A stretch of DNA of 64,000 nucleotides, from positions 2,356,001-2,420,000 of the forward strand of contig NZ_JACHBR010000001.1 in NCBI RefSeq assembly GCF_014200435.1, written 5' to 3'. Origin of the DNA: Sphaerisporangium krabiense. GTDB taxonomy: Bacteria > Actinomycetota > Actinomycetes > Streptosporangiales > Streptosporangiaceae. Under the pieces are notes generated by a model, which was not told the DNA's origin, did no database searches, and saw only the letters and a list, made by a program, of their open reading frames with translations. A program made the translations under genes and the position numbers. This document shows, one piece after another, positions 1-64,000 of this stretch; positions within the stretch are counted from its first letter, which is position 1; the number at the start of each line of letters is the position of its first letter.

Positions 1-1813
1 GGGGCCGCCCGGCCGGCTGCCGCCGCGCGGGCGCCTGCGGGGCAGGAGACGGGGGCGGGGGCGCCTGCGGGGCGGGAGCGTTCTCGGGCCGGGACGGCGC
101 CGGGCGGGCCGCGGGCGGAGCATGCCGCGCCGGCGCGCCTCCCGCCGGGGGTCCCGACGATCCGGCGACGACGGCCTCGACCTTCCACGTGCCGCCCATG
201 ACCTCGGCGATCGCCGCCGCCACCACGGTGTCCTTGGTGCCGTTGACGAAGTAGCGCATGGCGCCGACCTGGCTGTAGCCCAGGGTGACGATGTTGCCCT
301 CGACGCCGATGACCTCGGCGTGCGTGCTCACGTTGGCCCAGACCGCCGGGGAACGCCGCTTGAGCGTGTCGAGCACCTGCGGCCAGGTGTGCTGCAGGGC
401 GCCGCCCTGCGGGGCCACCCGGGGAGCGGGGGCGGGATCGGAGGCGGGCTCCGGGCGGCTCGGCTGCCCGCCCGACCCCGGCTTCGCCGCGGCGGGCCAG
501 TCGTCGCCCGCGGGACGCGCCGCGGGCGGGCGGGGCTCGGCCCGCTCCGCCTCCTCAACGCGCGGGGCGGGCGCGGCGGGCTCGGCACGTGCCACGGGCC
601 GCGGGGCGGGCGGAGGCTCGGCGGACGCCGCGACGGCGGCCGGCGCCGCGGCCACGACCCCGCCGCGCTCCAGGCGCTCCAGGCGGGCCATCATCGCCGC
701 CTCGCCCCCCTCGGCGCCGGGGAGCAGCACGCGGGCGCACATGAGCTCCAGGAGCAGCCTCGGGGACGTCGCGCCGCGCATCTCGGTCAGCCCGGCGTTG
801 AACACCTCGGCCGCCCGGGTCAGCTCGGCGGGCCCCATCGAGGCCGCCTGCGCGGCGAGCCGCTCCAGCTCGTCGGCCGGATGGTCGAGCAGGCCGCTGG
901 ACGTCGCCTCGGGGACGTTGGCGATCACCACCAGGTCGCGGAAGCGCTCGAGGAGGTCGGCGGCGAACCGGCGCGGATCGTGACCCCCCTCGATGACCCG
1001 GTGGACCGCCGCGAAGACCTTGGCCCCGTCGCGCCGCGCGAACGCGGTGACGATCTCGTCCAGCAGGTCGGCGTCGGTGTACCCCAGGAGCGAGACGGCG
1101 CGGGCGTAGGTGATCCCGGCGTCGTCCGCGCCGGCCAGGAGCTGGTCGAGGATCGACAGCGAGTCACGGGCCGACCCGGCGCCCGCGCGCACGACCAGCG
1201 GCAGCGCGGCCGGCTCGTACGGCACGGACTCGGAGCCGAGGATCTCCTCCATCAGCTGGCGCAGCGTCGCCGGCGGCATGAGCCGGAAGGGGTAGTGGTG
1301 GGTTCGCGACTTGATGGTGCCGATGACCTTCTCGGGCTCGGTGGTCGCGAAGACGAACTTCAGGTGCGGCGGAGGCTCTTCGACGAGCTTGAGCAGCGCG
1401 TTGAAACCCTCGCGGGTCACCATGTGCGCCTCGTCGATGATGTAGATCTTGAACCGCGCGGAGACGGGCGCGAAGAACGCGCGCTCGCGCAGGTCGCGGG
1501 CGTCGTCCACGCCACCGTGCGAGGCGGCGTCGATCTCGATGACGTCCAGGTGGCCCGGCCCGGTGGGAGCGAGGGCCACGCAGGACTCGCAGACGCCACA
1601 GGGGTCGGGCGTGGGGCCCTTCTCGCAGTTCAGCGAGCGGGCGAGGATGCGCGCGCTGGAGGTCTTGCCGCAGCCACGCGGGCCGCTGAACAGGTAGGCG
1701 TGGTTGATGCGCCCGGTGCGCAGCGCCTGTCGGAGCGGCTCGGTGACGTGTTCCTGACCCTTGACCTCGGCGAACGTCCCAGGCCGGTATTTGCGGTAGA
1801 GAGCGAGACTCAT
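1..1813 (-). CDS. dnaX: DNA polymerase III subunit gamma/tau, 3' end beyond the window
   Basis: This is the clamp-loader ATPase of the replicative polymerase. The protein opens MSLALYRKYRPGTF, has a Walker A motif GPRGCGKTS at residues 44-52, and carries the clamp-loader zinc cysteines at C63, C72, C75 and C78. IIDEAH (Walker B) and the SRC-like region follow. After about residue 400 it turns into an Ala/Pro/Glu-rich linker typical of actinobacterial tau proteins, then an ordered stretch near TWPQVLDTLKRRSPAVWANV, and is still open at base 1. The start ATG is at 1813. The SRP RNA gene lies 105 bp upstream on the same strand, the common actinomycete arrangement. Confidence 0.96.
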   Translation of the reverse strand, partial: MSLALYRKYRPGTFAEVKGQEHVTEPLRQALRTGRINHAYLFSGPRGCGKTSSARILARSLNCEKGPTPDPCGVCESCVALAPTGPGHLDVIEIDAASHGGVDDARDLRERAFFAPVSARFKIYIIDEAHMVTREGFNALLKLVEEPPPHLKFVFATTEPEKVIGTIKSRTHHYPFRLMPPATLRQLMEEILGSESVPYEPAALPLVVRAGAGSARDSLSILDQLLAGADDAGITYARAVSLLGYTDADLLDEIVTAFARRDGAKVFAAVHRVIEGGHDPRRFAADLLERFRDLVVIANVPEATSSGLLDHPADELERLAAQAASMGPAELTRAAEVFNAGLTEMRGATSPRLLLELMCARVLLPGAEGGEAAMMARLERLERGGVVAAAPAAVAASAEPPPAPRPVARAEPAAPAPRVEEAERAEPRPPAARPAGDDWPAAAKPGSGGQPSRPEPASDPAPAPRVAPQGGALQHTWPQVLDTLKRRSPAVWANVSTHAEVIGVEGNIVTLGYSQVGAMRYFVNGTKDTVVAAAIAEVMGGTWKVEAVVAGSSGPPAGGAPARHAPPAARPAPSRPENAPAPQAPPPPSPAPQAPARRQPAGRP

Positions 1814-1917
1814 GCCGTCTCCTCGCCTAGGGGGTCGGAGTGCGAAGCGCCGGCGGCCCGCGGGCGTCACGCGCGGCGATCGGATCGCGCGCCTGACGAC
1901 GGTGGCCCCAGCGAAGA

Positions 1918-2004
1918 GACCCCTCGCACACCCGCCAGAGCCCGCTTATCCTTGCTGCCTTCCGGCCCTGGGGAGGTTCACAGGATGACGCCGCGCGAGG
2001 GGTC
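1918..2004 (-). ncRNA. ffs: Small signal recognition particle RNA (4.5S type)
   Basis: Read on the minus strand, the segment has the bacterial SRP core: a CCAGGGCCGGAAGGCAGCAA apical region with the GGAAGG tetraloop neighbourhood and the asymmetric loop AGCAAGGATAAGCG. The ends pair through GACCCCTCGC (2004-1995) and GCGAGGGGTC (1927-1918). About 87 nt is normal for the helix 8-only SRP RNA. The RNA binds Ffh in co-translational membrane targeting. The exact ends are set from the terminal helix and may extend a few bases. Confidence 0.9.
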
Positions 2005-2140
2005 CGGTCACAGTCTAGCCGCGCCCGGCAGTGCTCGTGGCCCCAGAACGCCGATCGAGCCTCCGCCCCCCACACCGAGACCGTTTCGTGCCCGTCCACC
2101 GTGGTCCACGCCCCCGCCGAAGTCCGGTAAGCTTCTCGAC

Positions 2141-2226
2141 GGAGGATTCGCCTAGTTGGCCTAGGGCGCACGCTTGGAAAGCGTGTTGGGGGCAACCCCT
2201 CAGGAGTTCGAATCTCCTATCCTCCG
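2141..2226 (+). tRNA. tRNA-Ser (anticodon GGA)
   Basis: The acceptor arms GGAGGAT and ATCCTCC pair over 7 bp, with discriminator G at 2226. The anticodon loop TTGGAAA places GGA at 2176-2178. A long variable arm (TTGGGGGCAACCCCT) fits the class II fold of serine tRNAs, and the T loop is TTCGAAT. A strong terminator follows. This gene marks the left edge of the accessory region. Confidence 0.96.
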
Positions 2227-2247
2227 CGCTTGGTTGAGCAGCACAAA

Positions 2248-2285
2248 CACGAAGGCCCCGGACCGATCCAGCCGGGGCCTTCGTG
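2248..2285 (+). terminator. Terminator of tRNA-Ser(GGA)
   Basis: A perfect 14-bp stem, CACGAAGGCCCCGG against CCGGGGCCTTCGTG, closes a 10-base loop just after the tRNA. A second, imperfect copy of this hairpin lies at about 7288-7320. Confidence 0.8.
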
Positions 2286-2290
2286 CTGTC
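2261..2290. repeat. 30-bp direct repeat, left copy
   Basis: This 30-bp stretch, beginning GACCGATCCAGCCGGGGCC, recurs without mismatch at 7298-7327. It covers the loop and right arm of the tRNA-Ser terminator. The two copies bracket about 5 kb with recombinase remnants and the WbqC/formyltransferase genes, so they may be attachment or insertion scars. Confidence 0.75.
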
Positions 2291-2438
2291 TCCGTCTCAG
2301 TCTCCGTCTCGGTTGACGAAGATGATCAGGCGGCCGCCCCGTACCACGAGGGTGACCGCGACACCGGCCGCGCGGAGCTCGCGGGCGAGGGTGACGCGAT
2401 CCCGGCCACGCGGTGGCAGGAGATGGTCGCGGGGATGG

Positions 2439-2857
2439 CTGCGACCGCGACCGGGCGCTGCTGGAGTTCTACGTCAGCACTGGGGCACGGGTGAGCGAAC
2501 TTCTCCTGCTCGCCCTGGAGGACATCGACCGGGCGGGGGGACTCATCTACGTCGCCGCCCTGCGCACCCGGTTGCGCCGACCGGTCCTGGCCTCCGCCGA
2601 CGCCTTCCGCCACCTCGGCCGTTACCTGGCCGCCGACGACTTCCCGGCCCCGGGCAGCCACTTCGGCGCACCCGCCGCGGCCAGATCCGCCCGATGACGT
2701 ACCGGGGGCGCAACAGGTGCTGCAGCGCGCCAACGACCAGCTGGGCGCCGACTGGACCTGGCAGGACGCCCGTCACACCGTCATCGGCAGAATGACCCAC
2801 GACGAGCCCCTCACGCTTGCCGAACTCCGCACCCACACCACCGCCCGGCCCTCCTGA
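2439..2857 (+). pseudogene. Tyrosine recombinase remnant (C-terminal half, frameshifted)
   Basis: The first frame reads ALLEFYVSTGARVSELL, matching the catalytic Arg box (GxRxSE) of XerC/D-like integrases, and continues through LEDIDRAGGLIYV. Near 2655-2715 the reading changes frame and resumes as VLQRANDQLGADWTWQDARH, the DxRHT box with its conserved Arg. The fragment then stops at 2857 without the terminal GH and Tyr motifs, so it cannot be active. There is no usable start. It is probably the relic of an element once integrated at the neighbouring tRNA. Confidence 0.72.
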
Positions 2858-2888
2858 AACCACCGCCGAGCACGCCACGCCCATCGCC

Positions 2889-3842
2889 TCATCCCCCTGG
2901 CCCAGTGGACCCTGGGAGGAACGCGGTGGCGGCGCTGGACAGCAGTGGCCCGAGGATCACCAGGCCCGTTTGCAGGTCGGTCATGAGGTTGTGGTCGACC
3001 TCCAGGACCTGCTCCAGTTTCGCGCGTTCATCGGCCCGGCTGATCACTGTCGCGGCGTCGTCCGCGTCCCCGAAAGGCAGCAGATCGTCACAGAGACGGG
3101 TGGCGGCCTCCCGAAGCGCGGCGCGGGCCGGAACGTACGCCAGGGCCACCAGCAGTGATCCGTTGCTGCCGAAGATCAGGACGACTCCACGGGACGACAA
3201 CGGGGCGGGAGAAGCGCCGAGCGCGAGCGTCGCCAGCGCCACCAGCAGGCCGACGGCGCCCAGCAGTCGCCGGAGCAGCCGCCGGAAGCTGATCAGCGTG
3301 GCTACTCGGGTGCCTGGTCCGCCATCCAGCGTCCCGGCCGATCGGCGGATGCCCAGCATCGTCACCGTGGCCGGAAGAGCGCCCACACACGCGATCGTCG
3401 ATAACCCCCAGCCCCGCCAGCTTGAGAAGGGGTTCGGGGACAGGACCAGGGCGAGCACGACCAGCAGCAAGACCACCAGAAACAGGGCGCCGAGCGGTCG
3501 GAACAACTCGCGGACGTGTCCGGAGCGCAGCGCCGTCAACTCTCTCCAGCGCTGGACACCATAGGCAAAGACGGCGCCGGAGGCGGCGGCCAATGCCACA
3601 GCAAGGCATGCCCACACCTCCCATCCGGGAGCCGCCTTGTTGGCGGAGGTGAGCACGATTGCCAAGCCGAGTGCGGACGCCGTCACGATGGCGACGGGGC
3701 GAAGCACAGGTACCACCACCCCCACCACGGGGTCAGAGCCGGACGGTGATCGTGTCAGATGCCCCTGCCGGTGTCCATACCTGACCGTCCGCGCCTCACC
3801 CCCGCCCTCCGGGGCCTTGGCCCCGCGCGCGGAGGTCCGCAA
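2889..3842 (-). CDS. Hypothetical multi-pass membrane protein
   Basis: I do not recognise the family. The product, up to 317 aa, has a basic N-terminus and about six hydrophobic segments, including LVVLLLVVLALVL and AVGLLVALATLALGA. An acidic soluble stretch (DDLLPFGDADDAATV...KLEQVLEVDHNLM) precedes a last hydrophobic segment, so it is an integral membrane protein. The start is uncertain because the first 40 residues look non-conserved and a GTG start closer to VVVPVLRPVAIV is possible. It sits between two recombinase remnants, so it may be cargo. Confidence 0.6.
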   Translation of the reverse strand: MRTSARGAKAPEGGGEARTVRYGHRQGHLTRSPSGSDPVVGVVVPVLRPVAIVTASALGLAIVLTSANKAAPGWEVWACLAVALAAASGAVFAYGVQRWRELTALRSGHVRELFRPLGALFLVVLLLVVLALVLSPNPFSSWRGWGLSTIACVGALPATVTMLGIRRSAGTLDGGPGTRVATLISFRRLLRRLLGAVGLLVALATLALGASPAPLSSRGVVLIFGSNGSLLVALAYVPARAALREAATRLCDDLLPFGDADDAATVISRADERAKLEQVLEVDHNLMTDLQTGLVILGPLLSSAATAFLPGSTGPGG

Positions 3843-3906
3843 GGTACCTGGGACCCCGATTCATGAGGTCCCCTCCCCCATGATCATCGACACGAGCCAT
3901 CCTTCC

Positions 3907-4135
3907 TCACTCGGTCGCACGTTCGAAACTTTCCGCGACCGTCCAGCGCTGACCGGCCTTGCGAACTCCTCCGCTGTCGCGTGCCTTCTCCAGCTCGCGA
4001 ACCCGCCTTGATGGCCTCGGCCTGAGTCTTGCGCTGCACGTGTCGGCCGGGCATCCCGTCGTCCTTGACTCCCACGCTCACGCGCCCGTGCCACTTCAGC
4101 GCCCAGGCAGATGCTCGAAGCACCGTTCGGCTCAC
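3907..4135 (-). pseudogene. Tyrosine integrase remnant (N-terminal arm-binding part, frameshifted)
   Basis: One frame gives WHGRVSVGVKDDGMPG then RKTQAEAIKA, typical of the N-terminal beta strands of actinobacterial phage or ICE integrases. A shift near 4000 is needed to continue as VRELEKARDSGGV then RWTVAESFERATE, the start of the SAM-like core-binding domain, which ends at a TGA at 3907. The catalytic domain is absent here. A C-terminal integrase half lies 1 kb away on the other strand, so the two may be pieces of one gene split by inversion, or two separate relics. Confidence 0.62.
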
Positions 4136-4448
4136 GTCCCGTTCAGTGCCCCCTTTCAGGCGACCGTCCTGTCACGCTGGCCACCACCGGCCGGCAGGGT
4201 CTTCACGTACTCGTGCAGGCACTTCGTCGGCACACGCCGCAGCCGGCTGATGAATACGGACGCGACGGCACCGCCGGTCCGTCCACGAGGCTCCACCAGG
4301 GTTCGGCCTGACCGGCAGTCCCCTGGTCGGACCCCATTTGGGCCGCCCTGAACAGTGATGGATCGGGCTGCCGCCCGGCTTCACCGGGTGCGGCATTCGC
4401 GGAACGTCCATGGTCGTTCGGCGTGGCCCTGAGCGCGTCCTGCGCATG

Positions 4449-4815
4449 GCGTGCGTATCGGCCGCTCGTGGCGGGTGCGGGGGCGTGGCACGAAACATGG
4501 AATGGCTTGAAACGGTTGCCCGGGCGCATGTGGCCGAAAAGCTCCGGCAGGAAGTAGCGAAGCCGGAAGCGGGCGACGCCGTCCCCACGCGGGACATGTC
4601 GGCCGACATTGCCGGGCTTGAAAGCCGGATCGCCGAGACTCGTCAAGCGGCCGTAGACGGCCTGATGCCAATGGCGGACGCCGGGGAGATCCTTACCGGC
4701 CTACGTGGCGGTTCTCGGCCGGTACGTGAAGCGGATCATGGTTCACCCACCCGGCCCCGGCCGCAGGCGGATGGACAACATCCCCGGAACGTCAATCGAC
4801 ATCATCCACGCATAG
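4449..4815 (+). pseudogene. Large serine recombinase remnant (C-terminal part)
   Basis: The frame CVSAARGGCGGVARNMEWLE matches the zinc-ribbon end (Cys...CGxVxRNxxxL) of large serine integrases. The helical segment DIAGLESRIAETRQAAVDGL follows, like the coiled-coil region. One frameshift near 4700 then leads to AVLGRYVKRIMVHPPGPGRR and a natural stop at 4813-4815. The catalytic serine domain is missing. A strong hairpin terminator follows directly, as expected for a true gene end. Confidence 0.68.
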
Positions 4816-4850
4816 CAGAAAGCCCCCGCCGTAGCGGGGGCTTTCTGTTT
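4816..4850 (+). terminator. Terminator after the serine recombinase remnant
   Basis: AGAAAGCCCCCGC pairs with GCGGGGGCTTTCT around a CGTA loop and is followed by GTTT. It begins one base after the stop codon of the recombinase remnant, and its symmetric A/T flanks suggest it may work in both directions. Confidence 0.75.
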
Positions 4851-5265
4851 GGGTTGGACGAGTCGCATGGCCCGCCCAACTGGGCACGTCGGCAGGCCGA
4901 TGGCGATCCGCTAGCCGACGTGCGGACCTGGGAGCCGCCGCGGCGTCGCAGGGCCGTATGGGACGAGCCGGGCTAATCGTTTTTCCCGTTCCGGCAATTT
5001 TCAGGTAACGCATCCCGTGCTTTTCAGCAAAGTCGGCGAGGATACGCGGGGCCGCACTTTCCGGCGGTTTCCGGGTAAATTCGAACGTTCACCTCTTGTC
5101 GCGGCATGGGTTCTTCCGCTCTTCGGATGAACGATTGGCACATCTCAGGCTTGACGCCCATCGCGGTCATGCCGCTCGGGCTCACCGTCTTCATTGAGGG
5201 TGGATCGAAGATTCGCTATGCTGGCCGGACGAGAAATTACGTCATAAGGCGAAAGCGCGAAGTAG
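4851..5265. other. Spacer upstream of the WbqC gene
   Basis: I see no convincing gene here. Base composition shifts from GC-rich to clearly AT-richer at about 4975, continuing into the WbqC gene, so a foreign segment may begin near this point. Confidence 0.4.
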
Positions 5266-6006
5266 ATGAAGCGTGTTGCAATAGTGCAATCGAATTACAT
5301 TCCCTGGAAAGGGTATTTTGATCTCATCGCGCATGTCGATGAGTTCATTCTGCTCGACGATGTTCAGTACACCAATCGGGATTGGCGTAACCGAAACCTG
5401 ATAAAGACGGCTGCGGGCCCCAGTTGGCTCTCGATTCCAGTCAGGCAAAGCAGTCGGAGTCAACTCATCAATGAATCGACCATCGTCTACCCGGCCTGGA
5501 ACGTGAAGCACTGGCGCACACTCATGCACGCATACCGAAGAGCCCCCTATTTCGATGAATATGCCACGGTCCTGGAGAAGATGTACCTGGAATGTGAGAC
5601 AAGCAGCCTATCCGAGATCAACAGGCATTTCCTCGAAGGAATCTGCTCCATCCTTGACATTCACACCGATCTGCGTCCGTCCGCCGACTACGGCGCGACA
5701 GGATCGAAAACCGAACGCCTGCTCGACCTGTGCCAGAAGTCGGGCGCAACGCAATACGTCAGCGGACCGGCGGCTCGTGTCTACCTTGACGAGTCACTCC
5801 TCCGGAACGCAGGAATCGACGTCCTGTGGTTCGACTACGAAGGGTACCGCGAATATCCACAACTCCATCCTCCCTTCCACCATCACGTGAGTGTCGTCGA
5901 TCTCATTTTCAATACGGGGCCAACCGCCAAGAAGTATCTGAAGGTCGCCACGCCCGGAACCGAAACCGTCGAAGTACCGTTGGACCTGCGGGCATCCAGC
6001 ACGTGA
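5266..6006 (+). CDS. WbqC-like family protein
   Basis: The 246-aa protein opens MKRVAIVQSNYIPWKGYFDL and continues DDVQYTNRDWRNRN, both hallmarks of the WbqC family found in O-antigen, capsule and some natural-product loci. Near the C-terminus PPFHHHVSVVDLIFNTG matches the family's HxxxxSxxDLxFNxG signature. The biochemical role of WbqC is not firmly known. It has been linked to acyl or amino-sugar modification. Codon use is less GC-biased than in neighbouring core genes, which suggests transfer. A putative N-formyltransferase follows 243 bp downstream on the same strand, so the two probably act on the same sugar or metabolite. Confidence 0.85.
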   Translation: MKRVAIVQSNYIPWKGYFDLIAHVDEFILLDDVQYTNRDWRNRNLIKTAAGPSWLSIPVRQSSRSQLINESTIVYPAWNVKHWRTLMHAYRRAPYFDEYATVLEKMYLECETSSLSEINRHFLEGICSILDIHTDLRPSADYGATGSKTERLLDLCQKSGATQYVSGPAARVYLDESLLRNAGIDVLWFDYEGYREYPQLHPPFHHHVSVVDLIFNTGPTAKKYLKVATPGTETVEVPLDLRASST

Positions 6007-6249
6007 GTACCTGCCCAGACGGCATGCCGCCGGCCACTTACCACAGAGCAGGCACGGCTGTTCGCCATGCGGATAAGCGACGGATCCGATCGCGGGAGTT
6101 GATGGCGGCGTGGCCGCCGGTTCGACGAGTACGTCGGGCACGATCTGCTGTCCAGTCGCGGCAGGTGGCCAAGCGTATCGGCGCGAGGGCGATATAGGAG
6201 AACGGCAAGCGGCCCCACAGCTGAAAACCACATCTCGAGGGAGAAAAGT

Positions 6250-7014
6250 ATGCGGATTGTCCTGTTCTGTAATGATCGGACCGGTCTTGAGATCGCAACT
6301 TGGCTGCGTGGCAGGCCTGATGCCGAGATCGCCGCCGTCGTCCTCAACGCTCCCGGGCAGCAGCGTCGCGCCGACGAAATCAGGGACCTGTTCCCCGACC
6401 TGGAGCGAGCAGGGTTGGTGCTCACCGGGGACATCCTCAAGAAGGAGGAGACGCCTCGTCGTATCGCAGGACTCGGCGCGGAGATGGGGATCTCCCTGTA
6501 CTTCGCGCACATATTCACGTCGCGGCTCATCAACGCGTTTCCGCGTGGGATCGTCAACCTGCATCCCTCCCTGCTGCCCTACAACCGGGGGCGGCGGACG
6601 GCGATCTGGTCGATTATCGATGGCACGCCGGCCGGTGCGACGTTGCACATGGTCGACCAAGGAGTCGACACGGGTCCGGTGCTCTCGCAGGAGGAGGTTC
6701 CTGTCCACCCGTACGACACAGGCGGTTCGCTCTATCGGAAAGTAGAGGACGCCGCCGTCGAACTGTTCCGGCGCTCGTGGCCGTTGCTGTGCGCGAATTC
6801 GCTCATACCGAAAGAGCAGGATAATGAGAAAGCCACTGAACACACGACCAGTGAGTTCGAGGAAATCGGGTACCTTGACCCGGACCGGTTCATGACGGTC
6901 GGGCAAATGGTGGACATCATCCGGGGCCGGTGCTTCAACCGAGACAACTGCGTGCGAATCCGCGGACTCGACGGCACCACGATCCGCCTCTTTCTCGAGC
7001 CGATTCCCGAGTGA
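6250..7014 (+). CDS. Formyltransferase family protein (probable sugar or amine N-formyltransferase)
   Basis: The 254-aa protein has the Fmt-type catalytic signature IVNLHPSLLPYNRG. Asn103, His105 and the later Asp140 (GVDTGPV) form the expected N-H-D triad, which uses 10-formyl-tetrahydrofolate. It is shorter than methionyl-tRNA formyltransferase. Its C-terminal part YLDPDRFMTVGQMVDIIRGR resembles the accessory domain of the sugar N-formyltransferases. RBS GGGAGAA precedes the ATG. Pairing with WbqC suggests formylation of an amino sugar, which is inference. A stray fmt paralogue is the alternative. Confidence 0.82.
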   Translation: MRIVLFCNDRTGLEIATWLRGRPDAEIAAVVLNAPGQQRRADEIRDLFPDLERAGLVLTGDILKKEETPRRIAGLGAEMGISLYFAHIFTSRLINAFPRGIVNLHPSLLPYNRGRRTAIWSIIDGTPAGATLHMVDQGVDTGPVLSQEEVPVHPYDTGGSLYRKVEDAAVELFRRSWPLLCANSLIPKEQDNEKATEHTTSEFEEIGYLDPDRFMTVGQMVDIIRGRCFNRDNCVRIRGLDGTTIRLFLEPIPE

Positions 7015-7297
7015 CTCCCGGCCGGGGTCCGCGCGGACGTGGCCTGGCCGGGGATCCCCGCCTCCGCGCAGCGGTCCCCTATGATCGCGGCCCTGCGGGC
7101 GGCGTGGTGCGGCATTGACGCGCTCGGCGTTGAATGGGGCGCAGAGCGCCTAGGGACGCCGTAGCCAGTGTCACGGCCTTTTTCCCTCCTTCCTCGCGCG
7201 GGGCACGACAGTGACGACCTGAGGGTCTTCCACAGGCATCAGGAGCACAGCAGCAGGCACCAGCAGCGGACGCGCGTCCAACGACGGAAAGGCCCCT

Positions 7298-7327
7298 GAC
7301 CGATCCAGCCGGGGCCTTCGTGCTGTC
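7298..7327. repeat. 30-bp direct repeat, right copy
   Basis: This is identical to 2261-2290. The surrounding AAGGCCCC...GGGGCCTT hairpin (about 7288-7318) is a degenerate copy of the tRNA-Ser terminator. It follows the formyltransferase and could also end transcription from both sides. Confidence 0.75.
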
Positions 7328-7339
7328 CGGGGGCGGGCG

Positions 7340-8245
7340 TCAGAGGTCGTCGATGATGGACTTGATCAGGGTGGGGGTTTCGCCGATGGGGGCGGCCTGC
7401 ACGGTGAGTTCGTTCATGGTGGCGGTGTAGTCGTCGACGTCGGCTCGTTTGTCCAGGTACAGGGCGCTGGCGAGCTGTTCCAGGTACACCACGTCGGAGA
7501 TCGCCGCCTCGGCGAAGCGCAGGATGGTGATCGGGCCGCCGGCCGCGGCGTGCCCGCCGACCGCGAAGGGCAGCACCTGCAGCGAGATGTTGGGCGCCGC
7601 GGCGGCCGTGATCAGGTGCTCGAGCTGGGCGCGCTGCACGTCGGCGCCGCCGAACGGACGGCGCAGCGCCGCCTCGTCCACGATCGCCCACAGCCGCAGC
7701 CCGTCGGCGCGCAGCAGCCTTCGCTGGCGCCTCATGCGCAGGCCGACCCGGCGTTCGATGTCGTCCACGGGCTCGGCGCCGTGGACGAGCCGGATGACGG
7801 CGCGCGCGTAGTCGGGGGTCTGCAGCAGGCCAGGGATGAACTGCACTTCGTAGGCGCGGATCACGGAGGCGGCCTCCTCCAGCCCGATGTAGGGCTCGAA
7901 CCAGCCGGGCAGCAGACCGGCGTACTCGTGCCACCACCCCGGGAGGCCCGCCTGGCGGGCCATGGCCGTCAGGGCCTCGCGTTCGCCTTCGTCGGTGACG
8001 CCGTAGAGCGTGAGCAGGTCGGCCAGATCCCGGGTCTTGATGGGGCTCCGGCCGAGTTCTAATCGGCTGATCTTGGATTCGCTGCCCCGGATCGCGTAGC
8101 CGGCCGCGTCGCGCGTGATGCCCCTCGCCTCGCGCAGGCGCCGCAGATGGTGGCCGAGCGCCATGCGCAGGACGGTCGGCCCGCCGCGCGGCCAGGTCAG
8201 CGCCGCCCCGGTCTGCTTCCCGCTGACGGCGTGCTCGCTGACCAT
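7340..8245 (-). CDS. Scr1-family XRE transcriptional regulator (HTH plus DUF5753)
   Basis: A helix-turn-helix lies at about residues 28-85 (LGHHLRRLREARGITRDAAG...SESKISRLELGR). A DUF5753 C-terminal domain follows (GWWHEYAGLLPGWFEPYIGL, IPGLLQTPDYARAVI, NISLQVLPF). These are actinomycete regulators, usually beside a DUF397 partner. I do not see a DUF397 gene next to it. GPTVLRMALG, usually present near the N-terminus, supports the upstream ATG at 8245. An overlapping-palindrome operator lies about 165 bp upstream. Confidence 0.9.
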   Translation of the reverse strand: MVSEHAVSGKQTGAALTWPRGGPTVLRMALGHHLRRLREARGITRDAAGYAIRGSESKISRLELGRSPIKTRDLADLLTLYGVTDEGEREALTAMARQAGLPGWWHEYAGLLPGWFEPYIGLEEAASVIRAYEVQFIPGLLQTPDYARAVIRLVHGAEPVDDIERRVGLRMRRQRRLLRADGLRLWAIVDEAALRRPFGGADVQRAQLEHLITAAAAPNISLQVLPFAVGGHAAAGGPITILRFAEAAISDVVYLEQLASALYLDKRADVDDYTATMNELTVQAAPIGETPTLIKSIIDDL

Positions 8246-8408
8246 ATGGCGCTCCCTGGACAGATGATCGGTTCTTCGTGCAGGCCGGCCGATGTATCCG
8301 CCGATGGCCCCGCGTCTCTGCCGCAGACGTGAGCGGCACCTCTGTGGGCACGCCGGTCGTCATTCAGGTCCAACATATTACGCGCAGTCGCGGGGAACGT
8401 ACAGATGC

Positions 8409-8424
8409 ACGTGCATATGCACGT
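8409..8424. promoter_or_regulatory. Palindromic operator candidate upstream of the DUF5753 regulator
   Basis: ACGTGCATATGCACGT is a perfect 16-bp palindrome. It overlaps a second perfect 12-bp palindrome, ATGCACGTGCAT, at 8405-8416. Phased palindromes of this kind suit a dimeric HTH regulator, possibly the adjacent gene controlling itself. Confidence 0.5.
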
Positions 8425-8434
8425 CCTATACGAT

Positions 8435-8740
8435 TCACGGTGTGCCCGTACGCAGCATGTTCGGCGGCGCCGGACGGATGAGGGACGGGTACGGAGGGAC
8501 GCCGGGCCCGCCGGACCGTTGCGGAGGCTGAAGGGGATGGGGGCACGACGGGGTGACCCCGAGGGCCAGGCCGAAACCGGCCGCCATGGCGAGGAGCAGG
8601 CCGGCCGCGTACGGGCCGCGAGAGACGAGGTGGGCCCGCAGCCACGCGCCCGTCGGCATGATCGGCAGGCTTCTCACGAAGTACGCGGGCGGCGGGATGT
8701 CGTCGGCAGGACCCAAGGCCGCCCCCTTCCCGATGATCAC
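8435..8740 (-). CDS. Possible small membrane protein, unrecognised
   Basis: This 101-aa frame starts at GTG. It has one plausible transmembrane segment (GPYAAGLLLAMAAGFGLALGV) followed by a Pro-rich tail. I find no family match, and the tail may be non-coding sequence read through. It lies upstream of the DUF5753 regulator on the same strand. It is the only candidate gene in the 780-bp gap 8246-9029. Confidence 0.3.
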   Translation of the reverse strand: MIIGKGAALGPADDIPPPAYFVRSLPIMPTGAWLRAHLVSRGPYAAGLLLAMAAGFGLALGVTPSCPHPLQPPQRSGGPGVPPYPSLIRPAPPNMLRTGTP

Positions 8741-9029
8741 CTGCCCGTCACGCTAATCAGCGGGCCGGGCACGCCCCCGGAAGCCGCGCGTGGGCAGGGC
8801 CGATCCCTGCCGAGCGTTGGCGTGCGGCGGTGCCGGACTTGAACCAACGGAGAACCGACCGGGCCGCCGGGTGTGGCCGCGGCGCGCCTTTCTTTCCCCG
8901 TTGAGTTCGCGTAGAAGTGGCTCTACCTGGCCATTCACCTGCGCCATGCATGATCGTTTCGCAACAGGGCAGTAGCAGCCGCAGTTCTGACCCGAAGCCG
9001 CGCACAAGGACGCAGATAAGGATCGGCCA

Positions 9030-9911
9030 ATGGACTTCCGGGACGATGTCGACCTAGACGCCTCCCAGGTCGAGAATCGTGGAGGCGGGGGCGGCCTCCG
9101 TGGCGGCGGACTCGCCATCGGCGGCGGCGCGGTGGGGGTCATCGCCCTGCTGGCCGCCCTGCTGTTCGGGGTCAACCCCGGCGACATCCTCGGAGGCGGC
9201 GGCGGTGACTCCACCAGCGGGCAGCCGGCCTCCGACCTCAGCTCCGAGTGCCGGAAGGGCTCCGACGCCGACCAGTCGGAGAACTGCCGGGTCGTCGGCG
9301 TGGTCAACAGCATCCAGGCGTACTGGAAGGACGCGTTCGACCAGGCGGGCAGGTCCTCCTACACCTCGGCCAGGACCGTCCTGTTCTCCCAGGCCGTCGG
9401 CACGGGATGCGGGCAGGCCACCTCGCAGGTCGGCCCGTTCTACTGCCCGGCCGACAAGCGGGTGTACCTGGACCTGACCTTCTTCGACGAGCTGCAGAGC
9501 AAGTTCGGCGCCAAGGGCGGGCCGTTCGCCCAGGCGTACGTCATCGCCCACGAGTACGGCCACCACGTGCAGGACCTGCTCGGGACCATGGAACGCGTCG
9601 GCGACGACCGTCAGGGCCCCGAGAGCGGCTCCGTACGCCTCGAGCTCCAGGCGGACTGCTACGCGGGCGTCTGGGCCAAGAACGCCGTGGACACCGGCTT
9701 CTACGAGAAGCCCTTCACCGACACCGACATCCAGGAGGCGCTGGACGCGGCGGCGGCCGTCGGCGACGACAGGATCCAGGAGAAGGCGCAGGGCCGGGTG
9801 AACCCCGAAGGCTTCACCCACGGCACGGCGGACCAGCGGATGAAGTGGTTCGGCACCGGCTACAAGTCGGGCGATCCTGGCGCGTGCGACACCTTCTCCG
9901 GCGGCATCTGA
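9030..9911 (+). CDS. Neutral zinc metallopeptidase (YpfJ/KPN_02809 family)
   Basis: The 293-aa protein has the zinc motif HEYGHH (H174, E175, H178) in VIAHEYGHHVQDLL. The family's downstream elements are LELQADCYAGVW, where the Glu is the likely third ligand, and a C-terminal THGTADQRMKWFGTGY. The N-terminus has the family's Gly-rich stretch and one transmembrane segment (GGAVGVIALLAALLFGV), with the catalytic domain presumably outside. The four Cys residues before the active site could form disulfides. The physiological substrate of this family is unknown. Confidence 0.92.
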   Translation: MDFRDDVDLDASQVENRGGGGGLRGGGLAIGGGAVGVIALLAALLFGVNPGDILGGGGGDSTSGQPASDLSSECRKGSDADQSENCRVVGVVNSIQAYWKDAFDQAGRSSYTSARTVLFSQAVGTGCGQATSQVGPFYCPADKRVYLDLTFFDELQSKFGAKGGPFAQAYVIAHEYGHHVQDLLGTMERVGDDRQGPESGSVRLELQADCYAGVWAKNAVDTGFYEKPFTDTDIQEALDAAAAVGDDRIQEKAQGRVNPEGFTHGTADQRMKWFGTGYKSGDPGACDTFSGGI

Positions 9912-9980
9912 GCGCTTTTCGCACCTCAACACAGGACACCGAAGCAGGCAGAGCATGAAAACTCTCTTAAACTCAATAGG

Positions 9981-10331
9981 GTGATCTTCAAGTCAGTCGG
10001 TGACAGACGTCCGTACCCGGAGCATGGCCTGTCCCATCGCGAATGGGCGCGCATCCCGCCCCGGCAGGTCAGGCTCGATTCCCTGATCACCACCAAGGCG
10101 GTGCTGGACCTGCACTCCCTGCTCGCCAAGGACTCCACGTTCTACGGTGACCTCTTCCCCCACGTCGTGCAGTGGCGCGGCGAGTACTACCTCGAAGACG
10201 GCCTGCACCGCGCGCTCCGCGCGGCGCTCCACCAGCGCTCGGTCCTCCACGCCCGCGTCCTGGAAGTGGACTCCCTCGCCGCCGCCGGCGAGGGCCTGCA
10301 GGGACGCGCGGCCGAACCACCGCTCTCTTAG
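9981..10331 (+). CDS. Small conserved actinobacterial protein, VapB/ParB-like family
   Basis: The 116-aa protein begins MIFKSVGDRRPYPEHGLSHR and includes LVTTK-like LITTKAVLDLHSLLAKDSTFYGD and LEDGLHRALRAALHQRSVLHARVLEV. This conserved core is often annotated as a VapB-family antitoxin, and it also resembles ParB/Srx-like folds. No PIN-domain toxin lies beside it, so a toxin-antitoxin role is doubtful. The protein probably acts in the cytoplasm. The residues after ARVLEV are not conserved to my knowledge. Confidence 0.72.
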   Translation: MIFKSVGDRRPYPEHGLSHREWARIPPRQVRLDSLITTKAVLDLHSLLAKDSTFYGDLFPHVVQWRGEYYLEDGLHRALRAALHQRSVLHARVLEVDSLAAAGEGLQGRAAEPPLS

Positions 10332-10446
10332 GTAAAACACTTCCCGTACCCGTCATCCGCCGCCGCCCGGCTTCCTAAGCTGCGACCGTCGCAGAGGCGA
10401 CACGGCCACTGGCCGCAGGGAACGCAGGCGTCGGGGCGGTTATCCA

Positions 10447-11244
10447 ATGCGAGATGTCACTCAGATCGTTGCCCAGCTCCGGGAAGAGCTCGCGGGAGAG
10501 CTGCGCGAACGGGTGCGGCGCCGTCTGCGCGAACAGCCCGCCGACTGGCTGGTGGACCAGCTGATGGCGTTGGTCCTGCCGCCGGAGGAGGTTTCCTACG
10601 CCATCCCCCGGCAGGTTCCCCGAGGCCCCGAGGCGGACGCGCACGCCGCCGTGCCTCTCCCCGAGGCGCACGGGTGCGCCCCCTGGAACGGGGAGCCTCT
10701 CGACCCCGTCACCTCTCCGGAGGCCGAGGGCGACCGTCCGGCGCGGATCCGCCGGCTCGGCCTGGACGCGACGTCCCTGCCCGGGTTCACCGCCCGCTAC
10801 CGGTCCCTGCGCCGCGAGGTCCTGGAGGCCGAGGGCTACCTGCTCGACCCGCCGCCCCGGGGCGGTGCGCTGATCGCTCCCGCGCACCGCTCGCCCGAGG
10901 CCGAGGCGCTGCTGCGCGAGGCCAAGGACGTCCTGCACGCGCTGCTCTTCTGCGGCCCGCAGGACGGCGTACGGCTCGACCGCGCCGCATGGGCCTCGCT
11001 CACGCTCGCCGTCCCGCCGTCCAAGGCGCACGCCGTGGCCGCGCTTCTCGGCCCGGAGGCGCGGGCCGAGGGATCCACGTTCCGCGTCGAGTTCGGCGAG
11101 CTCCCCGGCGAGCCGGCCCACCACGCGGACGAGACGGCCCCGGCCCGGCCCGGCGCCGCGGGCCTGGTGGCTCACGCCCTCGGCGCGGCCCTGTGCCTGA
11201 TCAACGACCTGGAGATCAACGAGCCCACCCTCTGCGGCCGATGA
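10447..11244 (+). CDS. Conserved hypothetical protein
   Basis: The 265-aa protein is soluble. It has a charged N-terminal helix (IVAQLREELAGELRERVRRR then WLVDQLMALVL), a long Pro/Glu-rich middle, and an ordered C-terminal part (RSPEAEALLREAKDVLHALLF...LTLAVPPSKAHAVAALLG). I do not recognise a domain. Third-codon GC is typical of the host, so the gene is probably resident, not recently acquired. The ATG at 10447 is the first good start. It may form a loose group with the two genes upstream. Confidence 0.65.
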   Translation: MRDVTQIVAQLREELAGELRERVRRRLREQPADWLVDQLMALVLPPEEVSYAIPRQVPRGPEADAHAAVPLPEAHGCAPWNGEPLDPVTSPEAEGDRPARIRRLGLDATSLPGFTARYRSLRREVLEAEGYLLDPPPRGGALIAPAHRSPEAEALLREAKDVLHALLFCGPQDGVRLDRAAWASLTLAVPPSKAHAVAALLGPEARAEGSTFRVEFGELPGEPAHHADETAPARPGAAGLVAHALGAALCLINDLEINEPTLCGR

Positions 11245-11416
11245 CCGGTCGACCCATCGCCGGGGCTGAGCAGCCCGGGCGGACGCTGACACGCCGCGAG
11301 CTTCCTTGGTTCGGTCACCGCGACCAGTGCCCGCGGACATGATCGAACTCATGCTCGCCCGCGAGTCGCGCGGGGTGGAATGATGCGGTCGCATACGGTG
11401 AGGATCATTATCGAAC

Positions 11417-11444
11417 AGGCCCGGTCGCCCCGGCGGCTGGGCCT
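11417..11444 (+). terminator. Candidate terminator after the gene at 10447-11244
   Basis: AGGCCC pairs with GGGCCT around an interrupted GC-rich inner stem. It lies between a + strand gene and a convergent - strand gene, so it may serve both. No other feature is visible in 11245-11482. Confidence 0.4.
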
Positions 11445-11482
11445 TCGTCATGCCAGGGCGCCACGCCCAGACTGGCGCTGCC

Positions 11483-12007
11483 CTAAGAGCCGCTCACCGC
11501 GGCACGCGCTTGACGGATGAACCACTCGACCACCTCGCGGTAACGGTGATGCGCCTGATCGAAGCGTGAGCGCGCCCCCTCCTGTCCCTGGGCGATCTCC
11601 CACAGCATCGAATTGCAGTCCGCTGCCGCCTGCGTGACAGCCTCCGACGCCTCGGCTACCGTTGCGGGCCCTTCGAGCAGAACCACCCGGGCACACCTGG
11701 CCAGCGGATCGAAGGCATCTCGCAGGCTGTTGCGTAACTCCTGGATCCTCACCGCCTGCTCCGCCGCATCCATCCCCTGGATGTACACGTCACCGAGCCT
11801 GTAGTACAGCTCACCGGCGATGTGGGCCTGTTCGATGAACTCCAGGTAGGCGGTACGGCGAGCCTGCCGAACGTCGCCGTGCTGCTGGGCTCGGGCGGAC
11901 GCTTCGGCCTGAATCCTCGCAGCGCGGGCGTTGCCCTGGCTGGCCACCCAGCCCGCTAGAACCGCAGTTCCTCCGGTCAAGAGCGCAACCCATATCGTGC
12001 TGTCCAC
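11483..12007 (-). CDS. Hypothetical membrane-anchored helical protein
   Basis: I chose GTG at 12007 because a GAGGAGG ribosome site lies five bases before it. The ATG at 12043 lacks one. The 174-aa product starts VDSTIWVALLTGGTAVLAGW, a single membrane anchor, followed by a mostly helical cytoplasmic region rich in Ala, Gln and Arg. Similar short proteins (an anchor plus an antiparallel helical bundle) are common in Streptomyces but have no assigned role. It lies 62 bp after a small - strand gene and probably shares its transcript. Confidence 0.65.
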   Translation of the reverse strand: MDSTIWVALLTGGTAVLAGWVASQGNARAARIQAEASARAQQHGDVRQARRTAYLEFIEQAHIAGELYYRLGDVYIQGMDAAEQAVRIQELRNSLRDAFDPLARCARVVLLEGPATVAEASEAVTQAAADCNSMLWEIAQGQEGARSRFDQAHHRYREVVEWFIRQARAAVSGS

Positions 12008-12069
12008 ATCGGCCTCCTCGGTTTCGGCTCCTGTGGACCTCATCTCCAGACCCGCGTCCTCGTCCTGGT

Positions 12070-12273
12070 CTACTCCCGGTCGTTCAGCACGCCGATCAGT
12101 GCGGACAGTTCACGCCCAGTGCTCTCATAGAGCGCGTTCAGCATGTCCTCGACGTCGCCGAGCTTTGTCGCGACCTGCAGCGTGGCCCACACCTGCGCCG
12201 CGGCGGTGTCGCCCTTCTGCAATGCCTTACGCGCCTCGGTCTCGTAGTCGGTCGATCGCGCGAACGGCTCCAT
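12070..12273 (-). CDS. Small hypothetical protein (67 aa)
   Basis: The ATG at 12273 has a strong GGAGGGG ribosome site. The product, starting MEPFARSTDYETEARKALQK, is acidic and helical (AAQVWATLQVATKLGDVEDM...LNALYESTGRELSALIGVL). I recognise no family. The next gene on this strand starts 62 bp downstream, so the two are probably an operon. Confidence 0.65.
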   Translation of the reverse strand: MEPFARSTDYETEARKALQKGDTAAAQVWATLQVATKLGDVEDMLNALYESTGRELSALIGVLNDRE

Positions 12274-12400
12274 CGCCCCTCCTCGCCTCGATGTGGACGG
12301 CGCCACCGTACGCACCAGGCAGGCCACACGACCACGGACAAACTGCTATCGCCCAGGTCATGGCCTCATCTCCTTGACCATCAACCCACCCCATGATCGT

Positions 12401-12433
12401 GGGCCCGGCGTCGTTCCCCCGAACGCCGGGCCC
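12401..12433 (-). terminator. Terminator after the frameshifted small gene
   Basis: GGGCCCGGCGT pairs with ACGCCGGGCCC over 11 bp around an 11-base loop. It lies 27 bp past the stop of the frameshifted gene at 12460-12686. Confidence 0.65.
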
Positions 12434-12459
12434 CACACATCAGTTTCTATCGGCCGGCC

Positions 12460-12686
12460 TCACACAATGAGGCGCGCCTTGCGGCGCTTGTGGCCGGTCT
12501 GCCGCTCCTCGCCGATGGCGCCTAGAGCCAGCACGAAAAGGCTCCAGGATGGCCAGTCCTCTCGGCCCCCGTGAAACTGCAGCGCCAGGCGCCCGACCTC
12601 ATCCTTATCCTTCCCGCGTCGAGTTCCCGGCGGATCTCCCTGATCGCGTCGAACATCTCGTCCGCCTGAGCTTTCGCCTTCGACAC
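12460..12686 (-). pseudogene. Small helical protein gene with a single-base frameshift
   Basis: GTG at 12686 follows the ribosome site GGAAGGAAG. Reading gives VSKAKAQADEMFDAIREIRR, then ELDAG. Restoring one base in the GGG run near 12613-12615 continues it as KDKDEVGRLALQFHGGREDW, then PSWSLFVLALGAIGEERQTG and a stop at 12460-12462. Without the correction the frame runs into unrelated sequence and ends at 12522. Codon bias is consistent across the join. The rebuilt 75-aa protein is unrecognised and could come from the phage-derived material nearby. Confidence 0.6.
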
Positions 12687-12848
12687 GAATACTTCCTTCC
12701 CCATGAGCCCCGGTCTGGGGCTCGGTTGGGAGTAGGAGAGCACAGCATGCCGCCCCCGGAACGGCCCGTGCATAGGCAAGCTCTCGCTGATATCGCGATG
12801 GTGCTCAGCTGAGGGCTGCGCGAAAGCTGGGCCGACGGCCGTGGCCCC

Positions 12849-12948
12849 CTCACGGTCGACGACGTCCCGTACGAGGCGTCCGCGGCGTCACCATCTACGC
12901 CGGCGTCAACAGCCTCCCGAGGTCACCCTCGACGTCATCGTCCGCTAG
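12849..12948 (+). pseudogene. Small decayed fragment, probably phage structural
   Basis: Three frames together read LTVDDVPYE, then GVTIYAGVNSLP, then EVTLDVIVR and stop. This resembles the end of small actinophage proteins of the type '...VTLDLIV'. It is about 100 bp with two frameshifts. A decayed phage portal gene on the same strand 0.8 kb further on makes phage origin plausible, but the match is short. Confidence 0.3.
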
Positions 12949-13649
12949 CTTGCCACCTTTCCTAGGATAAAGCCCAGCACGAGGAACAACGCGCCGCCAA
13001 TGATCTGCACCAACCAGTCATCCCGCGTTCTTCGCCAAAAGGATGGGCGATCAGAACGGTAGTAATTTCGAAGGGACACCCTAGGCCCTCTTCCTCGCGC
13101 CAAAAGAAACATGAGGCCCAATGAGACGGCCACCCACAAACCAAAGGGTGCGATAAGATAATTGATGCCGCCAGATGATATCTTATTCGTAATAATCCAT
13201 GTAGCACCCTGAGCGGCAGTGACGGCCGCGAGCCCCAGGGTGAATATCGTGTGTGCAGCCATGAGCCCGCGGTGATTTATGTTGATGCGACGCCTGGACG
13301 GCCTAGACACTACTGTGCGAATACGACTTAGAATGCCCTCACACAGCACGTCCGGTTCCACGAGTCTGACGTAGGAGGTCCAACGCGAAAGCTCGACCTC
13401 GATTCGCCGGGGATCACGGACCGCACTTCGGACATCATCAACGGCGACCACATATTGAAGGCTTTCAATCCTCTCAGGAAGTCCAGAAAAATCCTCACCC
13501 CTATCCGCCCGATAAGTGTTGTCACAAATAATTTCTAAATCGCCCAACTCGGCCAAGGCATTCGCGATATCTTCCATATCCTCACGGAAGAGTCGCAGAT
13601 TACCCAGTTTGTGAATCTCGATTCGCGTACCAGTCCGTTGCACCGCCAT
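12945..13649 (-). CDS. Hypothetical membrane protein (234 aa)
   Basis: The N-terminal half is soluble (ALAELGDLEIICDNTYRADR, then VELSRWTSYVRLVEPDVLCE). Three hydrophobic segments follow: AAHTIFTLGLAAVTAAQGA, YLIAPFGLWVAVSLGLMFLL and LVQIIGGALFLVLGFILGKV. AT content is well above the surroundings, which suggests recent acquisition. I do not recognise the family. The layout, with a cytoplasmic sensor-like domain ahead of a C-terminal membrane bundle, resembles some defence or toxin effectors, but no motif supports such a role. Confidence 0.6.
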   Translation of the reverse strand: MAVQRTGTRIEIHKLGNLRLFREDMEDIANALAELGDLEIICDNTYRADRGEDFSGLPERIESLQYVVAVDDVRSAVRDPRRIEVELSRWTSYVRLVEPDVLCEGILSRIRTVVSRPSRRRININHRGLMAAHTIFTLGLAAVTAAQGATWIITNKISSGGINYLIAPFGLWVAVSLGLMFLLARGRGPRVSLRNYYRSDRPSFWRRTRDDWLVQIIGGALFLVLGFILGKVAS

Positions 13650-13721
13650 GTGCAGATCGTGCCGCCTGGGCCGCCCTTAAGGTGCTACAACAACCCAATT
13701 GTGACCTGGGTGGATGACGTT

Positions 13722-14273
13722 ATGCCGCTGCCGAGCGGCGGAAACGCCTCATGGCCGCCTCCCACCCCCACCACCGTCCATACCAAACTATCCAAATGAA
13801 GCGCCTGGTATCCGGTGAACCCGACGCACTCGCCGCCGTGTACGGCGGCCAGCAGGCCCAGGAAACCACCGGCTTCTTCGCCTTCGAAACCGGCGGCTGG
13901 AAGGCCGCCGTCCGCCGCGGCCTTGAACGATGGTTGGGGGACCCGCCCCAGCGGACAACAGCCCCGCATCAAGCTCCACGTCCCCTCGCCTCTGACATCT
14001 GCGTCACCTCAGCGAACCTCCTGTTCGGCGAGATGGTCACCATCACCTACACCGACAAAGCGACTGCAGACCCGCCTGGAGGAACTCGTCGAGGAGACCG
14101 GCCTCCACGCGACGCTACTGGAGGCCGCCGAGCTGGACGCCGCACTCGGCGGGGTCTGTCTGCGCGTGTACCGGGACGCGAAGGTCGCCCCGTACCCGTG
14201 GCTGGCGCTGGTGCACGCCGACTCAGCGCTGCCCGAATGGTGGTACGGCCAGATGACCACCGTCACCTTCTAG
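13722..14273 (+). pseudogene. Phage portal protein remnant
   Basis: Fragments in several frames align end to end with the N-terminal third of actinophage portal proteins: MPLPSGGNASWPPP, then RLVSGEPDALAAVYGGQQ, then PLASDICVTSANLLFGE, then RLEELVEETGLHATLLEAAE and LDAALGGVCLRVYRD. At 14271-14273 TAG replaces the Trp expected in F-W-EVVAGE, which continues in frame after the stop. It has at least two frameshifts and one nonsense codon, and the rest of the gene is lost. It is a relic of a tailed-phage structural module. No terminase or capsid gene is visible nearby. Confidence 0.72.
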
Positions 14274-14298
14274 GAGGTCGTCGCCGGCGAACGCCAAG

Positions 14299-14523
14299 GT
14301 GTGCCAGGTCGAAGCCGACCTCCCCGCCGCGAGCGACATCGTGGCCAGCGTCGCAGCCACCAGCGCTGAGCAGCACCAGGAACTGCTCGCCGCCCGCGCC
14401 GAGCGCGGAAGTCTCCTCGACAGGCTGTGCGCACCCCACCCGTTGTGGGACACCGCGGACAACAAGCTCGCCGCGTGCACGGCGCTTCAGAAGGCAGCGC
14501 GAGACGACTCGGTCCTGGCCTGA
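14299..14523 (+). CDS. Short open frame after the portal remnant, doubtful
   Basis: This 74-aa frame is helical and Ala-rich (SVAATSAEQHQELLAARAER, then LLDRLCAPHPLWDTADNKLA). It could be a real small gene or a recombined piece of phage DNA. No family is recognised and the ribosome site is unconvincing. Confidence 0.28.
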   Translation: MCQVEADLPAASDIVASVAATSAEQHQELLAARAERGSLLDRLCAPHPLWDTADNKLAACTALQKAARDDSVLA

Positions 14524-14577
14524 CTCTCATCCGCCGATCTCGTCATGCTTACGCTTGGGGCTAGGTAGAGTACGAGC

Positions 14578-14916
14578 ATGGGTACGACACCCCGGATGAC
14601 CCTGCCCACTCAGCTGGTGCTACGGGCATTACTCGAAGATCCATCACGCGAGATGTACGGCCTGGAACTGTGCGCCGCCGCCGGCCTCCCGAGCGGCACC
14701 ATTCATCCCATCCTTGCCCGCTTCGAAGGGCTGGGGTGGCTGGATTCGCGATGGGAGGAGGCGGATCCTCACGAGCAGGGTCGGCCACGTAGGCGGTACT
14801 ACAAACTGACTCCAAATGGTGCCGAGCGCGCACGTACTGCTCTTGATCGTTCTTCGGCGAAGGCTCCCAGAAATCCGCCGATCCTCCGCACAAGACATCT
14901 CGGCGGCGCCTCGTGA
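14578..14916 (+). CDS. PadR-family transcriptional regulator
   Basis: The 112-aa protein has a winged-helix fold with the PadR signature MYGLELCAAAGLPSGTIHPI then L, and the wing region EQGRPRRRYYKLTPNGAERA. It is of the short type lacking a long C-terminal dimer helix. Its stop overlaps the GTG start of the next gene by 4 bp, so the pair is translationally coupled. It most likely represses its own two-gene operon. Confidence 0.9.
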   Translation: MGTTPRMTLPTQLVLRALLEDPSREMYGLELCAAAGLPSGTIHPILARFEGLGWLDSRWEEADPHEQGRPRRRYYKLTPNGAERARTALDRSSAKAPRNPPILRTRHLGGAS

Positions 14917-15758
14917 ATGAGTATTGTACATCCACCCCTGCAGTGCGAGCCGCTAGCTCTCTAGGCATTGCAATGGCACACATGCACCCCTACATCGCCA
15001 GAGAACCATACAAGCCCCACGTAGAAGCGGTTCAGATTCTCGCCATCCTCGGAGAATGCCGGAACACGATAGGTGTACTCGAGGAGCTGCTACGCCAGCC
15101 CGAAGCTAACCATCAAAACATAAAGAGCGGCGTTTTAACACTTGTCAACATGCTCCACTCGCACCAGGACAAATCTTACGAACTTTTCCCCAATGATCAC
15201 ATGGCGTGCGCTGCGCTCACAAAGGCGACTATGGATTATAAACAATATGTCTTAAGTCTTCCCAACGCCCTCATGACCAGCACTCGGGCGGTGCCGAGGC
15301 CGCCGAGTATCCAGGTGCATGTCACTCCGAACGCCCAGCGGTTAGCGAACCTGACAGCAAGGATGCTGCCCGCTGCACACCGGGGCCGATATGTAGAGGA
15401 GCTGCAAGCGGAGCTATGGGACCTCGCCAGCGCAAGAGCGACCAAGTCTATGCAGCTGCTTTATGCGTTCCAGCAGTTGGGACGAGTGTGGCAGTTACGC
15501 CGTGAGTTGCTAGTCCCAGGGCGATGCAGGGGCGAAGTTCTACTCCGCTGGGCAAGTTGGGTACTCGAATCTGACGTCCGCACCTGGATACCACTGAGCG
15601 CCATAGTGATTCTAGCTCTGATCAACGTCGTGATCGAGCAAGGGTGGGGCTCGGCTTTCCTAGCGGCTCCCACAGCCTGGGTATTTCATAAAGGTGTGCA
15701 GCGGCTCCGCACCCGCTGGGGAATCCAGCCACCAGATAAAGACCGGGCACGGAAGTAA
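14913..15758 (+). CDS. Membrane-anchored partner of the PadR regulator, unknown function
   Basis: GTG at 14913 overlaps the PadR stop. The protein, about 281 aa, contains LARMLPAAHRGRYVEELQAE (read from LTARMLPAAHRGRYVEELQA) then LWDLA. This motif recurs in actinobacterial membrane proteins encoded beside short PadR regulators. One hydrophobic segment near the C-terminus (WIPLSAIVILALINVVIEQG) is followed by a basic tail. The N-terminal 170 residues are soluble and helical. Function is unknown. The PadR coupling suggests a membrane signal or stress sensor. Confidence 0.72.
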   Translation: MNEYCTSTPAVRAASSLGIAMAHMHPYIAREPYKPHVEAVQILAILGECRNTIGVLEELLRQPEANHQNIKSGVLTLVNMLHSHQDKSYELFPNDHMACAALTKATMDYKQYVLSLPNALMTSTRAVPRPPSIQVHVTPNAQRLANLTARMLPAAHRGRYVEELQAELWDLASARATKSMQLLYAFQQLGRVWQLRRELLVPGRCRGEVLLRWASWVLESDVRTWIPLSAIVILALINVVIEQGWGSAFLAAPTAWVFHKGVQRLRTRWGIQPPDKDRARK

Positions 15759-15849
15759 TTACCGTATTATGACGGAGTCACGCCCTATCAGTCGGAGTGC
15801 CCAGCTGATTGCACCATGCGACTGACGGCACCATCTCCCCGGTAACGGC

Positions 15850-16236
15850 TTATCCCCAGGGGGACAGTCTTAGCTCCGGCCGCCCTGCCTCACACAGGGC
15901 GGCATTCACTGCAGCCCGCAGCTTCGCATCCCGGCGCAGGTGAATGCGCACCGTTTCCGGCTTCTTGTTCAGTTTGGCGGCCGCCTTCGGGATGGAGAGG
16001 CCGATGGCTAGCAGGTAGGGCAGGTGCGGATGCCAGCTTGTGTCAGGCAGCGCCCCGCGCAGTCGCGGGCCGCGCAGTCGCATGGCCTCCGCGCGGAACT
16101 CGGGGTAGGCCTCGAAGTGCTGGTGCAGGCCGGCCTCGGCCTTGCCGAGCTTCCGGATGGCGACCCGGAAGCTCAGTCCCTCCCCCACCAGGCGGAGGAA
16201 CTCCGCGTGCCAGGAGGTGTCGCGGCGCTGGGGCAT
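15850..16236 (-). CDS. Operon protein E: duplicated helix-turn-helix-like protein
   Basis: The 128-aa protein is built from two related halves that both begin DTSWH: DTSWHAEFLRLVGEGLSFRV...KLGKAEAGLHQHFEAYPEF and DTSWHPHLPYLLAIGLSIPK...KLNKKPETVRIHLRRDAKL. Each half looks like a helix-turn-helix of the phage small-terminase or transposase type. The ATG shares one base with the stop of gene D (TGATG), so the two are coupled. It is the last gene of a five-gene operon. DNA binding is inferred from the fold pattern only. Confidence 0.65.
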   Translation of the reverse strand: MPQRRDTSWHAEFLRLVGEGLSFRVAIRKLGKAEAGLHQHFEAYPEFRAEAMRLRGPRLRGALPDTSWHPHLPYLLAIGLSIPKAAAKLNKKPETVRIHLRRDAKLRAAVNAALCEAGRPELRLSPWG

Positions 16237-16526
16237 CACACGGCCTTGCCCAAGAGGATCTTCTCCCATAGGTCGGCTATCTGGACGTACCGCATACGAG
16301 GGGTCTGCACCCTTTCTCCACCGGCGGTAGTCCGTTCGATGTAGCCCCGCCCGCCCGCCGTGACGAGGTAGTAGATCACCGGCTTGCACTCGCACGTCCA
16401 GCGCAGGACCCGACGGCGGTCCTCGGCGGCGGTGGCCGATTGCCAGGTGACGCGCTCGGCGTCGTCGTTCGGCTTGGGCACGTGCGGGCCGTGCCCGGCG
16501 CTGCCCTCGGTCGCGGTGAGCGTCAC
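16236..16526 (-). CDS. Operon protein D: hypothetical (96 aa)
   Basis: GTG at 16526 overlaps the stop of gene C by four bases (GTGA). The ordered core is RRRVLRWTCECKPVIYYLVT, then GGRGYIERTTAGGERVQTPR, then MRYVQIADLWEKILLGKAV. Its CxC pair could bind metal, perhaps with other residues. I recognise no family. Similar short genes occur in actinomycete integrative elements and plasmids near the replication and transfer control region. Confidence 0.6.
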   Translation of the reverse strand: MTLTATEGSAGHGPHVPKPNDDAERVTWQSATAAEDRRRVLRWTCECKPVIYYLVTAGGRGYIERTTAGGERVQTPRMRYVQIADLWEKILLGKAV

Positions 16527-16927
16527 GACGTCGGTCCTATCTGCCGTGGCGGCCGTCGTCCGGTGACCACCGCGGCGCATTCCTGGCACATCATCCGGCC
16601 CCGCTCCCAGATCAGCCGTGTCCCGGAGATCTCCGCGACCCGCGCCTGAACGCCGCACGCCGTGGTGGCCGTGGCGCGCGGGACGGCGAGCTCCCACGGC
16701 ACGGCGTGCTCAACGCAGGACGGGACGACGAGCGCGACGGCGTAACGCTCACGGCCGTCCTCGCCGGAGGACCGCGCCGGGTCTTCCGCCGGGCGCCCGG
16801 TGGCGGCAGGGAAGTACCCGCCCACCGAACGGCGCGCGTTCGGTCCGAGACCGTAGGGGTCGCGTGGTTGGCCGTCGACGAGCTGCTCCTCGCGAGGCTC
16901 TCGGGCGGGGCCGTCCTGCCCGGTCAT
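16523..16927 (-). CDS. Operon protein C: small Cys-containing hypothetical (134 aa)
   Basis: The ATG at 16927 overlaps the end of gene B (ATGA). The N-terminal half is polar and probably disordered. The C-terminal half has RYAVALVVPSCVEHAVPWEL and ends with a CxxC (GRMMCQECAAVVTGRRP), possibly a zinc ribbon formed with the earlier Cys. It overlaps gene D by four bases. I do not recognise the family. Confidence 0.58.
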   Translation of the reverse strand: MTGQDGPAREPREEQLVDGQPRDPYGLGPNARRSVGGYFPAATGRPAEDPARSSGEDGRERYAVALVVPSCVEHAVPWELAVPRATATTACGVQARVAEISGTRLIWERGRMMCQECAAVVTGRRPPRQIGPTS

Positions 16928-17229
16928 GCGACCCACGTCCGCCCGTGGCTGAGCGCCGCGGTGGCGCCGAGCTCGGCCTCGCGCATCTGCTCGCGCAGCT
17001 CGTCGAGGGTCGGGGCCTCGACTCGCAGGGCGGAGGGCGCGTTCCACATCGCGATGGCGACGAACCGGCGGGTGCCCACGCCGTAGAAGATGAACCAGCC
17101 GGGCTCGGCCTGGTCGAGCATGGCGGCTGCAGCCGTCTTGGCCGGGTCCCACCGGTGCGGGGTCTGGAGGTTCACGCGCGGGCTCTGCCCCTCGCCCTCG
17201 GCGCAGTGGCGCCCCTTGGGCCGCCTCAC
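16924..17229 (-). CDS. Operon protein B: hypothetical (101 aa)
   Basis: GTG at 17229 overlaps the stop of gene A by four bases. The ordered part is AMLDQAEPGWFIFYGVGTRR, then FVAIAMWNAPSALRVEAPTL, then DELREQMREAEL. This alpha/beta pattern is seen in small actinomycete proteins, often linked to integrative elements or phages, with no assigned role. Overlap with gene C (ATGA) indicates coupled translation. Confidence 0.6.
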   Translation of the reverse strand: MRRPKGRHCAEGEGQSPRVNLQTPHRWDPAKTAAAAMLDQAEPGWFIFYGVGTRRFVAIAMWNAPSALRVEAPTLDELREQMREAELGATAALSHGRTWVA

Positions 17230-17630
17230 GCTGCCGCTCCCACTCGATGCGGCTCGCGCGCGCCGACCGGAGGCGGGGTGTCCGGGGCCCGGCCGACCCC
17301 GCGCGGGATGGCGGGCACGGCCGGACGGGCGTGCCGCGCGAGGCGGGGCGCGGCCGCCGGCGGGTGGACCGCCGCAGGGCGCGCGGGGACGGCGGCCGGG
17401 AAGCGGCCGGCCAGGCCGAGGCGGCGCCGAGCGTCGAGCCGGGCGCGCATCTGCGCGGTGGTGGGGTGCTCCCACTCGTGGCCGTGACGGTGCGGCAGGC
17501 TGCCCGCGTCATGGGCGTACGGCGGGTGCCCGCACCAGCGGCAGCCGAGCGGCTTGGGCGGGGCGTCGGCGCGGTGGCGGATGCGGACGAGTCGGGGCGT
17601 TCTGGCTAAGGGGCCTCTACGATTGCTCAC
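17226..17630 (-). CDS. Operon protein A: zinc-finger-like hypothetical (134 aa)
   Basis: GTG at 17630 begins VSNRRGPLARTPRLVRIRHR. A probable zinc site is C-x-x-C-G-H-P-P-Y-A-H (CRWCGHPPYAH), followed by the His-rich HRHGHEWEHPTT. The last 60 residues are Ala/Pro/Arg-rich and low-complexity. It is the first gene of the five-gene operon and faces the XRE regulator across about 300 bp. The family is unknown to me. Confidence 0.55.
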   Translation of the reverse strand: MSNRRGPLARTPRLVRIRHRADAPPKPLGCRWCGHPPYAHDAGSLPHRHGHEWEHPTTAQMRARLDARRRLGLAGRFPAAVPARPAAVHPPAAAPRLARHARPAVPAIPRGVGRAPDTPPPVGAREPHRVGAAA

Positions 17631-17864
17631 GGGTCGGACCTCCAGAGTCCGGTCAAGGGCTCGTCCGGTCGTTTGCAGCGCCGGACGGGCCCGTCTTGCT
17701 TCTTGCAGTGGACGGTGCGACGGCGCAGGAGGTCTGGGATCACCGCGCCGCCACACCAGCTCATGGCCACGGAGCCCCCGGACGTCCTGTATCGAGCCGC
17801 GTCCGCGTAGGTCTTTGCGTGGCTTCGCTGCCATGCAAGCAACCGGCCGGTTACGGTTGGGAGA

Positions 17865-17916
17865 GTTGACCTGTTGCCCTGCAGGGACAGGTCAACGAAG
17901 TCAACAGGCGGTCAAC
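17865..17916. promoter_or_regulatory. GTCAAC operator array before the XRE regulator
   Basis: A perfect inverted repeat GTTGACCTGT (17865-17874) and ACAGGTCAAC (17887-17896) encloses the inner palindrome CCCTGCAGGG. Two further direct GTCAAC copies follow at 17900 and 17911, ending 14 bp before the ATG of the XRE gene. The array overlaps the region where transcription of the XRE gene must begin, so autorepression is likely. Control of the divergent operon starting at 17630 is possible. Confidence 0.62.
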
Positions 17917-17930
17917 ACCGGGACAGGCCA

Positions 17931-19103
17931 ATGACGAGCACCTTCGGCGAGCGGATGCGGGCCCTCCTGGCTGAGCGCGGCATGTCGCTGCGCGGGCTGG
18001 CAAGAGCGGTGCATTACGACGTTGGGTACCTGTCCAAGGTGGCCAATGACCGCAGGCGGCCCTCGCTGCAGGCGGCTGAGAGAATCGACGCCTCCTTGGA
18101 GGCGGGGGGCGAACTTGTGGCCCTGGCCCCCTCTCCTGTCCGCTCGGGGGCGCTCAACCCAGACGATGAGGACAGGCTCGTCCACGTCACTCAGAACCCG
18201 ATGCGACTGGATTCCGTCGTGGTCGAGGGCCTTGCAGCTACCTTGGCCAGCCATCGGCGTATCGAAGATGTCGTCGGATCCAGCGCCGTGTTGTCTGCCG
18301 CGCGAAGCCATCTTGACCTAGTTCTCCGCCTACTGAAAGAAACGCGTGGGCCTTTAGCAAAGGATCTGTCCGCGATCGCTTCCGAAGCGTCACAATTTGC
18401 CGGATGGTTAAGCACCGCAACCGGTGCTCACCGAGCAGCCGGCCCGCTGTATGACCAGGCACTACGACTCGGCCTGCAGGCAGGCGAAAACAACCTGGCC
18501 GCCACAGCACTGTCCATGCGCGGGCATCTGGCATGGGCAACAGACGACATCGTCGCTATGGCCAGCCTTTCAGAGGCCGCCGGGCAGCTCGCTTCCGCTG
18601 CAGGAACTCGGGCAGTCGCTATTCAGCAAGGTGGACGTGCATTAGCAATTCTCGGAGAGAAACAGGAAGCGCTACGAGCAATAGGCCGCGCGGAAGAAGT
18701 GCTCGACGGCCCCACCGACCGAGATGATCCCGACGGCCTGTACTTCTACAGCTCCGACTTGTTGACTATGCAACGCGGACTAATTTTGGCCTATCTGGCA
18801 GACTCGCCCGCCGAGCATGCTAAGGCAGCCGACCTCATCACCGTGGGTATTGAGGGGCTTCCTACAGAAATTCGAGACTCCGAGTGGGTCGCGTGGTACC
18901 GCGTCCAGGCCGCTGCAGCGCGTGCAGCCAGCGGGGAAGCCGAAGAGTCCGCAGCGGCACTGCGTGTGGCACTGCGCATCATCTCCGCCACAGGAGGCCG
19001 GAAGACCCGCGGCGATATCGCAAAGACGCACCGGTGGATGGCCGCACGCTGGCCGAGTAACCCTGCCATTGCCGAGCTCGGTGAATACCTACGCTCAGCC
19101 TGA
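17931..19103 (+). CDS. XRE-family regulator with a TPR-like C-terminal domain
   Basis: The 390-aa protein starts MTSTFGERMRALLAERGMSL. A helix-turn-helix occupies about residues 5-60 (RGLARAVHYDVGYLSKVAND). The rest is an all-helical repeat region (LSTATGAHRAAGPLYDQALR, ALSMRGHLAWATDDIVAMAS, AIQQGGRALAILGEKQEALR), typical of actinomycete XRE-TPR regulators that may sense a peptide or metabolite. I chose the ATG at 17931 because it follows the operator array and fits the family start. Two pterin dehydratase genes follow on the same strand at short spacing. Confidence 0.85.
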   Translation: MTSTFGERMRALLAERGMSLRGLARAVHYDVGYLSKVANDRRRPSLQAAERIDASLEAGGELVALAPSPVRSGALNPDDEDRLVHVTQNPMRLDSVVVEGLAATLASHRRIEDVVGSSAVLSAARSHLDLVLRLLKETRGPLAKDLSAIASEASQFAGWLSTATGAHRAAGPLYDQALRLGLQAGENNLAATALSMRGHLAWATDDIVAMASLSEAAGQLASAAGTRAVAIQQGGRALAILGEKQEALRAIGRAEEVLDGPTDRDDPDGLYFYSSDLLTMQRGLILAYLADSPAEHAKAADLITVGIEGLPTEIRDSEWVAWYRVQAAAARAASGEAEESAAALRVALRIISATGGRKTRGDIAKTHRWMAARWPSNPAIAELGEYLRSA

Positions 19104-19149
19104 CGCAGGGCCCCGTCAAGCCAGCCCTAGCAGGCCAGGGAGGTAGTAC

Positions 19150-19458
19150 GTGAGTCTACGAACGCCCCTCACACCTGAACGTGTGACAGAGCGTCTCAGT
19201 GATACCGGATGGACTGGCGACACCGTCGAGATCAGCCGAACCTACGCCGTTGAGTACGACACGGCGATTCGTATCGTCGCCGCGGTGGGTGTGGCGGCCA
19301 TCGAGCTGGAGCACCGACCAGACATCGACATCCGTTGGGACCGACTGCGGTTCGCCATGACCACGCACACCGCTGGGGATGTCGTTACCGAACTCGACTT
19401 CGCGCTGGCAGAACGGATCAACGAAATAGCTCGCCAATATGGTGCTCAGCCGCTGTGA
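19150..19458 (+). CDS. Pterin-4a-carbinolamine dehydratase-like protein
   Basis: The 102-aa protein has the PCD/DCoH signature EHRPDIDIRWDRLRFAMTTH then TAGDVVTELDFALAERI. The usual first His of the active-site H-H-P-D is replaced by Glu (E-H-R-P-D), so catalysis may be weakened. The GTG start has an AGGGAGG ribosome site. The family dehydrates 4a-hydroxytetrahydropterin in aromatic amino acid hydroxylation. No hydroxylase is nearby, so a moonlighting or regulatory role is possible. It lies 46 bp after the XRE regulator. Confidence 0.8.
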   Translation: MSLRTPLTPERVTERLSDTGWTGDTVEISRTYAVEYDTAIRIVAAVGVAAIELEHRPDIDIRWDRLRFAMTTHTAGDVVTELDFALAERINEIARQYGAQPL

Positions 19459-19482
19459 CGTCAATGGAGAGCAAAGGTAGAT

Positions 19483-19796
19483 ATGCCGCAGCCTCTCAGT
19501 GAACGGGAGATCAGCACGCTTCTCGGGTTCCATCCGGGGTGGCAGCGAGAGGGAAATTCCATCACGCGCACTTTCACGCACACCTATCACGAATGCGTGC
19601 ACCTTGCGATGTACGTGGCGGCCAAGGCCCGTGTGAAATCGGCCACCACCCGGACATCCACATTACCTGGCAGCGCATCCGATTCGAGATCACGACTCAC
19701 GATGCGGGCAACCAGCTAACAGAGAGGGATTTTCAGCTCGCGCGGCATATCGACGCGATCGCCGCCGGCCACGGTGCCACCGAGCTGAGCGACTGA
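19483..19796 (+). pseudogene. Second pterin dehydratase gene, single-base frameshift
   Basis: The first frame reads MPQPLSEREISTLLGFHPGW to AMYVAAKAR. Restoring one G after about 19635 joins it to VEIGHHPDIHITWQRIRFEI then TTHDAGNQLTERDFQLARHI, a complete PCD domain with the canonical GHHPDI active site. Without it the frame is lost in the middle of the catalytic motif. An AAAGG ribosome site precedes the ATG. This copy has the better active-site motif yet is the broken one. It was probably a tandem duplicate of the gene 25 bp upstream. Confidence 0.72.
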
Positions 19797-20003
19797 GCTG
19801 CACGCGCGGCGCATCCGGCGTGGCTCCCGGTCGCCCCTTCGGGAGCCGCCCCCACCGGCGGTGCGGCGGCGCAAGGTCTGGCTTACATGCCGCCGCACCT
19901 GCTCGCAGGTTCTTCGATGCCGTAGCACCGTTCCCGGTGAACATTGCGTGAACCACCCATGACGGTGGAAATGTTGTCGGGGAAGATAAATCTGACCCAT
20001 GGG

Positions 20004-20915
20004 TTAGGAGCTGCTGGTGAGCCGTCGCGCGGCCGCTCGCGCCGCATGCTCGCCACGGCCAGGCCGACGCCGTGCGCCGCGAGCTCGTACGTCGGCCGCC
20101 AGGCACCGCCGCTCGGCCCGCTCTTCCTCCGCCAGGCGCTCGGCACGCTCCGCGCGGGAGCGCAGCTCGCCTATGCTCTCCTCGGCGGCCGCCAACCGGG
20201 CGGCGGCCGCCCTCCGCTCCGCCTGCAGCTGCGCCCGCACCTCCGCCTCGCTGCGGGCCACAGCCGCCGCCTGCTCGCCGTGCTCGGCCACCTTCCGCGC
20301 CGCCTGACGCACCTGACGGTCAGCCTCGGCCAGGCCCCGGGTGAGTGCCTCACGTGCCTCGCGGGCGTCCTCCTGGGCCGCGCACATCGCTTCCTCGGCC
20401 TCGACGAGGCGCTCGTCGGCCTCCCGCGCGGCGCGGCGCGCCTCCTCTGCGTCGGCCTCGGCCAGGCGGCGCCGCTCGACCTCGGCGGCGAGCTCGGCGC
20501 GTGCCTCGGCGACCTGTCGCGCCGCCTCGGCCTAGGCCGCTTCGATCTGGGCCTCGGCCGCCTCGATGTCGGCGGCGCGCTCCAGCTCGGCCAGCATGCC
20601 GGCCAGGCGCTCGGCGAGGCGTTCGATGTCGGCGCGGATCTCGGCCTGGAGCCTGCTCGCGCGGCCGATGGAGGTGTGCACGGGCCGGTCATCGACGACG
20701 TCGCGCCCGCGGCCGCCGGCCGCCTGGGCGCGGGCCCGGCGCTCGCGCTCGCGGAACGCCGACAGCGCGGTGTGCAGCCGCCGGTCGTTCTCGTCGACCA
20801 CGTCGCAGTACTTGCGGGGCGCGCCGCGGCGGGCGCTGGTCGAGGGCATGGCGGCCGGCCGGTCGCAGCCGGGGTAGGCGCAGGCGGGCATGGCCTCAGA
20901 GAGCTGCACGAGCAT
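20004..20915 (-). pseudogene. Coiled-coil DNA-binding-like protein, interrupted by an in-frame amber codon
   Basis: The N-terminus has a possible zinc site (ACAYPGCDRPA then PRKYCD). About 200 residues of Ala/Glu/Arg coiled coil follow (ELERAADIEAAEAQIEAA, AEADEEAR-type heptads, RAERAERLAEEERAERR). A TAG at 20534-20532 splits the gene in frame (GAA GCG GCC TAG GCC GAG). Both sides share codon bias and heptad pattern, so one base change from GAG or CAG explains it. The layout recalls KfrA-type or other coiled-coil proteins of actinomycete integrative elements. It lies just downstream of the integrase and on the same strand. Confidence 0.68.
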
Positions 20916-21033
20916 TTCAGTGCCTTTCGTTCACACGAAACGAAATGGATTGCAACGAGATTGAATGAAATGGAAACGCAATGGTGAACGGCTCCCGCGG
21001 GCGGCGAGGGGCGCGCCGCCCGCGGGGCGGCGG

Positions 21034-22479
21034 TCAGGCCGTGACGACGGTGGGGCGGGCGGCCGGGCCGGTGGCCATCAGCGCGCCGATGACCTCGGCG
21101 GCGTGCCGGGCGGCCTCGGGCGACAGCCTGCTGTAGACCTCGGCCAGCGCCAGGACGTCGGCGGGCACGGCTACGCCGAGTGCCGCGCCCGCGGGGGCGG
21201 GCGCCGGGCCGCTGTCGCGGGGGACGGCCATGACGCTGTCGATGACGTCGGCCGCGCGCCCGTCGGCCTCGGGCGACAGGTGGCCGTAGATGTCGGCGGT
21301 CACGGTGATCGACTCGTGGCCGAGGCGCTTGGAGACCGTGTCCAGGCTGACGTTCTCGCCGAGGAGCTCCAGGGCATGAGCGTGCCGGAACTTGTGAGGG
21401 GTCGCGGCCGTCTGGATCTGCCGCTCGCGGGCCGTGGCCACGACCTTGGACCAGTGGGTCTGGTGCCAGCCGCTGCTGTTCAGGATCCCGCCACGGGCGC
21501 CCGTGAAGATCAGCCCCTGGGCGGGCACGTCCTTGGTCCGGCGGCGGAGCATGAGCACGACACTGTCGGGGATCCGGATCGTGCGCAGCCCGGCGTCCGA
21601 CTTCGCGTACGGCGCGAGGTAGTTGCGCCGCCTCTCGTCCTCCTTGACGACCTGGGCGACGGTAAGCAGCTTGCGCCGCAGGTCGATGTCACACGGCCGC
21701 AGCGCGATCATCTCGCCCCAGCGCAACCCCGTGCCCATCGCCAGGGTCAGGATGTCCCCGGCGAGCTGAGACACCTCATACCCAATCGCGATCCAGTCGG
21801 CGATCTCCAGGCCCGTCGGCACCTGCTCCAGCGTCACCGACCGCCCCGGCCGCTCCGGGAGGATCACCCCGACGCACGGGTTCACCTCGATCGGAATCGA
21901 GGCCTTGCGCGCCGCCCAGGACAGCGCCGGGCTGAGCACGCCCCCATGCACGTTGGAGATCGTCTTGGGCGAGTAGGGGATCCGCTCGCCCCTGCGCGAG
22001 TAGGTGCGGCCACGCATCCAGAACACCCACGCCTGGACGAGCTCGGTCGTCACCTCGGCGACGGGCCGCCCGCCGAGCGGGCCCACGCGGGTGTCGTCCT
22101 CCAGGGTGACGATCGCGCCGCGGACGTGGCCGCCGTACAGCCGCCGGTACCCGGCGACCTGGCGCGGCTCGGCCTTGCCCGTCTTGCCCAGGTACGCGAG
22201 GTAGTCGTACACGACCTGCGTGAGGCTGGGCCCCGCCGCAGAGGTCTCCAGCTCGGGCTCGGCCGGGGCTAGCTCCAGCCCCCGGCACCCCTTCGGGTAG
22301 CCGGCGGGACGCCGGTCCCCGGCGGCCTCGACCTTGGACTTGAACTTCTTGGCGATGCGCTCGGTGTCGCAGGTCTCGCCGTCCTCGCGTCCGTCGCGTG
22401 CGCCGCCTTCGCGCCAGCAGACGCGGAAGGTGGTCCGGCTGGTGTGCTTACTGGTCAAACGTCGTATCCATGCTGCCAT
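21034..22479 (-). CDS. Site-specific tyrosine integrase
   Basis: The 481-aa protein has all the catalytic residues: R253 (TGLRWGE), K293, H362 and R365 (PHKFRHAHA), H388 (GHES) and the nucleophile Y398 (ADIYGHLS). The N-terminal arm-binding and SAM-like domains are present, so it looks functional. I chose ATG 22479, with ribosome site AAGGGGTG, over an upstream start. It sits beside the 3' end of tRNA-Ser(CGA), the usual target position for such enzymes. The C-terminus has an unusual duplicated LSPEA motif (residues 401-418 and 452-469) after the active-site Tyr. Confidence 0.92.
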   Translation of the reverse strand: MAAWIRRLTSKHTSRTTFRVCWREGGARDGREDGETCDTERIAKKFKSKVEAAGDRRPAGYPKGCRGLELAPAEPELETSAAGPSLTQVVYDYLAYLGKTGKAEPRQVAGYRRLYGGHVRGAIVTLEDDTRVGPLGGRPVAEVTTELVQAWVFWMRGRTYSRRGERIPYSPKTISNVHGGVLSPALSWAARKASIPIEVNPCVGVILPERPGRSVTLEQVPTGLEIADWIAIGYEVSQLAGDILTLAMGTGLRWGEMIALRPCDIDLRRKLLTVAQVVKEDERRRNYLAPYAKSDAGLRTIRIPDSVVLMLRRRTKDVPAQGLIFTGARGGILNSSGWHQTHWSKVVATARERQIQTAATPHKFRHAHALELLGENVSLDTVSKRLGHESITVTADIYGHLSPEADGRAADVIDSVMAVPRDSGPAPAPAGAALGVAVPADVLALAEVYSRLSPEAARHAAEVIGALMATGPAARPTVVTA

Positions 22480-22526
22480 CTGGCACCCCTTTTGATCAGG
22501 GGTAGGCACCACCGCCACCGGGACGC

Positions 22527-22572
22527 GCATTCAAGATCATGTCTGTAAATGTGCTGCAATGATCTTGAATGC
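22527..22572. repeat. 14-bp perfect inverted repeat between integrase and tRNA-Ser
   Basis: GCATTCAAGATCAT (22527-22540) and ATGATCTTGAATGC (22559-22572) are exact reverse complements around an 18-bp spacer. The site lies in the 140 bp between the integrase start and the tRNA 3' end, where arm-type integrase sites and the promoter should be. Confidence 0.7.
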
Positions 22573-22573
22573 G

Positions 22574-22612
22574 AAGGGCCTCTGAGCGAGTTCTAGCAGC
22601 TCAGAGGCCCTT
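22574..22612 (-). terminator. Terminator of tRNA-Ser(CGA)
   Basis: AAGGGCCTCTGAGC pairs with GCTCAGAGGCCCTT over 14 bp around an 11-base loop. It begins 8 bp past the tRNA end. Confidence 0.75.
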
Positions 22613-22619
22613 GTAGTGG

Positions 22620-22706
22620 CGGTGGAGGTGGGATTTGAACCCACGGATGAGTTGCCCCATCACACGCTTTCGAGGCGTGCGCCCTCGGCCACTAGGCGAC
22701 TCCACC
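22620..22706 (-). tRNA. tRNA-Ser (anticodon CGA)
   Basis: On the minus strand the acceptor GGTGGAG pairs with CTCCACC, and the discriminator is G. The anticodon CGA lies at 22672-22670 within a CACGC/GCGTG stem. The variable arm is long, as in class II serine tRNAs, and the T loop is TTCAAAT. Its 3' end faces the integrase, making it the likely integration target and the right boundary of the accessory region. Confidence 0.96.
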
Positions 22707-22778
22707 GCCGAGCAGCCTACCGGATCCTGGACACTGCTCGTGCGGACAGTCGCCGGTTATGCGGCATTGATGAGATGT

Positions 22779-23240
22779 TCACCGGCGCCGATCGGCGAAG
22801 AAGTCCGCCAGGACGGCCGAACAGTCCCCGGCGAGCACTCCGAGGAGCACCTCGGGACGGTGGTTGAGCCGCCGGTCCCGCACGACGTCCCACAGCGAGC
22901 CGGCCGCGCCCGCCTTCTCGTCCACGGCGCCGTAGACGATCCTGGCCACACGGGCGAGGACGGCCGCGCCCGCGCACATCGTGCACGGCTCCAGCGTGAC
23001 GACCAGCGTGCAGCCGGACAGCCGCCACTCCCCGAGCGCCCGCGCGGCCCCGCGCAGCGCGACGATCTCGGCATGGGCGGTGGGGTCGGCGGCGGCCTCG
23101 CGCTCGTTGCCCGCGGCGGCCAGCACGGCGCCGTCCGGGCCGAGGACGACGGCGCCGACGGGCACCTCGCCGCGGCGCCCGGCACGCACGGCCTCGGCGA
23201 GCGCGAGCCGCATGGGCTCCTCGAAGGATGGCAGGCTCAC
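22779..23240 (-). CDS. tadA: tRNA-specific adenosine deaminase
   Basis: The 153-aa protein has the deaminase zinc site: H56-A-E58 (TAHAEIVAL) and P-C86-T-M-C89 (LEPCTMCAGA). It converts A34 of tRNA-Arg(ACG) to inosine. The GTG at 23240 gives VSLPSFEEPMRLALAEA. The ATG at 23213 is the alternative start. It lies 48 bp after the stop of a tadA-associated acidic protein on the same strand, forming a three-gene group. Confidence 0.93.
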   Translation of the reverse strand: MSLPSFEEPMRLALAEAVRAGRRGEVPVGAVVLGPDGAVLAAAGNEREAAADPTAHAEIVALRGAARALGEWRLSGCTLVVTLEPCTMCAGAAVLARVARIVYGAVDEKAGAAGSLWDVVRDRRLNHRPEVLLGVLAGDCSAVLADFFADRRR

Positions 23241-23287
23241 AGCAACGATTGTCCGCCCTGACGGACACGGGGAGGGACCGGGCGCGG

Positions 23288-23779
23288 CTAGCGCAGCCGG
23301 TCCAGCTCGTCGGCGAACGACAGCTTCTCGGCGATCACCGAGAGGGTGTCCGCCGGGAGCACCCCTTCCTCCATGCTCAGCTCCAGCAGCTCCTCGGCGC
23401 TGACGCCGAGGTCGCGCAGCAGCTCGAAGTCGCCCGCGGGGCGGATCCCGACGTCGGCGTCCTTGTCCGGCACCACGACGCCCGCCAGCTCGTTGAACAG
23501 CTCTCCGAGCGCGTCGCCCGCCGCGGCGTGCGCGTCGGAGAGGAAGGCGCGCGGGTCGCCCTCGTCCTCGTACCGGACCAGGGCGAACCATTCGTCCTCG
23601 ACCTCGACGCAGAGCAGGGCGAGCTCGTCGCCCTGCAGCCCGAGAGCGTCCTGCACGGCGTCGCCGAGGTCGTCGGCGATCTCGACGTTCGCCAGGTCCA
23701 CCTCGGCGCCGTTCCAGCCGTCGGGCATGCGGACGAAGGCCGCGGCGAACAAGGAGCTACGGGACGGTCTCGACGGCAT
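23288..23779 (-). CDS. tRNA adenosine deaminase-associated protein (copy 1)
   Basis: The protein, about 163 aa, is very acidic: GWNGAEVDLANVEIADDLGD, ELALLCVEVEDEWFALVRYE, DKDADVGIRPAGDFELLRDL. This matches the actinobacterial family encoded beside tadA. Its exact role is unknown. A homologue precedes it on the same strand (23797-24285) and tadA follows 48 bp downstream. The first 17 residues vary, so the start could be slightly further in. Confidence 0.85.
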   Translation of the reverse strand: MPSRPSRSSLFAAAFVRMPDGWNGAEVDLANVEIADDLGDAVQDALGLQGDELALLCVEVEDEWFALVRYEDEGDPRAFLSDAHAAAGDALGELFNELAGVVVPDKDADVGIRPAGDFELLRDLGVSAEELLELSMEEGVLPADTLSVIAEKLSFADELDRLR

Positions 23780-23796
23780 GATCGGGGCTCCCGAGG

Positions 23797-24285
23797 TCAG
23801 CCGATGGCTGAGTCGACGGCACGTTCAAACGGCTGGGAGAACCCGAGCCGGGCGGCGATGCTGGACAGCACCTCATCAGGCAGCAGTTCGAGGTCCCCGG
23901 AGAGCGCGCCGAGCTCCATCTCGTCGAGCCCCAGGTCGGCGAAGATCGACAGGTCTCCCGCGGGGAGGACCATGTCGAGTTCCTCCTCCTCGGGGACGGG
24001 AACGTCGAGGAACTCGAGCACCTGCTGGGCCAGGGGCCAGTCCCACGCCGCCGTGATGTCGGAGAGGAAGACGTCGACGCGCTCGCCGAACACCCGTAAT
24101 GCCACGAAGAAGTCATCCCCAACGGCGACCAGGCCAATCGTGGCACCCATGCTCGGCTGCTGGCGAAGCGCGTGGATCAGGCCGTGCAGATCGGCCGTCA
24201 GACCCACGGGCAACATCTCGGCTTCCCAGCGGTCGTCCTCGCGATAGACCACGATGGCGAAGTCAAGAGCGTCTACGTCTGTCAT
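23797..24285 (-). CDS. tRNA adenosine deaminase-associated protein (copy 2)
   Basis: The protein starts MTDVDALDFAIVVYREDDRW and contains ADLGLDEMELGALSGDLELL then PDEVLSSIAARLGF. It parallels copy 1 in order (strand-rich N-terminal half, then AGDxxxxxDLGxxxxEL near the end). The ATG at 24285 has a GGTGGGG ribosome site. The gap to copy 1 is 17 bp, so copy 2, copy 1 and tadA are probably one transcript. Confidence 0.82.
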   Translation of the reverse strand: MTDVDALDFAIVVYREDDRWEAEMLPVGLTADLHGLIHALRQQPSMGATIGLVAVGDDFFVALRVFGERVDVFLSDITAAWDWPLAQQVLEFLDVPVPEEEELDMVLPAGDLSIFADLGLDEMELGALSGDLELLPDEVLSSIAARLGFSQPFERAVDSAIG

Positions 24286-24463
24286 CTTCACCCCACCGAC
24301 GCGGTTCGTACGGTTGGCAATGCTCCCAGAATCGTCGGGTCCCCGTACGCCCGTCGGGCAAATTGTGATCAAAAACGGGTGACCAGGGCCCGCCCGTAGG
24401 GAGATGGCCGTTTCCGACCAGGTCGTACCGTTCACCCGGCCCCAGCGGCTACGGTTGGCCACC

Positions 24464-25102
24464 ATGAAGACCCTCGTCGTCGACCACCCGCTCGTCGCGC
24501 ACAAGCTCACCGCGCTCCGCGACGAGCGCACGGACTCCCCGACGTTCCGCCGTCTCGCGGACGAGCTGGTCACGCTGCTCGCCTACGAGGCGACCCGCGA
24601 CGTGAGGGTCACCGACGTGACGGTCACCACCCCTGTCGCCCCCGCGGACGGCGTGCGGCTGGCGCGCCCGGCGCCGCTGGTGGTGCCGATCCTGCGGGCG
24701 GGACTCGGCATGCTGGACGGCATGGCCCGTCTGCTGCCGACGGCCGAGGTGGGCTTCCTCGGCATGGTGCGCGACGAGGGCACCCTCAAGGCGCAGACCT
24801 ACGCGACGCGCCTGCCGGAGGATCTGTCCGGCCGCCAGTGCTTCGTGCTGGACCCGATGCTCGCGACCGGCGGCACGCTGGCCGCGGCGATCCGGCTGCT
24901 GTTCGAGCGGGGCGCCGAGGACGTCACGGCCATCTGCCTGCTCGCCGCGCCGGAGGGCCTGGCCTACCTGGAGAGCGTCTTCACCGACTCGGCGGCCCCG
25001 GTGCGCGTGGTGACGGCCGCTCTGGACGAGCGGCTGAACGAGCTCGGCTACATCGTCCCGGGGCTCGGAGACGCCGGCGACCGCCTGTACGGGGTCGTCT
25101 GA
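24464..25102 (+). CDS. upp: Uracil phosphoribosyltransferase
   Basis: The 212-aa protein converts uracil and PRPP to UMP. The PRPP loop reads [20 protein letters not shown], and the uracil-binding end reads [34 protein letters not shown] is also typical. I chose the ATG at 24464 ([15 protein letters not shown]), the family start, over a frame-open upstream ATG. It diverges from the tadA group, with about 180 bp between them. Confidence 0.96.
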
Positions 25103-25290
25103 CTCTCTTGGGGCGTTCGAGCCCCCTCGTGCCTCTAGGTCATCAGAGTCGTCCGAATCCTTTTCCTTCTTCTTCCTCTGGTTGACACACGTCTAGTTAC
25201 ATACTGTGTTTCAGTGGGTACACACGGTGATGACGATGTCATTGTGTTCCCCGGCACCCGGTGCCGCGGGACGCGCACTGGGGAGAGCCC

Positions 25291-25509
25291 ATGGACCAGC
25301 GGCCGGAGATTGACGCCTATACACAGGTCGAGACCGTGCTTAAGGTCGAGTTCGCCGGGGTTCATCCGGCCGCGACGGTGGCACGCTGCATCGAAGCGGC
25401 TCACCACGGTGCGATGGAGGTCACTGGTTACGCGTACCCGGGTCTCGTGGAGCGCATCGCGCGCAAGCACCTTCAAGTGCTGGCGACGGTCGCCACCGAG
25501 CGGGAGTGA
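25291..25509 (+). CDS. Small conserved actinobacterial protein (three-helix type)
   Basis: The 72-aa protein reads MDQRPEIDAYTQVETVLKVE, then AATVARCIEAAHHGAMEVTG and LVERIARKHLQVLATVA. Similar short proteins, predicted as a three-helix bundle, are common in actinomycetes, with no known function. The sequence 25103-25290 has a TTGACA at 25182 that could be part of its promoter, but no well-spaced -10 is clear. Confidence 0.68.
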   Translation: MDQRPEIDAYTQVETVLKVEFAGVHPAATVARCIEAAHHGAMEVTGYAYPGLVERIARKHLQVLATVATERE

Positions 25510-25524
25510 CGCGGGTCACATCCA

Positions 25525-25546
25525 GACCCCTAAAGACTGAGGGGTC
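25525..25546 (+). terminator. Candidate terminator after the three-helix protein gene
   Basis: GACCCCT pairs with AGGGGTC around an 8-base loop, 15 bp past the stop. Confidence 0.5.
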
Positions 25547-25624
25547 CGGATGCGCTTTACCGAGCCTGACGGCTGGGTAATGTATACGGTGGGTGCAGTG
25601 GGTGAGTGGTAATCGGAGGCGGCA

Positions 25625-25783
25625 GTGCAGGTCAAGAAGGTTCTAACGTACGCAGCCATCGCGTTTGTGGCTTTCTACCTGTTCACCAGACCGGCTGACG
25701 CGGCAAGCGCGGTCAAGGGAGCAATGGACACTGTGGTGAATGCCGCGGATTCGCTGGCGCTATTCTTCACGAAGCTGACATGA
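25625..25783 (+). CDS. Very small membrane protein (52 aa)
   Basis: GTG at 25625 follows a GGAGGC ribosome site. The product is VQVKKVLTYAAIAFVAFYLF, then TRPADAASAVKGAMDTVVNA and ADSLALFFTKLT. It has one N-terminal transmembrane segment and an amphipathic helix. It ends 7 bp before the PH-domain gene, so the two are surely co-transcribed. I have seen this small gene before the PH-domain gene in other actinomycetes, which supports it as real. Confidence 0.78.
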   Translation: MQVKKVLTYAAIAFVAFYLFTRPADAASAVKGAMDTVVNAADSLALFFTKLT

Positions 25784-25790
25784 GGCTGAC

Positions 25791-26318
25791 ATGAGGCTGG
25801 TGACCCACGGAGACTCTGCTCCGTCGTCGGTCAACCGTTACCTTCTCCCCCAAGAACACCAAGTCATCATGGTGCGGCGCCATCCGGCCGTCCTGTTGCG
25901 GCCGGTCGCCGAGGTCTTCGGCGGCCTGGTCCTCGCGGGGCTGCTGAGCAAGTGGCTCGGAGAGAACCAGGGCTCGCAGGCGCTCGTCATCGTCTGGTGG
26001 GCCTGGCTCCTCTTATTGGTCCGCTTCGTATGGAAAGTGGCGGAGTGGTCGGTTGACTACTTTGTGGTGACGTCCAAACGCATGCTGTTGACACGAGGGC
26101 TCATAACCCGCCGCGTCGACATGATGCCTCTGGGCAAGGTCACGGACATGAGCTTCCAGCGTTCCCTGCTGGGCCGCATGCTCGGATACGGCGAGTTCGT
26201 CCTGGAGTCGGCGGGTCAAGATCAGGCGCTGTCGACCGTCCCCTTCATTCCGTATCCCGAGACCTTGTACCTGGAGGTCTGTCAGATGCTGTTTCCCGGT
26301 TCTGACGACGATGATTAG
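25791..26318 (+). CDS. Bacterial PH-domain membrane protein (YdbS-like)
   Basis: The 175-aa protein has two close transmembrane segments (LRPVAEVFGGLVLAGLLSKW and LVIVWWAWLLLLVRFVW). A bacterial PH (bPH2) domain follows, starting YFVVTSKRMLLTRGLITRRV and including MPLGKVTDMSFQRSLLGRML then GYGEFVLESAGQ. The C-terminus is acidic (GSDDDD). The family sits in the cytoplasmic membrane. Its function is unclear. A strong terminator follows. Confidence 0.9.
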   Translation: MRLVTHGDSAPSSVNRYLLPQEHQVIMVRRHPAVLLRPVAEVFGGLVLAGLLSKWLGENQGSQALVIVWWAWLLLLVRFVWKVAEWSVDYFVVTSKRMLLTRGLITRRVDMMPLGKVTDMSFQRSLLGRMLGYGEFVLESAGQDQALSTVPFIPYPETLYLEVCQMLFPGSDDDD

Positions 26319-26332
26319 TCCACTTTCGTCCT

Positions 26333-26370
26333 GAATCCCGAGGCGTGAGACACACTTCGCCTCGGGATTC
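26333..26370 (+). terminator. Terminator after the PH-domain gene
   Basis: GAATCCCGAGGCG pairs with CGCCTCGGGATTC over 13 bp around a 12-base loop and is followed by TTG. Confidence 0.75.
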
Positions 26371-26450
26371 TTGACGTGGGTATACCCGATTCGGCTCCTT
26401 CGTGCCATCATGGCGGAACCATTGACCATATCCCCGCCCTAAGAGATCAC

Positions 26451-27788
26451 ATGCCGAGTCAGGGAACCATCGGTGATCGCGTCCGCGGACTGCGGCTGAG
26501 CAGGCGAATGTCTCAGGCCCAGTTGGCGGGACCCGACCTATCCGACAGTTATGTCTCTCTCATCGAGTCCGGCAAGCGTACGCCTACGCCGGTGGTGGCC
26601 CGTCTGCTCGCGGAGCGCCTGGGCTGCACCACCGAGTTCCTGCTGCACGGCATAGAGCCGCGCCAGCGGATCGACACCGAGCTCGGCCTTCGCCATGCCG
26701 AGCTGGAGCTTTACCACGGAGATCCGGCCCTGGCCGCCGACCGGTTCGGCGACATCGTCAAGGCCGCAGGCGAGGACAACGCGCTGCTCGCCGCGCACGC
26801 CCGGCTCGGGCGGGCGCGCGCTCTGGAGGCCCAGGGCAAGATCGGCCGCGCGGTGGAGGCGTACGAGCGCCTGCGCCGCGAAGCCGCCGCGCACCCGGAA
26901 CGTCTGGCGGACGTTCCTCTTACCGTCGCGCTATGCCGGTGTTACCAAAAGGCCGGGGATCTCATGCGGGCGCGTGACCTCGGCGCCGAGGCGCTGGCAC
27001 AGGTAATGGAACTGTCACTGTTCCACGGTGAGGTCGCCGTCGAACTCGCCGCGGCGCTCGCCGAGGCCGAGATCGGCCTGCCGTACGTCGAGCAGGTGCT
27101 GGCCTCGACCGGCGTGCCCGTGCCGGAGGACCGCACCACCGAGATCCTGTCGCTGTGGCAGGCCAGCATCTCGGCGGCGGAAGGCGAGGACTCCGCGCTC
27201 GCGGTGCACTTCGCCGACGACGCCCTGTCGGCCGGCCGGCCGGCGCGGATCGCGCTCCAGATGGCGCGGGTCGCCATGCGCTGGGCCGAGGTCGGCGCCG
27301 CCAAGGCCGTCAGCGACTCCGGTCGCGTCGACGAGCTGGTGGCACGGGCCGGCGCGGTGTTCGCCATGGTGCCGGACGAGTCGGCGGAGCACGCGCGCAG
27401 CCTGGTCGTCCTGGCTCGCCTGCGGCTCAGGTCCGGCGACGCCGGCCGTGCGGAGGAGCTCGCCAGGCAGGCGCTGACGCGGCTCGCGGAGGAGCCGTGC
27501 ACCACCGCCGCCCTGGCGCACCTGGTGCTGGCCGATGTCGCTTTGGCACGGTCCGACGGCAGTCTGGAGGCGACTCTGGAACGCGCGGGCGCGCTGCTGG
27601 AGGAGGCCCCGCAGGTCGGGGCGTTCACCGGACGGCAGGTCGCGGCGGTCTGGCGGGAGCTCGGCGATCTCTGGGGACGGGCGGGCAGGCGCCCCCAGCA
27701 GACGGCCGCGTATCGTAAGGCGCTGGAGGCGGTCGGCGTGCGGTCGACCGTGGCCGGAGCCGTGACGTCCGCGGTCTTCGCACGGTGA
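26451..27788 (+). CDS. XRE-family regulator with a long TPR-like region
   Basis: The 445-aa protein has an N-terminal helix-turn-helix: GTIGDRVRGLRLSRRMSQAQ then LAGPDLSDSYVSLIESGKRT. The rest is about 370 residues of helical repeats (ALEAQGKIGRAVEAYERLRR, LCRCYQKAGDLMRARDLGAE, LARLRLRSGDAGRAEELARQ). This architecture suggests regulation by protein or peptide contact. The ATG at 26451 was chosen because the HTH begins right after it. Upstream ATGs in frame add an unconserved 25 residues. The region before it is the terminator of the previous gene. Confidence 0.85.
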   Translation: MPSQGTIGDRVRGLRLSRRMSQAQLAGPDLSDSYVSLIESGKRTPTPVVARLLAERLGCTTEFLLHGIEPRQRIDTELGLRHAELELYHGDPALAADRFGDIVKAAGEDNALLAAHARLGRARALEAQGKIGRAVEAYERLRREAAAHPERLADVPLTVALCRCYQKAGDLMRARDLGAEALAQVMELSLFHGEVAVELAAALAEAEIGLPYVEQVLASTGVPVPEDRTTEILSLWQASISAAEGEDSALAVHFADDALSAGRPARIALQMARVAMRWAEVGAAKAVSDSGRVDELVARAGAVFAMVPDESAEHARSLVVLARLRLRSGDAGRAEELARQALTRLAEEPCTTAALAHLVLADVALARSDGSLEATLERAGALLEEAPQVGAFTGRQVAAVWRELGDLWGRAGRRPQQTAAYRKALEAVGVRSTVAGAVTSAVFAR

Positions 27789-27843
27789 CCCTCCCTCGCT
27801 CAGTCCGACGCTTCGACGGGTAGACTCCGGGTTAGTCAAGTTC

Positions 27844-27874
27844 AACCAATCACCGACTCGTCGGATGATTGGTT
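27844..27874. promoter_or_regulatory. Operator candidate of the GntR regulator
   Basis: AACCAATCA (27844-27852) and TGATTGGTT (27866-27874) are exact inverted repeats. The inner CCGA...TCGG extends the symmetry, giving a nearly continuous 31-bp palindrome that ends 18 bp before the GTG start. It is probably bound by the GntR protein itself. Confidence 0.6.
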
Positions 27875-27892
27875 TCCCGGAGGAGGCTGACT

Positions 27893-28582
27893 GTGAGTCT
27901 GCGTACGGCGCAGCGGGCTTCGCTCGTCGACCAGGTGATCGAGCAGCTGAAGGATCAGATCACCTCGGGATCCTGGCACCTGCACGCCAAGATCCCGACG
28001 GAGACGGTGCTCGCCGAGCAGCTCGGAGTAGGCCGCAACACCGTGCGTGAGGCCGTTCGCGCCCTCACGCACGCGGGCCTGCTGGAGTGCCGGCAGGGTG
28101 ACGGCACCTACGTCCGCGCCACCAGCGAGCTGTCGGGAGCGATGGCGCGGCGGCTGCGGGCGGCCGAGCACCTGGAGATCCTTGAGGTGCGCCGTGCCCT
28201 GGAGGTGGAGGCCGCCAAGCTCGCGGCCGTCCGGCGGACCAAGGGCGACATCGAGCTGATCGAGGCCGCCCTGATCCGCAGGGAGCAGGCGTGGGCCGAG
28301 GCCGAGGTCGAGGCCTTCGTCGAGGCCGACCTGGCCTTCCACGTCGCGGTGGTGGAGGCCACCCACAACCGCGTGCTGATCGAGCTGTACAAGGACTTCT
28401 CCGCGGCCCTGCGCGCGAGCATCGCCGCGGCGGGCGCTCCGCTGGAGAACGGCCACATCCCCCACGACGCCATCGCCCGGGCCATCGCGGCGGGCGACGC
28501 GGCCGCCGCCGAGCGCGCCGGCCACGCGTGCATGGAGCACATCGCGATCGCGCTCAGCGACACCTCGGAACTGCTGGACTGA
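27893..28582 (+). CDS. GntR/FadR-family transcriptional regulator
   Basis: The 229-aa protein has a winged helix at residues 9-75 (VIEQLKDQITSGSWHLHAKI then PTETVLAEQLGVGRNTVREA) and an FCD-type all-helical effector domain (EILEVRRALEVEAAKLAAVR, FVEADLAFHVAVVEATHNRV). The Asp/His pattern of the FCD site is present (DLAFH, ATHN, H near the end). GTG at 27893 has the ribosome site GGAGGAGG. It is convergent with the sliding-clamp paralogue. The effector is unknown. Confidence 0.92.
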   Translation: MSLRTAQRASLVDQVIEQLKDQITSGSWHLHAKIPTETVLAEQLGVGRNTVREAVRALTHAGLLECRQGDGTYVRATSELSGAMARRLRAAEHLEILEVRRALEVEAAKLAAVRRTKGDIELIEAALIRREQAWAEAEVEAFVEADLAFHVAVVEATHNRVLIELYKDFSAALRASIAAAGAPLENGHIPHDAIARAIAAGDAAAAERAGHACMEHIAIALSDTSELLD

Positions 28583-28603
28583 CCTGGGCGGGCCCCGTGG
28601 GGC

Positions 28604-29698
28604 TCAGCCCAGCCGCAGGGACATCACCAGGTAACGGAACGCGGGGTCGTCCGCGTCGTCGGTGATCAGCACCGGTCTGGTCGGCGAGGCCAGGTGGAGG
28701 CGGGCGTTCTCGGTCTCCACGCCCGCGAGCCCGTCGAGCAGGTAGTGCGGCTGGAAGGCGATCTGGATGTCCTCGCCGTCCAGCTCCGCGGCCACCGCCT
28801 CCGCGCCGCGGCCGATCTCGCCGCCGCCCGCCTGGATCAGCACCTGTCCCTGCGTGAACGACAGCCGGATCGCGCTGTTGTGCTCGGCGACCAGCGCCAC
28901 GCGCTTGACGGCCTCGACGAACGGCGCGACCGTGACGCCCGCCCTGATCGACAAGTCGTCGGTGAGGCGCGAGCGGTAGTCCTTGAACTGGTCGTCCAGG
29001 AGGCGGACCGTGGTGACCCGGTCGGCGCACTCGAACCCGGCGATGCCCTCGCCGAGGCCGATGGACACCTCGCCGGCGCGCAACGTGCGGCCGACCTCCA
29101 CCATCACCTTGGCGGGCACGATGACCGCGGCCCGCTGCTCCGGCCGTGCCGAACTCCACAGGAACTCGCGGGCGGCGATGCGGTAGCGGTCGGTGGCGGC
29201 CAGCGAGACGACGTCCCCGTCGATGTCGACGCGGACCCCGGTGAGCACGGGGAGCGAGGCGTCGCGGCTGGCGGCCACGGCGACCTGACCGACCGCGGCG
29301 GCGAAGACCCCGCCGCCGACCGCGCCCGCCTTCTCGGGCATCGCGGGCAACGTCGGAAAGTCCTCGACGGGCATCGTGAGCAGCCCGAACTCGGCGCCGC
29401 CGCAGGTCAGCATGACCTCAGAGCCCGAGGTGGCGATCTGCACCGGCTGGTCGGGCAGGCTCTTGGTGATCTCGGCGAGTACCCGGCCCGGGATCAGCGT
29501 CGTGCCCGGCTCGGCGACGTCCGCCTCGATCGAGGCGCGCGCGGAGACGTCGTAGTCGAACGCCGACAGCGTGAGGCCGCCGTCCAGCGCGTCGAGCAGG
29601 ATGCCGGACAACGCGGGCACGGCGGGACGGCCCGGCAGCGTGCGGGCCGTCCAGGCCACCGCGTCGGCCAGGACATCGCGGGTCACCTGGAACTTCAC
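28604..29698 (-). CDS. dnaN: DNA polymerase III beta sliding-clamp paralogue
   Basis: The 364-aa protein has the three-domain clamp pattern: KFQVTRDVLADAVAWTARTL; LSGILLDALDGGLTLSAFDY; LTGVRVDIDGDVVSLAATDR then YRIAAREF; and the terminal ALVTDD-like VLITDDADDPAFRYLVMSLR. Actinomycetes carry their main dnaN next to dnaA at oriC, and dnaA is not in this window, so this is probably a second clamp. It is more divergent at the N-terminus than a housekeeping clamp. GTG at 29698 follows GGGGGTGG. It lies 71 bp after the response regulator on the same strand. Confidence 0.88.
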   Translation of the reverse strand: MKFQVTRDVLADAVAWTARTLPGRPAVPALSGILLDALDGGLTLSAFDYDVSARASIEADVAEPGTTLIPGRVLAEITKSLPDQPVQIATSGSEVMLTCGGAEFGLLTMPVEDFPTLPAMPEKAGAVGGGVFAAAVGQVAVAASRDASLPVLTGVRVDIDGDVVSLAATDRYRIAAREFLWSSARPEQRAAVIVPAKVMVEVGRTLRAGEVSIGLGEGIAGFECADRVTTVRLLDDQFKDYRSRLTDDLSIRAGVTVAPFVEAVKRVALVAEHNSAIRLSFTQGQVLIQAGGGEIGRGAEAVAAELDGEDIQIAFQPHYLLDGLAGVETENARLHLASPTRPVLITDDADDPAFRYLVMSLRLG

Positions 29699-29769
29699 CG
29701 TGATCCACCCCCTTCGAAACGTCCGTCCTTGAACGGTAGCGTCTGGGGGTGACATTTACCGGGGCGCGG

Positions 29770-30423
29770 TCAGCCCCGGGTGCCGTTGAGGTAGGCGAGC
29801 ACGGCCAGCACTCTGCGGTTGTCGTCGTCGGAGGCCGCCAGGTCCAGCTTGGCGAAGATGTTCGCGGTGTGCTTGGACACGGCGCTCTCGCTGAGGAACA
29901 GCCGCTGCGCGATGGCGGCGTTGGAGCGGCCCTCCGCCATGAGTTCCAGCACCTCGCGCTCGCGCGGGGTGAGCCGTCCGAGCGGCTCGTTGCCGGCGTT
30001 GCTGGCCAGCAGCCTGGCGATCACGTCGGGGTCCATCGCCGTGCCGCCGGAGGCGACCCTGCGCACGGCGTCCACGAACTGGCCGGCGTTGAACACCCGG
30101 TCCTTGAGCAGGTAGCCGACGCCCCCGCTGCCGTCGGCGAGCAGCTCGCGGGCGTACAACTGCTCCACGTGCTGGGACAGGACGAGCACCGGCAGGCCGG
30201 GGATGGAACGCCGGGCCGCGAGCGCCGCCTGCAGACCCTCGTCGGTGAAGGTGGGCGGCAGGCGGACGTCCACGACCGCCACGTCGGGCCGCTCGTCGAG
30301 CAGGGCCTTCAGCAGCTCGGGCCCGGACTCCACCGCCGCCACGATCTCGAACCCGTGGGCCTGGAGCAGCCGAACCAGGCCGTCCCTGAGCAGGTAGAGG
30401 TCTTCGGCCAGGACGACCCTCAC
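29770..30423 (-). CDS. LuxR/NarL-type response regulator
   Basis: The 217-aa protein has a receiver domain with acidic residues E7 and D8, phospho-acceptor D52 (VAVVDVRLPP) and Lys in GYLLKDRV. A NarL-type helix-turn-helix follows: LTPREREVLELMAEGRSNAA then IAQRLFLSESAVSKHTANIF. The GTG at 30423 overlaps the kinase stop by four bases, so the two are coupled. The likely target is the divergent ABC exporter. Confidence 0.94.
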   Translation of the reverse strand: MRVVLAEDLYLLRDGLVRLLQAHGFEIVAAVESGPELLKALLDERPDVAVVDVRLPPTFTDEGLQAALAARRSIPGLPVLVLSQHVEQLYARELLADGSGGVGYLLKDRVFNAGQFVDAVRRVASGGTAMDPDVIARLLASNAGNEPLGRLTPREREVLELMAEGRSNAAIAQRLFLSESAVSKHTANIFAKLDLAASDDDNRRVLAVLAYLNGTRG

Positions 30424-31937
30424 CCGCAGCCCCTCCCTTCGGCGTCCTTGATCCGGTCCGACACGGACTTGCCGTACAGAACCATGCCACCACCCAGGAC
30501 GACCATCGCGACCATGGTGGGCCACTGGAGGGCCTCGGGCAGGTAGAGCGCGAGGAACCAGCTTCTGTTCTCACTACCGAAGATCTTGAAGCCCATGGTG
30601 ACGAGGCCCTGCGGGAACAGCGGGAGCCAGAACAGCCCGTAGCAGATCGACATCAGCCGGATCTTCCAGCGGGGGACCGCGTTCTCCCCGGCCACGCCCG
30701 GGAACGCCCGGGGGATCTCCACGATCGCGGTGGTGGGGCCGCCGGCCGGGCTGTTCAGCGCGAGGACGCCGTCGAAGGCGGCCAGCCTGCGCTCGATGCC
30801 GCGAAGGCCGCTGCCCCGGGAGGGGTCGGCCCCGCCGTGGCCGTCGTCGGTGACGGTGACGCGCAGGGCGGGGCCCCGGTGGCTGACGTCGATCGTCACC
30901 GCGTCCGCGCCCGAGTGCCGGCCCGCGTTGGCCAGCAGCTCGCTGACCACGAAGTACGCCGCCGACTCGACCGGCGCCTCGGCGCGGGCCGGGAGGTCGA
31001 CGCTCACCTCGGCCTTCAGCGGGCTGTCCAGCGCGAGGGCGCGTATCGCGTCGCCGAGGCCGCGCTCGGCGAGGACCGGCGGGTGGATGCCGCGGACGAG
31101 CCGGCGCAGTTCGATCAGCGAGGCCGCCGACGCCTCGCGCACCTTCACGATCAGCGCCTTGGCCGCCTGCGGGTCGGACTCCACGATCTCCTCGGCCGCG
31201 CCGAGCATCATGCCGATCGCCACCAGCCGCGCCTGGGCGCCGTCGTGCAGGTCGCGTTCGATGCGCCGCAGCTCGGCGGCCTGCGCGTCGACGGCCTGGG
31301 TGCGGGACTGGGTGAGGTGGCGGACCTCGTTGGCGAGCAGGGCCCTGCGCGTGGGGGCCAGCAGCGACCGCGTCCACCGTCCGTGCAGCCAGGGCACCCG
31401 AGGGGCCACCAGCACGCCGGCCACCACGAGGACCAGCCCGGCCAGCACCTGGAACGGCTGCCAGGTGCTCGCGAGGAGCACGCCGTACCCGGCCAGCAGC
31501 AGCGGCGACAGGGCGATGAGGCCGCCCACCACCGGCTCGGCCGCGAGCCAGGCGAGGTCGCGCCAGGTGGCCGGGTCCTTGACCATCCAGTCCAGCGTGC
31601 GATTGAAGAGGGGGACCATGGACGTGCGGTAGAGCTGCCGTCCCTCGCGGTACCAGCCGTCCGCCTGGGGCACGGGAGGCGGCGGCGCCGGGCGGTACGG
31701 CGTGGCGATCTCCACTCCGGACCACCTGGCGGCGATCCTGCGCGCCTCGGCCGTACGCCCGCGGACAATGCGCACGCTCGCCGGGAACACGAAGACCATC
31801 CCGAGGCCGAAGGTCAGCGTGAAGGCCACGACCGCGATGGCGAGCCGCCACAGCTGCCACAGGGCCAGCCCGAACAGGGCCAGACCCTTGGCGACACCGG
31901 TCAGCGTGCGCAGAATCATGGGTTCAGTCTGCTTCAC
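30420..31937 (-). CDS. Sensor histidine kinase (HisKA_3 type)
   Basis: The 505-aa protein has membrane segments near residues 15-52 and 135-180, a dimerisation helix with H231 (ELRRIERDLHDGAQARLVAI), and an ATPase domain (ELLANAGRHSGADAVTIDVS, DDGHGGADPSRGSGLRGIER). After the kinase domain it has two more hydrophobic segments (LMSICYGLFWLPLFPQGLV and ALQWPTMVAMVVLGGGMVLY), an unusual C-terminal membrane extension. A second ATG at 31919 could be the start. It is coupled to the response regulator downstream and diverges from the ABC genes. Confidence 0.93.
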   Translation of the reverse strand: MKQTEPMILRTLTGVAKGLALFGLALWQLWRLAIAVVAFTLTFGLGMVFVFPASVRIVRGRTAEARRIAARWSGVEIATPYRPAPPPPVPQADGWYREGRQLYRTSMVPLFNRTLDWMVKDPATWRDLAWLAAEPVVGGLIALSPLLLAGYGVLLASTWQPFQVLAGLVLVVAGVLVAPRVPWLHGRWTRSLLAPTRRALLANEVRHLTQSRTQAVDAQAAELRRIERDLHDGAQARLVAIGMMLGAAEEIVESDPQAAKALIVKVREASAASLIELRRLVRGIHPPVLAERGLGDAIRALALDSPLKAEVSVDLPARAEAPVESAAYFVVSELLANAGRHSGADAVTIDVSHRGPALRVTVTDDGHGGADPSRGSGLRGIERRLAAFDGVLALNSPAGGPTTAIVEIPRAFPGVAGENAVPRWKIRLMSICYGLFWLPLFPQGLVTMGFKIFGSENRSWFLALYLPEALQWPTMVAMVVLGGGMVLYGKSVSDRIKDAEGRGCG

Positions 31938-31976
31938 CTCCGCCGTGGTTCGTAGTGGCGCTGGGTGCCCGGCAAA

Positions 31977-31994
31977 GGTGTACCTAGGTACACC
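31977..31994. promoter_or_regulatory. Perfect 18-bp palindrome in the kinase/ABC divergent promoter
   Basis: GGTGTACCTAGGTACACC is its own reverse complement. It lies 39 bp before the kinase start and 57 bp before the ABC start, a natural place for the response regulator to bind. Confidence 0.55.
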
Positions 31995-32051
31995 CCCGCT
32001 CGGACCTCAGGTGCATTCCGAACACACACCGCGATTCCTACGGTCGAACGC

Positions 32052-32963
32052 ATGGCAATCATCGAGATCACCAACCTGCGCAAACGGTACGGATCGCAGG
32101 TGGCCGTCGAGGACGTGTCCTTCGCGGTCGAGGAGGGTGAGATCTTCGGCGTGGCCGGGAGGAACGGCGCGGGCAAGACGACGACGGTCGAATGCCTGTC
32201 CGGCCTGCGCGTCCCCGACGGCGGCACGATCCGTGTCACCGGCCTCGACCCCCGCGACGACCGCGCCGAGCTGCGGCGCAGGGTCGGCGTGCAGCTCCAG
32301 GACTGCACCCTGCCCGACAAGATCCGGGTGCACGAGGCGCTGCGGCTGTACGCGTCGTTCTACCGGCGCCCCGCGCCGTGGGAGGAACTGCTGGAGGAGG
32401 TCGGCCTCGGCGCCAAGCGGGACACGGCGTTCGCCAAGCTGTCCGGCGGGCAGCGGCAGCGGCTGTCGATCGCGCTCGCCCTCGTCGGGGCGCCGCGCGT
32501 CGCGATCCTGGACGAGCTGACCACCGGCCTCGACCCGCACGCGCGCCGGGAGACGTGGGAGCTGATCGAGCAGGTCAGGGCGCGCGGGGTCACGATCGTC
32601 CTGGTCACCCACTTCATGGAGGAGGCCGAGCGGCTCTGCGACCGGCTCGCCGTGATCGACGGGGGCCGCGTCGCCGCCCTCGACACGCCGGCGGGGCTGA
32701 TCGGGCGGCTGGACGGCGCGCAGCGCGTCACCTTCCGCTGCCCGCCGGACGCCGACGAGGCGCTGCGGTCGGCCGGCGAGGTCTCGCGGGTCGTCCGCGA
32801 CGGCGAGAACGTCACGGTCACCGGCGGCGAAGGCGTGCTGCTGGCCGTCACGACCGCGCTGGCGGAGCGGCGCATCGTCCCCTTGGGGCTGCACGTGGAG
32901 CGGGCGACGCTCGACGACGCGTTCCTCGCCATCACCGGCCGCGCGGCCACCGACCACTCCTAG
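32052..32963 (+). CDS. ABC exporter ATP-binding protein (DrrA/CcmA-like)
   Basis: The 303-aa protein has Walker A GRNGAGKTTT, Q-loop VQLQDCTLPD, signature LSGGQRQRLSIALALVG and Walker B VAILDELTTGLDP. In Walker B a Leu-Thr follows the catalytic Glu, as in DrrA-type exporters. A C-terminal helper domain of about 80 residues is present. ATG at 32052. The permease follows 10 bp later. It probably exports a hydrophobic compound under control of the adjacent two-component system. Confidence 0.93.
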   Translation: MAIIEITNLRKRYGSQVAVEDVSFAVEEGEIFGVAGRNGAGKTTTVECLSGLRVPDGGTIRVTGLDPRDDRAELRRRVGVQLQDCTLPDKIRVHEALRLYASFYRRPAPWEELLEEVGLGAKRDTAFAKLSGGQRQRLSIALALVGAPRVAILDELTTGLDPHARRETWELIEQVRARGVTIVLVTHFMEEAERLCDRLAVIDGGRVAALDTPAGLIGRLDGAQRVTFRCPPDADEALRSAGEVSRVVRDGENVTVTGGEGVLLAVTTALAERRIVPLGLHVERATLDDAFLAITGRAATDHS

Positions 32964-32973
32964 GAGACCTCTC

Positions 32974-33747
32974 ATGCCGGCCACCACCTCCTCGGCGCCA
33001 CATGGCGCCCTGCGCACGCTCCTATGGACCGAGACCAAGCTCTACCTGCGGGAACCGCTCACGACGTTCTTCACGCTCGCGCTGCCTCTGGGCCTGCTGC
33101 TGATCCTCGGCAACGCGATCCCGGGGTTCCGCGACCCGGACCCGAGCCTCGGCGGTGAGCGTGTCGTGGACACCCACCTGCCGGTGATGATGATCGTGCT
33201 GTCCGTCATGATCTCCGCGTTCTCCGCCATCCCGGCGGCGCTCGCGGTGTACCGGGAGCGCGGCGTGCTGCGCCGGATGTCCGTGACGCCCGTCGCGCCC
33301 CGGTCGCTGCTGCTGACCCAGCTCCTGCTGAACCTGGCGACGTCGGTCGTCGCCGTGATCCTGATGATCGTGGCGGGCGCTCTGGCGTTCGGCACGCACG
33401 TGCCCGGCCGGTTCCCCCTGTTCGCGCTGACGTTCCTGCTGGGCGTGTGCGGGCTGTTCGGGCTCGGCCTGTGCCTGGCCGCGGTCGTGCCGAGCAGCCG
33501 CGCCGCCGGCGGCATCGGGTCGGTGGTGACGTTCCCGCTGCTGTTCCTGGCCGGCATGTGGGTGCCGCGCGAGCTGATGCCGGACATCCTGCGGAAGATC
33601 GGCGACTTCACCCCGACGGGCGCCTTCGGGCAGGCCATGCGGGACGCCTGGGCGGGCGCCACGCCCGAGGCGCTCCACCTCGTCGTCCTCGCGGTGTGGG
33701 CGGTGGGCGCCACCGCGCTCGGCGTCCGCGCGTTCCGCTGGGAGTGA
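32974..33747 (+). CDS. ABC-2 type exporter permease
   Basis: The 257-aa protein has six transmembrane segments: FFTLALPLGLLLILGNAI; LPVMMIVLSVMISAFSAI; LLTQLLLNLATSVVAVILMI; FPLFALTFLLGVCGLFGLGL; VVTFPLLFLAGMWVPREL; HLVVLAVWAVGATALGVRAF. The ABC-2 signature LFLAGMWVPRELMP is clear. It forms the membrane half of the exporter encoded just upstream. Confidence 0.92.
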   Translation: MPATTSSAPHGALRTLLWTETKLYLREPLTTFFTLALPLGLLLILGNAIPGFRDPDPSLGGERVVDTHLPVMMIVLSVMISAFSAIPAALAVYRERGVLRRMSVTPVAPRSLLLTQLLLNLATSVVAVILMIVAGALAFGTHVPGRFPLFALTFLLGVCGLFGLGLCLAAVVPSSRAAGGIGSVVTFPLLFLAGMWVPRELMPDILRKIGDFTPTGAFGQAMRDAWAGATPEALHLVVLAVWAVGATALGVRAFRWE

Positions 33748-33756
33748 CAGACCGGT

Positions 33757-33789
33757 CCGGGTACGGCGGACGGGGCCGGCCGTACCCGG
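33757..33789 (+). terminator. Terminator of the ABC exporter operon
   Basis: CCGGGTACGG pairs with CCGTACCCGG around a 13-base loop, 9 bp past the permease stop. Confidence 0.65.
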
Positions 33790-33795
33790 GCCTCT

Positions 33796-33812
33796 TTCTG
33801 AAACGATCGTTC
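33796..33812. promoter_or_regulatory. TetR operator, site 1
   Basis: TTCTGAAACGATCGTTC contains the palindrome AACGATCGTT and overlaps a TGATAAT-type -10 element. It lies 16 bp before the TetR start. A related site (13 of 17 bases identical) precedes the SDR gene at 34446-34462. Confidence 0.65.
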
Positions 33813-33828
33813 TGATAATGTCGGCGGC

Positions 33829-34410
33829 ATGGCGCGCACGAAGGAGTTCGATCCGGACACCGCGCTCCAGGCGGCCCTCGAGCTGTTCTGGGAGCGGGGC
33901 TACGAGGCGACGTCCATGGCGGACCTGGTGGCACGGCTCGGCATCGGCCGGGCCAGCCTGTACGCGACCTTCGGCGGCAAGCACGAGCTCTACATGAAGG
34001 CCCTGCGTCGCTACATCCAGACGCGCGCCCCCTCCCCGATCGAGCTGGTCTCCCAGCCCGGCTCTCCGCTGCCCGCCGTCCGCGCGCTGGTCGAGCTGTA
34101 CGCCGAGCAGTCGTGCGGCGCGCGGGCGGGGCTCGGCTGCCTGGTGGTCAACGCGGCGGCCGAGATGCTGCCCGGCGACGCCGAGGTCTCGCGGTTCGTC
34201 GAGGGCAACTGGACGGCGATCGAGACCGCGCTGACCTCCGCGCTCATCCGCGCCCGCGCGCTCGGCGAGCTGCCGGAGGGCAGGGATCCGGTGGCGCTGG
34301 CGCGGTTCCTGCTGGTGTTCATGCAGGGCCTGCGGCTCGTGGGCAAGGCCTCGCCCGACCCCGCGCGCCTGCGCGACGCGGCCGCGCAGGCGCTGTCGCT
34401 GCTGGACTGA
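33829..34410 (+). CDS. TetR/AcrR-family repressor
   Basis: The 193-aa protein has an N-terminal helix-turn-helix: ALELFWERGYEATSMADLVA then RLGIGRASLYATFGGKHELY. The C-terminal domain includes CGARAGLGCLVVNAAAEMLP then GDAEV, typical of the subgroup near short-chain dehydrogenases and nitroreductases. It most likely represses itself and the SDR gene 73 bp downstream. Two matching operators support this. Confidence 0.93.
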   Translation: MARTKEFDPDTALQAALELFWERGYEATSMADLVARLGIGRASLYATFGGKHELYMKALRRYIQTRAPSPIELVSQPGSPLPAVRALVELYAEQSCGARAGLGCLVVNAAAEMLPGDAEVSRFVEGNWTAIETALTSALIRARALGELPEGRDPVALARFLLVFMQGLRLVGKASPDPARLRDAAAQALSLLD

Positions 34411-34445
34411 TCCTTCTCAGGGCGCACTGCCGACGCATGGTCGAA

Positions 34446-34462
34446 TTCTGGAACGAACGGTC
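34446..34462. promoter_or_regulatory. TetR operator, site 2
   Basis: TTCTGGAACGAACGGTC matches site 1 at 13 of 17 positions and lies 21 bp before the SDR start. The symmetry is weaker than in site 1. Confidence 0.5.
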
Positions 34463-34483
34463 AATGTACAGAAGGGGCAGGAC

Positions 34484-35236
34484 ATGAGATTCAAGGACAA
34501 AGTGGTGCTGATCACCGGCGCCGGATCGGGCATCGGCCGCGCGGTCGCGCTCGGGTTCGCCAGGGAAGGCGCCCAGGTCGTCGTCACCGGCCGCCGCCGC
34601 GGCCCACTGGACCACACCGTCAAGCTCATCGAGGCCGACGGCGGCCACGGCGCCGCCATCCCCGCCGACGTGACCCGCTCGCAGGAGGTCCGCGAGCTCG
34701 TCGACGAGATCGTCCGCCGGTACGGCAGGCTGGACATCGCCGTCAACAACGCGGGCGTGCTGTTCAAGGCCGAGGTCGCCGACATCGACGAGGACGACTG
34801 GGCGCGGACGCTCGACACCAACGTCACCGGCGTCATGCTGTCCATGAAGCACGAGATCGCCGCCATGCTCCGCACGGGATCCGGTGTGATCATCAACGTG
34901 TCGTCCCAGCTCGGAGCGCACATCCGGATCCCCGGCCTCGGCGCGTACGCCGCGTCCAAGGCCGCCGTCACCGCCCTCACCCGCACGGCGGCCAAGGAGT
35001 ACGCCCGGCACGGGATCCGCGTCAACACGGTGAGCCCCGGCCCGCACGACACGCCGATGTCCATGCGCCCCGGCGAGACCGAGGACGACCGCGCCGAGCG
35101 CGTCAGGCGCGAGCTCCCCATCGGCCGGGTCGGGAAGCTGGACGAGATCACCTCCGGCGTCCTCTGGCTCGCGTCCGACGGCGCCGGCTTCGCCGTCGGC
35201 ACCGACCTGGTCCTCGACGGCGGCTCCACCGCCTGA
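34484..35236 (+). CDS. Short-chain dehydrogenase/reductase (SDR)
   Basis: The 250-aa protein is a classical SDR: cofactor motif TGAGSGIG, NNAG, catalytic Ser (NVSSQLG), and Y-x-x-x-K (YAASKAAV). R and R in GRRRG after the second strand suggest NADP preference. The C-terminal GTDLVLDGGST is typical. The substrate is unknown. It is probably induced when TetR releases its twin operators. Confidence 0.93.
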   Translation: MRFKDKVVLITGAGSGIGRAVALGFAREGAQVVVTGRRRGPLDHTVKLIEADGGHGAAIPADVTRSQEVRELVDEIVRRYGRLDIAVNNAGVLFKAEVADIDEDDWARTLDTNVTGVMLSMKHEIAAMLRTGSGVIINVSSQLGAHIRIPGLGAYAASKAAVTALTRTAAKEYARHGIRVNTVSPGPHDTPMSMRPGETEDDRAERVRRELPIGRVGKLDEITSGVLWLASDGAGFAVGTDLVLDGGSTA

Positions 35237-35380
35237 CCCCGAACCCGTGCGGACCGCCTGCCCCGGGACCACGCGGCTCCGCACGGCGTGAGCCCCGGGC
35301 GGACGGCTCCGCCGAGGGAACGCCGCCGGTTACCTGCCGCGTAATCGCGCACCGGCCGCCGTCCCGCATAACCTCACGTC

Positions 35381-36202
35381 ATGACGACCACGGCGCTCTC
35401 CCGGCGGCCCGTAGGCGAGCTCCTGCGCCAGTGGCGCGAGCACCGCCGGCTCAGCCAGCTCGACCTGTCGATCCAGGCCGACATCTCCACCCGGCACCTC
35501 AGCTTCTTGGAGACCGGAAGGTCCAAGCCGAGCCGCGACATGGTCCTGCACCTCGCGGAGGAGCTGGACCTGCCGCTGCGCGAGCGCAACCGCCTGCTGC
35601 TCGCCGCCGGGTTCGCGCCGGAGTTCTCCGAGACCACGCTGGACGCGCCGCGGATGACCGCCGTGCGCACGGCGCTCCGGCAGATCCTCGCCGGACACGA
35701 GCCGTACCCGGCGGTCGTGGTGGACGGCCGCTGGAACCTCGTCGAGGGCAACGTGAGCCTCGGGCTGCTCACCTCGCTCGTGGACCCGGAGCTGCTGGCC
35801 GCGCCCGCGAACGTGCTGCGGGCCAGCATGCACCCGAAGGGCCTCGCCCCGCACATCGTCAACCTCGGCGAATGGCGCTCCCACCTGCTCGGGCGGCTGC
35901 GCCGCCAGATCGCCTTCAGCGCCGACCCCGAGCTGGAGGCCCTGTACGCCGAGATCCGGGCCTACCCCTGCGACCAGCCGGAGCCGGAGGAGGCCGAGCT
36001 CGCCGGGGCGGGCGAGCTGGTGGTGCCGCTGCGCCTGCGCCACGACGCCGGCGAGCTGGCGTTCTTCAGCACGATCGCCACCTTCGGCACGCCGCTCGAC
36101 ATCACCTTGGCGGAACTGGCCATCGAGTCGTTCTTCCCCGCCGACCGGCGGACCGCCGAAGTCCTCAGGTCGGCCGCGCGGACGTCCCCGGCGGCGCTGT
36201 GA
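35381..36202 (+). CDS. XRE regulator with an MmyB-like ligand-binding domain
   Basis: The 273-aa protein has a helix-turn-helix (LLRQWREHRRLSQLDLSIQA, DISTRHLSFLETGRSKPSRD) and the MmyB-type C-terminal domain (PYPAVVVDGRWNLVEGNVSL, LFFSTIATFGTPLDIT-like FFSTIATFGTPLDITLAELA, IESFFPAD). Such regulators often sit next to SDR or redox genes that they control. The target here is uncertain because the SDR gene has its own TetR. A metallophosphoesterase follows 13 bp later. The gap before it (35237-35380) holds only weak hairpins. Confidence 0.92.
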   Translation: MTTTALSRRPVGELLRQWREHRRLSQLDLSIQADISTRHLSFLETGRSKPSRDMVLHLAEELDLPLRERNRLLLAAGFAPEFSETTLDAPRMTAVRTALRQILAGHEPYPAVVVDGRWNLVEGNVSLGLLTSLVDPELLAAPANVLRASMHPKGLAPHIVNLGEWRSHLLGRLRRQIAFSADPELEALYAEIRAYPCDQPEPEEAELAGAGELVVPLRLRHDAGELAFFSTIATFGTPLDITLAELAIESFFPADRRTAEVLRSAARTSPAAL

Positions 36203-36215
36203 CATCCTCGACCCT

Positions 36216-36959
36216 ATGATCACGCTCGCCCACGTCAGCGACGTCCACATAGACGGCTCGCCCCGGAGCGTGGAACGGACCGAACGGGTCGTCCGCCACG
36301 TCTCCCGGCTCGCGGGCCCGATCGACGCCGTGCTCGTCACCGGCGACATCGCCGACCACGGCGCCGCGGACGAGTACGAGATCGCCCGCGAGCTGCTGCG
36401 CTTCCCCTACCCCTCGATCGTCTGCCCGGGGAACCACGACAGCAGGGCCGAGTTCCGCAAGGTGTTCCTCGGCGAGGCCTCCGGCGGCGCCGAGCCCGTC
36501 GACCAGGTCCTCCAGGTGGGCGACGTCACCGTCGCGCTGTGCGACTCCAGCGTCCCCGGCCGGAACGAGGGCCGTCTGGAGGACGGGACGCTGCGCTGGC
36601 TGGCCGGGGTGCTCGGCGCGGCCCCCGGTCCGGTGCTGATCGGCATGCACCACCAGCCCGTGCCCGTCGCCATCCCGTACGTCGACGAGATCGGCCTGCT
36701 GGAGCCCGAGCGTCTGGAGGAACTGGTCCGGGCCCACCCGCGGGTGGCGGGCGTCCTGGTCGGGCACGCGCACACCGCGGCCGCGACGACGTTCGCCGGG
36801 CGCCCGGTCTACGTCGCGCCGGGCGTCGCCTCGCAGGCGTTGCTGCCGCAGGAGTCGGCGGCCATGCCGCCGCTGTCGTTCGACATGCCGCCGGGGTTCG
36901 CGCTGCACATGCTGTCCGGCGACGGCCGGCTGACGACGCACGCGCGCGTCGTGCTCTGA
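36216..36959 (+). CDS. Metallophosphoesterase (class III phosphodiesterase-like)
   Basis: The 247-aa protein has all the metal motifs: SDVHID, GDIADHG, GNHD, MHHQP and GHAHT. It resembles CpdA-type cyclic nucleotide phosphodiesterases, though the substrate is unproven. It follows the MmyB-type regulator at 13 bp, so they may share a transcript. Its last 150 bp overlap, antisense, the extended 3' end of soxR. Confidence 0.93.
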   Translation: MITLAHVSDVHIDGSPRSVERTERVVRHVSRLAGPIDAVLVTGDIADHGAADEYEIARELLRFPYPSIVCPGNHDSRAEFRKVFLGEASGGAEPVDQVLQVGDVTVALCDSSVPGRNEGRLEDGTLRWLAGVLGAAPGPVLIGMHHQPVPVAIPYVDEIGLLEPERLEELVRAHPRVAGVLVGHAHTAAATTFAGRPVYVAPGVASQALLPQESAAMPPLSFDMPPGFALHMLSGDGRLTTHARVVL

Positions 36960-37417
36960 GAGCCCTTCAGCAGCCTGCGCGGCCCCGGGCCCTGCCGTCC
37001 GAGCTCGTCGCCGGGGTTGATCACCGGGCACCGGTCGATCGACAGGCACCCGCAGCCGATGCAGTCGGTGAAGTCGTCGCGGAGCTGCTGGAGCCGGCGC
37101 ATGCGCTCGTCCAGCTCCTCGCGCCAGTGCTCCGACATCCGCTGCCAGTCCGCGCGGGTGGGGATGTGGTCCGGCGGGAACAGGGAGAGCACCTCGGCGA
37201 TGTCCGCGAGGGGGATGCCGACGCGCTGCGCCATGCGGATCAGCGCCACCCGGCGCAGCATGTCACGCCGGTACCGCCGCTGGTTCCCGGTCGTACGACG
37301 GCTGCTGATCAGCCCCTGCTTCTCGTAGAAGTGCAACGCGGAGACATTGACCCCGCTCCGCGCGGCGAGCTCGCCCACGCTGAGCTCCGGCCCCCGCGGC
37401 GCCGCCGAATCCGACAT
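36809..37417 (-). CDS. soxR: Redox-sensing MerR-family regulator SoxR, with an extended C-terminus
   Basis: The MerR helix-turn-helix (LSVGELAARSGVNVSALHFY then EKQGLI) is followed by the SoxR [2Fe-2S] motif C119-IG-C122-G-C124-LSIDR-C130. Normal SoxR ends soon after it. Here the frame stays open for about 60 more residues (KGSQSTTRACVVSRPSPDSM) before a stop at 36809, running antisense through the end of the metallophosphoesterase. The extension may be a lost stop codon and not a functional tail. ATG 37417. A SoxR box lies about 30 bp upstream. Confidence 0.9.
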   Translation of the reverse strand: MSDSAAPRGPELSVGELAARSGVNVSALHFYEKQGLISSRRTTGNQRRYRRDMLRRVALIRMAQRVGIPLADIAEVLSLFPPDHIPTRADWQRMSEHWREELDERMRRLQQLRDDFTDCIGCGCLSIDRCPVINPGDELGRQGPGPRRLLKGSQSTTRACVVSRPSPDSMCSANPGGMSNDSGGMAADSCGSNACEATPGAT

Positions 37418-37447
37418 GTCAGACACGCTCCGCTTCCCCTCGCTTGA

Positions 37448-37465
37448 CCTCAAGGTTACTTGAGG
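37448..37465. promoter_or_regulatory. SoxR box
   Basis: CCTCAAGGTTACTTGAGG, with 7-bp perfect arms, closely matches the known SoxR operator CCTCAAGTTAACTTGAGG. It lies 30 bp before soxR and 52 bp before the dnaB stop on the other side, so self-regulation of soxR is the likely role. Confidence 0.85.
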
Positions 37466-37517
37466 TCCGGGGGACCTGCCCCACGCCCGCCACGACATCG
37501 TCGGGTCAGCCCGCGGA

Positions 37518-38873
37518 TCAGTGCGGGGCCATGTCCACGAAGCGGCTGTAGTGTCCCTGGAAGGCGACGGTCACCGTGGCGGTCGGCCCGTTACGGTGCT
37601 TGGCCACGATCAGGTCGGCCTCGCCCGCCCGCGGCGACTCCCGCTCGTAGGCGTCCTCACGGTGCAGGAGGATCACCACGTCGGCGTCCTGCTCGATGCT
37701 TCCGGACTCGCGCAGGTCGGACACCTGGGGGCGCTTGTCGGTGCGCTGTTCCGGACCACGGTTGAGCTGGGAGATGGCGATCACGGGCACCTCCAGCTCC
37801 TTGGCGAGCAGCTTCAGCGCACGCGAGATCTCCGACACCTCCTGCTGACGGCTCTCGGTCCGCTTCGGCGAGCTCATGAGCTGGAGATAGTCGACGATGA
37901 CGAACCGCAGGTCATGCCGCTGCTTCAGCCGCCGGCACTTGGCACGGATCTCCATCATCGACATGTTCGGCGAGTCGTCGATGAACAACGGCGCCTCGGC
38001 CACCTCGCTCATCCGCCGCGCGAGCCGCGTCCAGTCGTCATCGTTCATCGTCCCCGACCGCATGGTCTGCAGACTCACCCGAGCCTCCGCCGACAACAGG
38101 CGCATCGTGATCTCGTTCCGCGACATTTCCAGCGAGAACACCACGGTGGTCATATGGTGACGAATCGCAGCAGACCTCGCGAAATCCAGACCCAGGGTAC
38201 TTTTACCGATCGCCGGGCGTGCCGCCACGACGATCATCTGGCCGGGGTGGAGGCCGTTCATGAGGGCGTCGAGGTCCTGGAAGCCGGTGGGGACGCCGGT
38301 CATCTGGCCGCTGCGGCTGCCGATGGCCTCGATCTCGTCAAGGGCTCCTGGCATGATCTCGGAGAGGGGGCGGTAGTCCTCGCTGGTGCGGCGGTCGGTG
38401 ACCGCGTAGATCTCGGCCTGGGCGCGGTCGACCAGGTCGTCGACGTCCTCGTTGTGGCCGCCGTAGCCGTAGGAGACGATGCGGGTGCCGGCCTCGATGA
38501 GCCGGCGCAGCACCGCCTGCTCTCGGACGATCTTGGCGTAGTAGCCGGCGTTGGCGGCGGTGGGGACGACGTTGGTGAGGGTGTGGACGTAGGCGCCGCC
38601 GCCGACGCGGCCGAGCTCGCCGCGCCGGGTCAGCTCGTTGAAGATCGTGACGGAGTCGGCGGGCTCGCCGCGCCCGTAGAGGTCGAGGACGGCGTCGTAG
38701 ATGATCTGGTGGGCGGGCCGGTAGAAGTCGTCGGCGCGCAGGACCTCGACGACGTCGGCGATGGCGTCCTTGGACAGGAGCATGCCGCCCAGCACGGACT
38801 GCTCGGCCTCGATGTTGCTCGGAGGTGTGCGTTCGAAGGGGGTGTCGAAGGCAGGTGCGATCTCACTGCTCAC
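37518..38873 (-). CDS. dnaB: Replicative DNA helicase DnaB
   Basis: The 451-aa protein has the N-terminal DnaG-interaction domain (PSNIEAEQSVLGGMLLSKDA), a linker, and the RecA-type motor with Walker A ARPAIGKST (218-226), Walker B-like FVIVDYLQLM, SRALKLLAKELEVPVIAISQ then LNRGPEQR, and the final HRNGPTATVTVAFQGHYSRF. No intein is present in the Walker A region, unlike some actinobacterial DnaB proteins. GTG at 38873 follows GAGGAGGG. DnaA-like boxes lie upstream. Confidence 0.97.
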   Translation of the reverse strand: MSSEIAPAFDTPFERTPPSNIEAEQSVLGGMLLSKDAIADVVEVLRADDFYRPAHQIIYDAVLDLYGRGEPADSVTIFNELTRRGELGRVGGGAYVHTLTNVVPTAANAGYYAKIVREQAVLRRLIEAGTRIVSYGYGGHNEDVDDLVDRAQAEIYAVTDRRTSEDYRPLSEIMPGALDEIEAIGSRSGQMTGVPTGFQDLDALMNGLHPGQMIVVAARPAIGKSTLGLDFARSAAIRHHMTTVVFSLEMSRNEITMRLLSAEARVSLQTMRSGTMNDDDWTRLARRMSEVAEAPLFIDDSPNMSMMEIRAKCRRLKQRHDLRFVIVDYLQLMSSPKRTESRQQEVSEISRALKLLAKELEVPVIAISQLNRGPEQRTDKRPQVSDLRESGSIEQDADVVILLHREDAYERESPRAGEADLIVAKHRNGPTATVTVAFQGHYSRFVDMAPH

Positions 38874-38970
38874 CTGGCGCCCTCCTCGCGTGTTCCCGGC
38901 CCCCCGAAGTAGCCGGGGTGACAGTTTCGCCGGTTCCGCGAGAACCGGCAACGCATGCTGTAGACAACGG

Positions 38971-39109
38971 TGTGGATGAGCTGTGGATAACGTGTGGACT
39001 TCCGGGCACGACATGTGGGCACGCTGGGGACAACTCTGTGGATAACCAGCACCCCTCTGCACACACCCCCGCATGAGCAGGGAAAACACTGTCCACGAGC
39101 TGTGGAAGA
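38971..39109. promoter_or_regulatory. Cluster of DnaA-like boxes upstream of dnaB
   Basis: On the + strand TGTGGATAA, the reverse complement of the DnaA box TTATCCACA, occurs exactly at 38982-38990 and 39037-39045. Near matches are TGTGGATGA (38971), TGTGGACTT (38994), TGGGGACAA (39025) and TGTGGAAGA (39101). Six sites within 140 bp, in the 313-bp gap between dnaB and the MATE gene, suggest DnaA control of dnaB or a local DnaA-binding region. Confidence 0.6.
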
Positions 39110-39186
39110 AAGAAAGCTCGGTGTGACACGCGGGGAACGGTGACCCCGGACACAAGCGACGGGGACGTAAGGGGCAAAATAGGCGA

Positions 39187-40497
39187 GTGGCTCTTACCCC
39201 TCGCGTCGGCGGCCGGGAGATCCTCCGGCTGGCCGTCCCCGCCTTCGGCGCCCTGGTGGCCGAGCCGCTGTTCATTCTCGCCGACTACGCCATCGTCGGC
39301 CGCCTCGGCACCGGCGCCCTCGGCGCGCTCGGCGTCGCCGGCGCCGCGCTCACCTCGCTGGTCAGCGTCTGCGTCTTCCTCGCGTACGGCACGACCGCCG
39401 CCGTGGCACGGCAGGTGGGCGCGGGCGACCTGCCGCGGGCCGTCAAGCGCGGCGTCGACGGACTGTGGCTGGCCGCCGGCATCGGCGTCGTGCTGATCGC
39501 GGCGGGCTGGCCGCTCGCCCCCTGGATCGTCGAGCTGTTCGGCGCCTCCCCCGAGGTCTCCGCCCAGGCCGTGACGTACCTGCGCGTCAGCCTGCTCGGC
39601 ACGCCCGCCATGCTCGTCATCCTGGCCGGGACGGGCGTCCTGCGGGGGCTCCAGGACACGGTCACGCCGCTGGCCGTCTCCGTCGGCTCCTTCGCGCTCA
39701 ACGCCCTGCTCAACGCCGTGTTCGTGCTCGTCCTGCACTGGGGCATCGCCGGGTCGGCCTGGGGCACCGTGCTGGCCCAGGCGCTCGGGGCCGTCGTCTA
39801 CGTCCTGGTGGTGGTCAGGGCGGCACGGGAGCACCACGTGCCGATGCGGCCCGACCCCGCGGGGATCCGCGACTCGGGGACGGCCGGGATCGCGCTGCTG
39901 ATCCGCACGGTGTGCATGCGGGTCGTGCTGATCGTCGCCACGGTGGTCGCCACCCGCATGGGGGACGCGCCGCTGGCCGCGCACGCGATCGCCACGCAGA
40001 TCTGGACGCTGACGGCCTTCGCGCTCGACGCGATCGCGATCGCCGGCCAGGCGATCACCGGGCGGGCGCTCGGCGCCGGGGACGTCCACCTGACCCGGTC
40101 GGCCACCCGCACCATGGTGATCTGGGGCGTGGGCTACGGCGTCGTCCTGGGCGTGGTGATCACGCTGGCCCGCCCGGTACTCCCCGGGTTGTTCGACGCC
40201 GATCCGGCCGTGGCCGCCGCGCTGGTGTCGGTGCTGTGGGTGGTGGCGGCGCTCCAGCCGGTCGCGGGCGTGGTGTTCGTCCTGGACGGGGTGCTGATCG
40301 GGGCGGGCGACCGGCGCTTCCTCGCCTGGGCGTCCGCGCTCACCACGGCGGCCTACCTGCCCGCCGCGTACGCCGTCGTCCACACCGGAGGCGGCCTGGT
40401 GGCGCTGTGGCTGGCGCTCGGGGTGTGGATGGCGGCCCGGCTGCTCACCCTGGGAGCGCGCGCGTACGGCCGCGCCTGGCTCGTCACGGGAGCCTAG
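39187..40497 (+). CDS. MATE-family efflux transporter (DinF-like)
   Basis: The 436-aa protein has about 12 hydrophobic segments. Typical MATE sequences include PAFGALVAEPLFILADYAIV then GRLGT, GVLRGLQDT, and the repeat in the second half (IATQIWTLTAFALDAIAIAG then QAITGRALGAGD). It is a cation-coupled multidrug or metabolite antiporter in the membrane. The first codon is GTG. Gene order beside dnaB matches other actinomycetes. Confidence 0.94.
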   Translation: MALTPRVGGREILRLAVPAFGALVAEPLFILADYAIVGRLGTGALGALGVAGAALTSLVSVCVFLAYGTTAAVARQVGAGDLPRAVKRGVDGLWLAAGIGVVLIAAGWPLAPWIVELFGASPEVSAQAVTYLRVSLLGTPAMLVILAGTGVLRGLQDTVTPLAVSVGSFALNALLNAVFVLVLHWGIAGSAWGTVLAQALGAVVYVLVVVRAAREHHVPMRPDPAGIRDSGTAGIALLIRTVCMRVVLIVATVVATRMGDAPLAAHAIATQIWTLTAFALDAIAIAGQAITGRALGAGDVHLTRSATRTMVIWGVGYGVVLGVVITLARPVLPGLFDADPAVAAALVSVLWVVAALQPVAGVVFVLDGVLIGAGDRRFLAWASALTTAAYLPAAYAVVHTGGGLVALWLALGVWMAARLLTLGARAYGRAWLVTGA

Positions 40498-40525
40498 GCC
40501 GAGCGTCACCGGAGTCCGGCCGCGT

Positions 40526-41287
40526 TCAGAGGCGCCTGGCCTCCAGCACGCGCCTGAGGAACTCGCGGGTGCGGGGCTCGCAGGGCTCGCTGAAGAACCG
40601 CTCGGGCGGCCCCTGCTCCAGCAGGACGCCCCCGTCCAGGAAGCACACCTTGTCGGCGATGTCGCGCGCCAGCCCCATCTCGTGCGTGGCCAGCACCATC
40701 GTCATGCCCGTCGTCTTGAGCTCGCGGATGATGTCGAGCACCTCGCCCACCAGGGCGGGGTCGAGGGCGGAGGTCACCTCGTCCAGCAGGAGCAGGCGCG
40801 GCCGGGTGGCGAGGGCGCGGATGATGGCCACGCGCTGCTGCTGGCCGCCCGACAGCCGGTCGGGGTAGGCCCCGGCCTTGTCGGCCAGGCCGAACCGGGC
40901 CAGCAGCTCGCGGGCCTCCTCCTCCGCCTGTGCCCTGGCCACGCCGTGCGCCTTCCTCGGCGCGAGCGTGATGTTGCCGAGCACGGTCATGGACGGGAAG
41001 AGGTTGTAGGACTGGAAGACCATGCCGATGCGCTTGCGCACCTGGTCGGGATCCGTCCGCACGTCGGTGATCTCGTCCCCGTCGAGGTGGATCGTGCCGT
41101 CGTCCACGGTCTCCAGGAGGTTGACGCACCGCAGCAGCGTGGACTTGCCGGAGCCGGAGGCGCCGATCAGGCAGACCACCTCGTGGGAGTCCACCGACAG
41201 GTCCACGCCGCGCAGCACGCTGTGCCGGTGGTAGTGCTTCCAGACCCCCGCGACGCGCAGGACCTCGCCCGCGTCCGTGCCGCTCAC
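40526..41287 (-). CDS. Polar amino-acid ABC transporter ATP-binding protein
   Basis: The 253-aa protein has Walker A GASGSGKST, Q-loop MVFQSYNLFPSMTV, signature LSGGQQQRVAIIRALA and Walker B LLLLDEVTSALDP, closest to GlnQ/HisP-type importers. Its GTG overlaps the permease stop by four bases. It is the third gene of the operon substrate-binding protein, permease, ATPase. Confidence 0.94.
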   Translation of the reverse strand: MSGTDAGEVLRVAGVWKHYHRHSVLRGVDLSVDSHEVVCLIGASGSGKSTLLRCVNLLETVDDGTIHLDGDEITDVRTDPDQVRKRIGMVFQSYNLFPSMTVLGNITLAPRKAHGVARAQAEEEARELLARFGLADKAGAYPDRLSGGQQQRVAIIRALATRPRLLLLDEVTSALDPALVGEVLDIIRELKTTGMTMVLATHEMGLARDIADKVCFLDGGVLLEQGPPERFFSEPCEPRTREFLRRVLEARRL

Positions 41288-42177
41288 GCGCCCCGCCGCC
41301 TCTGGGACCTGGCCGCCAGGTAGTCGGTGAAGCGGGCCATCGGGACGGTGAGCGCGATGAACAGCAGCGCGGCGGCCAGGTAGGGGGTGTAGTTGAAGGT
41401 GTCGGCCGCGTGGATCTGCGCCTGGCGCAGCGCCTCCAGCGGCCCGATCGTCGCGACCAGGGCGGTGTCCTTCTGCAGGGAGACGAAGTCGTTGAGCAGG
41501 GGCGGCACGACCCTGCGCACGGCCTGGGGCAGCACCACGAACCGCATGGACTGGGCGTGGGTCAGGCCCAGGGACCGGGCGGCGGCGCGCTGGCTCGGGT
41601 GCACCGAGTCGATGCCGGCCCGGAACACCTCGGCCACGTAGGCGCCGTACGACAGCGTCAGCGCGATGATGCCGAGAACGGCGAGGTCGGACGGCATGCC
41701 CCGCAGTTCGAGCGCGGGCAGGCCGAACCCGACCAGGTAGATGATCAGGATCGTCGGTATGCCGCGGAAGACGTCGGTGTAGAGCACGGCCAGGGCGCGC
41801 AGCGGGAAGAACAGCGGCGAGCGCACGGTGCGGACGAGGGCCACCAGCAGGCCCACGATGAGGATCAGCGGCTCGGCGATCAGGAAGATCTTGATGTTGA
41901 GCAGGAAGCCGGACAGCACGTCGGGGAAGGCGTCGGCGAACCGCTCGGCGTCGAAGAAGGTCTCCTTGACCCGTGGCCAGCCCGGCGAGGCGGTGACCAC
42001 CCAGATCACGAGCACGACGAAGACGACCGTGGAGACCGACGCGACCGAGCCGGACCGTACCTCGCGGCGCCGGCGCAGGCGCTCGCGTTCCCGCTGGCGC
42101 TCGCTCTTCACCCAGGCGCCGGGCACGCCGGCGGTGTCCGCCGCGAGCGGGCCCGGCGACTCGCCGGGGTGGCTCAC
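41284..42177 (-). CDS. Polar amino-acid ABC transporter permease
   Basis: The 297-aa protein has a charged N-terminus (SERQRERERLRRRREV), about five to six transmembrane segments and the inner-membrane permease motif GAYVAEVFRAGIDSVHPSQR then AAARSLGL. GTG at 42177 overlaps the lipoprotein stop. The N-terminal extension of about 50 residues is longer than usual for HisM/GlnP-type permeases. Confidence 0.93.
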   Translation of the reverse strand: MSHPGESPGPLAADTAGVPGAWVKSERQRERERLRRRREVRSGSVASVSTVVFVVLVIWVVTASPGWPRVKETFFDAERFADAFPDVLSGFLLNIKIFLIAEPLILIVGLLVALVRTVRSPLFFPLRALAVLYTDVFRGIPTILIIYLVGFGLPALELRGMPSDLAVLGIIALTLSYGAYVAEVFRAGIDSVHPSQRAAARSLGLTHAQSMRFVVLPQAVRRVVPPLLNDFVSLQKDTALVATIGPLEALRQAQIHAADTFNYTPYLAAALLFIALTVPMARFTDYLAARSQRRRGA

Positions 42178-43052
42178 TTCAGGTCCGGGGCCCCGGCCGC
42201 GGAGCCGAGCCACCGGGTCTCGATGCTCGCCAGCTCGCCGGTGGAGCGCAGCTCGCCGATCGCCGCGTTGACGCACGGCACCAGCGCGCTGCCCTTCTGG
42301 AAGACCAGGCCGAACTGCTCGGCGGCGCCCTGGTCGCTGCCGAACTGGCCGACGATCTTCGAGCCCTCGACCTGCGCCGCGGTGACGTAGAACGCGGTCG
42401 GCAGGTCCACCACCAGGACGTCGACCTGCTTGTTCTTCAGGGCGTTCACGGCGTCGATCTGCTCGTTGTAGACGTTCGGCTGGGCGGTCGGCTGGATGGC
42501 GCTCTTGACGGCCGTGAGGGACGTCGTGCCGACCTGGACGCCGATCTTGGCGTCCTTGAGGTCGGCCAGCGAGCCCGGGGTGGCGTACTTGGAGCCGTTC
42601 AGCGCGACCGCGGCCTGCTTGACCGTGTAGTAGCCGTCGCTGAAGTCGACGGCCTTGGCGCGCGCCGGGGTGATGGACACCTGGTTGACGTCGAAGTCGA
42701 ACTGCTTGGCGCCGGGGGCGAACGCGGAGTTGAAGGGGGCGACCGTCCAGGCGACCTCGGTCTTGGCGAAGCCGAGCTTGCCCGCCACCGCGTAGGCGAC
42801 GGCGCTCTCGAAGCCCTCGCCGGTGGACGGATCGTCGTCCTTGAACCAGGGCTCGTAGGCGGGCTTGTCGGTGCCGATGGTCAGCGTGCCGGGCTTGAGC
42901 AGCTTGAGCTGGTCCTTGGCGCAGGAGGCCGACGCCGAGGGCGCGGCCGAGGACGGCGAGCCGGACGCGGAGGTGGTGTCGTCGGCCGGAGCGCATGCCA
43001 CCACCACCATCGCGAGCGCGCCGAGCACCGGCAGCATCGAGGGACGGAGCAT
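42174..43052 (-). CDS. Amino-acid ABC transporter substrate-binding lipoprotein
   Basis: The 292-aa protein has a lipobox ending at C20 (MVVVAC) and a Ser/Ala-rich linker. A type 3 solute-binding fold follows: GTLTIGTDKPAYEPWFKDDD, FDFDVNQVSITPARAKAVDF, DLKDAKIGVQVGTTS, VDVLVVDLPTAFYV. The ligand is probably a polar or charged amino acid. It is the first gene of the importer operon. Confidence 0.94.
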   Translation of the reverse strand: MLRPSMLPVLGALAMVVVACAPADDTTSASGSPSSAAPSASASCAKDQLKLLKPGTLTIGTDKPAYEPWFKDDDPSTGEGFESAVAYAVAGKLGFAKTEVAWTVAPFNSAFAPGAKQFDFDVNQVSITPARAKAVDFSDGYYTVKQAAVALNGSKYATPGSLADLKDAKIGVQVGTTSLTAVKSAIQPTAQPNVYNEQIDAVNALKNKQVDVLVVDLPTAFYVTAAQVEGSKIVGQFGSDQGAAEQFGLVFQKGSALVPCVNAAIGELRSTGELASIETRWLGSAAGAPDLK

Positions 43053-43077
43053 TCACGCCTCCAGAGGGGGTCCTGAC

Positions 43078-43094
43078 GAGCGAATTCGTCGCTC
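43078..43094. promoter_or_regulatory. Inverted repeat upstream of the ABC importer
   Basis: GAGCGA and TCGCTC flank ATTCG, 26 bp before the lipoprotein start. It may be an operator or a 5'-leader hairpin. No regulator gene is adjacent. Confidence 0.35.
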
Positions 43095-43213
43095 AGGATA
43101 TCGGTGACCAAAGATTCGCCCATACCAGGCCATTGATGCTGAAACCATACTGTTCCTGCGCCCCACCCGGCACGGCGGGGGCGCCCCGCCCCGGAGGCCG
43201 CCCGGGAAAGCCG

Positions 43214-43244
43214 GAGGGCCCCTCTCCGGTGGAGAAGGGCCCTC
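43214..43244 (-). terminator. Terminator of the rpsF-ssb-rpsR-rplI operon
   Basis: GAGGGCCC pairs with GGGCCCTC, extended by TCTCC/GGAGA inside, 26 bp past the rplI stop. Confidence 0.72.
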
Positions 43245-43269
43245 ACGAGCGTCTGTGGTCGCACACCGC

Positions 43270-43716
43270 TCAGGCGGAGAGGACCTCGACGTCGATGTTC
43301 GCCGCGACCTCGGGGTGGAGCCGCACCGAGATCCGGTGCGAGCCCACGCTCTTGATCGGGCTGGTGATCTCGATACGGCGGCGGTCCAGCTCGGGGCCGC
43401 CGGCGGCCTTCACCGCGTCGGCGATGTCGGCGGTCGTGACGGAGCCGAACAGACGGCCGGACTCGCCGGAGCGGGTCTTCAGCGTCACCCGGAGAGAGCC
43501 GAGGCGCCCGGCGACCTGCTTGGCGGTGTCCAGGTCGCGGATGTCGCGGGCGTCACGCGCCTTCTTGATCGACTGGACCTGCTTCTCGCCGCCGCGGGTC
43601 CAGCGCAGGGCGAAACCGCGGGGAATGAGGTAGTTGCGGCCGTAGCCGTCCTTGACCTCGACGATGTCGCCGGGGGCGCCGAGGCCCGAGACCTCGGTGG
43701 TGAGAATGAGCTTCAT
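43270..43716 (-). CDS. rplI: 50S ribosomal protein L9
   Basis: The 148-aa protein opens [20 protein letters not shown] then [16 protein letters not shown], the L9 signature, with the long connecting helix and C-terminal 23S-binding domain. ATG 43716 has a GGAGAC ribosome site. It lies 17 bp after rpsR. Confidence 0.97.
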
Positions 43717-43733
43717 GTCTCCCAAGCCTCCTG

Positions 43734-43970
43734 TCAGCGCGCGGTGCTCGTGTACGGCAGCAGGGCCATCTCACGAGCGTTCTTGATCGCGGTCGCCACG
43801 TCGCGCTGGTGCTGGGTGCAGTTGCCCGTCACCCGGCGGGCACGGATCTTGCCGCGGTCGGAGATGAACTTCCGCAGCAGCGCCGTGTCCTTGTAGTCGA
43901 CGTAGGAGATCTTGTCATGGCAGAACAGGCAAACCTTCTTCTTCGGCTTGCGCAGTGCCGGCTTCGCCAT
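43734..43970 (-). CDS. rpsR: 30S ribosomal protein S18
   Basis: The 78-aa protein reads [20 protein letters not shown], then [20 protein letters not shown]. Cys14, Cys17, Cys51 and His54 form a pattern consistent with the zinc-binding form of S18. Actinomycetes can carry a second zinc-free copy elsewhere. It binds S6, encoded upstream in the same operon. Confidence 0.97.
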
Positions 43971-44041
43971 CGTGGTGCTCCTCCTAGGAGAGCCCCGCGT
44001 GATGCGGGAATGGTCGATCGGTTACTGGATCAATGGTTCGG

Positions 44042-44605
44042 TCAGAAGGGCGGTTCGTCGCTGAGGTCGCCACCGCCGGAGCCGCCGTAGCCGCCCTGGT
44101 TGTAGCCACCGCCACCGCCGCCGCCGTAGTTGCCACCGCCGCCGCCACCGCCGTAGTTGCCACCGCCGGGCGGCGCCGGAGAGGCCGAGGCCCACGGGTC
44201 GTCACCGCCGCCGAAGCCGCCGCCGCCCCCGCCGCCCTGCCGCGCGGTCTTGTTGACCTTGCACGTGGCGTTGCGCAGGGACGGGCCGACCTCGTCGACC
44301 TCGACCTCGTAGACGGTGCGCTTCTCGCCTTCCTTGGTCTCGTAGGACCGCTGGCGCAGCCGCCCCTGGACGATGACCCGCATGCCGCGCTGGAGGCTCT
44401 CGGCGACGTTCTCCGCCGCCTGACGCCAGACGTTGCAGGTCAGGAAGAGGCTCTCGCCGTCCTTCCACTCGTTGGACTGGCGGTCCAGGAACCGCGGAGT
44501 GGACGCGATGCGGAACCGGGCCACGGCCTGCCCCGAAGGGGTGAAACGCAGCTCGGGGTCGTCGACAAGGTTGCCGACGATGGTGATCGTTGTGTCGCCT
44601 GCCAT
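44042..44605 (-). CDS. ssb: Single-stranded DNA-binding protein
   Basis: The 187-aa protein has an OB-fold over about residues 1-110 ([40 protein letters not shown]). A Gly/Asn/Tyr-rich linker follows, then the acidic tip DLSDEPPF that recruits partner proteins. It is the essential SSB of the replication fork, placed between rpsF and rpsR as usual. Confidence 0.97.
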
Positions 44606-44663
44606 GGTCGCTCTCGCCTTCCCGCGTTGAATCCGCGCAGCCTGTTGGGCCTCAGAGTACGGC

Positions 44664-44685
44664 CCCGGCCCGACAAAAAGCCGGG
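44664..44685 (-). terminator. Weak hairpin between rpsF and ssb
   Basis: CCCGGC pairs with GCCGGG around a 10-base A-rich loop (T-rich in the transcript). It could attenuate or stabilise the operon mRNA between S6 and SSB. Support is limited. Confidence 0.35.
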
Positions 44686-44704
44686 CTTCGGCGTGACCTG
44701 AGAC

Positions 44705-44995
44705 TCAGTGGACGTCCGGGCGCAGCACCTTGGTGCGCAGGATGCCTTCGTTCAGGTTGAGCTGGCGGTCCAGCTCCTTCACCGTGGCCGGCTCGGCCGT
44801 GAGGTCGATGACGGCGTAGATGCCTTCGCCCTTCTTGGCGATGTCATAGGACAGCCTGCGACGGCCCCAGACGTCGACCTTCTCCACCGTGCCGCCGTCG
44901 TTGCGGATGACACCGAGGAACTGGTCGAGCGAAGGGCTGACCGTGCGCTCATCGAGGGACGGGTCGAGGATGACCATCACTTCGTATCGACGCAT
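44705..44995 (-). CDS. rpsF: 30S ribosomal protein S6
   Basis: The 96-aa protein starts [20 protein letters not shown] and contains [20 protein letters not shown] then Y, the S6 signature. It is the first gene of the rpsF-ssb-rpsR-rplI operon. The leader lies in 44996-45228, where I see GC-rich hairpins but no assigned element. Confidence 0.97.
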
Positions 44996-45228
44996 GCGGA
45001 CTTCCTACCTCCTCTGGACTCTTGCGGTCACGACACCGTGCCGTGACAGGAGGACGCCGACGCCTTCGCCCCCGCTTCCGGAAGGGGAGCGGCCACGCGG
45101 GATGAGGACACGCGTAGCAAGCGCAGCTCAAGGAGTCTACCAGGGCCACAGACCGTGCCCACGCGATTGTCGGCGGGCCGTAAGGGGAACGTCACAAAAA
45201 GAAGCGGGAGGGGAGAGAGGTGGCCGCC

Positions 45229-45537
45229 ATGTCACAACCCTCGGGCCCGGTCAAGGGCCGGCACCGCCTCACACTCAACACCGACGGCAAGAGGCATCCG
45301 CTGCAGAACGTCATGACGGCGGCGACGCTGAGCCTCGGCGTGCTGGCCCTGGTCACGGGGTTCATCGTGGACGCGCACATGGTCGCCTCATGGGCGGGCG
45401 CGCTGGGCTTCCTCGGCGGCCTGTACGCGCAGTACATCTCGGCGACGACGGCGGAGCGCTCGCTCAACATCGTCGGCATCGTGGGATCCTTCGTCGGCGC
45501 CGCGCTCGGCATCTACCACCACGGGTTCCTTCCCTGA
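45229..45537 (+). CDS. Small conserved actinobacterial membrane protein
   Basis: The 102-aa protein has a basic N-terminus (KGRHRLTLNTDGKRHPLQNV) and three hydrophobic segments: AATLSLGVLALVTGFIVDAH, VASWAGALGFLGGLYAQYIS and NIVGIVGSFVGAALGIYHHG. Orthologues near rpsF are common in actinomycetes, with no known function. ATG 45229 has a purine-rich ribosome site. It diverges from rpsF. Confidence 0.78.
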   Translation: MSQPSGPVKGRHRLTLNTDGKRHPLQNVMTAATLSLGVLALVTGFIVDAHMVASWAGALGFLGGLYAQYISATTAERSLNIVGIVGSFVGAALGIYHHGFLP

Positions 45538-45598
45538 GCCGCGCGCGCCGGAGGCGGCGGGGCGCCCCCGATGCGCCCGCGCCGGTGCGGTCAAGCGG

Positions 45599-45787
45599 CT
45601 ATGACAAGCCTCCGATGTGGAGGTCGACGCCGAGCAGGACCAGGAACCACAGCAACACCGCGAGCAGCGCCTGGGCGACCTTCTTGAGCAGGCTGGGTGT
45701 GATGTAGTCGTGGACCCAGGCGACGTAGACGCCGATGATGAGGTAGATCAGACCTAAGAGGCTGATTCCGCGGCGGTGGTAGGCCAC
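45599..45787 (-). CDS. Very small membrane protein (62 aa)
   Basis: The product [20 protein letters not shown] then [20 protein letters not shown] and [18 protein letters not shown] has two transmembrane segments. Short proteins of this type are conserved in actinomycetes. The function is unknown. The ATG has a GGAGAC ribosome site. Confidence 0.7.
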
Positions 45788-45886
45788 AGTCGTCTCCTAT
45801 ATGTCGTGGTACGCGGGTCTGTGGGCGTACCAACCCGGTGCCCCCACTGCCCCTGGTCAGGTCGTCGAAACGGCTACGCTCGACCC

Positions 45887-46642
45887 ATGGTGCGCATCGG
45901 AGCTCACGTCGACAGGGACGACCCACTGGCCCACGCCGCGGCGCGTGACGCGCAGGTCGTGCAGTTCTTCCTCGGTGATCCGCAGGGCTGGAAGGGGCCG
46001 GAGATCCCCGAGTCCGCGGCCGCGCTCAAGACCTCCGACATCGACGTCTACGTCCACGCGCCGTACGTCATCAACGTCGCGACGGCGAACAACCGCATCC
46101 GCATCCCGAGCCGCAAGCTGCTGGCGGGCCAGCTGGAGGCGGCGGCCTCGATCGGCGCCAAGGGCCTGATCGTGCACGGCGGCCACGTCAACAAGGACGA
46201 CGACCCCCAGATCGGCTTCGACAACTGGCGCAAGGTGTTCGAGCGCCTGGAGACCCCCATCCCGGTCCTCATCGAGAACACCGCGGGCGGCGGCAACGCG
46301 ATGGCCCGCAGGCTGGAGCGCGTGGCCCGGCTGTGGGACGCGCTGGACGGCTTCGACGTCGGGTTCTGCCTGGACACCTGCCACGCGCACGCGGGCGGCG
46401 AAGACCTCGCCGACGTGGTCGACCGGGTGAAGGCGATCACCGGCCGCATCGACCTGGTGCACTGCAACGACTCGCGCGACGCCTTCGACTCCGGGGCGGA
46501 CCGCCATGCCAACCTCGGCAAGGGGCAGATCGACCCGGAGCTGATCCTGACGGTGTGCCGGGCCGCGGGCGCGCCCGTGGTCGTGGAGACGCCCTCCGAC
46601 GGGCAGGCGGCCGACATCGCGTTCCTGCGTGAGCGGCTTTGA
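45887..46642 (+). CDS. Endonuclease IV-type TIM-barrel protein
   Basis: The 251-aa protein has AP-endonuclease-2 family elements: [94 protein letters not shown] then LGKGQI, VVVETPS. These supply the His/Glu/Asp metal ligands of endonuclease IV. It probably repairs abasic sites. It is somewhat shorter than E. coli Nfo. ATG 45887. Confidence 0.87.
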
Positions 46643-46660
46643 TCCACAGCCTGTGGATAA
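46640..46660. promoter_or_regulatory. Two facing DnaA-like boxes
   Basis: TGATCCACA (46640-46648) and TGTGGATAA (46652-46660) face each other across three bases. The second is the exact complement of the consensus DnaA box and the first has one mismatch. They overlap the stop codon of the endonuclease IV-type gene. Confidence 0.5.
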
Positions 46661-46702
46661 ATCCCCTGGATTACTCCGGCGGGAAAGTGGGTACGGGCGG
46701 CG

Positions 46703-47830
46703 TCAGCCCGCCCATGCCCCCTCGATGAACGTCATCGTGTTGAGCACCATCAACGGCCCGGCCACCAGGCCGTACACCACGAGCACCATCGGCCGCCGCA
46801 CCGAGACCTGCCCGATCATCACCCACAGCGGCCACCAGAGCAGGGCGGCCCGCGGGATCGACAGGTAGTACGCCGAGAACATCAGCGCGCCGAGCTGGAG
46901 CCCCACGTAGACGAACTCGCTCCAGCGGCGCGCGGCCAGCAGCCAGACCGCCACGGCGACCCCGGCCACCGCGCCGGCGAGCTCCATGCGGAACGCCCAG
47001 GCGAACTGGCCGTCGCCGCTCGCCATCTGCAAGGTCGTCCAGAACGACCGCCACGGCCAGACCATCTCGCGTCCCCAACCCGCCTGCTGGGCGTGCTGCC
47101 AGGCCAGCCAGTCGCCCGTGCGCGTGTACTGGTAGATCGAGTAGAGGACCAGCGGGACGAAGGGGGCCAGCAGCCAGGGGGCGGCGCGCGCCCTGCCGCG
47201 CCGCATGACGAACTCCACGATCAGGGCGAGCGCGAGGAACAGCCCGGTGATGCGCACACAGGACGCCCCCGCGGCGAGCAGCGCGGCGGCCGTCCAGTTC
47301 TGGCGCCGGGCGCAGAGCCAGGCCGGGATCGCGAAGGCCAGGAACAGCGACTCGGTGTACCCCGCGAACAGGAACACCGCCGTGGGGCACAGCAGCAGCG
47401 CCAGCACGGCCCGCCGTCCCGCGCCCTCCGGCCGCTCGAGGTCGGCGAGCCGGGCGAGCGCCACCACGGCGACCAGCCCGGCGGCGAGCGAGATCAGCAG
47501 TCCGGCCAGCGACCAGTTGGGCACGATCACGTGGACGGCGCGCAGCGCGAGCGGCATCCCGGGGAAGAAGGCGGGCAGCCCGAGATCGGGGTCGGCGCCG
47601 GGATCGCCGTCATAGCCGTACTTCGCGATGTCCACCAGCAGCTTGGCGTCCCAGCGCTGCCAGCGGTCCAGGAAGGGCGCCTCGTCCGCGGCGAGCGTCC
47701 CGGCCCCGACCGCGGCCGCCATGACGATCCCCAAGCGGGAGCCGAACCACAGCACGGCGACGTCGGCCGCGGACGATCGCGGCCGTATCCCCTCGACCCC
47801 CGCGACGGTCTCCTGGCCGATCGTCTGCAC
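46703..47830 (-). CDS. PIG-V-like mannosyltransferase family membrane protein
   Basis: The 375-aa protein has about 9-10 hydrophobic segments and the early loop motif FLDRWQRWDAKLLVDIAKYG with an Asp typical of GT-C enzymes. It also has FFPGMPLALRAVHVI, then ESLFLAFAIPAWLCARRQ and PRAALLWWPLWVMIG. It most likely transfers mannose from a polyprenyl-phosphate donor to a cell-surface glycolipid or protein. It lies 69 bp after the GT87-type gene. Confidence 0.83.
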   Translation of the reverse strand: MQTIGQETVAGVEGIRPRSSAADVAVLWFGSRLGIVMAAAVGAGTLAADEAPFLDRWQRWDAKLLVDIAKYGYDGDPGADPDLGLPAFFPGMPLALRAVHVIVPNWSLAGLLISLAAGLVAVVALARLADLERPEGAGRRAVLALLLCPTAVFLFAGYTESLFLAFAIPAWLCARRQNWTAAALLAAGASCVRITGLFLALALIVEFVMRRGRARAAPWLLAPFVPLVLYSIYQYTRTGDWLAWQHAQQAGWGREMVWPWRSFWTTLQMASGDGQFAWAFRMELAGAVAGVAVAVWLLAARRWSEFVYVGLQLGALMFSAYYLSIPRAALLWWPLWVMIGQVSVRRPMVLVVYGLVAGPLMVLNTMTFIEGAWAG

Positions 47831-47899
47831 ACAGAGGAGAATAGAGGGTCATCTGCGGCATTCGTCTGAAATGCACCCCGTGTCGGGCACCGCGCCCGA

Positions 47900-49240
47900 T
47901 CACGCCGAGTCGGGCGCGGGCTGCGGCGCCGCGGGGGCGCGCAGGACGAACCGGTCCGGCGCCCCGTCGAAGACGCCGCCCGTGGGATCGTCCGCCCCGC
48001 CCTGCCTGATCACGTCGTGCTCGGGGCGCAGGATGTCCCGCACCACGAACGCCGCCATGATCGCGATCGTCACCACCCGGCCCCAGATCGCCGTGTAATA
48101 GGTGACGTCGCCGATGCCGAACGCCTCGTTGCCCGGCTGCTGGGCGACCAGATACAGCCAGATCGCGAAGAAGTACCAGCACTCGGCCACCTGCCACAAC
48201 GCCAGCGGCTTCCAGTTCGGCCGGGCCAGCACCGCGAACGGCACCAGCCACAGGACGTACTGCGGCGACCACACCTTGTTCGTCACCATGAACGCCGCCA
48301 GCACCAGGAAGGCGAGCTGCATGAGCCTCGGCCTGGTCGGCGCGGCCAGCGCCAGCACGGCGACGCCCAGGCAGAGCACCGCGAACGAGGCGATGCCCAG
48401 CATGTCCAGCCTCTCGCCGTCCCCCAGGAACGGCACCTGCTCGCGCTGGAAGAAGAACCAGACCGACCCCCAGTCGGCGCCCCGCTCGCTGCTGAAGACG
48501 TAGAACCGCTTCCAGCCCTCGAACGCCAGCAGCATGAACGGCAGGTTGACGACCACCCAGGTGACGACGGCGCCGCCGGCCGCCCACAGGAACGCGTTGA
48601 GCTTGCGGGTGCGCAGCGCGAGCAGCAGCAACGGGCCGAAGAACACCAAGGGGTAGAACTTGGTGGCGACGGCGAGCCCGAGCAGCACGCCGGTCAGCAC
48701 GTGCCTGCCCCGCGCCCAGGCGAGGAAGGCGCCCAGGCTGAGGGCCCCGCACAGCAGGTCCCAGTTGATGAACGCGGTGAGGATCAGCGCGGGCGCGAGC
48801 GCATACCAGACGGCGTCCCACGGCCTGCGCTGCGCCCCGGCGAGGTAGACCATGATCACGACGCCGGCGACCAGCGACGCGGCCATGACCAGCGCGGTGA
48901 TGTCGAAGAACCACACGCCGGGCTCGTTCAGCCCCCAGACGAGCTTCTGGATCACCCACATGATGCCGCCGATGCCGACGGGGTACTCGACGGGGTGGCC
49001 GAAGTACGGGGCCAGCCCCTGGTCGAGCTTCTCGTTCCACCACAAGGGATAGATGTCGGTGTAGCAGAACCTCAGGAACTGCTGCGTCCCGTCGTTCCAC
49101 GCGCCGCCGAACCGGCACGGAGCCTTCCACGCGTAGGCGAGTACGGCGCCGAGCGCCGCGAGCAGGCCCACGGGCACCAGCGGCAGCAGCGCCCGCGTCG
49201 CGGACGCGGCGGAGTCGGAGGCATGGGTCGTTCGGCTCAT
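47900..49240 (-). CDS. GT87-family glycosyltransferase (DUF2029)
   Basis: The 446-aa protein has 10 or more hydrophobic segments. Family motifs include YPVGIGGIMWVIQKL, NWDLLCGALSLGAFLAWARG, GVLLGLAVATKFYPLVFFGP then LLLLAL, and NKVWSPQYVLWLVPFAVLAR. These are polyprenyl-phosphate mannosyltransferases of lipomannan-like pathways, by homology only. The stop of the PBP gene lies 14 bp before the ATG at 49240, so they are co-transcribed. Confidence 0.88.
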   Translation of the reverse strand: MSRTTHASDSAASATRALLPLVPVGLLAALGAVLAYAWKAPCRFGGAWNDGTQQFLRFCYTDIYPLWWNEKLDQGLAPYFGHPVEYPVGIGGIMWVIQKLVWGLNEPGVWFFDITALVMAASLVAGVVIMVYLAGAQRRPWDAVWYALAPALILTAFINWDLLCGALSLGAFLAWARGRHVLTGVLLGLAVATKFYPLVFFGPLLLLALRTRKLNAFLWAAGGAVVTWVVVNLPFMLLAFEGWKRFYVFSSERGADWGSVWFFFQREQVPFLGDGERLDMLGIASFAVLCLGVAVLALAAPTRPRLMQLAFLVLAAFMVTNKVWSPQYVLWLVPFAVLARPNWKPLALWQVAECWYFFAIWLYLVAQQPGNEAFGIGDVTYYTAIWGRVVTIAIMAAFVVRDILRPEHDVIRQGGADDPTGGVFDGAPDRFVLRAPAAPQPAPDSA

Positions 49241-49254
49241 GGCGTCGTTCCTCG

Positions 49255-52071
49255 TCAGCGGGAGGACGGGGCAGGGGTGGGCCGGCGCGTGCCCGGCGGC
49301 GTGGGCGTGGGCGTGGGCGTCGCCGCGCTCGCCGGCGACTTGCCCTCGTTGAACGGGTCGCCGCCGCCGTTGCCGTTGCCGTTGTTGCAGTTGTCGTCCC
49401 ACGGCAGGCAGCCGCCGCCGTTGTCGCCGCCACCACCGTTGTCGCCGCCGTCGCCGTCACCGGTCGGCGGCCAGTTGTCGTCGGTGGGGAATCCGGGGTC
49501 GTCGCTCTGCGTCGGCGTCGGGGTGGGCTCCGGCTTGGGCGCCAGGTCCTTCGGCGCGCCGATGTTGGACGGCGGCGGGAACTCCTCGGCCTTCTTGCCC
49601 TTCATCGCCTCGGCCATGAAGGCCCGCCACACGCGCGCGGGCACGGTGCCGCCGTCGAAGTTGTTGCCCAGCGACAGCTCGGCCCCGGTCTTGCGGTCCT
49701 CCTTGTACATGCCCACCGCCGTGGACAGCTGCGGGGTGAAGCCGACGAACCACGCTTCCTTGTTGTCGTTGTTCGTCCCGGTCTTGCCGGCCACCGGGCG
49801 GTCGGACAGCGCCGCCGCCGTACCCGTGCCGCCCTTCACCACCGACCGCAGCGCGACGATGGCGTCCGCCGCGACCTCTTCGGTGATGACCTGGTTCGAC
49901 TTCTTGGCCTCGGCGATGATCTGGACGCCGTCGCCGTTGACCACGCGGATGACCGTGTGGGTCTCGTAGTGCTTGCCGCGGTTGGCGAAGATCGAGTAAC
50001 CGCCCGCCTGCTCGACGGGGGTGACGCCGGCGCTGCCGATGGAGAACAGGTACTTGTGCTCGTTGACGTCCTTCTCCAGCGCGTCCTTGCTGAGCCCGGC
50101 CTCCTCGGCGATGCGCTTGACCGCGTCGAGGCCGACCTCCGCGCCCATCTGGCCGTAGGCCGTGTTGATGGAGTGCTGGGTCGCGTAGATGATGTCCATG
50201 GACGCCGGGGTCGCGTGCCCGTTGCGGATGGGCGTCGTGCCCTCCAGCTTGAGCGGTTCCTTGCCGGTCACGTAGCTCTTCAGGCTGTTCCCGGCCTCCA
50301 GCCAGGCGGCGAGCACGTACGGCTTGAACGCCGACGCCGCCTGCTTGCGCGCCTGGAACGCCTCGTTGAACTGGTCAGGGTGCTTGCCCAGGTAGTTGTT
50401 GCCGCCGTAGAAGGCGATCACGCGGCCGTTGGTCGGGTCGACGGCGGCGAGGCCGGTGTGGACCTCCTTGGGCAGTCCGGCCGTCGTCTGGGTGACGGCG
50501 GTCCGCGCGACCTTCATGAGGTTTCTGTCGAAGGTGGTGTAGATCTTGTAGCCACCGGTCTCGATCTCGGAGCGCGGCAGGCCCTTGGCCTCCAGCTCCT
50601 TGAGCGCCTCGGTCAGCATGTAGCCGCGCAGCCCGCCGAACGACTCGTTGTCCTTGCGCGGTTCGGGCTTGGGGAACTTCAGCGTCGAGGGGTAGTTCCC
50701 GTAGGCCTTCGGGTCGACCTCGGCCATCTGCTTGAGGACGTAGTTGAACCGGAACCGCGTGCCGGAGTAGTTCTTCTTCTCCTCGGCGAGGTCGAACTGG
50801 CCCGGTTGCTGGATGCGGCCGGCGAGGTAGGCGCCCTCGGCCGGGGTCAGCTTCTTGGCGCTGTGGCCGAAGAACTCCACCGCCGCCGCCTCGATGCCGT
50901 AGGTGTTGCGGCCGAAGGGAACGATGTTGAGGTAGTACTCCAGGACCTTGTCCTTGGACCATTCCTTGTCGAGCTTGACGGCGATGAAGATCTCCTTGAT
51001 CTTCCGCTTGATCGTCCGCTCGTTGCTGAGGCCCTTGAAGTAGCCCCGGGCCATCTGCTGGGTGATCGTGGAAGCGCCCTGGACCTGCGTCCCGGTCGCG
51101 GTGCTCCACGCCGAGCGCACGATGCCCGAGAGCGAGATGCCCGCGTCGCTGTAGAAGGTCTTGTTCTCGGCGGCGACCACGGCGTCGCGGACGTACTTCG
51201 GCACGTCGTTGAGCGGGACGGCCCGGCGCTGCGTGCCGAGCCTCGCGATCTGCTTTCCGTCGGAGTAGTAGAAGACGCTGCCCTGGGCGACGGCCTGGTC
51301 CTGGGCCTCCTTGTCGGTCGGGAGGTCGGTGTTGGCGTAGGCGACGGCGATCATGCCGAACACGCCCGCGGCCAGCACGGCGAACCCGACCATCACGATC
51401 TTCCAGTTGGGGAGGAAGCGCCGCCAGCCCGTGCGGCGGCGCGGCGGCTCGTCGTCGCCCTTCGACCGCCGCCTGCCCGGACCGCCCGACCCGTCGCCGG
51501 GACCACGCCCGCCCGGTCCGTCCCCGGGGCCACGTCCGCCCGGCCCGCCAGGGCCCGCGGGCGGAGGGCCGCTTCTGCCTCTGCGGCTCGGGCCGCCCAA
51601 GTCACGGCTGACCACCGTGTCGGCGCTCTCCCGGCGGGGGGCCGGCTGGGGACGCGACGGGACCTGGCCCATCGACTGGGTGTCCTCGAAGGCGGCCTCC
51701 GGCCGGCGCCGGGCGTCGGCGGGACGCGGCTCGGCGCCCCGCGGCCTCGGCCGTCCCTGCGGGCGGGAGTCCGCGGCGCGCGGGTCGCCCATGGCGGGAC
51801 GGGGGCGTGGGTCGCCGGGCCGTGCCGGAGCGGTGCGGCCGGACGGCGTCCCCCACTGCCCGTCGTCGTCGGACGGGGCGGGACGCCGGGGCATGTGCTC
51901 CGGGGCCGATGCGGAAGGCGGTGCCGGGTATCCGCCGGTGGGCGCGCCCCCTTCGGGCGAGCGACGGCGCCGCCCGGGACGAGCCGATCCGCCGGGGCCC
52001 TCACCCGAGGTGGGCCGGTCGGACGGCTCGGGGCCATAGCTGCTGTAACTCACGCGTCCTCGTTGGGTCAT
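49255..52071 (-). CDS. Class A penicillin-binding protein (bifunctional)
   Basis: The 938-aa protein has a long Pro/Arg/Gly-rich cytoplasmic N-terminus (about 230 aa), one transmembrane segment (WKIVMVGFAVLAAGVFGMIA), a GT51 glycosyltransferase domain (VVAAENKTFYSDAG, then GASTITQQMARGYF), and a transpeptidase domain with SxxK (ASAFKPY), SxN (STxN-type region SINTAYGQMG) and KTGT (VAGKTGTNNDNKEAWFVGFT). A Pro/Thr/Gly-rich tail follows. It polymerises and cross-links peptidoglycan. ATG 52071 or GTG 52053 may start it. It is the central gene of a DUF5318-PBP-GT87-PIG-V transcript. Confidence 0.93.
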   Translation of the reverse strand: MTQRGRVSYSSYGPEPSDRPTSGEGPGGSARPGRRRRSPEGGAPTGGYPAPPSASAPEHMPRRPAPSDDDGQWGTPSGRTAPARPGDPRPRPAMGDPRAADSRPQGRPRPRGAEPRPADARRRPEAAFEDTQSMGQVPSRPQPAPRRESADTVVSRDLGGPSRRGRSGPPPAGPGGPGGRGPGDGPGGRGPGDGSGGPGRRRSKGDDEPPRRRTGWRRFLPNWKIVMVGFAVLAAGVFGMIAVAYANTDLPTDKEAQDQAVAQGSVFYYSDGKQIARLGTQRRAVPLNDVPKYVRDAVVAAENKTFYSDAGISLSGIVRSAWSTATGTQVQGASTITQQMARGYFKGLSNERTIKRKIKEIFIAVKLDKEWSKDKVLEYYLNIVPFGRNTYGIEAAAVEFFGHSAKKLTPAEGAYLAGRIQQPGQFDLAEEKKNYSGTRFRFNYVLKQMAEVDPKAYGNYPSTLKFPKPEPRKDNESFGGLRGYMLTEALKELEAKGLPRSEIETGGYKIYTTFDRNLMKVARTAVTQTTAGLPKEVHTGLAAVDPTNGRVIAFYGGNNYLGKHPDQFNEAFQARKQAASAFKPYVLAAWLEAGNSLKSYVTGKEPLKLEGTTPIRNGHATPASMDIIYATQHSINTAYGQMGAEVGLDAVKRIAEEAGLSKDALEKDVNEHKYLFSIGSAGVTPVEQAGGYSIFANRGKHYETHTVIRVVNGDGVQIIAEAKKSNQVITEEVAADAIVALRSVVKGGTGTAAALSDRPVAGKTGTNNDNKEAWFVGFTPQLSTAVGMYKEDRKTGAELSLGNNFDGGTVPARVWRAFMAEAMKGKKAEEFPPPSNIGAPKDLAPKPEPTPTPTQSDDPGFPTDDNWPPTGDGDGGDNGGGGDNGGGCLPWDDNCNNGNGNGGGDPFNEGKSPASAATPTPTPTPPGTRRPTPAPSSR

Positions 52072-52155
52072 CTGGCGATCTGGAGGGTTCTTCGACGTCC
52101 GTGCGCGACGGCGCGCGGGAGGGCGTGCCGTCCCGGGCGGGAAGCCGACCACGGC

Positions 52156-52563
52156 CTAGGTCTCGGGGATCCGCCCGTCCACGCCGGAGCCGCCTGGTGG
52201 CCCGCCGTTGCCTAGGACGAAGGAAACCGTCAGGTGATTCCATGAACAACCTTGGCAGACCTCGACAACGTAGACCCGGAATTCCTCGTATTCATGGGCC
52301 ATCTGAACAAGGTCTGACGTGGCTTTTACACGTCCTGTGCCACGACCTAGCTGGTCGCCGTACACATATGTGACATGGGTCACGTTCCGGTGCTCGCAGA
52401 TGGGGCAGACGCGTTTCGTGGGCTCCCCGTGGTACCGCGCGGCGCGCAGGAGGTACGGATGAGCGTCGCAGACATCACGCCTGGTCATGCGACCGGAGCG
52501 CAGCGACTGGAGGGTCGCTCGCTTCGCGAGGCCGTAATCAACGACCCCTCGCTGTGACCACAT
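52156..52563 (-). CDS. DUF5318 family protein
   Basis: The 135-aa protein starts MWSQRGVVDYGLAKRATLQS, then VCDAHPYLLRAARYHGEPTK. It has two zinc-knuckle-like pairs (CPICEHRN and CQGCSWNH) and EYEEFRVYVVEVCQGC. The family is actinobacterial, of unknown role, and usually sits beside a PBP gene as here. It ends 84 bp before the PBP start. Confidence 0.9.
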   Translation of the reverse strand: MWSQRGVVDYGLAKRATLQSLRSGRMTRRDVCDAHPYLLRAARYHGEPTKRVCPICEHRNVTHVTYVYGDQLGRGTGRVKATSDLVQMAHEYEEFRVYVVEVCQGCSWNHLTVSFVLGNGGPPGGSGVDGRIPET

Positions 52564-52653
52564 GAGCGTCAGACTACGACTTTTTTCACTATTCCGCCCA
52601 TCTGGTTGACGGTTTGCTCGATTGCAGACTATGCCAGCCAGACGTATCCTCAG

Positions 52654-52674
52654 GATGTATCGAGTCGATACATC
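52654..52674. promoter_or_regulatory. PadR operator before padR-ino1
   Basis: The arms GATGTATCGA and TCGATACATC are perfect inverted repeats around one central G. They lie 35 bp before the PadR start, in the space shared with the divergent DUF5318 gene. ATGTATC-type half sites fit PadR operators in actinomycetes. Confidence 0.72.
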
Positions 52675-52709
52675 AGCAAGACACATCGGTGCGAGAGGGG
52701 GCGGTTCCA

Positions 52710-53366
52710 GTGGCGATCGGCAGAGGCGGGGTCCTGGAACTGGCCGTTCTCGGCTCGCTTCACGAAACACCCTTGCATGGCTATGAGCTGCGCAAACGGC
52801 TCAACGCCCTGCTCGGTATGTTCCGGGCGTTCTCCTACGGTTCTCTCTATCCGTGCCTGCGGCAGCTCCTGGCCGCGGGGCTCATCGCGGAGGAGCCGCC
52901 GGACGGGCACGCCTCCGGCCCGGCGGCTCAGGCCACGCGGGAGACGACTTCTCCGCTCGCCGGCCGCCGGTCGAAGATCGTGTACAAGCTCACCGCCGAA
53001 GGCAAGGAGCGCCTGCAGGAGTTGCTCACCCAGGCGGGCCCCTCCTCCTGGGAGGACGAGAGCTTCGGTGTCCACTTCGCCTTCTTCCGCCACACCGAGG
53101 CGGAGGTACGGCTGCGCATCCTCGAAGGGCGCAGGAGCCGCCTGGAGGAACGGTTGGAGGGGGTTCGCACGGCCCTGGCCCGCACGCGCGAGCGGCTCGA
53201 CAGCTACACGCTGGAGCTGCAGCGCCACGGCCTGGAGTCCGTCGAACGCGAGGTCCGCTGGCTCAACGAGCTGATCGATACCGAACGGGCGCAGGCCGTC
53301 CGGGCGAAAGAGAACAGGGCACAGGCACCGGACGCCGGGCCCGTTCCCGATAAGACGAATGAGTAA
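52710..53366 (+). CDS. PadR-family regulator upstream of ino1
   Basis: The 218-aa protein has a winged helix ([58 protein letters not shown]) and a long C-terminal helical dimerisation domain ([20 protein letters not shown]). GTG 52710 was chosen for its ribosome site (GAGAGGGGGC). ino1 starts 13 bp after its stop, so they share a transcript. It probably represses its own operon through the palindrome at 52654. Confidence 0.93.
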
Positions 53367-53379
53367 AGGAGCGAGTGCG

Positions 53380-54459
53380 ATGGGTTCCGTGCGCGTAGCC
53401 ATCGTCGGTGTCGGTAACTGTGCCGCGGCGCTGGTGCAAGGGGTGCATTTCTATAGGGACGCCGATCCGGCCACCCGGGTACCGGGCCTGATGCACGTCC
53501 GGTTCGGCGACTACCACGTGGGCGACGTCGAGTTCGTCGCCGCATTCGACGTCGACGCCAAGAAGGTCGGCCGCGACCTCTCCGAGGCCATCGTCGCCTC
53601 GGAGAACAACACGATCAAGATCTGCGACGTGCCGCCCACCGGCGTCACCGTGCAGCGGGGCCCGACCTACGACGGGCTCGGAGAGTACTACCTCCAGATG
53701 ATCGAGGAGTCCGACGAGTCGCCGGTCGACGTGGTCGCCGCGCTCAAGGAGTCCAAGGCCGACGTCCTGGTCTCCTACCTTCCCGTGGGCTCGGAGGAGG
53801 CCGACCGCTTCTACGCCCAGTGCGCCATCGACGCGGGCGTCGCCTTCGTCAACGCGCTCCCCGTCTTCATCGCCTCCGACCCGGTCTGGGCGCAGAAGTT
53901 CACCGACGCCGGGGTGCCCATCGTCGGCGACGACATCAAGTCCCAGGTCGGCGCGACCATCACCCACCGGGTCATGGCCAAGCTCTTCGAGGACCGCGGG
54001 GTCGAGCTGCTGCGCACCTACCAGCTCAACTTCGGCGGCAACATGGACTTCATGAACATGCTGGAGCGCCAGCGCCTCCAGTCCAAGAAGATCTCCAAGA
54101 CGCAGTCCGTCACCTCGCAGATCCCGCACGAGATGGGCAAGGCCGACGTCCACATCGGCCCGTCCGACCACGTGCCGTGGCTCGACGACCGCAAGTGGGC
54201 CTATGTCCGCCTGGAGGGCAAGTCCTTCGGCGACACCCCGCTGAACCTGGAGTACAAGCTGGAGGTCTGGGACTCGCCGAACTCCGCGGGCGTCATCATC
54301 GACGCGATCCGCGCCGCGAAGATCGCCATGGACCGCGGCATCGGAGGCCCGATCCTCTCGGCGTCCTCCTACTTCATGAAGTCGCCGCCGGAGCAGTACT
54401 CCGACGACGAGGCCCGCGACGCCGTGGAGAAGTTCATCCGCGGCGAGATCGAGCGCTGA
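53380..54459 (+). CDS. ino1: Inositol-3-phosphate synthase
   Basis: The 359-aa protein converts glucose-6-phosphate to myo-inositol-3-phosphate with NAD. It feeds inositol lipids and mycothiol in actinomycetes. [13 protein letters not shown] is the dinucleotide motif. [41 protein letters not shown] and [20 protein letters not shown] are conserved Ino1 motifs. ATG 53380 follows AAAGGAGCGAG and agrees with the conserved N-terminus. A tandem in-frame ATG at 53359 is less likely. Confidence 0.96.
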
Positions 54460-54533
54460 CCGGCTCTCCTGGCGCCTTCGCCGCGCGCCGGCCCGTGACC
54501 CGCACGGCCTGACACGCGGCCCCGCCAAGCCCC

Positions 54534-54567
54534 GAAGCGCCCGGTTCCACGTGAAACCGGGCGCTTC
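54534..54567 (+). terminator. Terminator after ino1, with a parS-like loop
   Basis: GAAGCGCCCGGTT pairs with AACCGGGCGCTTC over 13 bp. The loop is CCACGTGA. It lies 74 bp past the ino1 stop, convergent to idi, so it may stop transcription from both sides. Confidence 0.75.
54544..54557. promoter_or_regulatory. parS-like ParB binding site
   Basis: GTTCCACGTGAAAC differs from the 14-bp actinomycete parS core GTTTCACGTGAAAC at one position. ParB sites cluster near oriC in Streptomyces, and the gene order here suggests an oriC-proximal location. It lies inside the ino1 terminator hairpin, so one element may serve both purposes. Confidence 0.55.
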
Positions 54568-54634
54568 ACCATCTCCACCTCGGCGCCGCTCCAGCGCGGC
54601 GACCTGCGTGGAACCTCTGGCCGCCGGACGGTTT

Positions 54635-55225
54635 CTAGCGCGTGACCCTCGCGGCGGGCGGAAGGCCGGCCGGGTCGGCTTCGGGCCAGGTGGACGGGTC
54701 CGGGCCGAGGGCGGCGAGCAGGGGAACCTGCTCCGCGCACCACGGCGAGATGGCCAGCAACCCGCTCATGACGTCGTCGGCGAACTCCTTCCACGGCATC
54801 CAGCGGACGTCGCCGACCTCGTCCGGATTGGGCCGTGGCGCCTCGGTGACCAACACCCGGTAGACGGGGCACATCTCATGCTCGACCGTGCCGTCGCTCA
54901 TCTCGGCGCGGTAGGCGAAGCCCGGCAGCACGAGCACGACGCTCGCCGCGGTGATCCCCAGCTCGTACGCCAGCCTGCGCGCCACGGCGTCCGCGGGCTT
55001 CTCCCCCGGCAGGGGATGGCCGCAGCAACTGTTGGTCCACACACCCGGCCAGGTGCGCTTGTGGGACGCCCGCCGGGTCAGCAGCACACGCCCCTCGCCG
55101 TCGAACACATAGCTGGAGAACGCCAGATGGAGCGGCGTGTCGGCTCCGTGCACGCTGCTCTTGGGCGCGGTGCCGATCGCCTCGCCCGCGGCGTCCACGA
55201 GGACGACATGTTCGTCATGGGTCAC
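54635..55225 (-). CDS. idi: Isopentenyl-diphosphate delta-isomerase, type 1
   Basis: The 196-aa protein interconverts IPP and DMAPP. The Nudix-like fold has [20 protein letters not shown] then HPLPGE, with the catalytic Cys, and MCPVYRVLV with the catalytic Glu nearby (EHEMCPVY). GTG 55225 starts [20 protein letters not shown], the family N-terminus. It supplies isoprenoid precursors. Confidence 0.95.
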
Positions 55226-55853
55226 CTGATCGAGGTTACGTGGTGAGGACGGCCGGGCCTGCTCGGACGACTCGCCGCCGCCGCCAAACGTCGCAGAAGC
55301 CTCCGCCACAGGCATGCAAAACCCAACCCCGATACCCCAAGCATCCACCTGCCGAAACTCCACAGCACCACCCCCCCGGTCACTCCCGGTACACCAAGCC
55401 CTCCGCCGACCCGCCTCGGGTGAACAAATCCCCAACTCACCAACCCCCATTCAGCCGAGCCGAGCGTCTCCGCCGTGTCGACGCGCGGATCCCCCGGCCG
55501 ACCGGGCGCGGACTCCGCGACGGCCTTAGCTCAGGAGAGAACGGGCCATAACGGCCCGCAACGAGGAGTCCGTAACGGCTCCGAGTCGAGGGAGCAGGGG
55601 ACCTGACGACCTGCTCAGAGAACGGCGGTCCGTGATCGGGCTTGCCACCGATCCGTGACGGTCCGACCTCGGGGAACAGGGCCCATGACGGCCGTGGCGT
55701 GGGAGCGGAAGACAGGGTTGTCCGGTGCCGTTCCAATGACGGGGCGTGGTGGCATAACCGGGTGCTATGGCCGCTTTGGGATCATCGGCCCCTGAGGGGT
55801 ATCGGGGATGTTCCCGATGTGGGCGCGGGGACGCGGCCATTAGGCTGACGCGC
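55226..55853. other. 628-bp spacer between idi and the MFS gene
   Basis: I see no gene here. The part from about 55300 to 55450 is strongly G-poor and A/C-rich on the + strand. The part from 55510 to 55745 has a degenerate motif CCRTRACGG repeated at irregular 24-51 base spacing (for example CCATAACGG at 55546, CCGTAACGG, CCGTGACGG and CCATGACGG). Some copies form small hairpins, such as GGGCCATAACGGCCC. Confidence 0.5.
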
Positions 55854-57149
55854 GTGTCATTCGTCTCCGACCTCCGTGCCGTCCTTCGAGGCCGGGACTT
55901 CCGACGTCTCTTCGCCACGCGGCTGGTCTCCCAGTTCTCCGACGGCGTCTTCCAGTTCGCCGTGGCCGGCTACGCCTTCTTCACGCCCGAGAAGCAGACG
56001 ACCGCCGCCGAGGCCGCGGTGGCGATGGCCGTCCTGTTCCTGCCCTATTCGATCCTCGGCCCGTTCGCCGGGGTGTTCATCGACCGCTGGTCGCGCCGTC
56101 AGATCCTGGTGATCGCGCCCATCGTCCGCGGGACGCTGCTGGGCGTGGCGGCCGTGCTCGTCGCGGCCAAGGCCCCGGACTGGTGCTTCTACACGGCCGC
56201 GCTGGCGGTGCTGGGCGTCAACCGCTTCTTCCTCTCCGCGCTCAGCGCGTCCCTGCCGCATGTGGTGGACTCCGAGCGCCTGCTCGTCGCCAACGCCGTC
56301 ACCCCGACCTCGGGCACGGTCGTCACGTTCATCGGCGCCGGAGCGGGTTACCTGCTGCGCCTGGCCTTCGGGGCCGGGCAGGGCGGGACGGCCCTGTTGC
56401 TGGTCAGCTCCGGGCTGATCTTCGGAATGAGCGCGTTCATCGCCGCGACCATGGCGAGGTCCCTGCTCGGGCCGTCGTTCGACCCGAGCCTGCCACAGGC
56501 GCGCGAGGCCCTGCGCAACGTGATCACCGGCCTCGTGGACGGCGTGCGGCACATCGTCCACATGCGGGCGCCCGCCGCCGCGCTCGGCAGCATGGCCGCT
56601 CACCGTTTCTTCTACGGCATGACCTTCGTCATGACCGTGATGCTGTACCGCTTCTACTTCACCACCGACGCCGAGGCCGGCCTGAGCCATCTCACCGGGG
56701 TGCTCGCCACCTCGGGCATCGGCTTCTTCATGGCCGCCGTGATCACCCCGTGGGCCACCGAGCGTTTCCGCCCGGAGTCCTGGATCCCGATCATGCTGGC
56801 CACGGCCGGCGTGCTCGGGCTGGTGCTGTGCCTGCCCTTCCGGCAGCTCGGCTTCCTGGTCGCGGGCTTCGTCCTCGGGGTGGCGGGCCAGAGCGTCAAG
56901 ATCTGCACGGACACGATCGTGCAGCGCGACGTGGAGGACGCCTACCTCGGCCGGGTCTTCGCCATCTACGACATGCTCTTCAACGGCGTGTTCGTCATCG
57001 CCGCCGGCGTCGCGGCGCTGATGCTCCCCGCCAACGGCAAGTCCTACCCCGTCCTCGTGGTCGCCGCCATCGGCTACCTCCTCAGCGCCCTGGCCTACCG
57101 CCTGATCACCGCCCCCAGAACCCGCACCGCCCAAGAAGTCCCCCAGTAA
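55854..57149 (+). CDS. Major facilitator superfamily transporter
   Basis: The 431-aa protein has 12 predicted membrane segments and MFS-type loops (GVFIDRWSRRQILVIAPIVR between segments 2 and 3). The N-terminus VSFVSDLRAVLRGRDFRRLF then ATRLVSQFSDGVFQFAVAGY is typical of a family conserved near ino1 in actinomycetes. The substrate is unknown. GTG 55854 was preferred over an in-frame ATG at 55767 whose 29 extra residues are atypical. Confidence 0.92.
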   Translation: MSFVSDLRAVLRGRDFRRLFATRLVSQFSDGVFQFAVAGYAFFTPEKQTTAAEAAVAMAVLFLPYSILGPFAGVFIDRWSRRQILVIAPIVRGTLLGVAAVLVAAKAPDWCFYTAALAVLGVNRFFLSALSASLPHVVDSERLLVANAVTPTSGTVVTFIGAGAGYLLRLAFGAGQGGTALLLVSSGLIFGMSAFIAATMARSLLGPSFDPSLPQAREALRNVITGLVDGVRHIVHMRAPAAALGSMAAHRFFYGMTFVMTVMLYRFYFTTDAEAGLSHLTGVLATSGIGFFMAAVITPWATERFRPESWIPIMLATAGVLGLVLCLPFRQLGFLVAGFVLGVAGQSVKICTDTIVQRDVEDAYLGRVFAIYDMLFNGVFVIAAGVAALMLPANGKSYPVLVVAAIGYLLSALAYRLITAPRTRTAQEVPQ

Positions 57150-57181
57150 CCTCCGGCTCCCCACCGCACGTGACGGGATGG

Positions 57182-58495
57182 TCAGGCGGGGAGGGCGTGG
57201 GCGGCGGCGAGCATGGCCTGGGTGATCCTGGCCAGGTCGTCGGGCAGGGTGCCGTAGGGCGGCATCGTATATATGAGGTGTCCGAAGGGGCGGAGCCAGA
57301 CGCCGTGCTCCATGACGATGTCCTGGACCTTGGCCACGTCGACGGGAGCGCGGGTCTCGATGACGCCGATCGCCCCGAGGACCCGGACGTCCTTCACCCC
57401 GGGAGCGCGGGCGGCCTCGGCGAGCCCCTCGGCCAGGCCGTCCTCGATACGGCCCACCTCGTGCCGCCAGGGCCGTTCGCCGAGCAGCGTCAGGGAGGCG
57501 TCGGCCACCGCGGCGGCCAGCGGGTTCCCCATGAAGGTGGGGCCGTGCATCAGCACGCCCACGCGCTCGGCGACCTCGGCCGTGCACAACGTGGCCGCCA
57601 TCGTGAGATAGCCGCCGGTGAGCGCCTTGCCCACGCACATGATGTCGGGGGTGACGCCCGCGTGGTCGCAGCCGAACAGCTCGCCCGTGCGGCCGAAGCC
57701 GGTGGCGATCTCGTCGGCGATCAGCAGCAGGCCGTGCGCGTCGGCCAGCTCGCGCAGCCGCCTCAGATAGGCGGGGTGGTAGAAACGCATGCCCCCGGCC
57801 CCCTGGACGACGGGCTCGACGATCACGGCGGCCAGCTCGCCGGCGTGCCGCGCCACCAGCTCGTCCAGATGCCGGAGGTATGCCTCGTCGACCGGCCACG
57901 CGCCGCCGCCGGCCCCCTCGTCAGGGCTCTGGCCTGAGGAGCCGAGGGGACGGCCGTAGCCACCCGGCGGGCGGTCGGCGAAGACGTGCCGCGGCAGCAC
58001 GCCGGTGAACATGTGGTGCATGCCGTTGACCGGGTCGCACACGGCCATGGCGCCGAACGTGTCGCCGTGGTAGCCGCCCCGGACGGTGAGCAGGCGGCTC
58101 CGGCCCGTCGCCTGGACGGCCATCTTTATCGCCACCTCGACCGCCACCGAGCCGGAGTCGGCGAGGAAGACGCGCTCCATGCCGGTCATGGCGGCCAGGC
58201 GGCGCGCGACCCGCACGGCCGGCTCGTGGGTGAGCCCGCCGAACATGACGTGGGCCATGGTCCCGACCTGGTCGCGGACGGCGGCGTTCAGGCGCGGGTG
58301 GTTGTGGCCGTGAATGGCCGCCCACCAGGACGACATGCCGTCGATCACCTCACGACCGTCCGACAGCCGCAGCCGCACCCCCTCGGCCCCGGCCACCGGA
58401 TGGGCGGGCGTGGCAGGGGCGGCGGGGGCGTAGGGATGCCACAGGTGCCTGCGGTCGAGCTCACGTATCGTTTCGGCGTCCACGCGGGAAACCAT
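57182..58495 (-). CDS. bioA: Adenosylmethionine-8-amino-7-oxononanoate aminotransferase
   Basis: The 437-aa class III PLP enzyme makes 7,8-diaminopelargonate in biotin synthesis. It has HLWHPYAP (substrate end), [48 protein letters not shown] and the PLP lysine in [17 protein letters not shown] Gly-rich insertion of about 12 residues ([15 protein letters not shown]) interrupts a loop. No other bio gene is in the window. Confidence 0.94.
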
Positions 58496-58535
58496 AGCCG
58501 GGCGCGCTCAGGCCGTTCCGGACCTCACCCGCGCC

Positions 58536-58575
58536 TGTGGACGACCCGCCGAATCCGCGCCCGCCCTGTGGACAA
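58536..58575. promoter_or_regulatory. Two DnaA-like boxes between bioA and cca
   Basis: TGTGGACAA (58567-58575) is the exact complement of TTGTCCACA, the form preferred in Streptomyces. TGTGGACGA at 58536-58544 has one mismatch. Both point the same way, 31 bp apart. Confidence 0.4.
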
Positions 58576-58605
58576 CCCGCCGCCACGACGAAGGCGGGCG
58601 AGGCG

Positions 58606-60042
58606 TCACCCGGTCAGGCCCTGCTCCCGCGCCCATTCCAGCAGGGCCTCGCGGGCGGCGTCCTTGCCCAGCACGCCCTTGTCCAGGCGCAGGTCCAGCA
58701 GGAACTTCCACGCCTTGCCGACGACGGGCCCCGGACCGATGCCGAGGGCCTCCTGGATCTCGTTGCCGTCGAGCTCCGGCCGCATCTTGGCCAGCTCCTC
58801 CTCGTCGGCGAGGCGGGCGATGCGCTGCTCCAGCTCGTCGTAGGTGCGCGAGAGGGCCTGGGCCTTGCGCCGGTTCCTGGTGGTGCAGTCGGCGCGGGTC
58901 AGCTTGTGCAGGCGGTCGAGCAGGTGCCCGCCGTCGCGGACGTACCGGCGCACGGCCGAATCGGTCCACTCGCCGGTGCCGTAGCCGTGGAAGCGCAGGT
59001 GCAGCTCGACCAGGCGGGCGACGTCGGACACGACGTCCTTGGGGAAGCGCAGCTCGGTCAGCCGCTTCTTGGCCATCTGGGCCCCGACCACCTCGTGGTG
59101 GTGGAAGGAGACCCGGCCCCCCTCCTCGTACCGGCGTGTCTTGGGCTTGCCGATGTCGTGCAGCAGCGCCGCCCAGCGCAGCACGCGGTCGGGTCCTGCG
59201 GCCTCCTGGGCGATGGCCTGCTCGAGGACGATCAGCGAGTGCTCGTAGACGTCCTTGTGCCGGTGGTGCTCGTCGATCTCCAGGCGGAGCTTGGGCAGCT
59301 CGGGCAGCACGTGGGCGGCGAGACCGGTGTCGACGAGCAGGCCGAGGCCCTCGCGCGGCCCGGCGCCGCAGATCATCTTGTCCAGCTCGTCGCGGATGCG
59401 TTCCGCGGAGACGATCTCGATGCGCCCGGCCATCGCCGTCATGGCCGCGACCGCGGCGGGGTCGACGGTGAAGCCGAGCTGGGAGGCGAAGCGCGCCGCG
59501 CGCAGCATGCGCAGCGGATCGTCCTCGAACGACTGCTCGGGGGTGCCGGGCGTGCGCAGCACCTTGGCGTCGAGGTCGGCCAGCCCGCCGTACGGGTCGA
59601 CGAACTCATGGCCGGGAAGCCGCACGGCCATCGCGTTCACGGCGAAGTCGCGGCGCGCGAGGTCGGATTCCAGGGTGTCCCCGTAGACGACCTCGGGCTT
59701 CCTGGACTTGGCGTCGTACGCCTCGCTGCGGTAGGTGGTGATCTCCAGCAGCCAGCCGCCCTTGCGCACGCCGACGGTGCCGAAGTCGATGCCGATGGTC
59801 CAGATGGAGTCGGCCCAGCCGCCGACGATCTCCAGCACCCTCTCGGGACGCGCGTCGGTGGTCAGGTCGAGGTCGTTGCCGATGCGGCCGAGGAAGACGT
59901 CACGGACCGACCCGCCGACCACGGCGAGCTCGTGCCCGTGCCCGGCGAACAACGCGCCGAGCTCATCGGCGATCGGGGCGATTCGCCGGAACAGGTCGAT
60001 CACGGCCCTCTGCTGACTAACGCTCAGATTTGAGACGGACAA
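58606..60042 (-). CDS. cca: CCA tRNA nucleotidyltransferase
   Basis: The 478-aa protein has the nucleotidyltransferase head motif VVGGSVRDVFLGRIGNDLDL, with catalytic D-x-D in DLDLTTDA, then RRDFAVNAMAVRL, DDPLRMLRAARFASQLGF, and an HD domain (LLHDIGKPKTR). The HD domain is common in actinobacterial enzymes of this type and may trim or repair tRNA ends. Some related proteins are poly(A) polymerases, but the family name is CCA-adding here. Confidence 0.94.
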   Translation of the reverse strand: MSVSNLSVSQQRAVIDLFRRIAPIADELGALFAGHGHELAVVGGSVRDVFLGRIGNDLDLTTDARPERVLEIVGGWADSIWTIGIDFGTVGVRKGGWLLEITTYRSEAYDAKSRKPEVVYGDTLESDLARRDFAVNAMAVRLPGHEFVDPYGGLADLDAKVLRTPGTPEQSFEDDPLRMLRAARFASQLGFTVDPAAVAAMTAMAGRIEIVSAERIRDELDKMICGAGPREGLGLLVDTGLAAHVLPELPKLRLEIDEHHRHKDVYEHSLIVLEQAIAQEAAGPDRVLRWAALLHDIGKPKTRRYEEGGRVSFHHHEVVGAQMAKKRLTELRFPKDVVSDVARLVELHLRFHGYGTGEWTDSAVRRYVRDGGHLLDRLHKLTRADCTTRNRRKAQALSRTYDELEQRIARLADEEELAKMRPELDGNEIQEALGIGPGPVVGKAWKFLLDLRLDKGVLGKDAAREALLEWAREQGLTG

Positions 60043-60185
60043 GCTGGGTAGGTCCTTCGGTTACGAAACAGAATCTCCGCGCTGGCCCTGGTGTGACCCG
60101 CCGGGGACGAAAACCAAGCGATCACCAGGTGACGGTCGGTCGCGGATCTGTCGGGGGCACCCGGACATGACAAGGAGCACGAGAG

Positions 60186-60764
60186 ATGAAAGACGCCCTC
60201 GCGATCCACCGCTGGCTCCTGTCCCACCAGATCCACCATGAGATCGTACGGCTTCCGCGCGCGTTGACGTGCGTCGACGATCTCCCGGACATCCTCAGGG
60301 CGGACCCTTCCGCGTGCATCCGGGTCACGGTCTTCGAGGTCACGACCCGCAGTTCCCGCGCGCCGGTCGCCGTGGTGACCACGGTCGCCCGGCCGCCGCG
60401 GCCGGGCGCCGTCGGCGCGGTCCTCGGCGCCAGAAGGGTACGTCCCGCGCCCGCGTTCCTGGTCAATTCGGCCACCGACTACGCGGCCACATCGGTGTCG
60501 CCGCTCCTTCTTCCGGAAGATTTGACCGTGCTGATCGACGAGTGCCTGACCGAGCGGGAGACGCCCGACAGGCTCGTCTACACGGCCACCGGGGAGCGGC
60601 GTACGGCGCTGCGCCTGCGCGTCCTGGACCTGCTCGGACTCATGCGCGGCAGGTACGCCGACCTCCAGGGGTCCCGCCATCGGACGGTGCGGGTGCCCGG
60701 GGCCCGCGAGCCCCGCCCGGTGATGGGGCTGCCGAGGTGCGACTCGCCGCCCGCCCTGCTTTAG
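60186..60764 (+). CDS. YbaK/EbsC-type aminoacyl-tRNA deacylase-like protein
   Basis: The 192-aa protein starts MKDALAIHRWLLSHQIHHEI, matching the YbaK/ProX family N-terminus. The expected catalytic Lys is not obvious, and the GxxxP editing region is reduced to PAPAFLVNSATDYAATSVSP. It may be a diverged editing protein. The C-terminal 30 residues are basic and unordered. It diverges from cca, with 143 bp between them. Confidence 0.72.
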   Translation: MKDALAIHRWLLSHQIHHEIVRLPRALTCVDDLPDILRADPSACIRVTVFEVTTRSSRAPVAVVTTVARPPRPGAVGAVLGARRVRPAPAFLVNSATDYAATSVSPLLLPEDLTVLIDECLTERETPDRLVYTATGERRTALRLRVLDLLGLMRGRYADLQGSRHRTVRVPGAREPRPVMGLPRCDSPPALL

Positions 60765-60810
60765 GCCATACCATTCAGGGCGTGCGCCGAACTCCACCCC
60801 TGGCCGGCAC

Positions 60811-62994
60811 GTGACCCGCGGAGCCGCCCTGATCTCCGTCCTGACCGCCGCCTTCCTCCTCGTCCCGGCGGCGGTCGCCGGTGCCGCGCGCACGACGGAG
60901 ACACAGGCGGAGCCGGCGACGATCGCCGCCAAGAGCCGTCAGGACGCGCAGATCGTGGTGAGCTCCATCACCCCGCAGGTGCCGCGTGACCCGTCCACCC
61001 CGGTCAAGATCTCCGGCACCGTGACGAACACGAGCTCCGCGCCGATGTCGTGGGTCTCCGTCCACCTGCGCTTCTCGCGCCAGCCCTTCGCCGACCGCGC
61101 GTCGATGCAGGCGTTCGCCGACGGCGGCCAGATCCTCGACTCGATCCGGCGCAGCGTGCCGGTGACCCAGCTCCCGCCCTCGGGCAAGGTGCCGTGGGAG
61201 TTCACGGTGACCCCCGCCGAGCTGCAGATGTTCCGCTTCGGCGTCTACCCGATCACGGTCGTGCTGGCGAACGGCGCGGGCCAGCAGATCGCCGCGCAGC
61301 GCGGCTTCCTGCCGTACGCGCCGGGCGACCAGAACGTCGTCCGCACCAAGATCGCCTGGGCGCTGCCCGTCGTCGACCAGCCGCACCGCGGCGACGACGC
61401 CACCTTCGTGGACGAGGGCCTGAAGCAGGCGCTCGCCGACAACGGCCGCCTCGGCAAGATCCTCAAGATCGCCGAGACGCCGGCCAAGGGGGTCACCTGG
61501 TTCGTCGACCCCGCCCTGCTCGACGACGCCCGCGCCATGTCGCAGGGCTACTCCCTGATGAGTCCCAAGGCCACGGCCAAGTCCCTGGCCGAGGGCACGG
61601 CCACGTCCAAGAAGCCGGCCGACCAGAACGCGGCGCAGTGGCTGCGGCGCCTCCGCGCGGCCCTGACCGACGTCCCCGTCTCGGCCACCCCGTACGCCGA
61701 TCCGGACGTGGCGGCCGTCAGCCACCAGGGGCTCGACTCGATCACCCGCACGGCCCTGGACACGGGCACCGCCGTCGCCACCGAGCTGCTCGGCAAGGAC
61801 GTCACCACCGGCGTGAACTGGCCGGTCGGCGGCGTCATCGACCACGACGGCCTGGACGCCCTGTCGGTCGGCGACGTCCGCACCGTCCTGCTGTCGTCGG
61901 CGGCGCTCCCGCCGAACCCGCCGGTCGCCCACACCCCCGACGCGGCGGCCACTCTGGAGACCGTGGACGGCACGGTCGGCGTCGTCATGGCCGACGACGT
62001 GCTGAGCCGGCTCCTCACGGCCAACCCCGCCGACGCCGGCGGTCCGGCCCTGCTCACGCAGCGTTTCCTCGCCGAGACCGTCATGATCGGGGCCGAGCGG
62101 CCGCAGGAGGCCCGCACGGTCGTCGCCGCGCCGCCCCGGCGCTGGAACCCCGACCCCGCCCTGGTCACGAGCCTGCTCAAGGCCGTCGGCTCCGCCCCGT
62201 GGCTGAAGCCGGTCACGCTCGACTCGGTCAAGCCGGCCAAGGTCGCGCTCCCCCGCGCCGATCTCGCCTACACCGACAAGGACAGGCAGGCCGAGCTCGG
62301 CAAGCCCTACCTCTCCGGCGTCAGGAAGCTGAGCAGGCGCGCCGACCTGACGGCCGTCGTCACCGGCGACCGGCGGCGGGTCTTCGACACGGCGCTGCTG
62401 CGGCTCGCCTCGGCGGCCTGGCGCGGCCACACCGGCGAGGCCGCGCCGCTGGTCAAGCAGGTCGACGCGGCGGTGACCACGCGCACGAACGCCATCTCGG
62501 TGACCACCGGCGAGCAGGAACGCATGCTGGCGGGCAAGAACGGCGTCGTGCCGATCAGCATCCGCAACGACCTCCCCGACCAGGAGGTCACCGTCGGCGT
62601 GAAGATCACCTCGGGGGACCGCAAGCTGCTCACCATCGGCTCCTACGAGTCCCCGGTGACGATCAGCCCCGGCAAGACGCGCCCCATCGACATCCCCCTG
62701 ATCGCCAACGGCGGCGGCCAGGCGACCATCAAGGTCCAGCTCACCAGCGAGAACGGCGTGCGCTACGGCGCGCCCGTCGCGGTCACCGTTCGCACGACCG
62801 GCTACACCGGCATCGCCCTGGTGATCGTCGGCGCCGCCCTGGCCGTCATGCTGGCCGCCGTCACATTGCGCTTCGTGCGCCGGCGGCAGGCCCGGCGCCC
62901 GTCCGGCCGGCGCAGAGGCGCGGGCCCGCCGCCCGAGGCCGTCCCCGAACCCGTCCGGCCGGAAGCCGCCCAGCACCGAGAGGGGCCCGCATGA
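60811..62994 (+). CDS. Large secreted membrane-anchored protein, DUF6049 family
   Basis: The 727-aa protein has a signal peptide (MTRGAALISVLTAAFLLVPA then AVAGAA), a long extracellular region with beta-rich domains (VKISGTVTNTSSAPMSWVSV, MLAGKNGVVPISIRNDLPDQ), and a C-terminal transmembrane segment (YTGIALVIVGAALAVMLAAV) with a short basic tail. The family is always found next to murJ in actinomycetes, so a role in peptidoglycan or cell-envelope work is likely. Its stop overlaps the murJ start (ATGA). Confidence 0.92.
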   Translation: MTRGAALISVLTAAFLLVPAAVAGAARTTETQAEPATIAAKSRQDAQIVVSSITPQVPRDPSTPVKISGTVTNTSSAPMSWVSVHLRFSRQPFADRASMQAFADGGQILDSIRRSVPVTQLPPSGKVPWEFTVTPAELQMFRFGVYPITVVLANGAGQQIAAQRGFLPYAPGDQNVVRTKIAWALPVVDQPHRGDDATFVDEGLKQALADNGRLGKILKIAETPAKGVTWFVDPALLDDARAMSQGYSLMSPKATAKSLAEGTATSKKPADQNAAQWLRRLRAALTDVPVSATPYADPDVAAVSHQGLDSITRTALDTGTAVATELLGKDVTTGVNWPVGGVIDHDGLDALSVGDVRTVLLSSAALPPNPPVAHTPDAAATLETVDGTVGVVMADDVLSRLLTANPADAGGPALLTQRFLAETVMIGAERPQEARTVVAAPPRRWNPDPALVTSLLKAVGSAPWLKPVTLDSVKPAKVALPRADLAYTDKDRQAELGKPYLSGVRKLSRRADLTAVVTGDRRRVFDTALLRLASAAWRGHTGEAAPLVKQVDAAVTTRTNAISVTTGEQERMLAGKNGVVPISIRNDLPDQEVTVGVKITSGDRKLLTIGSYESPVTISPGKTRPIDIPLIANGGGQATIKVQLTSENGVRYGAPVAVTVRTTGYTGIALVIVGAALAVMLAAVTLRFVRRRQARRPSGRRRGAGPPPEAVPEPVRPEAAQHREGPA

Positions 62995-64000
62995 GCCGCG
63001 TGTTGCGCGCGAGCGCGATCATGGCCGCCGGCACGATGGTCTCCCGGGTGACCGGTTTCGTCCGGACGGCCGTGCTCGCCTCCACCATCGGCGTGCTGGC
63101 CCTGGGCGACGCCTACAACGTGGCGTTCATGATCCCGATGATGCTGTTCGACTTCCTCATCGGGGGCGTCCTCAGCAGCGTCGTGGTCCCGATGATCGTC
63201 CGGGCCCAGAAGAGCGACGCCGACGGCGGGCGGGCGTACGAGCAGCGGCTGATGACCGTCGCCACCCTCGCGCTGATCGTGATCGCCGCGCTCGGCGTGC
63301 TGTTCGCCCCGCTGCTGGTGGACGTCATCACCACCGACCTGGACCCGGTGAAGACCCACGTCACGGTCACGCTGACGCGGTACATCCTCCCCCAGATCGC
63401 GTTCTTCGGCATCGGGGCGATCGCCGGCGCCATCCTCAACACCCGCGACCGGTTCGGGGCGCCGATGTGGGCGCCGGTGCTCAACAACATCGTGGTCATC
63501 GCGGTCGGCGTCGCCTACCACGTCGTGAGCGGCGCGGGCGCGAACATCCGTGAGGTGACCTCCTCCGACCTCGCCCTGCTCGGCCTCGGCACCACCGCGG
63601 GCATCGTCGCCCAGTCGATCATCCTCATCATCGCCGTGCACCGGGTGGGGTTCCGGTTCGTGCCGCGGTTCGACCTGCGCAACGCCCGGCTGGGCGAGAT
63701 CGGCAGGATGGGCGCCTGGACGCTGGCGTTCGTGGCGTTCAACCAGATCGGCCTCACCATCACGACCAACCTCGCCACCGGCGCCACCGCCAAGGCGGGC
63801 GCCGCGCACGTCGCCGGCATCGCCTCCTACAGCTACGCCTACCAGTTCTTCCAGCTCCCGTACGGCATCATCGCCGTCTCGGTGATCACGGCGATGCTGC
63901 CCCGCATGAGCCGGTACGCCCACGAAGGGCAGTTCGGCGCCATCCGGCAGGAGTTCGTGTCCGGGGTCCGGCTCGTCTCGGCGGCCATCGTGCCCGCGGG
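62991..64000 (+). CDS. murJ: Lipid II flippase MurJ, 3' end beyond the window
   Basis: The open part of 336 residues starts MSRVLRASAIMAAGTMVSRV then TGFVRTAVLASTIG. It has the MviN/MurJ features NVAFMIPMMLFDFLIGGVLS, RYILPQIAFFGIGAIAGAIL and YAYQFFQLPYGIIAVSVITA then MLPRMSR. At least eight membrane segments are seen. It flips lipid II across the membrane. ATG 62991 overlaps the upstream stop by four bases. Actinobacterial MurJ often has a long C-terminal kinase-like domain, which would lie outside the window. Confidence 0.95.
   Translation, partial: MSRVLRASAIMAAGTMVSRVTGFVRTAVLASTIGVLALGDAYNVAFMIPMMLFDFLIGGVLSSVVVPMIVRAQKSDADGGRAYEQRLMTVATLALIVIAALGVLFAPLLVDVITTDLDPVKTHVTVTLTRYILPQIAFFGIGAIAGAILNTRDRFGAPMWAPVLNNIVVIAVGVAYHVVSGAGANIREVTSSDLALLGLGTTAGIVAQSIILIIAVHRVGFRFVPRFDLRNARLGEIGRMGAWTLAFVAFNQIGLTITTNLATGATAKAGAAHVAGIASYSYAYQFFQLPYGIIAVSVITAMLPRMSRYAHEGQFGAIRQEFVSGVRLVSAAIVPA

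Follow-up and report, generated by a model that had tools for sequence, protein, structure and literature searches.

An XRE-linked small-protein operon of Sphaerisporangium krabiense and a predicted family of cis-antisense RNAs at its start site

Three described systems invite comparison with the locus analyzed here. In the WhiJ/BldB (XRE-DUF397) loci of Streptomyces, for example iosA-whiJ9-bldB9, an XRE regulator gene lies divergent from a small protein gene, the partner proteins are small, and a single genome carries many paralogous loci; the published work (PMC10294661) gives three intergenic CGXXCTCAAC repeats for WhiJ9 and describes iosA as leaderless. In SymE/SymR (PMC1891008), a cis-encoded small RNA represses the synthesis of a small protein, and a separate transcription factor forms a second layer of control. 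The ANTAR-target RNAs of actinobacteria are characterized (PMC8164766) by two stem-loops with A1/G4 hexaloops, which lie near the ribosome-binding site. As for type I toxin-antitoxin systems, a further source (PMC12390103) confines them to Proteobacteria, Firmicutes and Tenericutes before a cyanobacterium study of 2025.

We compared these systems with an operon in a 64,000-nucleotide stretch of DNA from the soil actinomycete S. krabiense, which is called the window in the following. With moderate confidence we read the locus as an XRE-controlled small-protein signalling operon of the WhiJ/BldB kind that is silenced by a new family of cis-antisense RNA. The operon comprises five frames on the minus strand. 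Gene A (17226-17630, GTG start), the first gene of the operon, encodes a zinc-type small protein of 134 aa with a CxxCGHxP motif; the product of gene B (16924-17229, GTG start) has 101 aa and a predicted alpha-beta3-alpha order. Gene C (16523-16927, ATG start) encodes 134 aa that combine a DPYGxGPxARxSVGGYFP motif with a cysteine-rich C-terminal domain. Gene D (16236-16526, GTG start) encodes a CxC protein of 96 aa, predicted to consist of beta4 plus a helix, and gene E (15850-16236, ATG start) a protein of 128 aa with two HTH-like repeats. These frames, and the junctions GTGA, ATGA, GTGA and TGATG between them, had been reported in an initial annotation made from the letters alone, and were recovered here exactly as written there.

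A search with C gave matches in eight of 200 genomes of the family, including the window's own; seven of the eight belong to Sphaerisporangium. The resulting set of 18 cassettes consists of the window, a paralogue in the same genome and 17 loci from other genomes, less one locus (L042 in genome G105) that was dropped for a weak C match with a stop and no match to A-E. Six cassettes lie in a single genome (G108), and where the close homologues of B and D have a named source, this is mostly Sphaerisporangium. The overlaps recur at matching junctions across the 18 cassettes and hence exceed chance. An NTGA overlap joins A to B in nine of nine cases and B to C in all 18, where in four cassettes (L026, L028, L033 and L040) the assigned C start is further upstream and the in-frame NTG that sits on the B stop was counted. 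The same overlap joins C to D in the 14 of 14 cassettes in which the two are separate; in L034 they are fused in one frame. D and E are joined by TGATG in the four of four cassettes with E. Purifying selection, on whose presence the initial annotation had made the idea of a system depend, is evident from 366 pairwise comparisons, of which 364 gave a pN lower than pS (A 36/36, B 153/153, C 65/66, D 104/105, E 6/6), with the test of C covering 12 of the 18 copies and leaving out L034 and L037-L041.

The content of the cassettes varies around a constant core. Gene B is present in 18 of 18 and the C motif is recognizable in all of them, though degenerate in L036; 15 cassettes contain D. Gene A is intact in nine cassettes, with readable remnants in L003 and L033, and E in four. 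The possibility that the homologues occur singly, raised by the initial annotation as an argument against a system, is partly borne out by D; the cassette keeps its order in the 18 copies. D belongs to a large family in the Streptosporangiaceae, with matches in 151 of 341 family genomes and a maximum of 14 per genome. Twenty further D loci were inspected, 18 of them from other genera, and all 20 lacked A, B and C. The gene downstream of D in seven of these 20 loci resembles dapA.

The cysteine pairs that had been noted in A, C and D were confirmed. The CxxC of A is retained in eight of eight aligned copies, and A matches phrog_20506 (E 1.2e-10). All 15 cassette copies of D and all 56 members of its wider family have the CxC unchanged. 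C is modular: the DPYGxGPxARxSVGGYFP part is constant, and it is followed by a cysteine-rich C-terminal part or, in L037-L041, by a different domain. A C...CxxC set is confined to the zinc-type copies. The HTH-like repeats of E find support in a weak HTH match (E 0.0029, below the Pfam cut-off) and in a visible internal DTSWH repeat. That the families had not been recognized is in line with the lack of any Pfam match for A-D (E up to 1); Pfam searches with 56 D and 57 B relatives returned scattered weak matches only. AlphaFold2 models reached a pLDDT of 87 for D and 79 for B, and Foldseek comparison with the PDB gave no confident match for either (best E 0.09 with TM 0.39 for D; best E 0.23 for B). 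The alpha-beta3-alpha order of B had suggested a dsRNA-binding fold, which was rejected when the dsRBD came out at rank 6 (E 1.1, Foldseek probability 0.08). Membership of B in a family with the signature GW..SDAGRxWATR is likewise not claimed (hhalign probability 6.7%). We infer that A-E form a single operon of overlapping genes for small signalling proteins, some of them zinc-binding, with a developmental or metabolic role similar to that of WhiJ/BldB.

Opposite the operon lies the gene of a developmental-type regulator on the plus strand (17931-19103), which Pfam assigns to HTH_31 and NCBIfam to the NsdA family of TPR-like regulators (NF053720; 118 bits against a curated cut-off of 75); these assignments cover the window's regulator, and the other XRE-type regulators were assigned by similarity. 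Between the two lies the operator array (17865-17916), with GTTGAC on the minus strand at 17911-17916, 17900-17905 and 17891-17896 and an inverted GTCAAC at 17865-17870. A strong operator array had been claimed before, and the three direct repeats bear this out, given that 0.03 matches are expected by chance (up to 3 mismatches). What is supported of the earlier interpretation is a real set of conserved, co-ordered and overlapping genes opposite an XRE-TPR regulator that has an operator array.

Judged by sequence similarity, 13 of the 18 cassettes have a full-length XRE-type gene next to them, in eight cases divergent and in five upstream on the same strand. Unlike the NsdA family, the cassettes exchange the HTH and C-terminal parts of their regulators. 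The regulators of the window and L030 have 78% of 78 HTH residues in common and no C-terminal similarity (E up to 0.001), while those of L030 and L040 have 70% of 315 C-terminal residues in common and no HTH similarity (E up to 0.001). The intergenic repeats track the HTH class: GTTGAC repeats are spaced 11 and 9 bases apart in both the window and L029, and L030 retains two of the three; L031 and L033 contain TGATGG and CCATCAA at identical offsets; and L027 and L034 contain GGATATCC/GTTATCC repeats. We propose that the divergent NsdA-type regulator binds the direct GTTGAC repeats between both start codons and, by analogy with WhiJ9 at iosA in Streptomyces, might switch the A promoter.

The cassettes have several features in common with the WhiJ/BldB loci (PMC10294661): the XRE gene and a small protein gene diverge, the partner proteins are small, and there are many paralogous loci per genome. 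An XRE gene with adjacent small partners was found in 13 of 18 cassettes, and G108 alone has six cassettes. Direct repeats lie between the genes in both; the three GTTGAC of the window read GTCAAC on the other strand. There are differences as well. DUF397 is absent here, with no match for A-E (E up to 1) and none among 56 D and 57 B members; the cassettes, unlike WhiJ/BldB, have four to five overlapping small genes; and gene A, in contrast to the leaderless iosA, carries a leader with a Shine-Dalgarno sequence and is accompanied by a predicted antisense RNA.

This RNA corresponds to a conserved pair of hairpins in the 70 bases that end at the start codon of gene A, just outside the span covered by the initial annotation. 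The predicted antisense RNA has a length of ~70 nt (17629-17700, plus strand, ends approximate) and would cover the start codon and Shine-Dalgarno sequence of A; a covariance model built from 70 family-wide matches, the second of two models used, places the element at 17628-17697 with 77.2 bits. The recognition hairpin (17632-17654, plus) has an 8-bp stem and a 7-nt loop opposite the Shine-Dalgarno sequence (about 17640-17644, minus). The terminator hairpin (17657-17692, plus) is followed by a T-rich tail, with a terminator-like site at 17683-17696. Among the elements, the recognition hairpin has three main stem types, the CGGAC, CGCAC and CAGGA classes.

The structure is supported by covariation. 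In 13 copies aligned with MAFFT, an alignment that makes no reference to structure, covariation was 0.312 against 0.113 in shuffles, and the second hairpin showed two-sided changes at four of six pairs. In the 70-sequence alignment, which was fitted to the covariance model and so leans towards the modelled structure, the values were 0.424 and 0.144; pairing amounts to 94.8% in helix 1, where six of seven pairs show two-sided changes, and to 94.4% in helix 3, where four of six do. The inner part of hairpin 1 is just 52.8% paired as modelled, and the count of further pair types is not above that in shuffles. Searches against Rfam at the gathering score gave no match in 4 kb around the operon or at nine element loci; at E up to 1 there was one chance match per search, elsewhere or far below threshold. 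A search of an open-access literature collection turned up no title or abstract that deals with this RNA or the A-D cassette.

We read the RNA as antisense because of three signals, namely a G-U wobble bias, a fixed -10 box and a tail rich in T after the terminator. Across the alignment of 70 elements, 47 cells contain a G.U pair on the antisense strand (A.C in the sense) compared with 11 that contain a sense G.U. These sequences share descent, and the asymmetry shrinks with redundancy filtering, to 26 vs 8 in 36 sequences below 80% identity and to 9 vs 7 in 13 sequences below 70% identity. The antisense -10 box of the window, TACGAT (17618-17623, plus), lies inside the first codons of A. An antisense TANNNT occupies sense positions +13 to +8 of the frame in 58 of 69 elements, with a background of 0.0012 per position; the other 11 have no exact box. 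The box includes a third-position T of codon 4 in 61 of 69 elements, against a share of 8.3% for T at third positions deeper in these frames. The spacing between box and start codon would suit a transcript starting at the latter. The box was also found in eight of 11 held-out elements, some of which are close relatives of aligned ones, including seven of seven strong elements (it is absent from L096, L113 and L198, the first two being weak elements of the genus), and in ten of 12 cassette elements including the window's (absent from L035 and L033). Past the terminator stem, 4.03 T occur in 9 nt compared with 1.4 expected, two of these positions belonging to the model; an intrinsic terminator would show such a tail. 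There is no enrichment of a -35 box: eight elements reach four of six matches, with 6.3 expected, and none reaches five. Antisense folding gave the same compact picture in four of four examples: an 8-bp hairpin, whose 7-nt loop contains CUC, is separated by two unpaired A from a long terminator hairpin.

The element is widespread. With a first covariance model, all 11 genomes of the genus gave matches (E up to 0.1), at cassettes and at other genes, as did 128 of 200 family genomes (E up to 0.01). At order level the second model detected the element in 152 of 200 genomes (E up to 0.001), of which three lie outside the family, with up to 24 matches per genome; this count includes many weaker matches (E 1e-3 to 1e-5) identified by model score only, and the E-values of the covariance models are rough. 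In the phylum, six of 396 genomes matched (E up to 0.0001), including the window's own; one (G548) matched with E 6.9e-10 and has no -10 box, and the other four (E 7e-6 to 4e-5) were treated as chance. Under the second model, eleven cassette elements scored 47-77 bits and that of L033 27.6, while the best of 20 control regions scored 16.1. No match was found at the first gene of the remaining six cassettes (L003, L032, L034, L037, L038 and L039). A frame of at least 45 codons follows 65 of 69 elements, compared with 53% of control start codons. The window was matched once more, at 12354-12438 (E 0.00092); this match has no -10 box and was not counted.

In the mechanism that we propose, a promoter in the first codons of A would drive transcription, on the opposite strand, of the ~70-nt RNA over the A start codon and Shine-Dalgarno sequence, and this RNA would end at the intrinsic terminator. 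Its hairpin loop, complementary to the Shine-Dalgarno sequence, would pair with the leader of A and block the entry of ribosomes. Because A-E overlap, blocking A would then silence all five genes, provided that they are coupled as the overlaps suggest. The gene set, its overlaps and selection, and the structure, strand, promoter and terminator signals and XRE linkage of the RNA, as they are read here, rest on sequence statistics. Judged from these, it is very likely that the antisense RNA is functional and probable that it represses A in cis; for the wider WhiJ/BldB-like role we see about an even chance. If the reading is correct, an apparently undescribed family of antisense RNAs is added to an order of antibiotic-producing actinomycetes, and the poorly understood XRE small-protein loci gain a second, RNA-based layer of control, through which their function becomes testable. 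More speculatively, and with less likelihood than any of these parts, a family of homologous cis-antisense RNAs, the first such in Actinomycetota, may stand guard throughout the Streptosporangiales over XRE-linked operons of small proteins, many in each genome. RNAs of the same stem type could then silence each other's targets, which would make up a combinatorial switchboard for development or specialised metabolism that spreads from gene to gene as a portable start-site module.

The same RNA strand and promoter signals would be expected of a strict type I toxin-antitoxin system, in which A or another operon protein is toxic, the antisense RNA is the antitoxin and the locus is addictive. Its layout would resemble that of SymE/SymR (PMC1891008), with a small protein, a cis antisense RNA and a separate transcription factor. 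The proteins there are unrelated to ours by name and host, and the RNA here is a conserved structured family, present at up to 24 places per genome and linked to XRE genes. Against such a system speaks the variety of proteins behind the element: 69 distinct elements precede 23 A-like frames, 17 frames with GW..SDAGRxWATR, two B, two HATPase-like and 22 other frames, and three of fewer than 45 codons. In addition, A is lost in nine of 18 cassettes, and a study of related XRE-DUF397 pairs reports that 14 of 14 tested did not act as type II toxin-antitoxin systems (PMC10364602). On this evidence we regard a strict toxin-antitoxin function as unlikely.

The element was initially read as a regulatory leader on the sense strand. 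Both hairpins would then be part of the A mRNA, and the second would hold the Shine-Dalgarno sequence, gated by a ligand or by an RNA-binding protein, perhaps one encoded in the operon. The element always lies immediately 5' of a start codon, the Shine-Dalgarno sequence is in the loop, at a distance of 7-10 nt from that codon in 52 of 70 elements, the hairpin is preserved by two-sided changes, and the sense strand also folds a hairpin around its own Shine-Dalgarno sequence. The wobble asymmetry, the -10 box and the T-rich tail nevertheless all favour the other strand, and they demoted this reading to an improbable rival, somewhat less credible than the toxin-antitoxin system; hairpin 1 also lacks loops of the ANTAR type, and Rfam gave no match. 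The ANTAR targets are similar in having two hairpins near the ribosome-binding site (PMC8164766); read in the sense direction, the second loop has A1 in 49 and G4 in 55 of 70 elements. Assignment to this class was rejected. The second loop is 7 nt long in 40 of 70 elements rather than a hexaloop, an AxxGxx hexaloop was absent from the apex of hairpin 1 among its 30 commonest forms, and the strand signals here favour the other strand.

More improbable again is the view that this is an ordinary group of paralogous small proteins whose ribosome-binding site is conserved, so that the hairpins are an intergenic terminator and the -10 box is coincidental or a weak spurious promoter. A start codon and a Shine-Dalgarno sequence are part of the signal and are expected at any gene. 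On the other hand, both hairpins covary, the place of TANNNT is fixed in 58 of 69 elements, and the third-position T runs against codon usage. The linkage to regulators points the same way. An XRE gene related to those of the cassettes was found in 13 of 20 element regions and in one of 20 control regions, the controls being round-number positions of the same four genomes; after a second search round the numbers were 14 and 1. Such a gene lies within 2 kb of 15 of 22 elements.

The initial annotation had suggested the control module of an integrative element, or else a defence or addiction system. That the operon serves the neighbouring integrative element for control, for defence or for addiction we consider highly improbable: an integrase gene (21034-22530) and tRNA-Ser(CGA) do lie together, 3.5 kb past the end of the regulator gene, but the sole relative of this integrase that was found (L025, from S. 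album) has no A-E match in 21 kb, the other cassettes have no tRNA within 2 kb, and A-E have no match in PADLOC (E up to 1), which also tells against defence. A search for relatives of this integrase type at the 17 other cassettes gave only a fragment at the margin of L038. In the search for an att site, no exact copy of 15 bases from the tRNA-Ser/integrase junction turned up elsewhere in the window, and the left end of the integrative element is therefore unplaced. The S. album integrase is 84% identical to that of the window in the best segment and likewise lies beside tRNA-Ser(CGA). The regulator of the window matches capH in PADLOC (E 8.2e-06), over the HTH only.

Unrelated proteins encoded behind the 69 distinct copies of the element, the predicted antisense RNA of about 70 nt that covers the start codon of the first gene, have similar N-termini in the region corresponding to sense positions +4 to +15; residue 5 is often R, and residue 3 is often N, Q or K. 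This likeness among otherwise unrelated proteins fits the antisense promoter that is predicted from the sequence to lie inside their first codons.

The covariance model of the element gave a second match in the window, at 12354-12438 on the minus strand, with weak significance (E 0.00092). Inspection of this match revealed no -10 box, and it is probably a chance hit. The element also lies over the start of HATPase-like genes (L116:1501-1569 and L126:1501-1570), which by eye resemble RsbW/SpoIIAB. Loci L124, L155, L165 and L167 carry two or three elements on the same strand within a few kb, each lying where a different frame begins.

Genes C and D, the third and fourth of the cassette, also occur in other arrangements. 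In L034 (6960-7415) C is reduced to its N-terminal motif, which continues into D in one reading frame; the locus looks like the product of an internal deletion. This arrangement suggests that the motif and D work jointly. D-family genes also stand alone 5' of a gene that we take, from its appearance, to be dapA (L073, L074, L075, L076, L079, L080 and L087, from several genera); the position before the dapA-like gene is a recurrent site for this CxC protein.

Judged by their sequences, the regulators adjoining the cassettes are domain chimaeras. The HTH and C-terminal halves are swapped independently among the window regulator (17931-19103) and those of L027-L040. Directly downstream of the window regulator is an adjacent pair of small genes, a pterin-4a-carbinolamine dehydratase (19150-19458; Pfam, E 1.4e-19) and a gene at 19483-19796 that resembles this neighbor by eye only.

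A tyrosine integrase and tRNA-Ser(CGA) are immediate neighbors at 21034-22706. No exact 15-base att repeat was found within the 64-kb window. In S. album (L025) an integrase 84% identical to that of the window adjoins the same tRNA-Ser(CGA).
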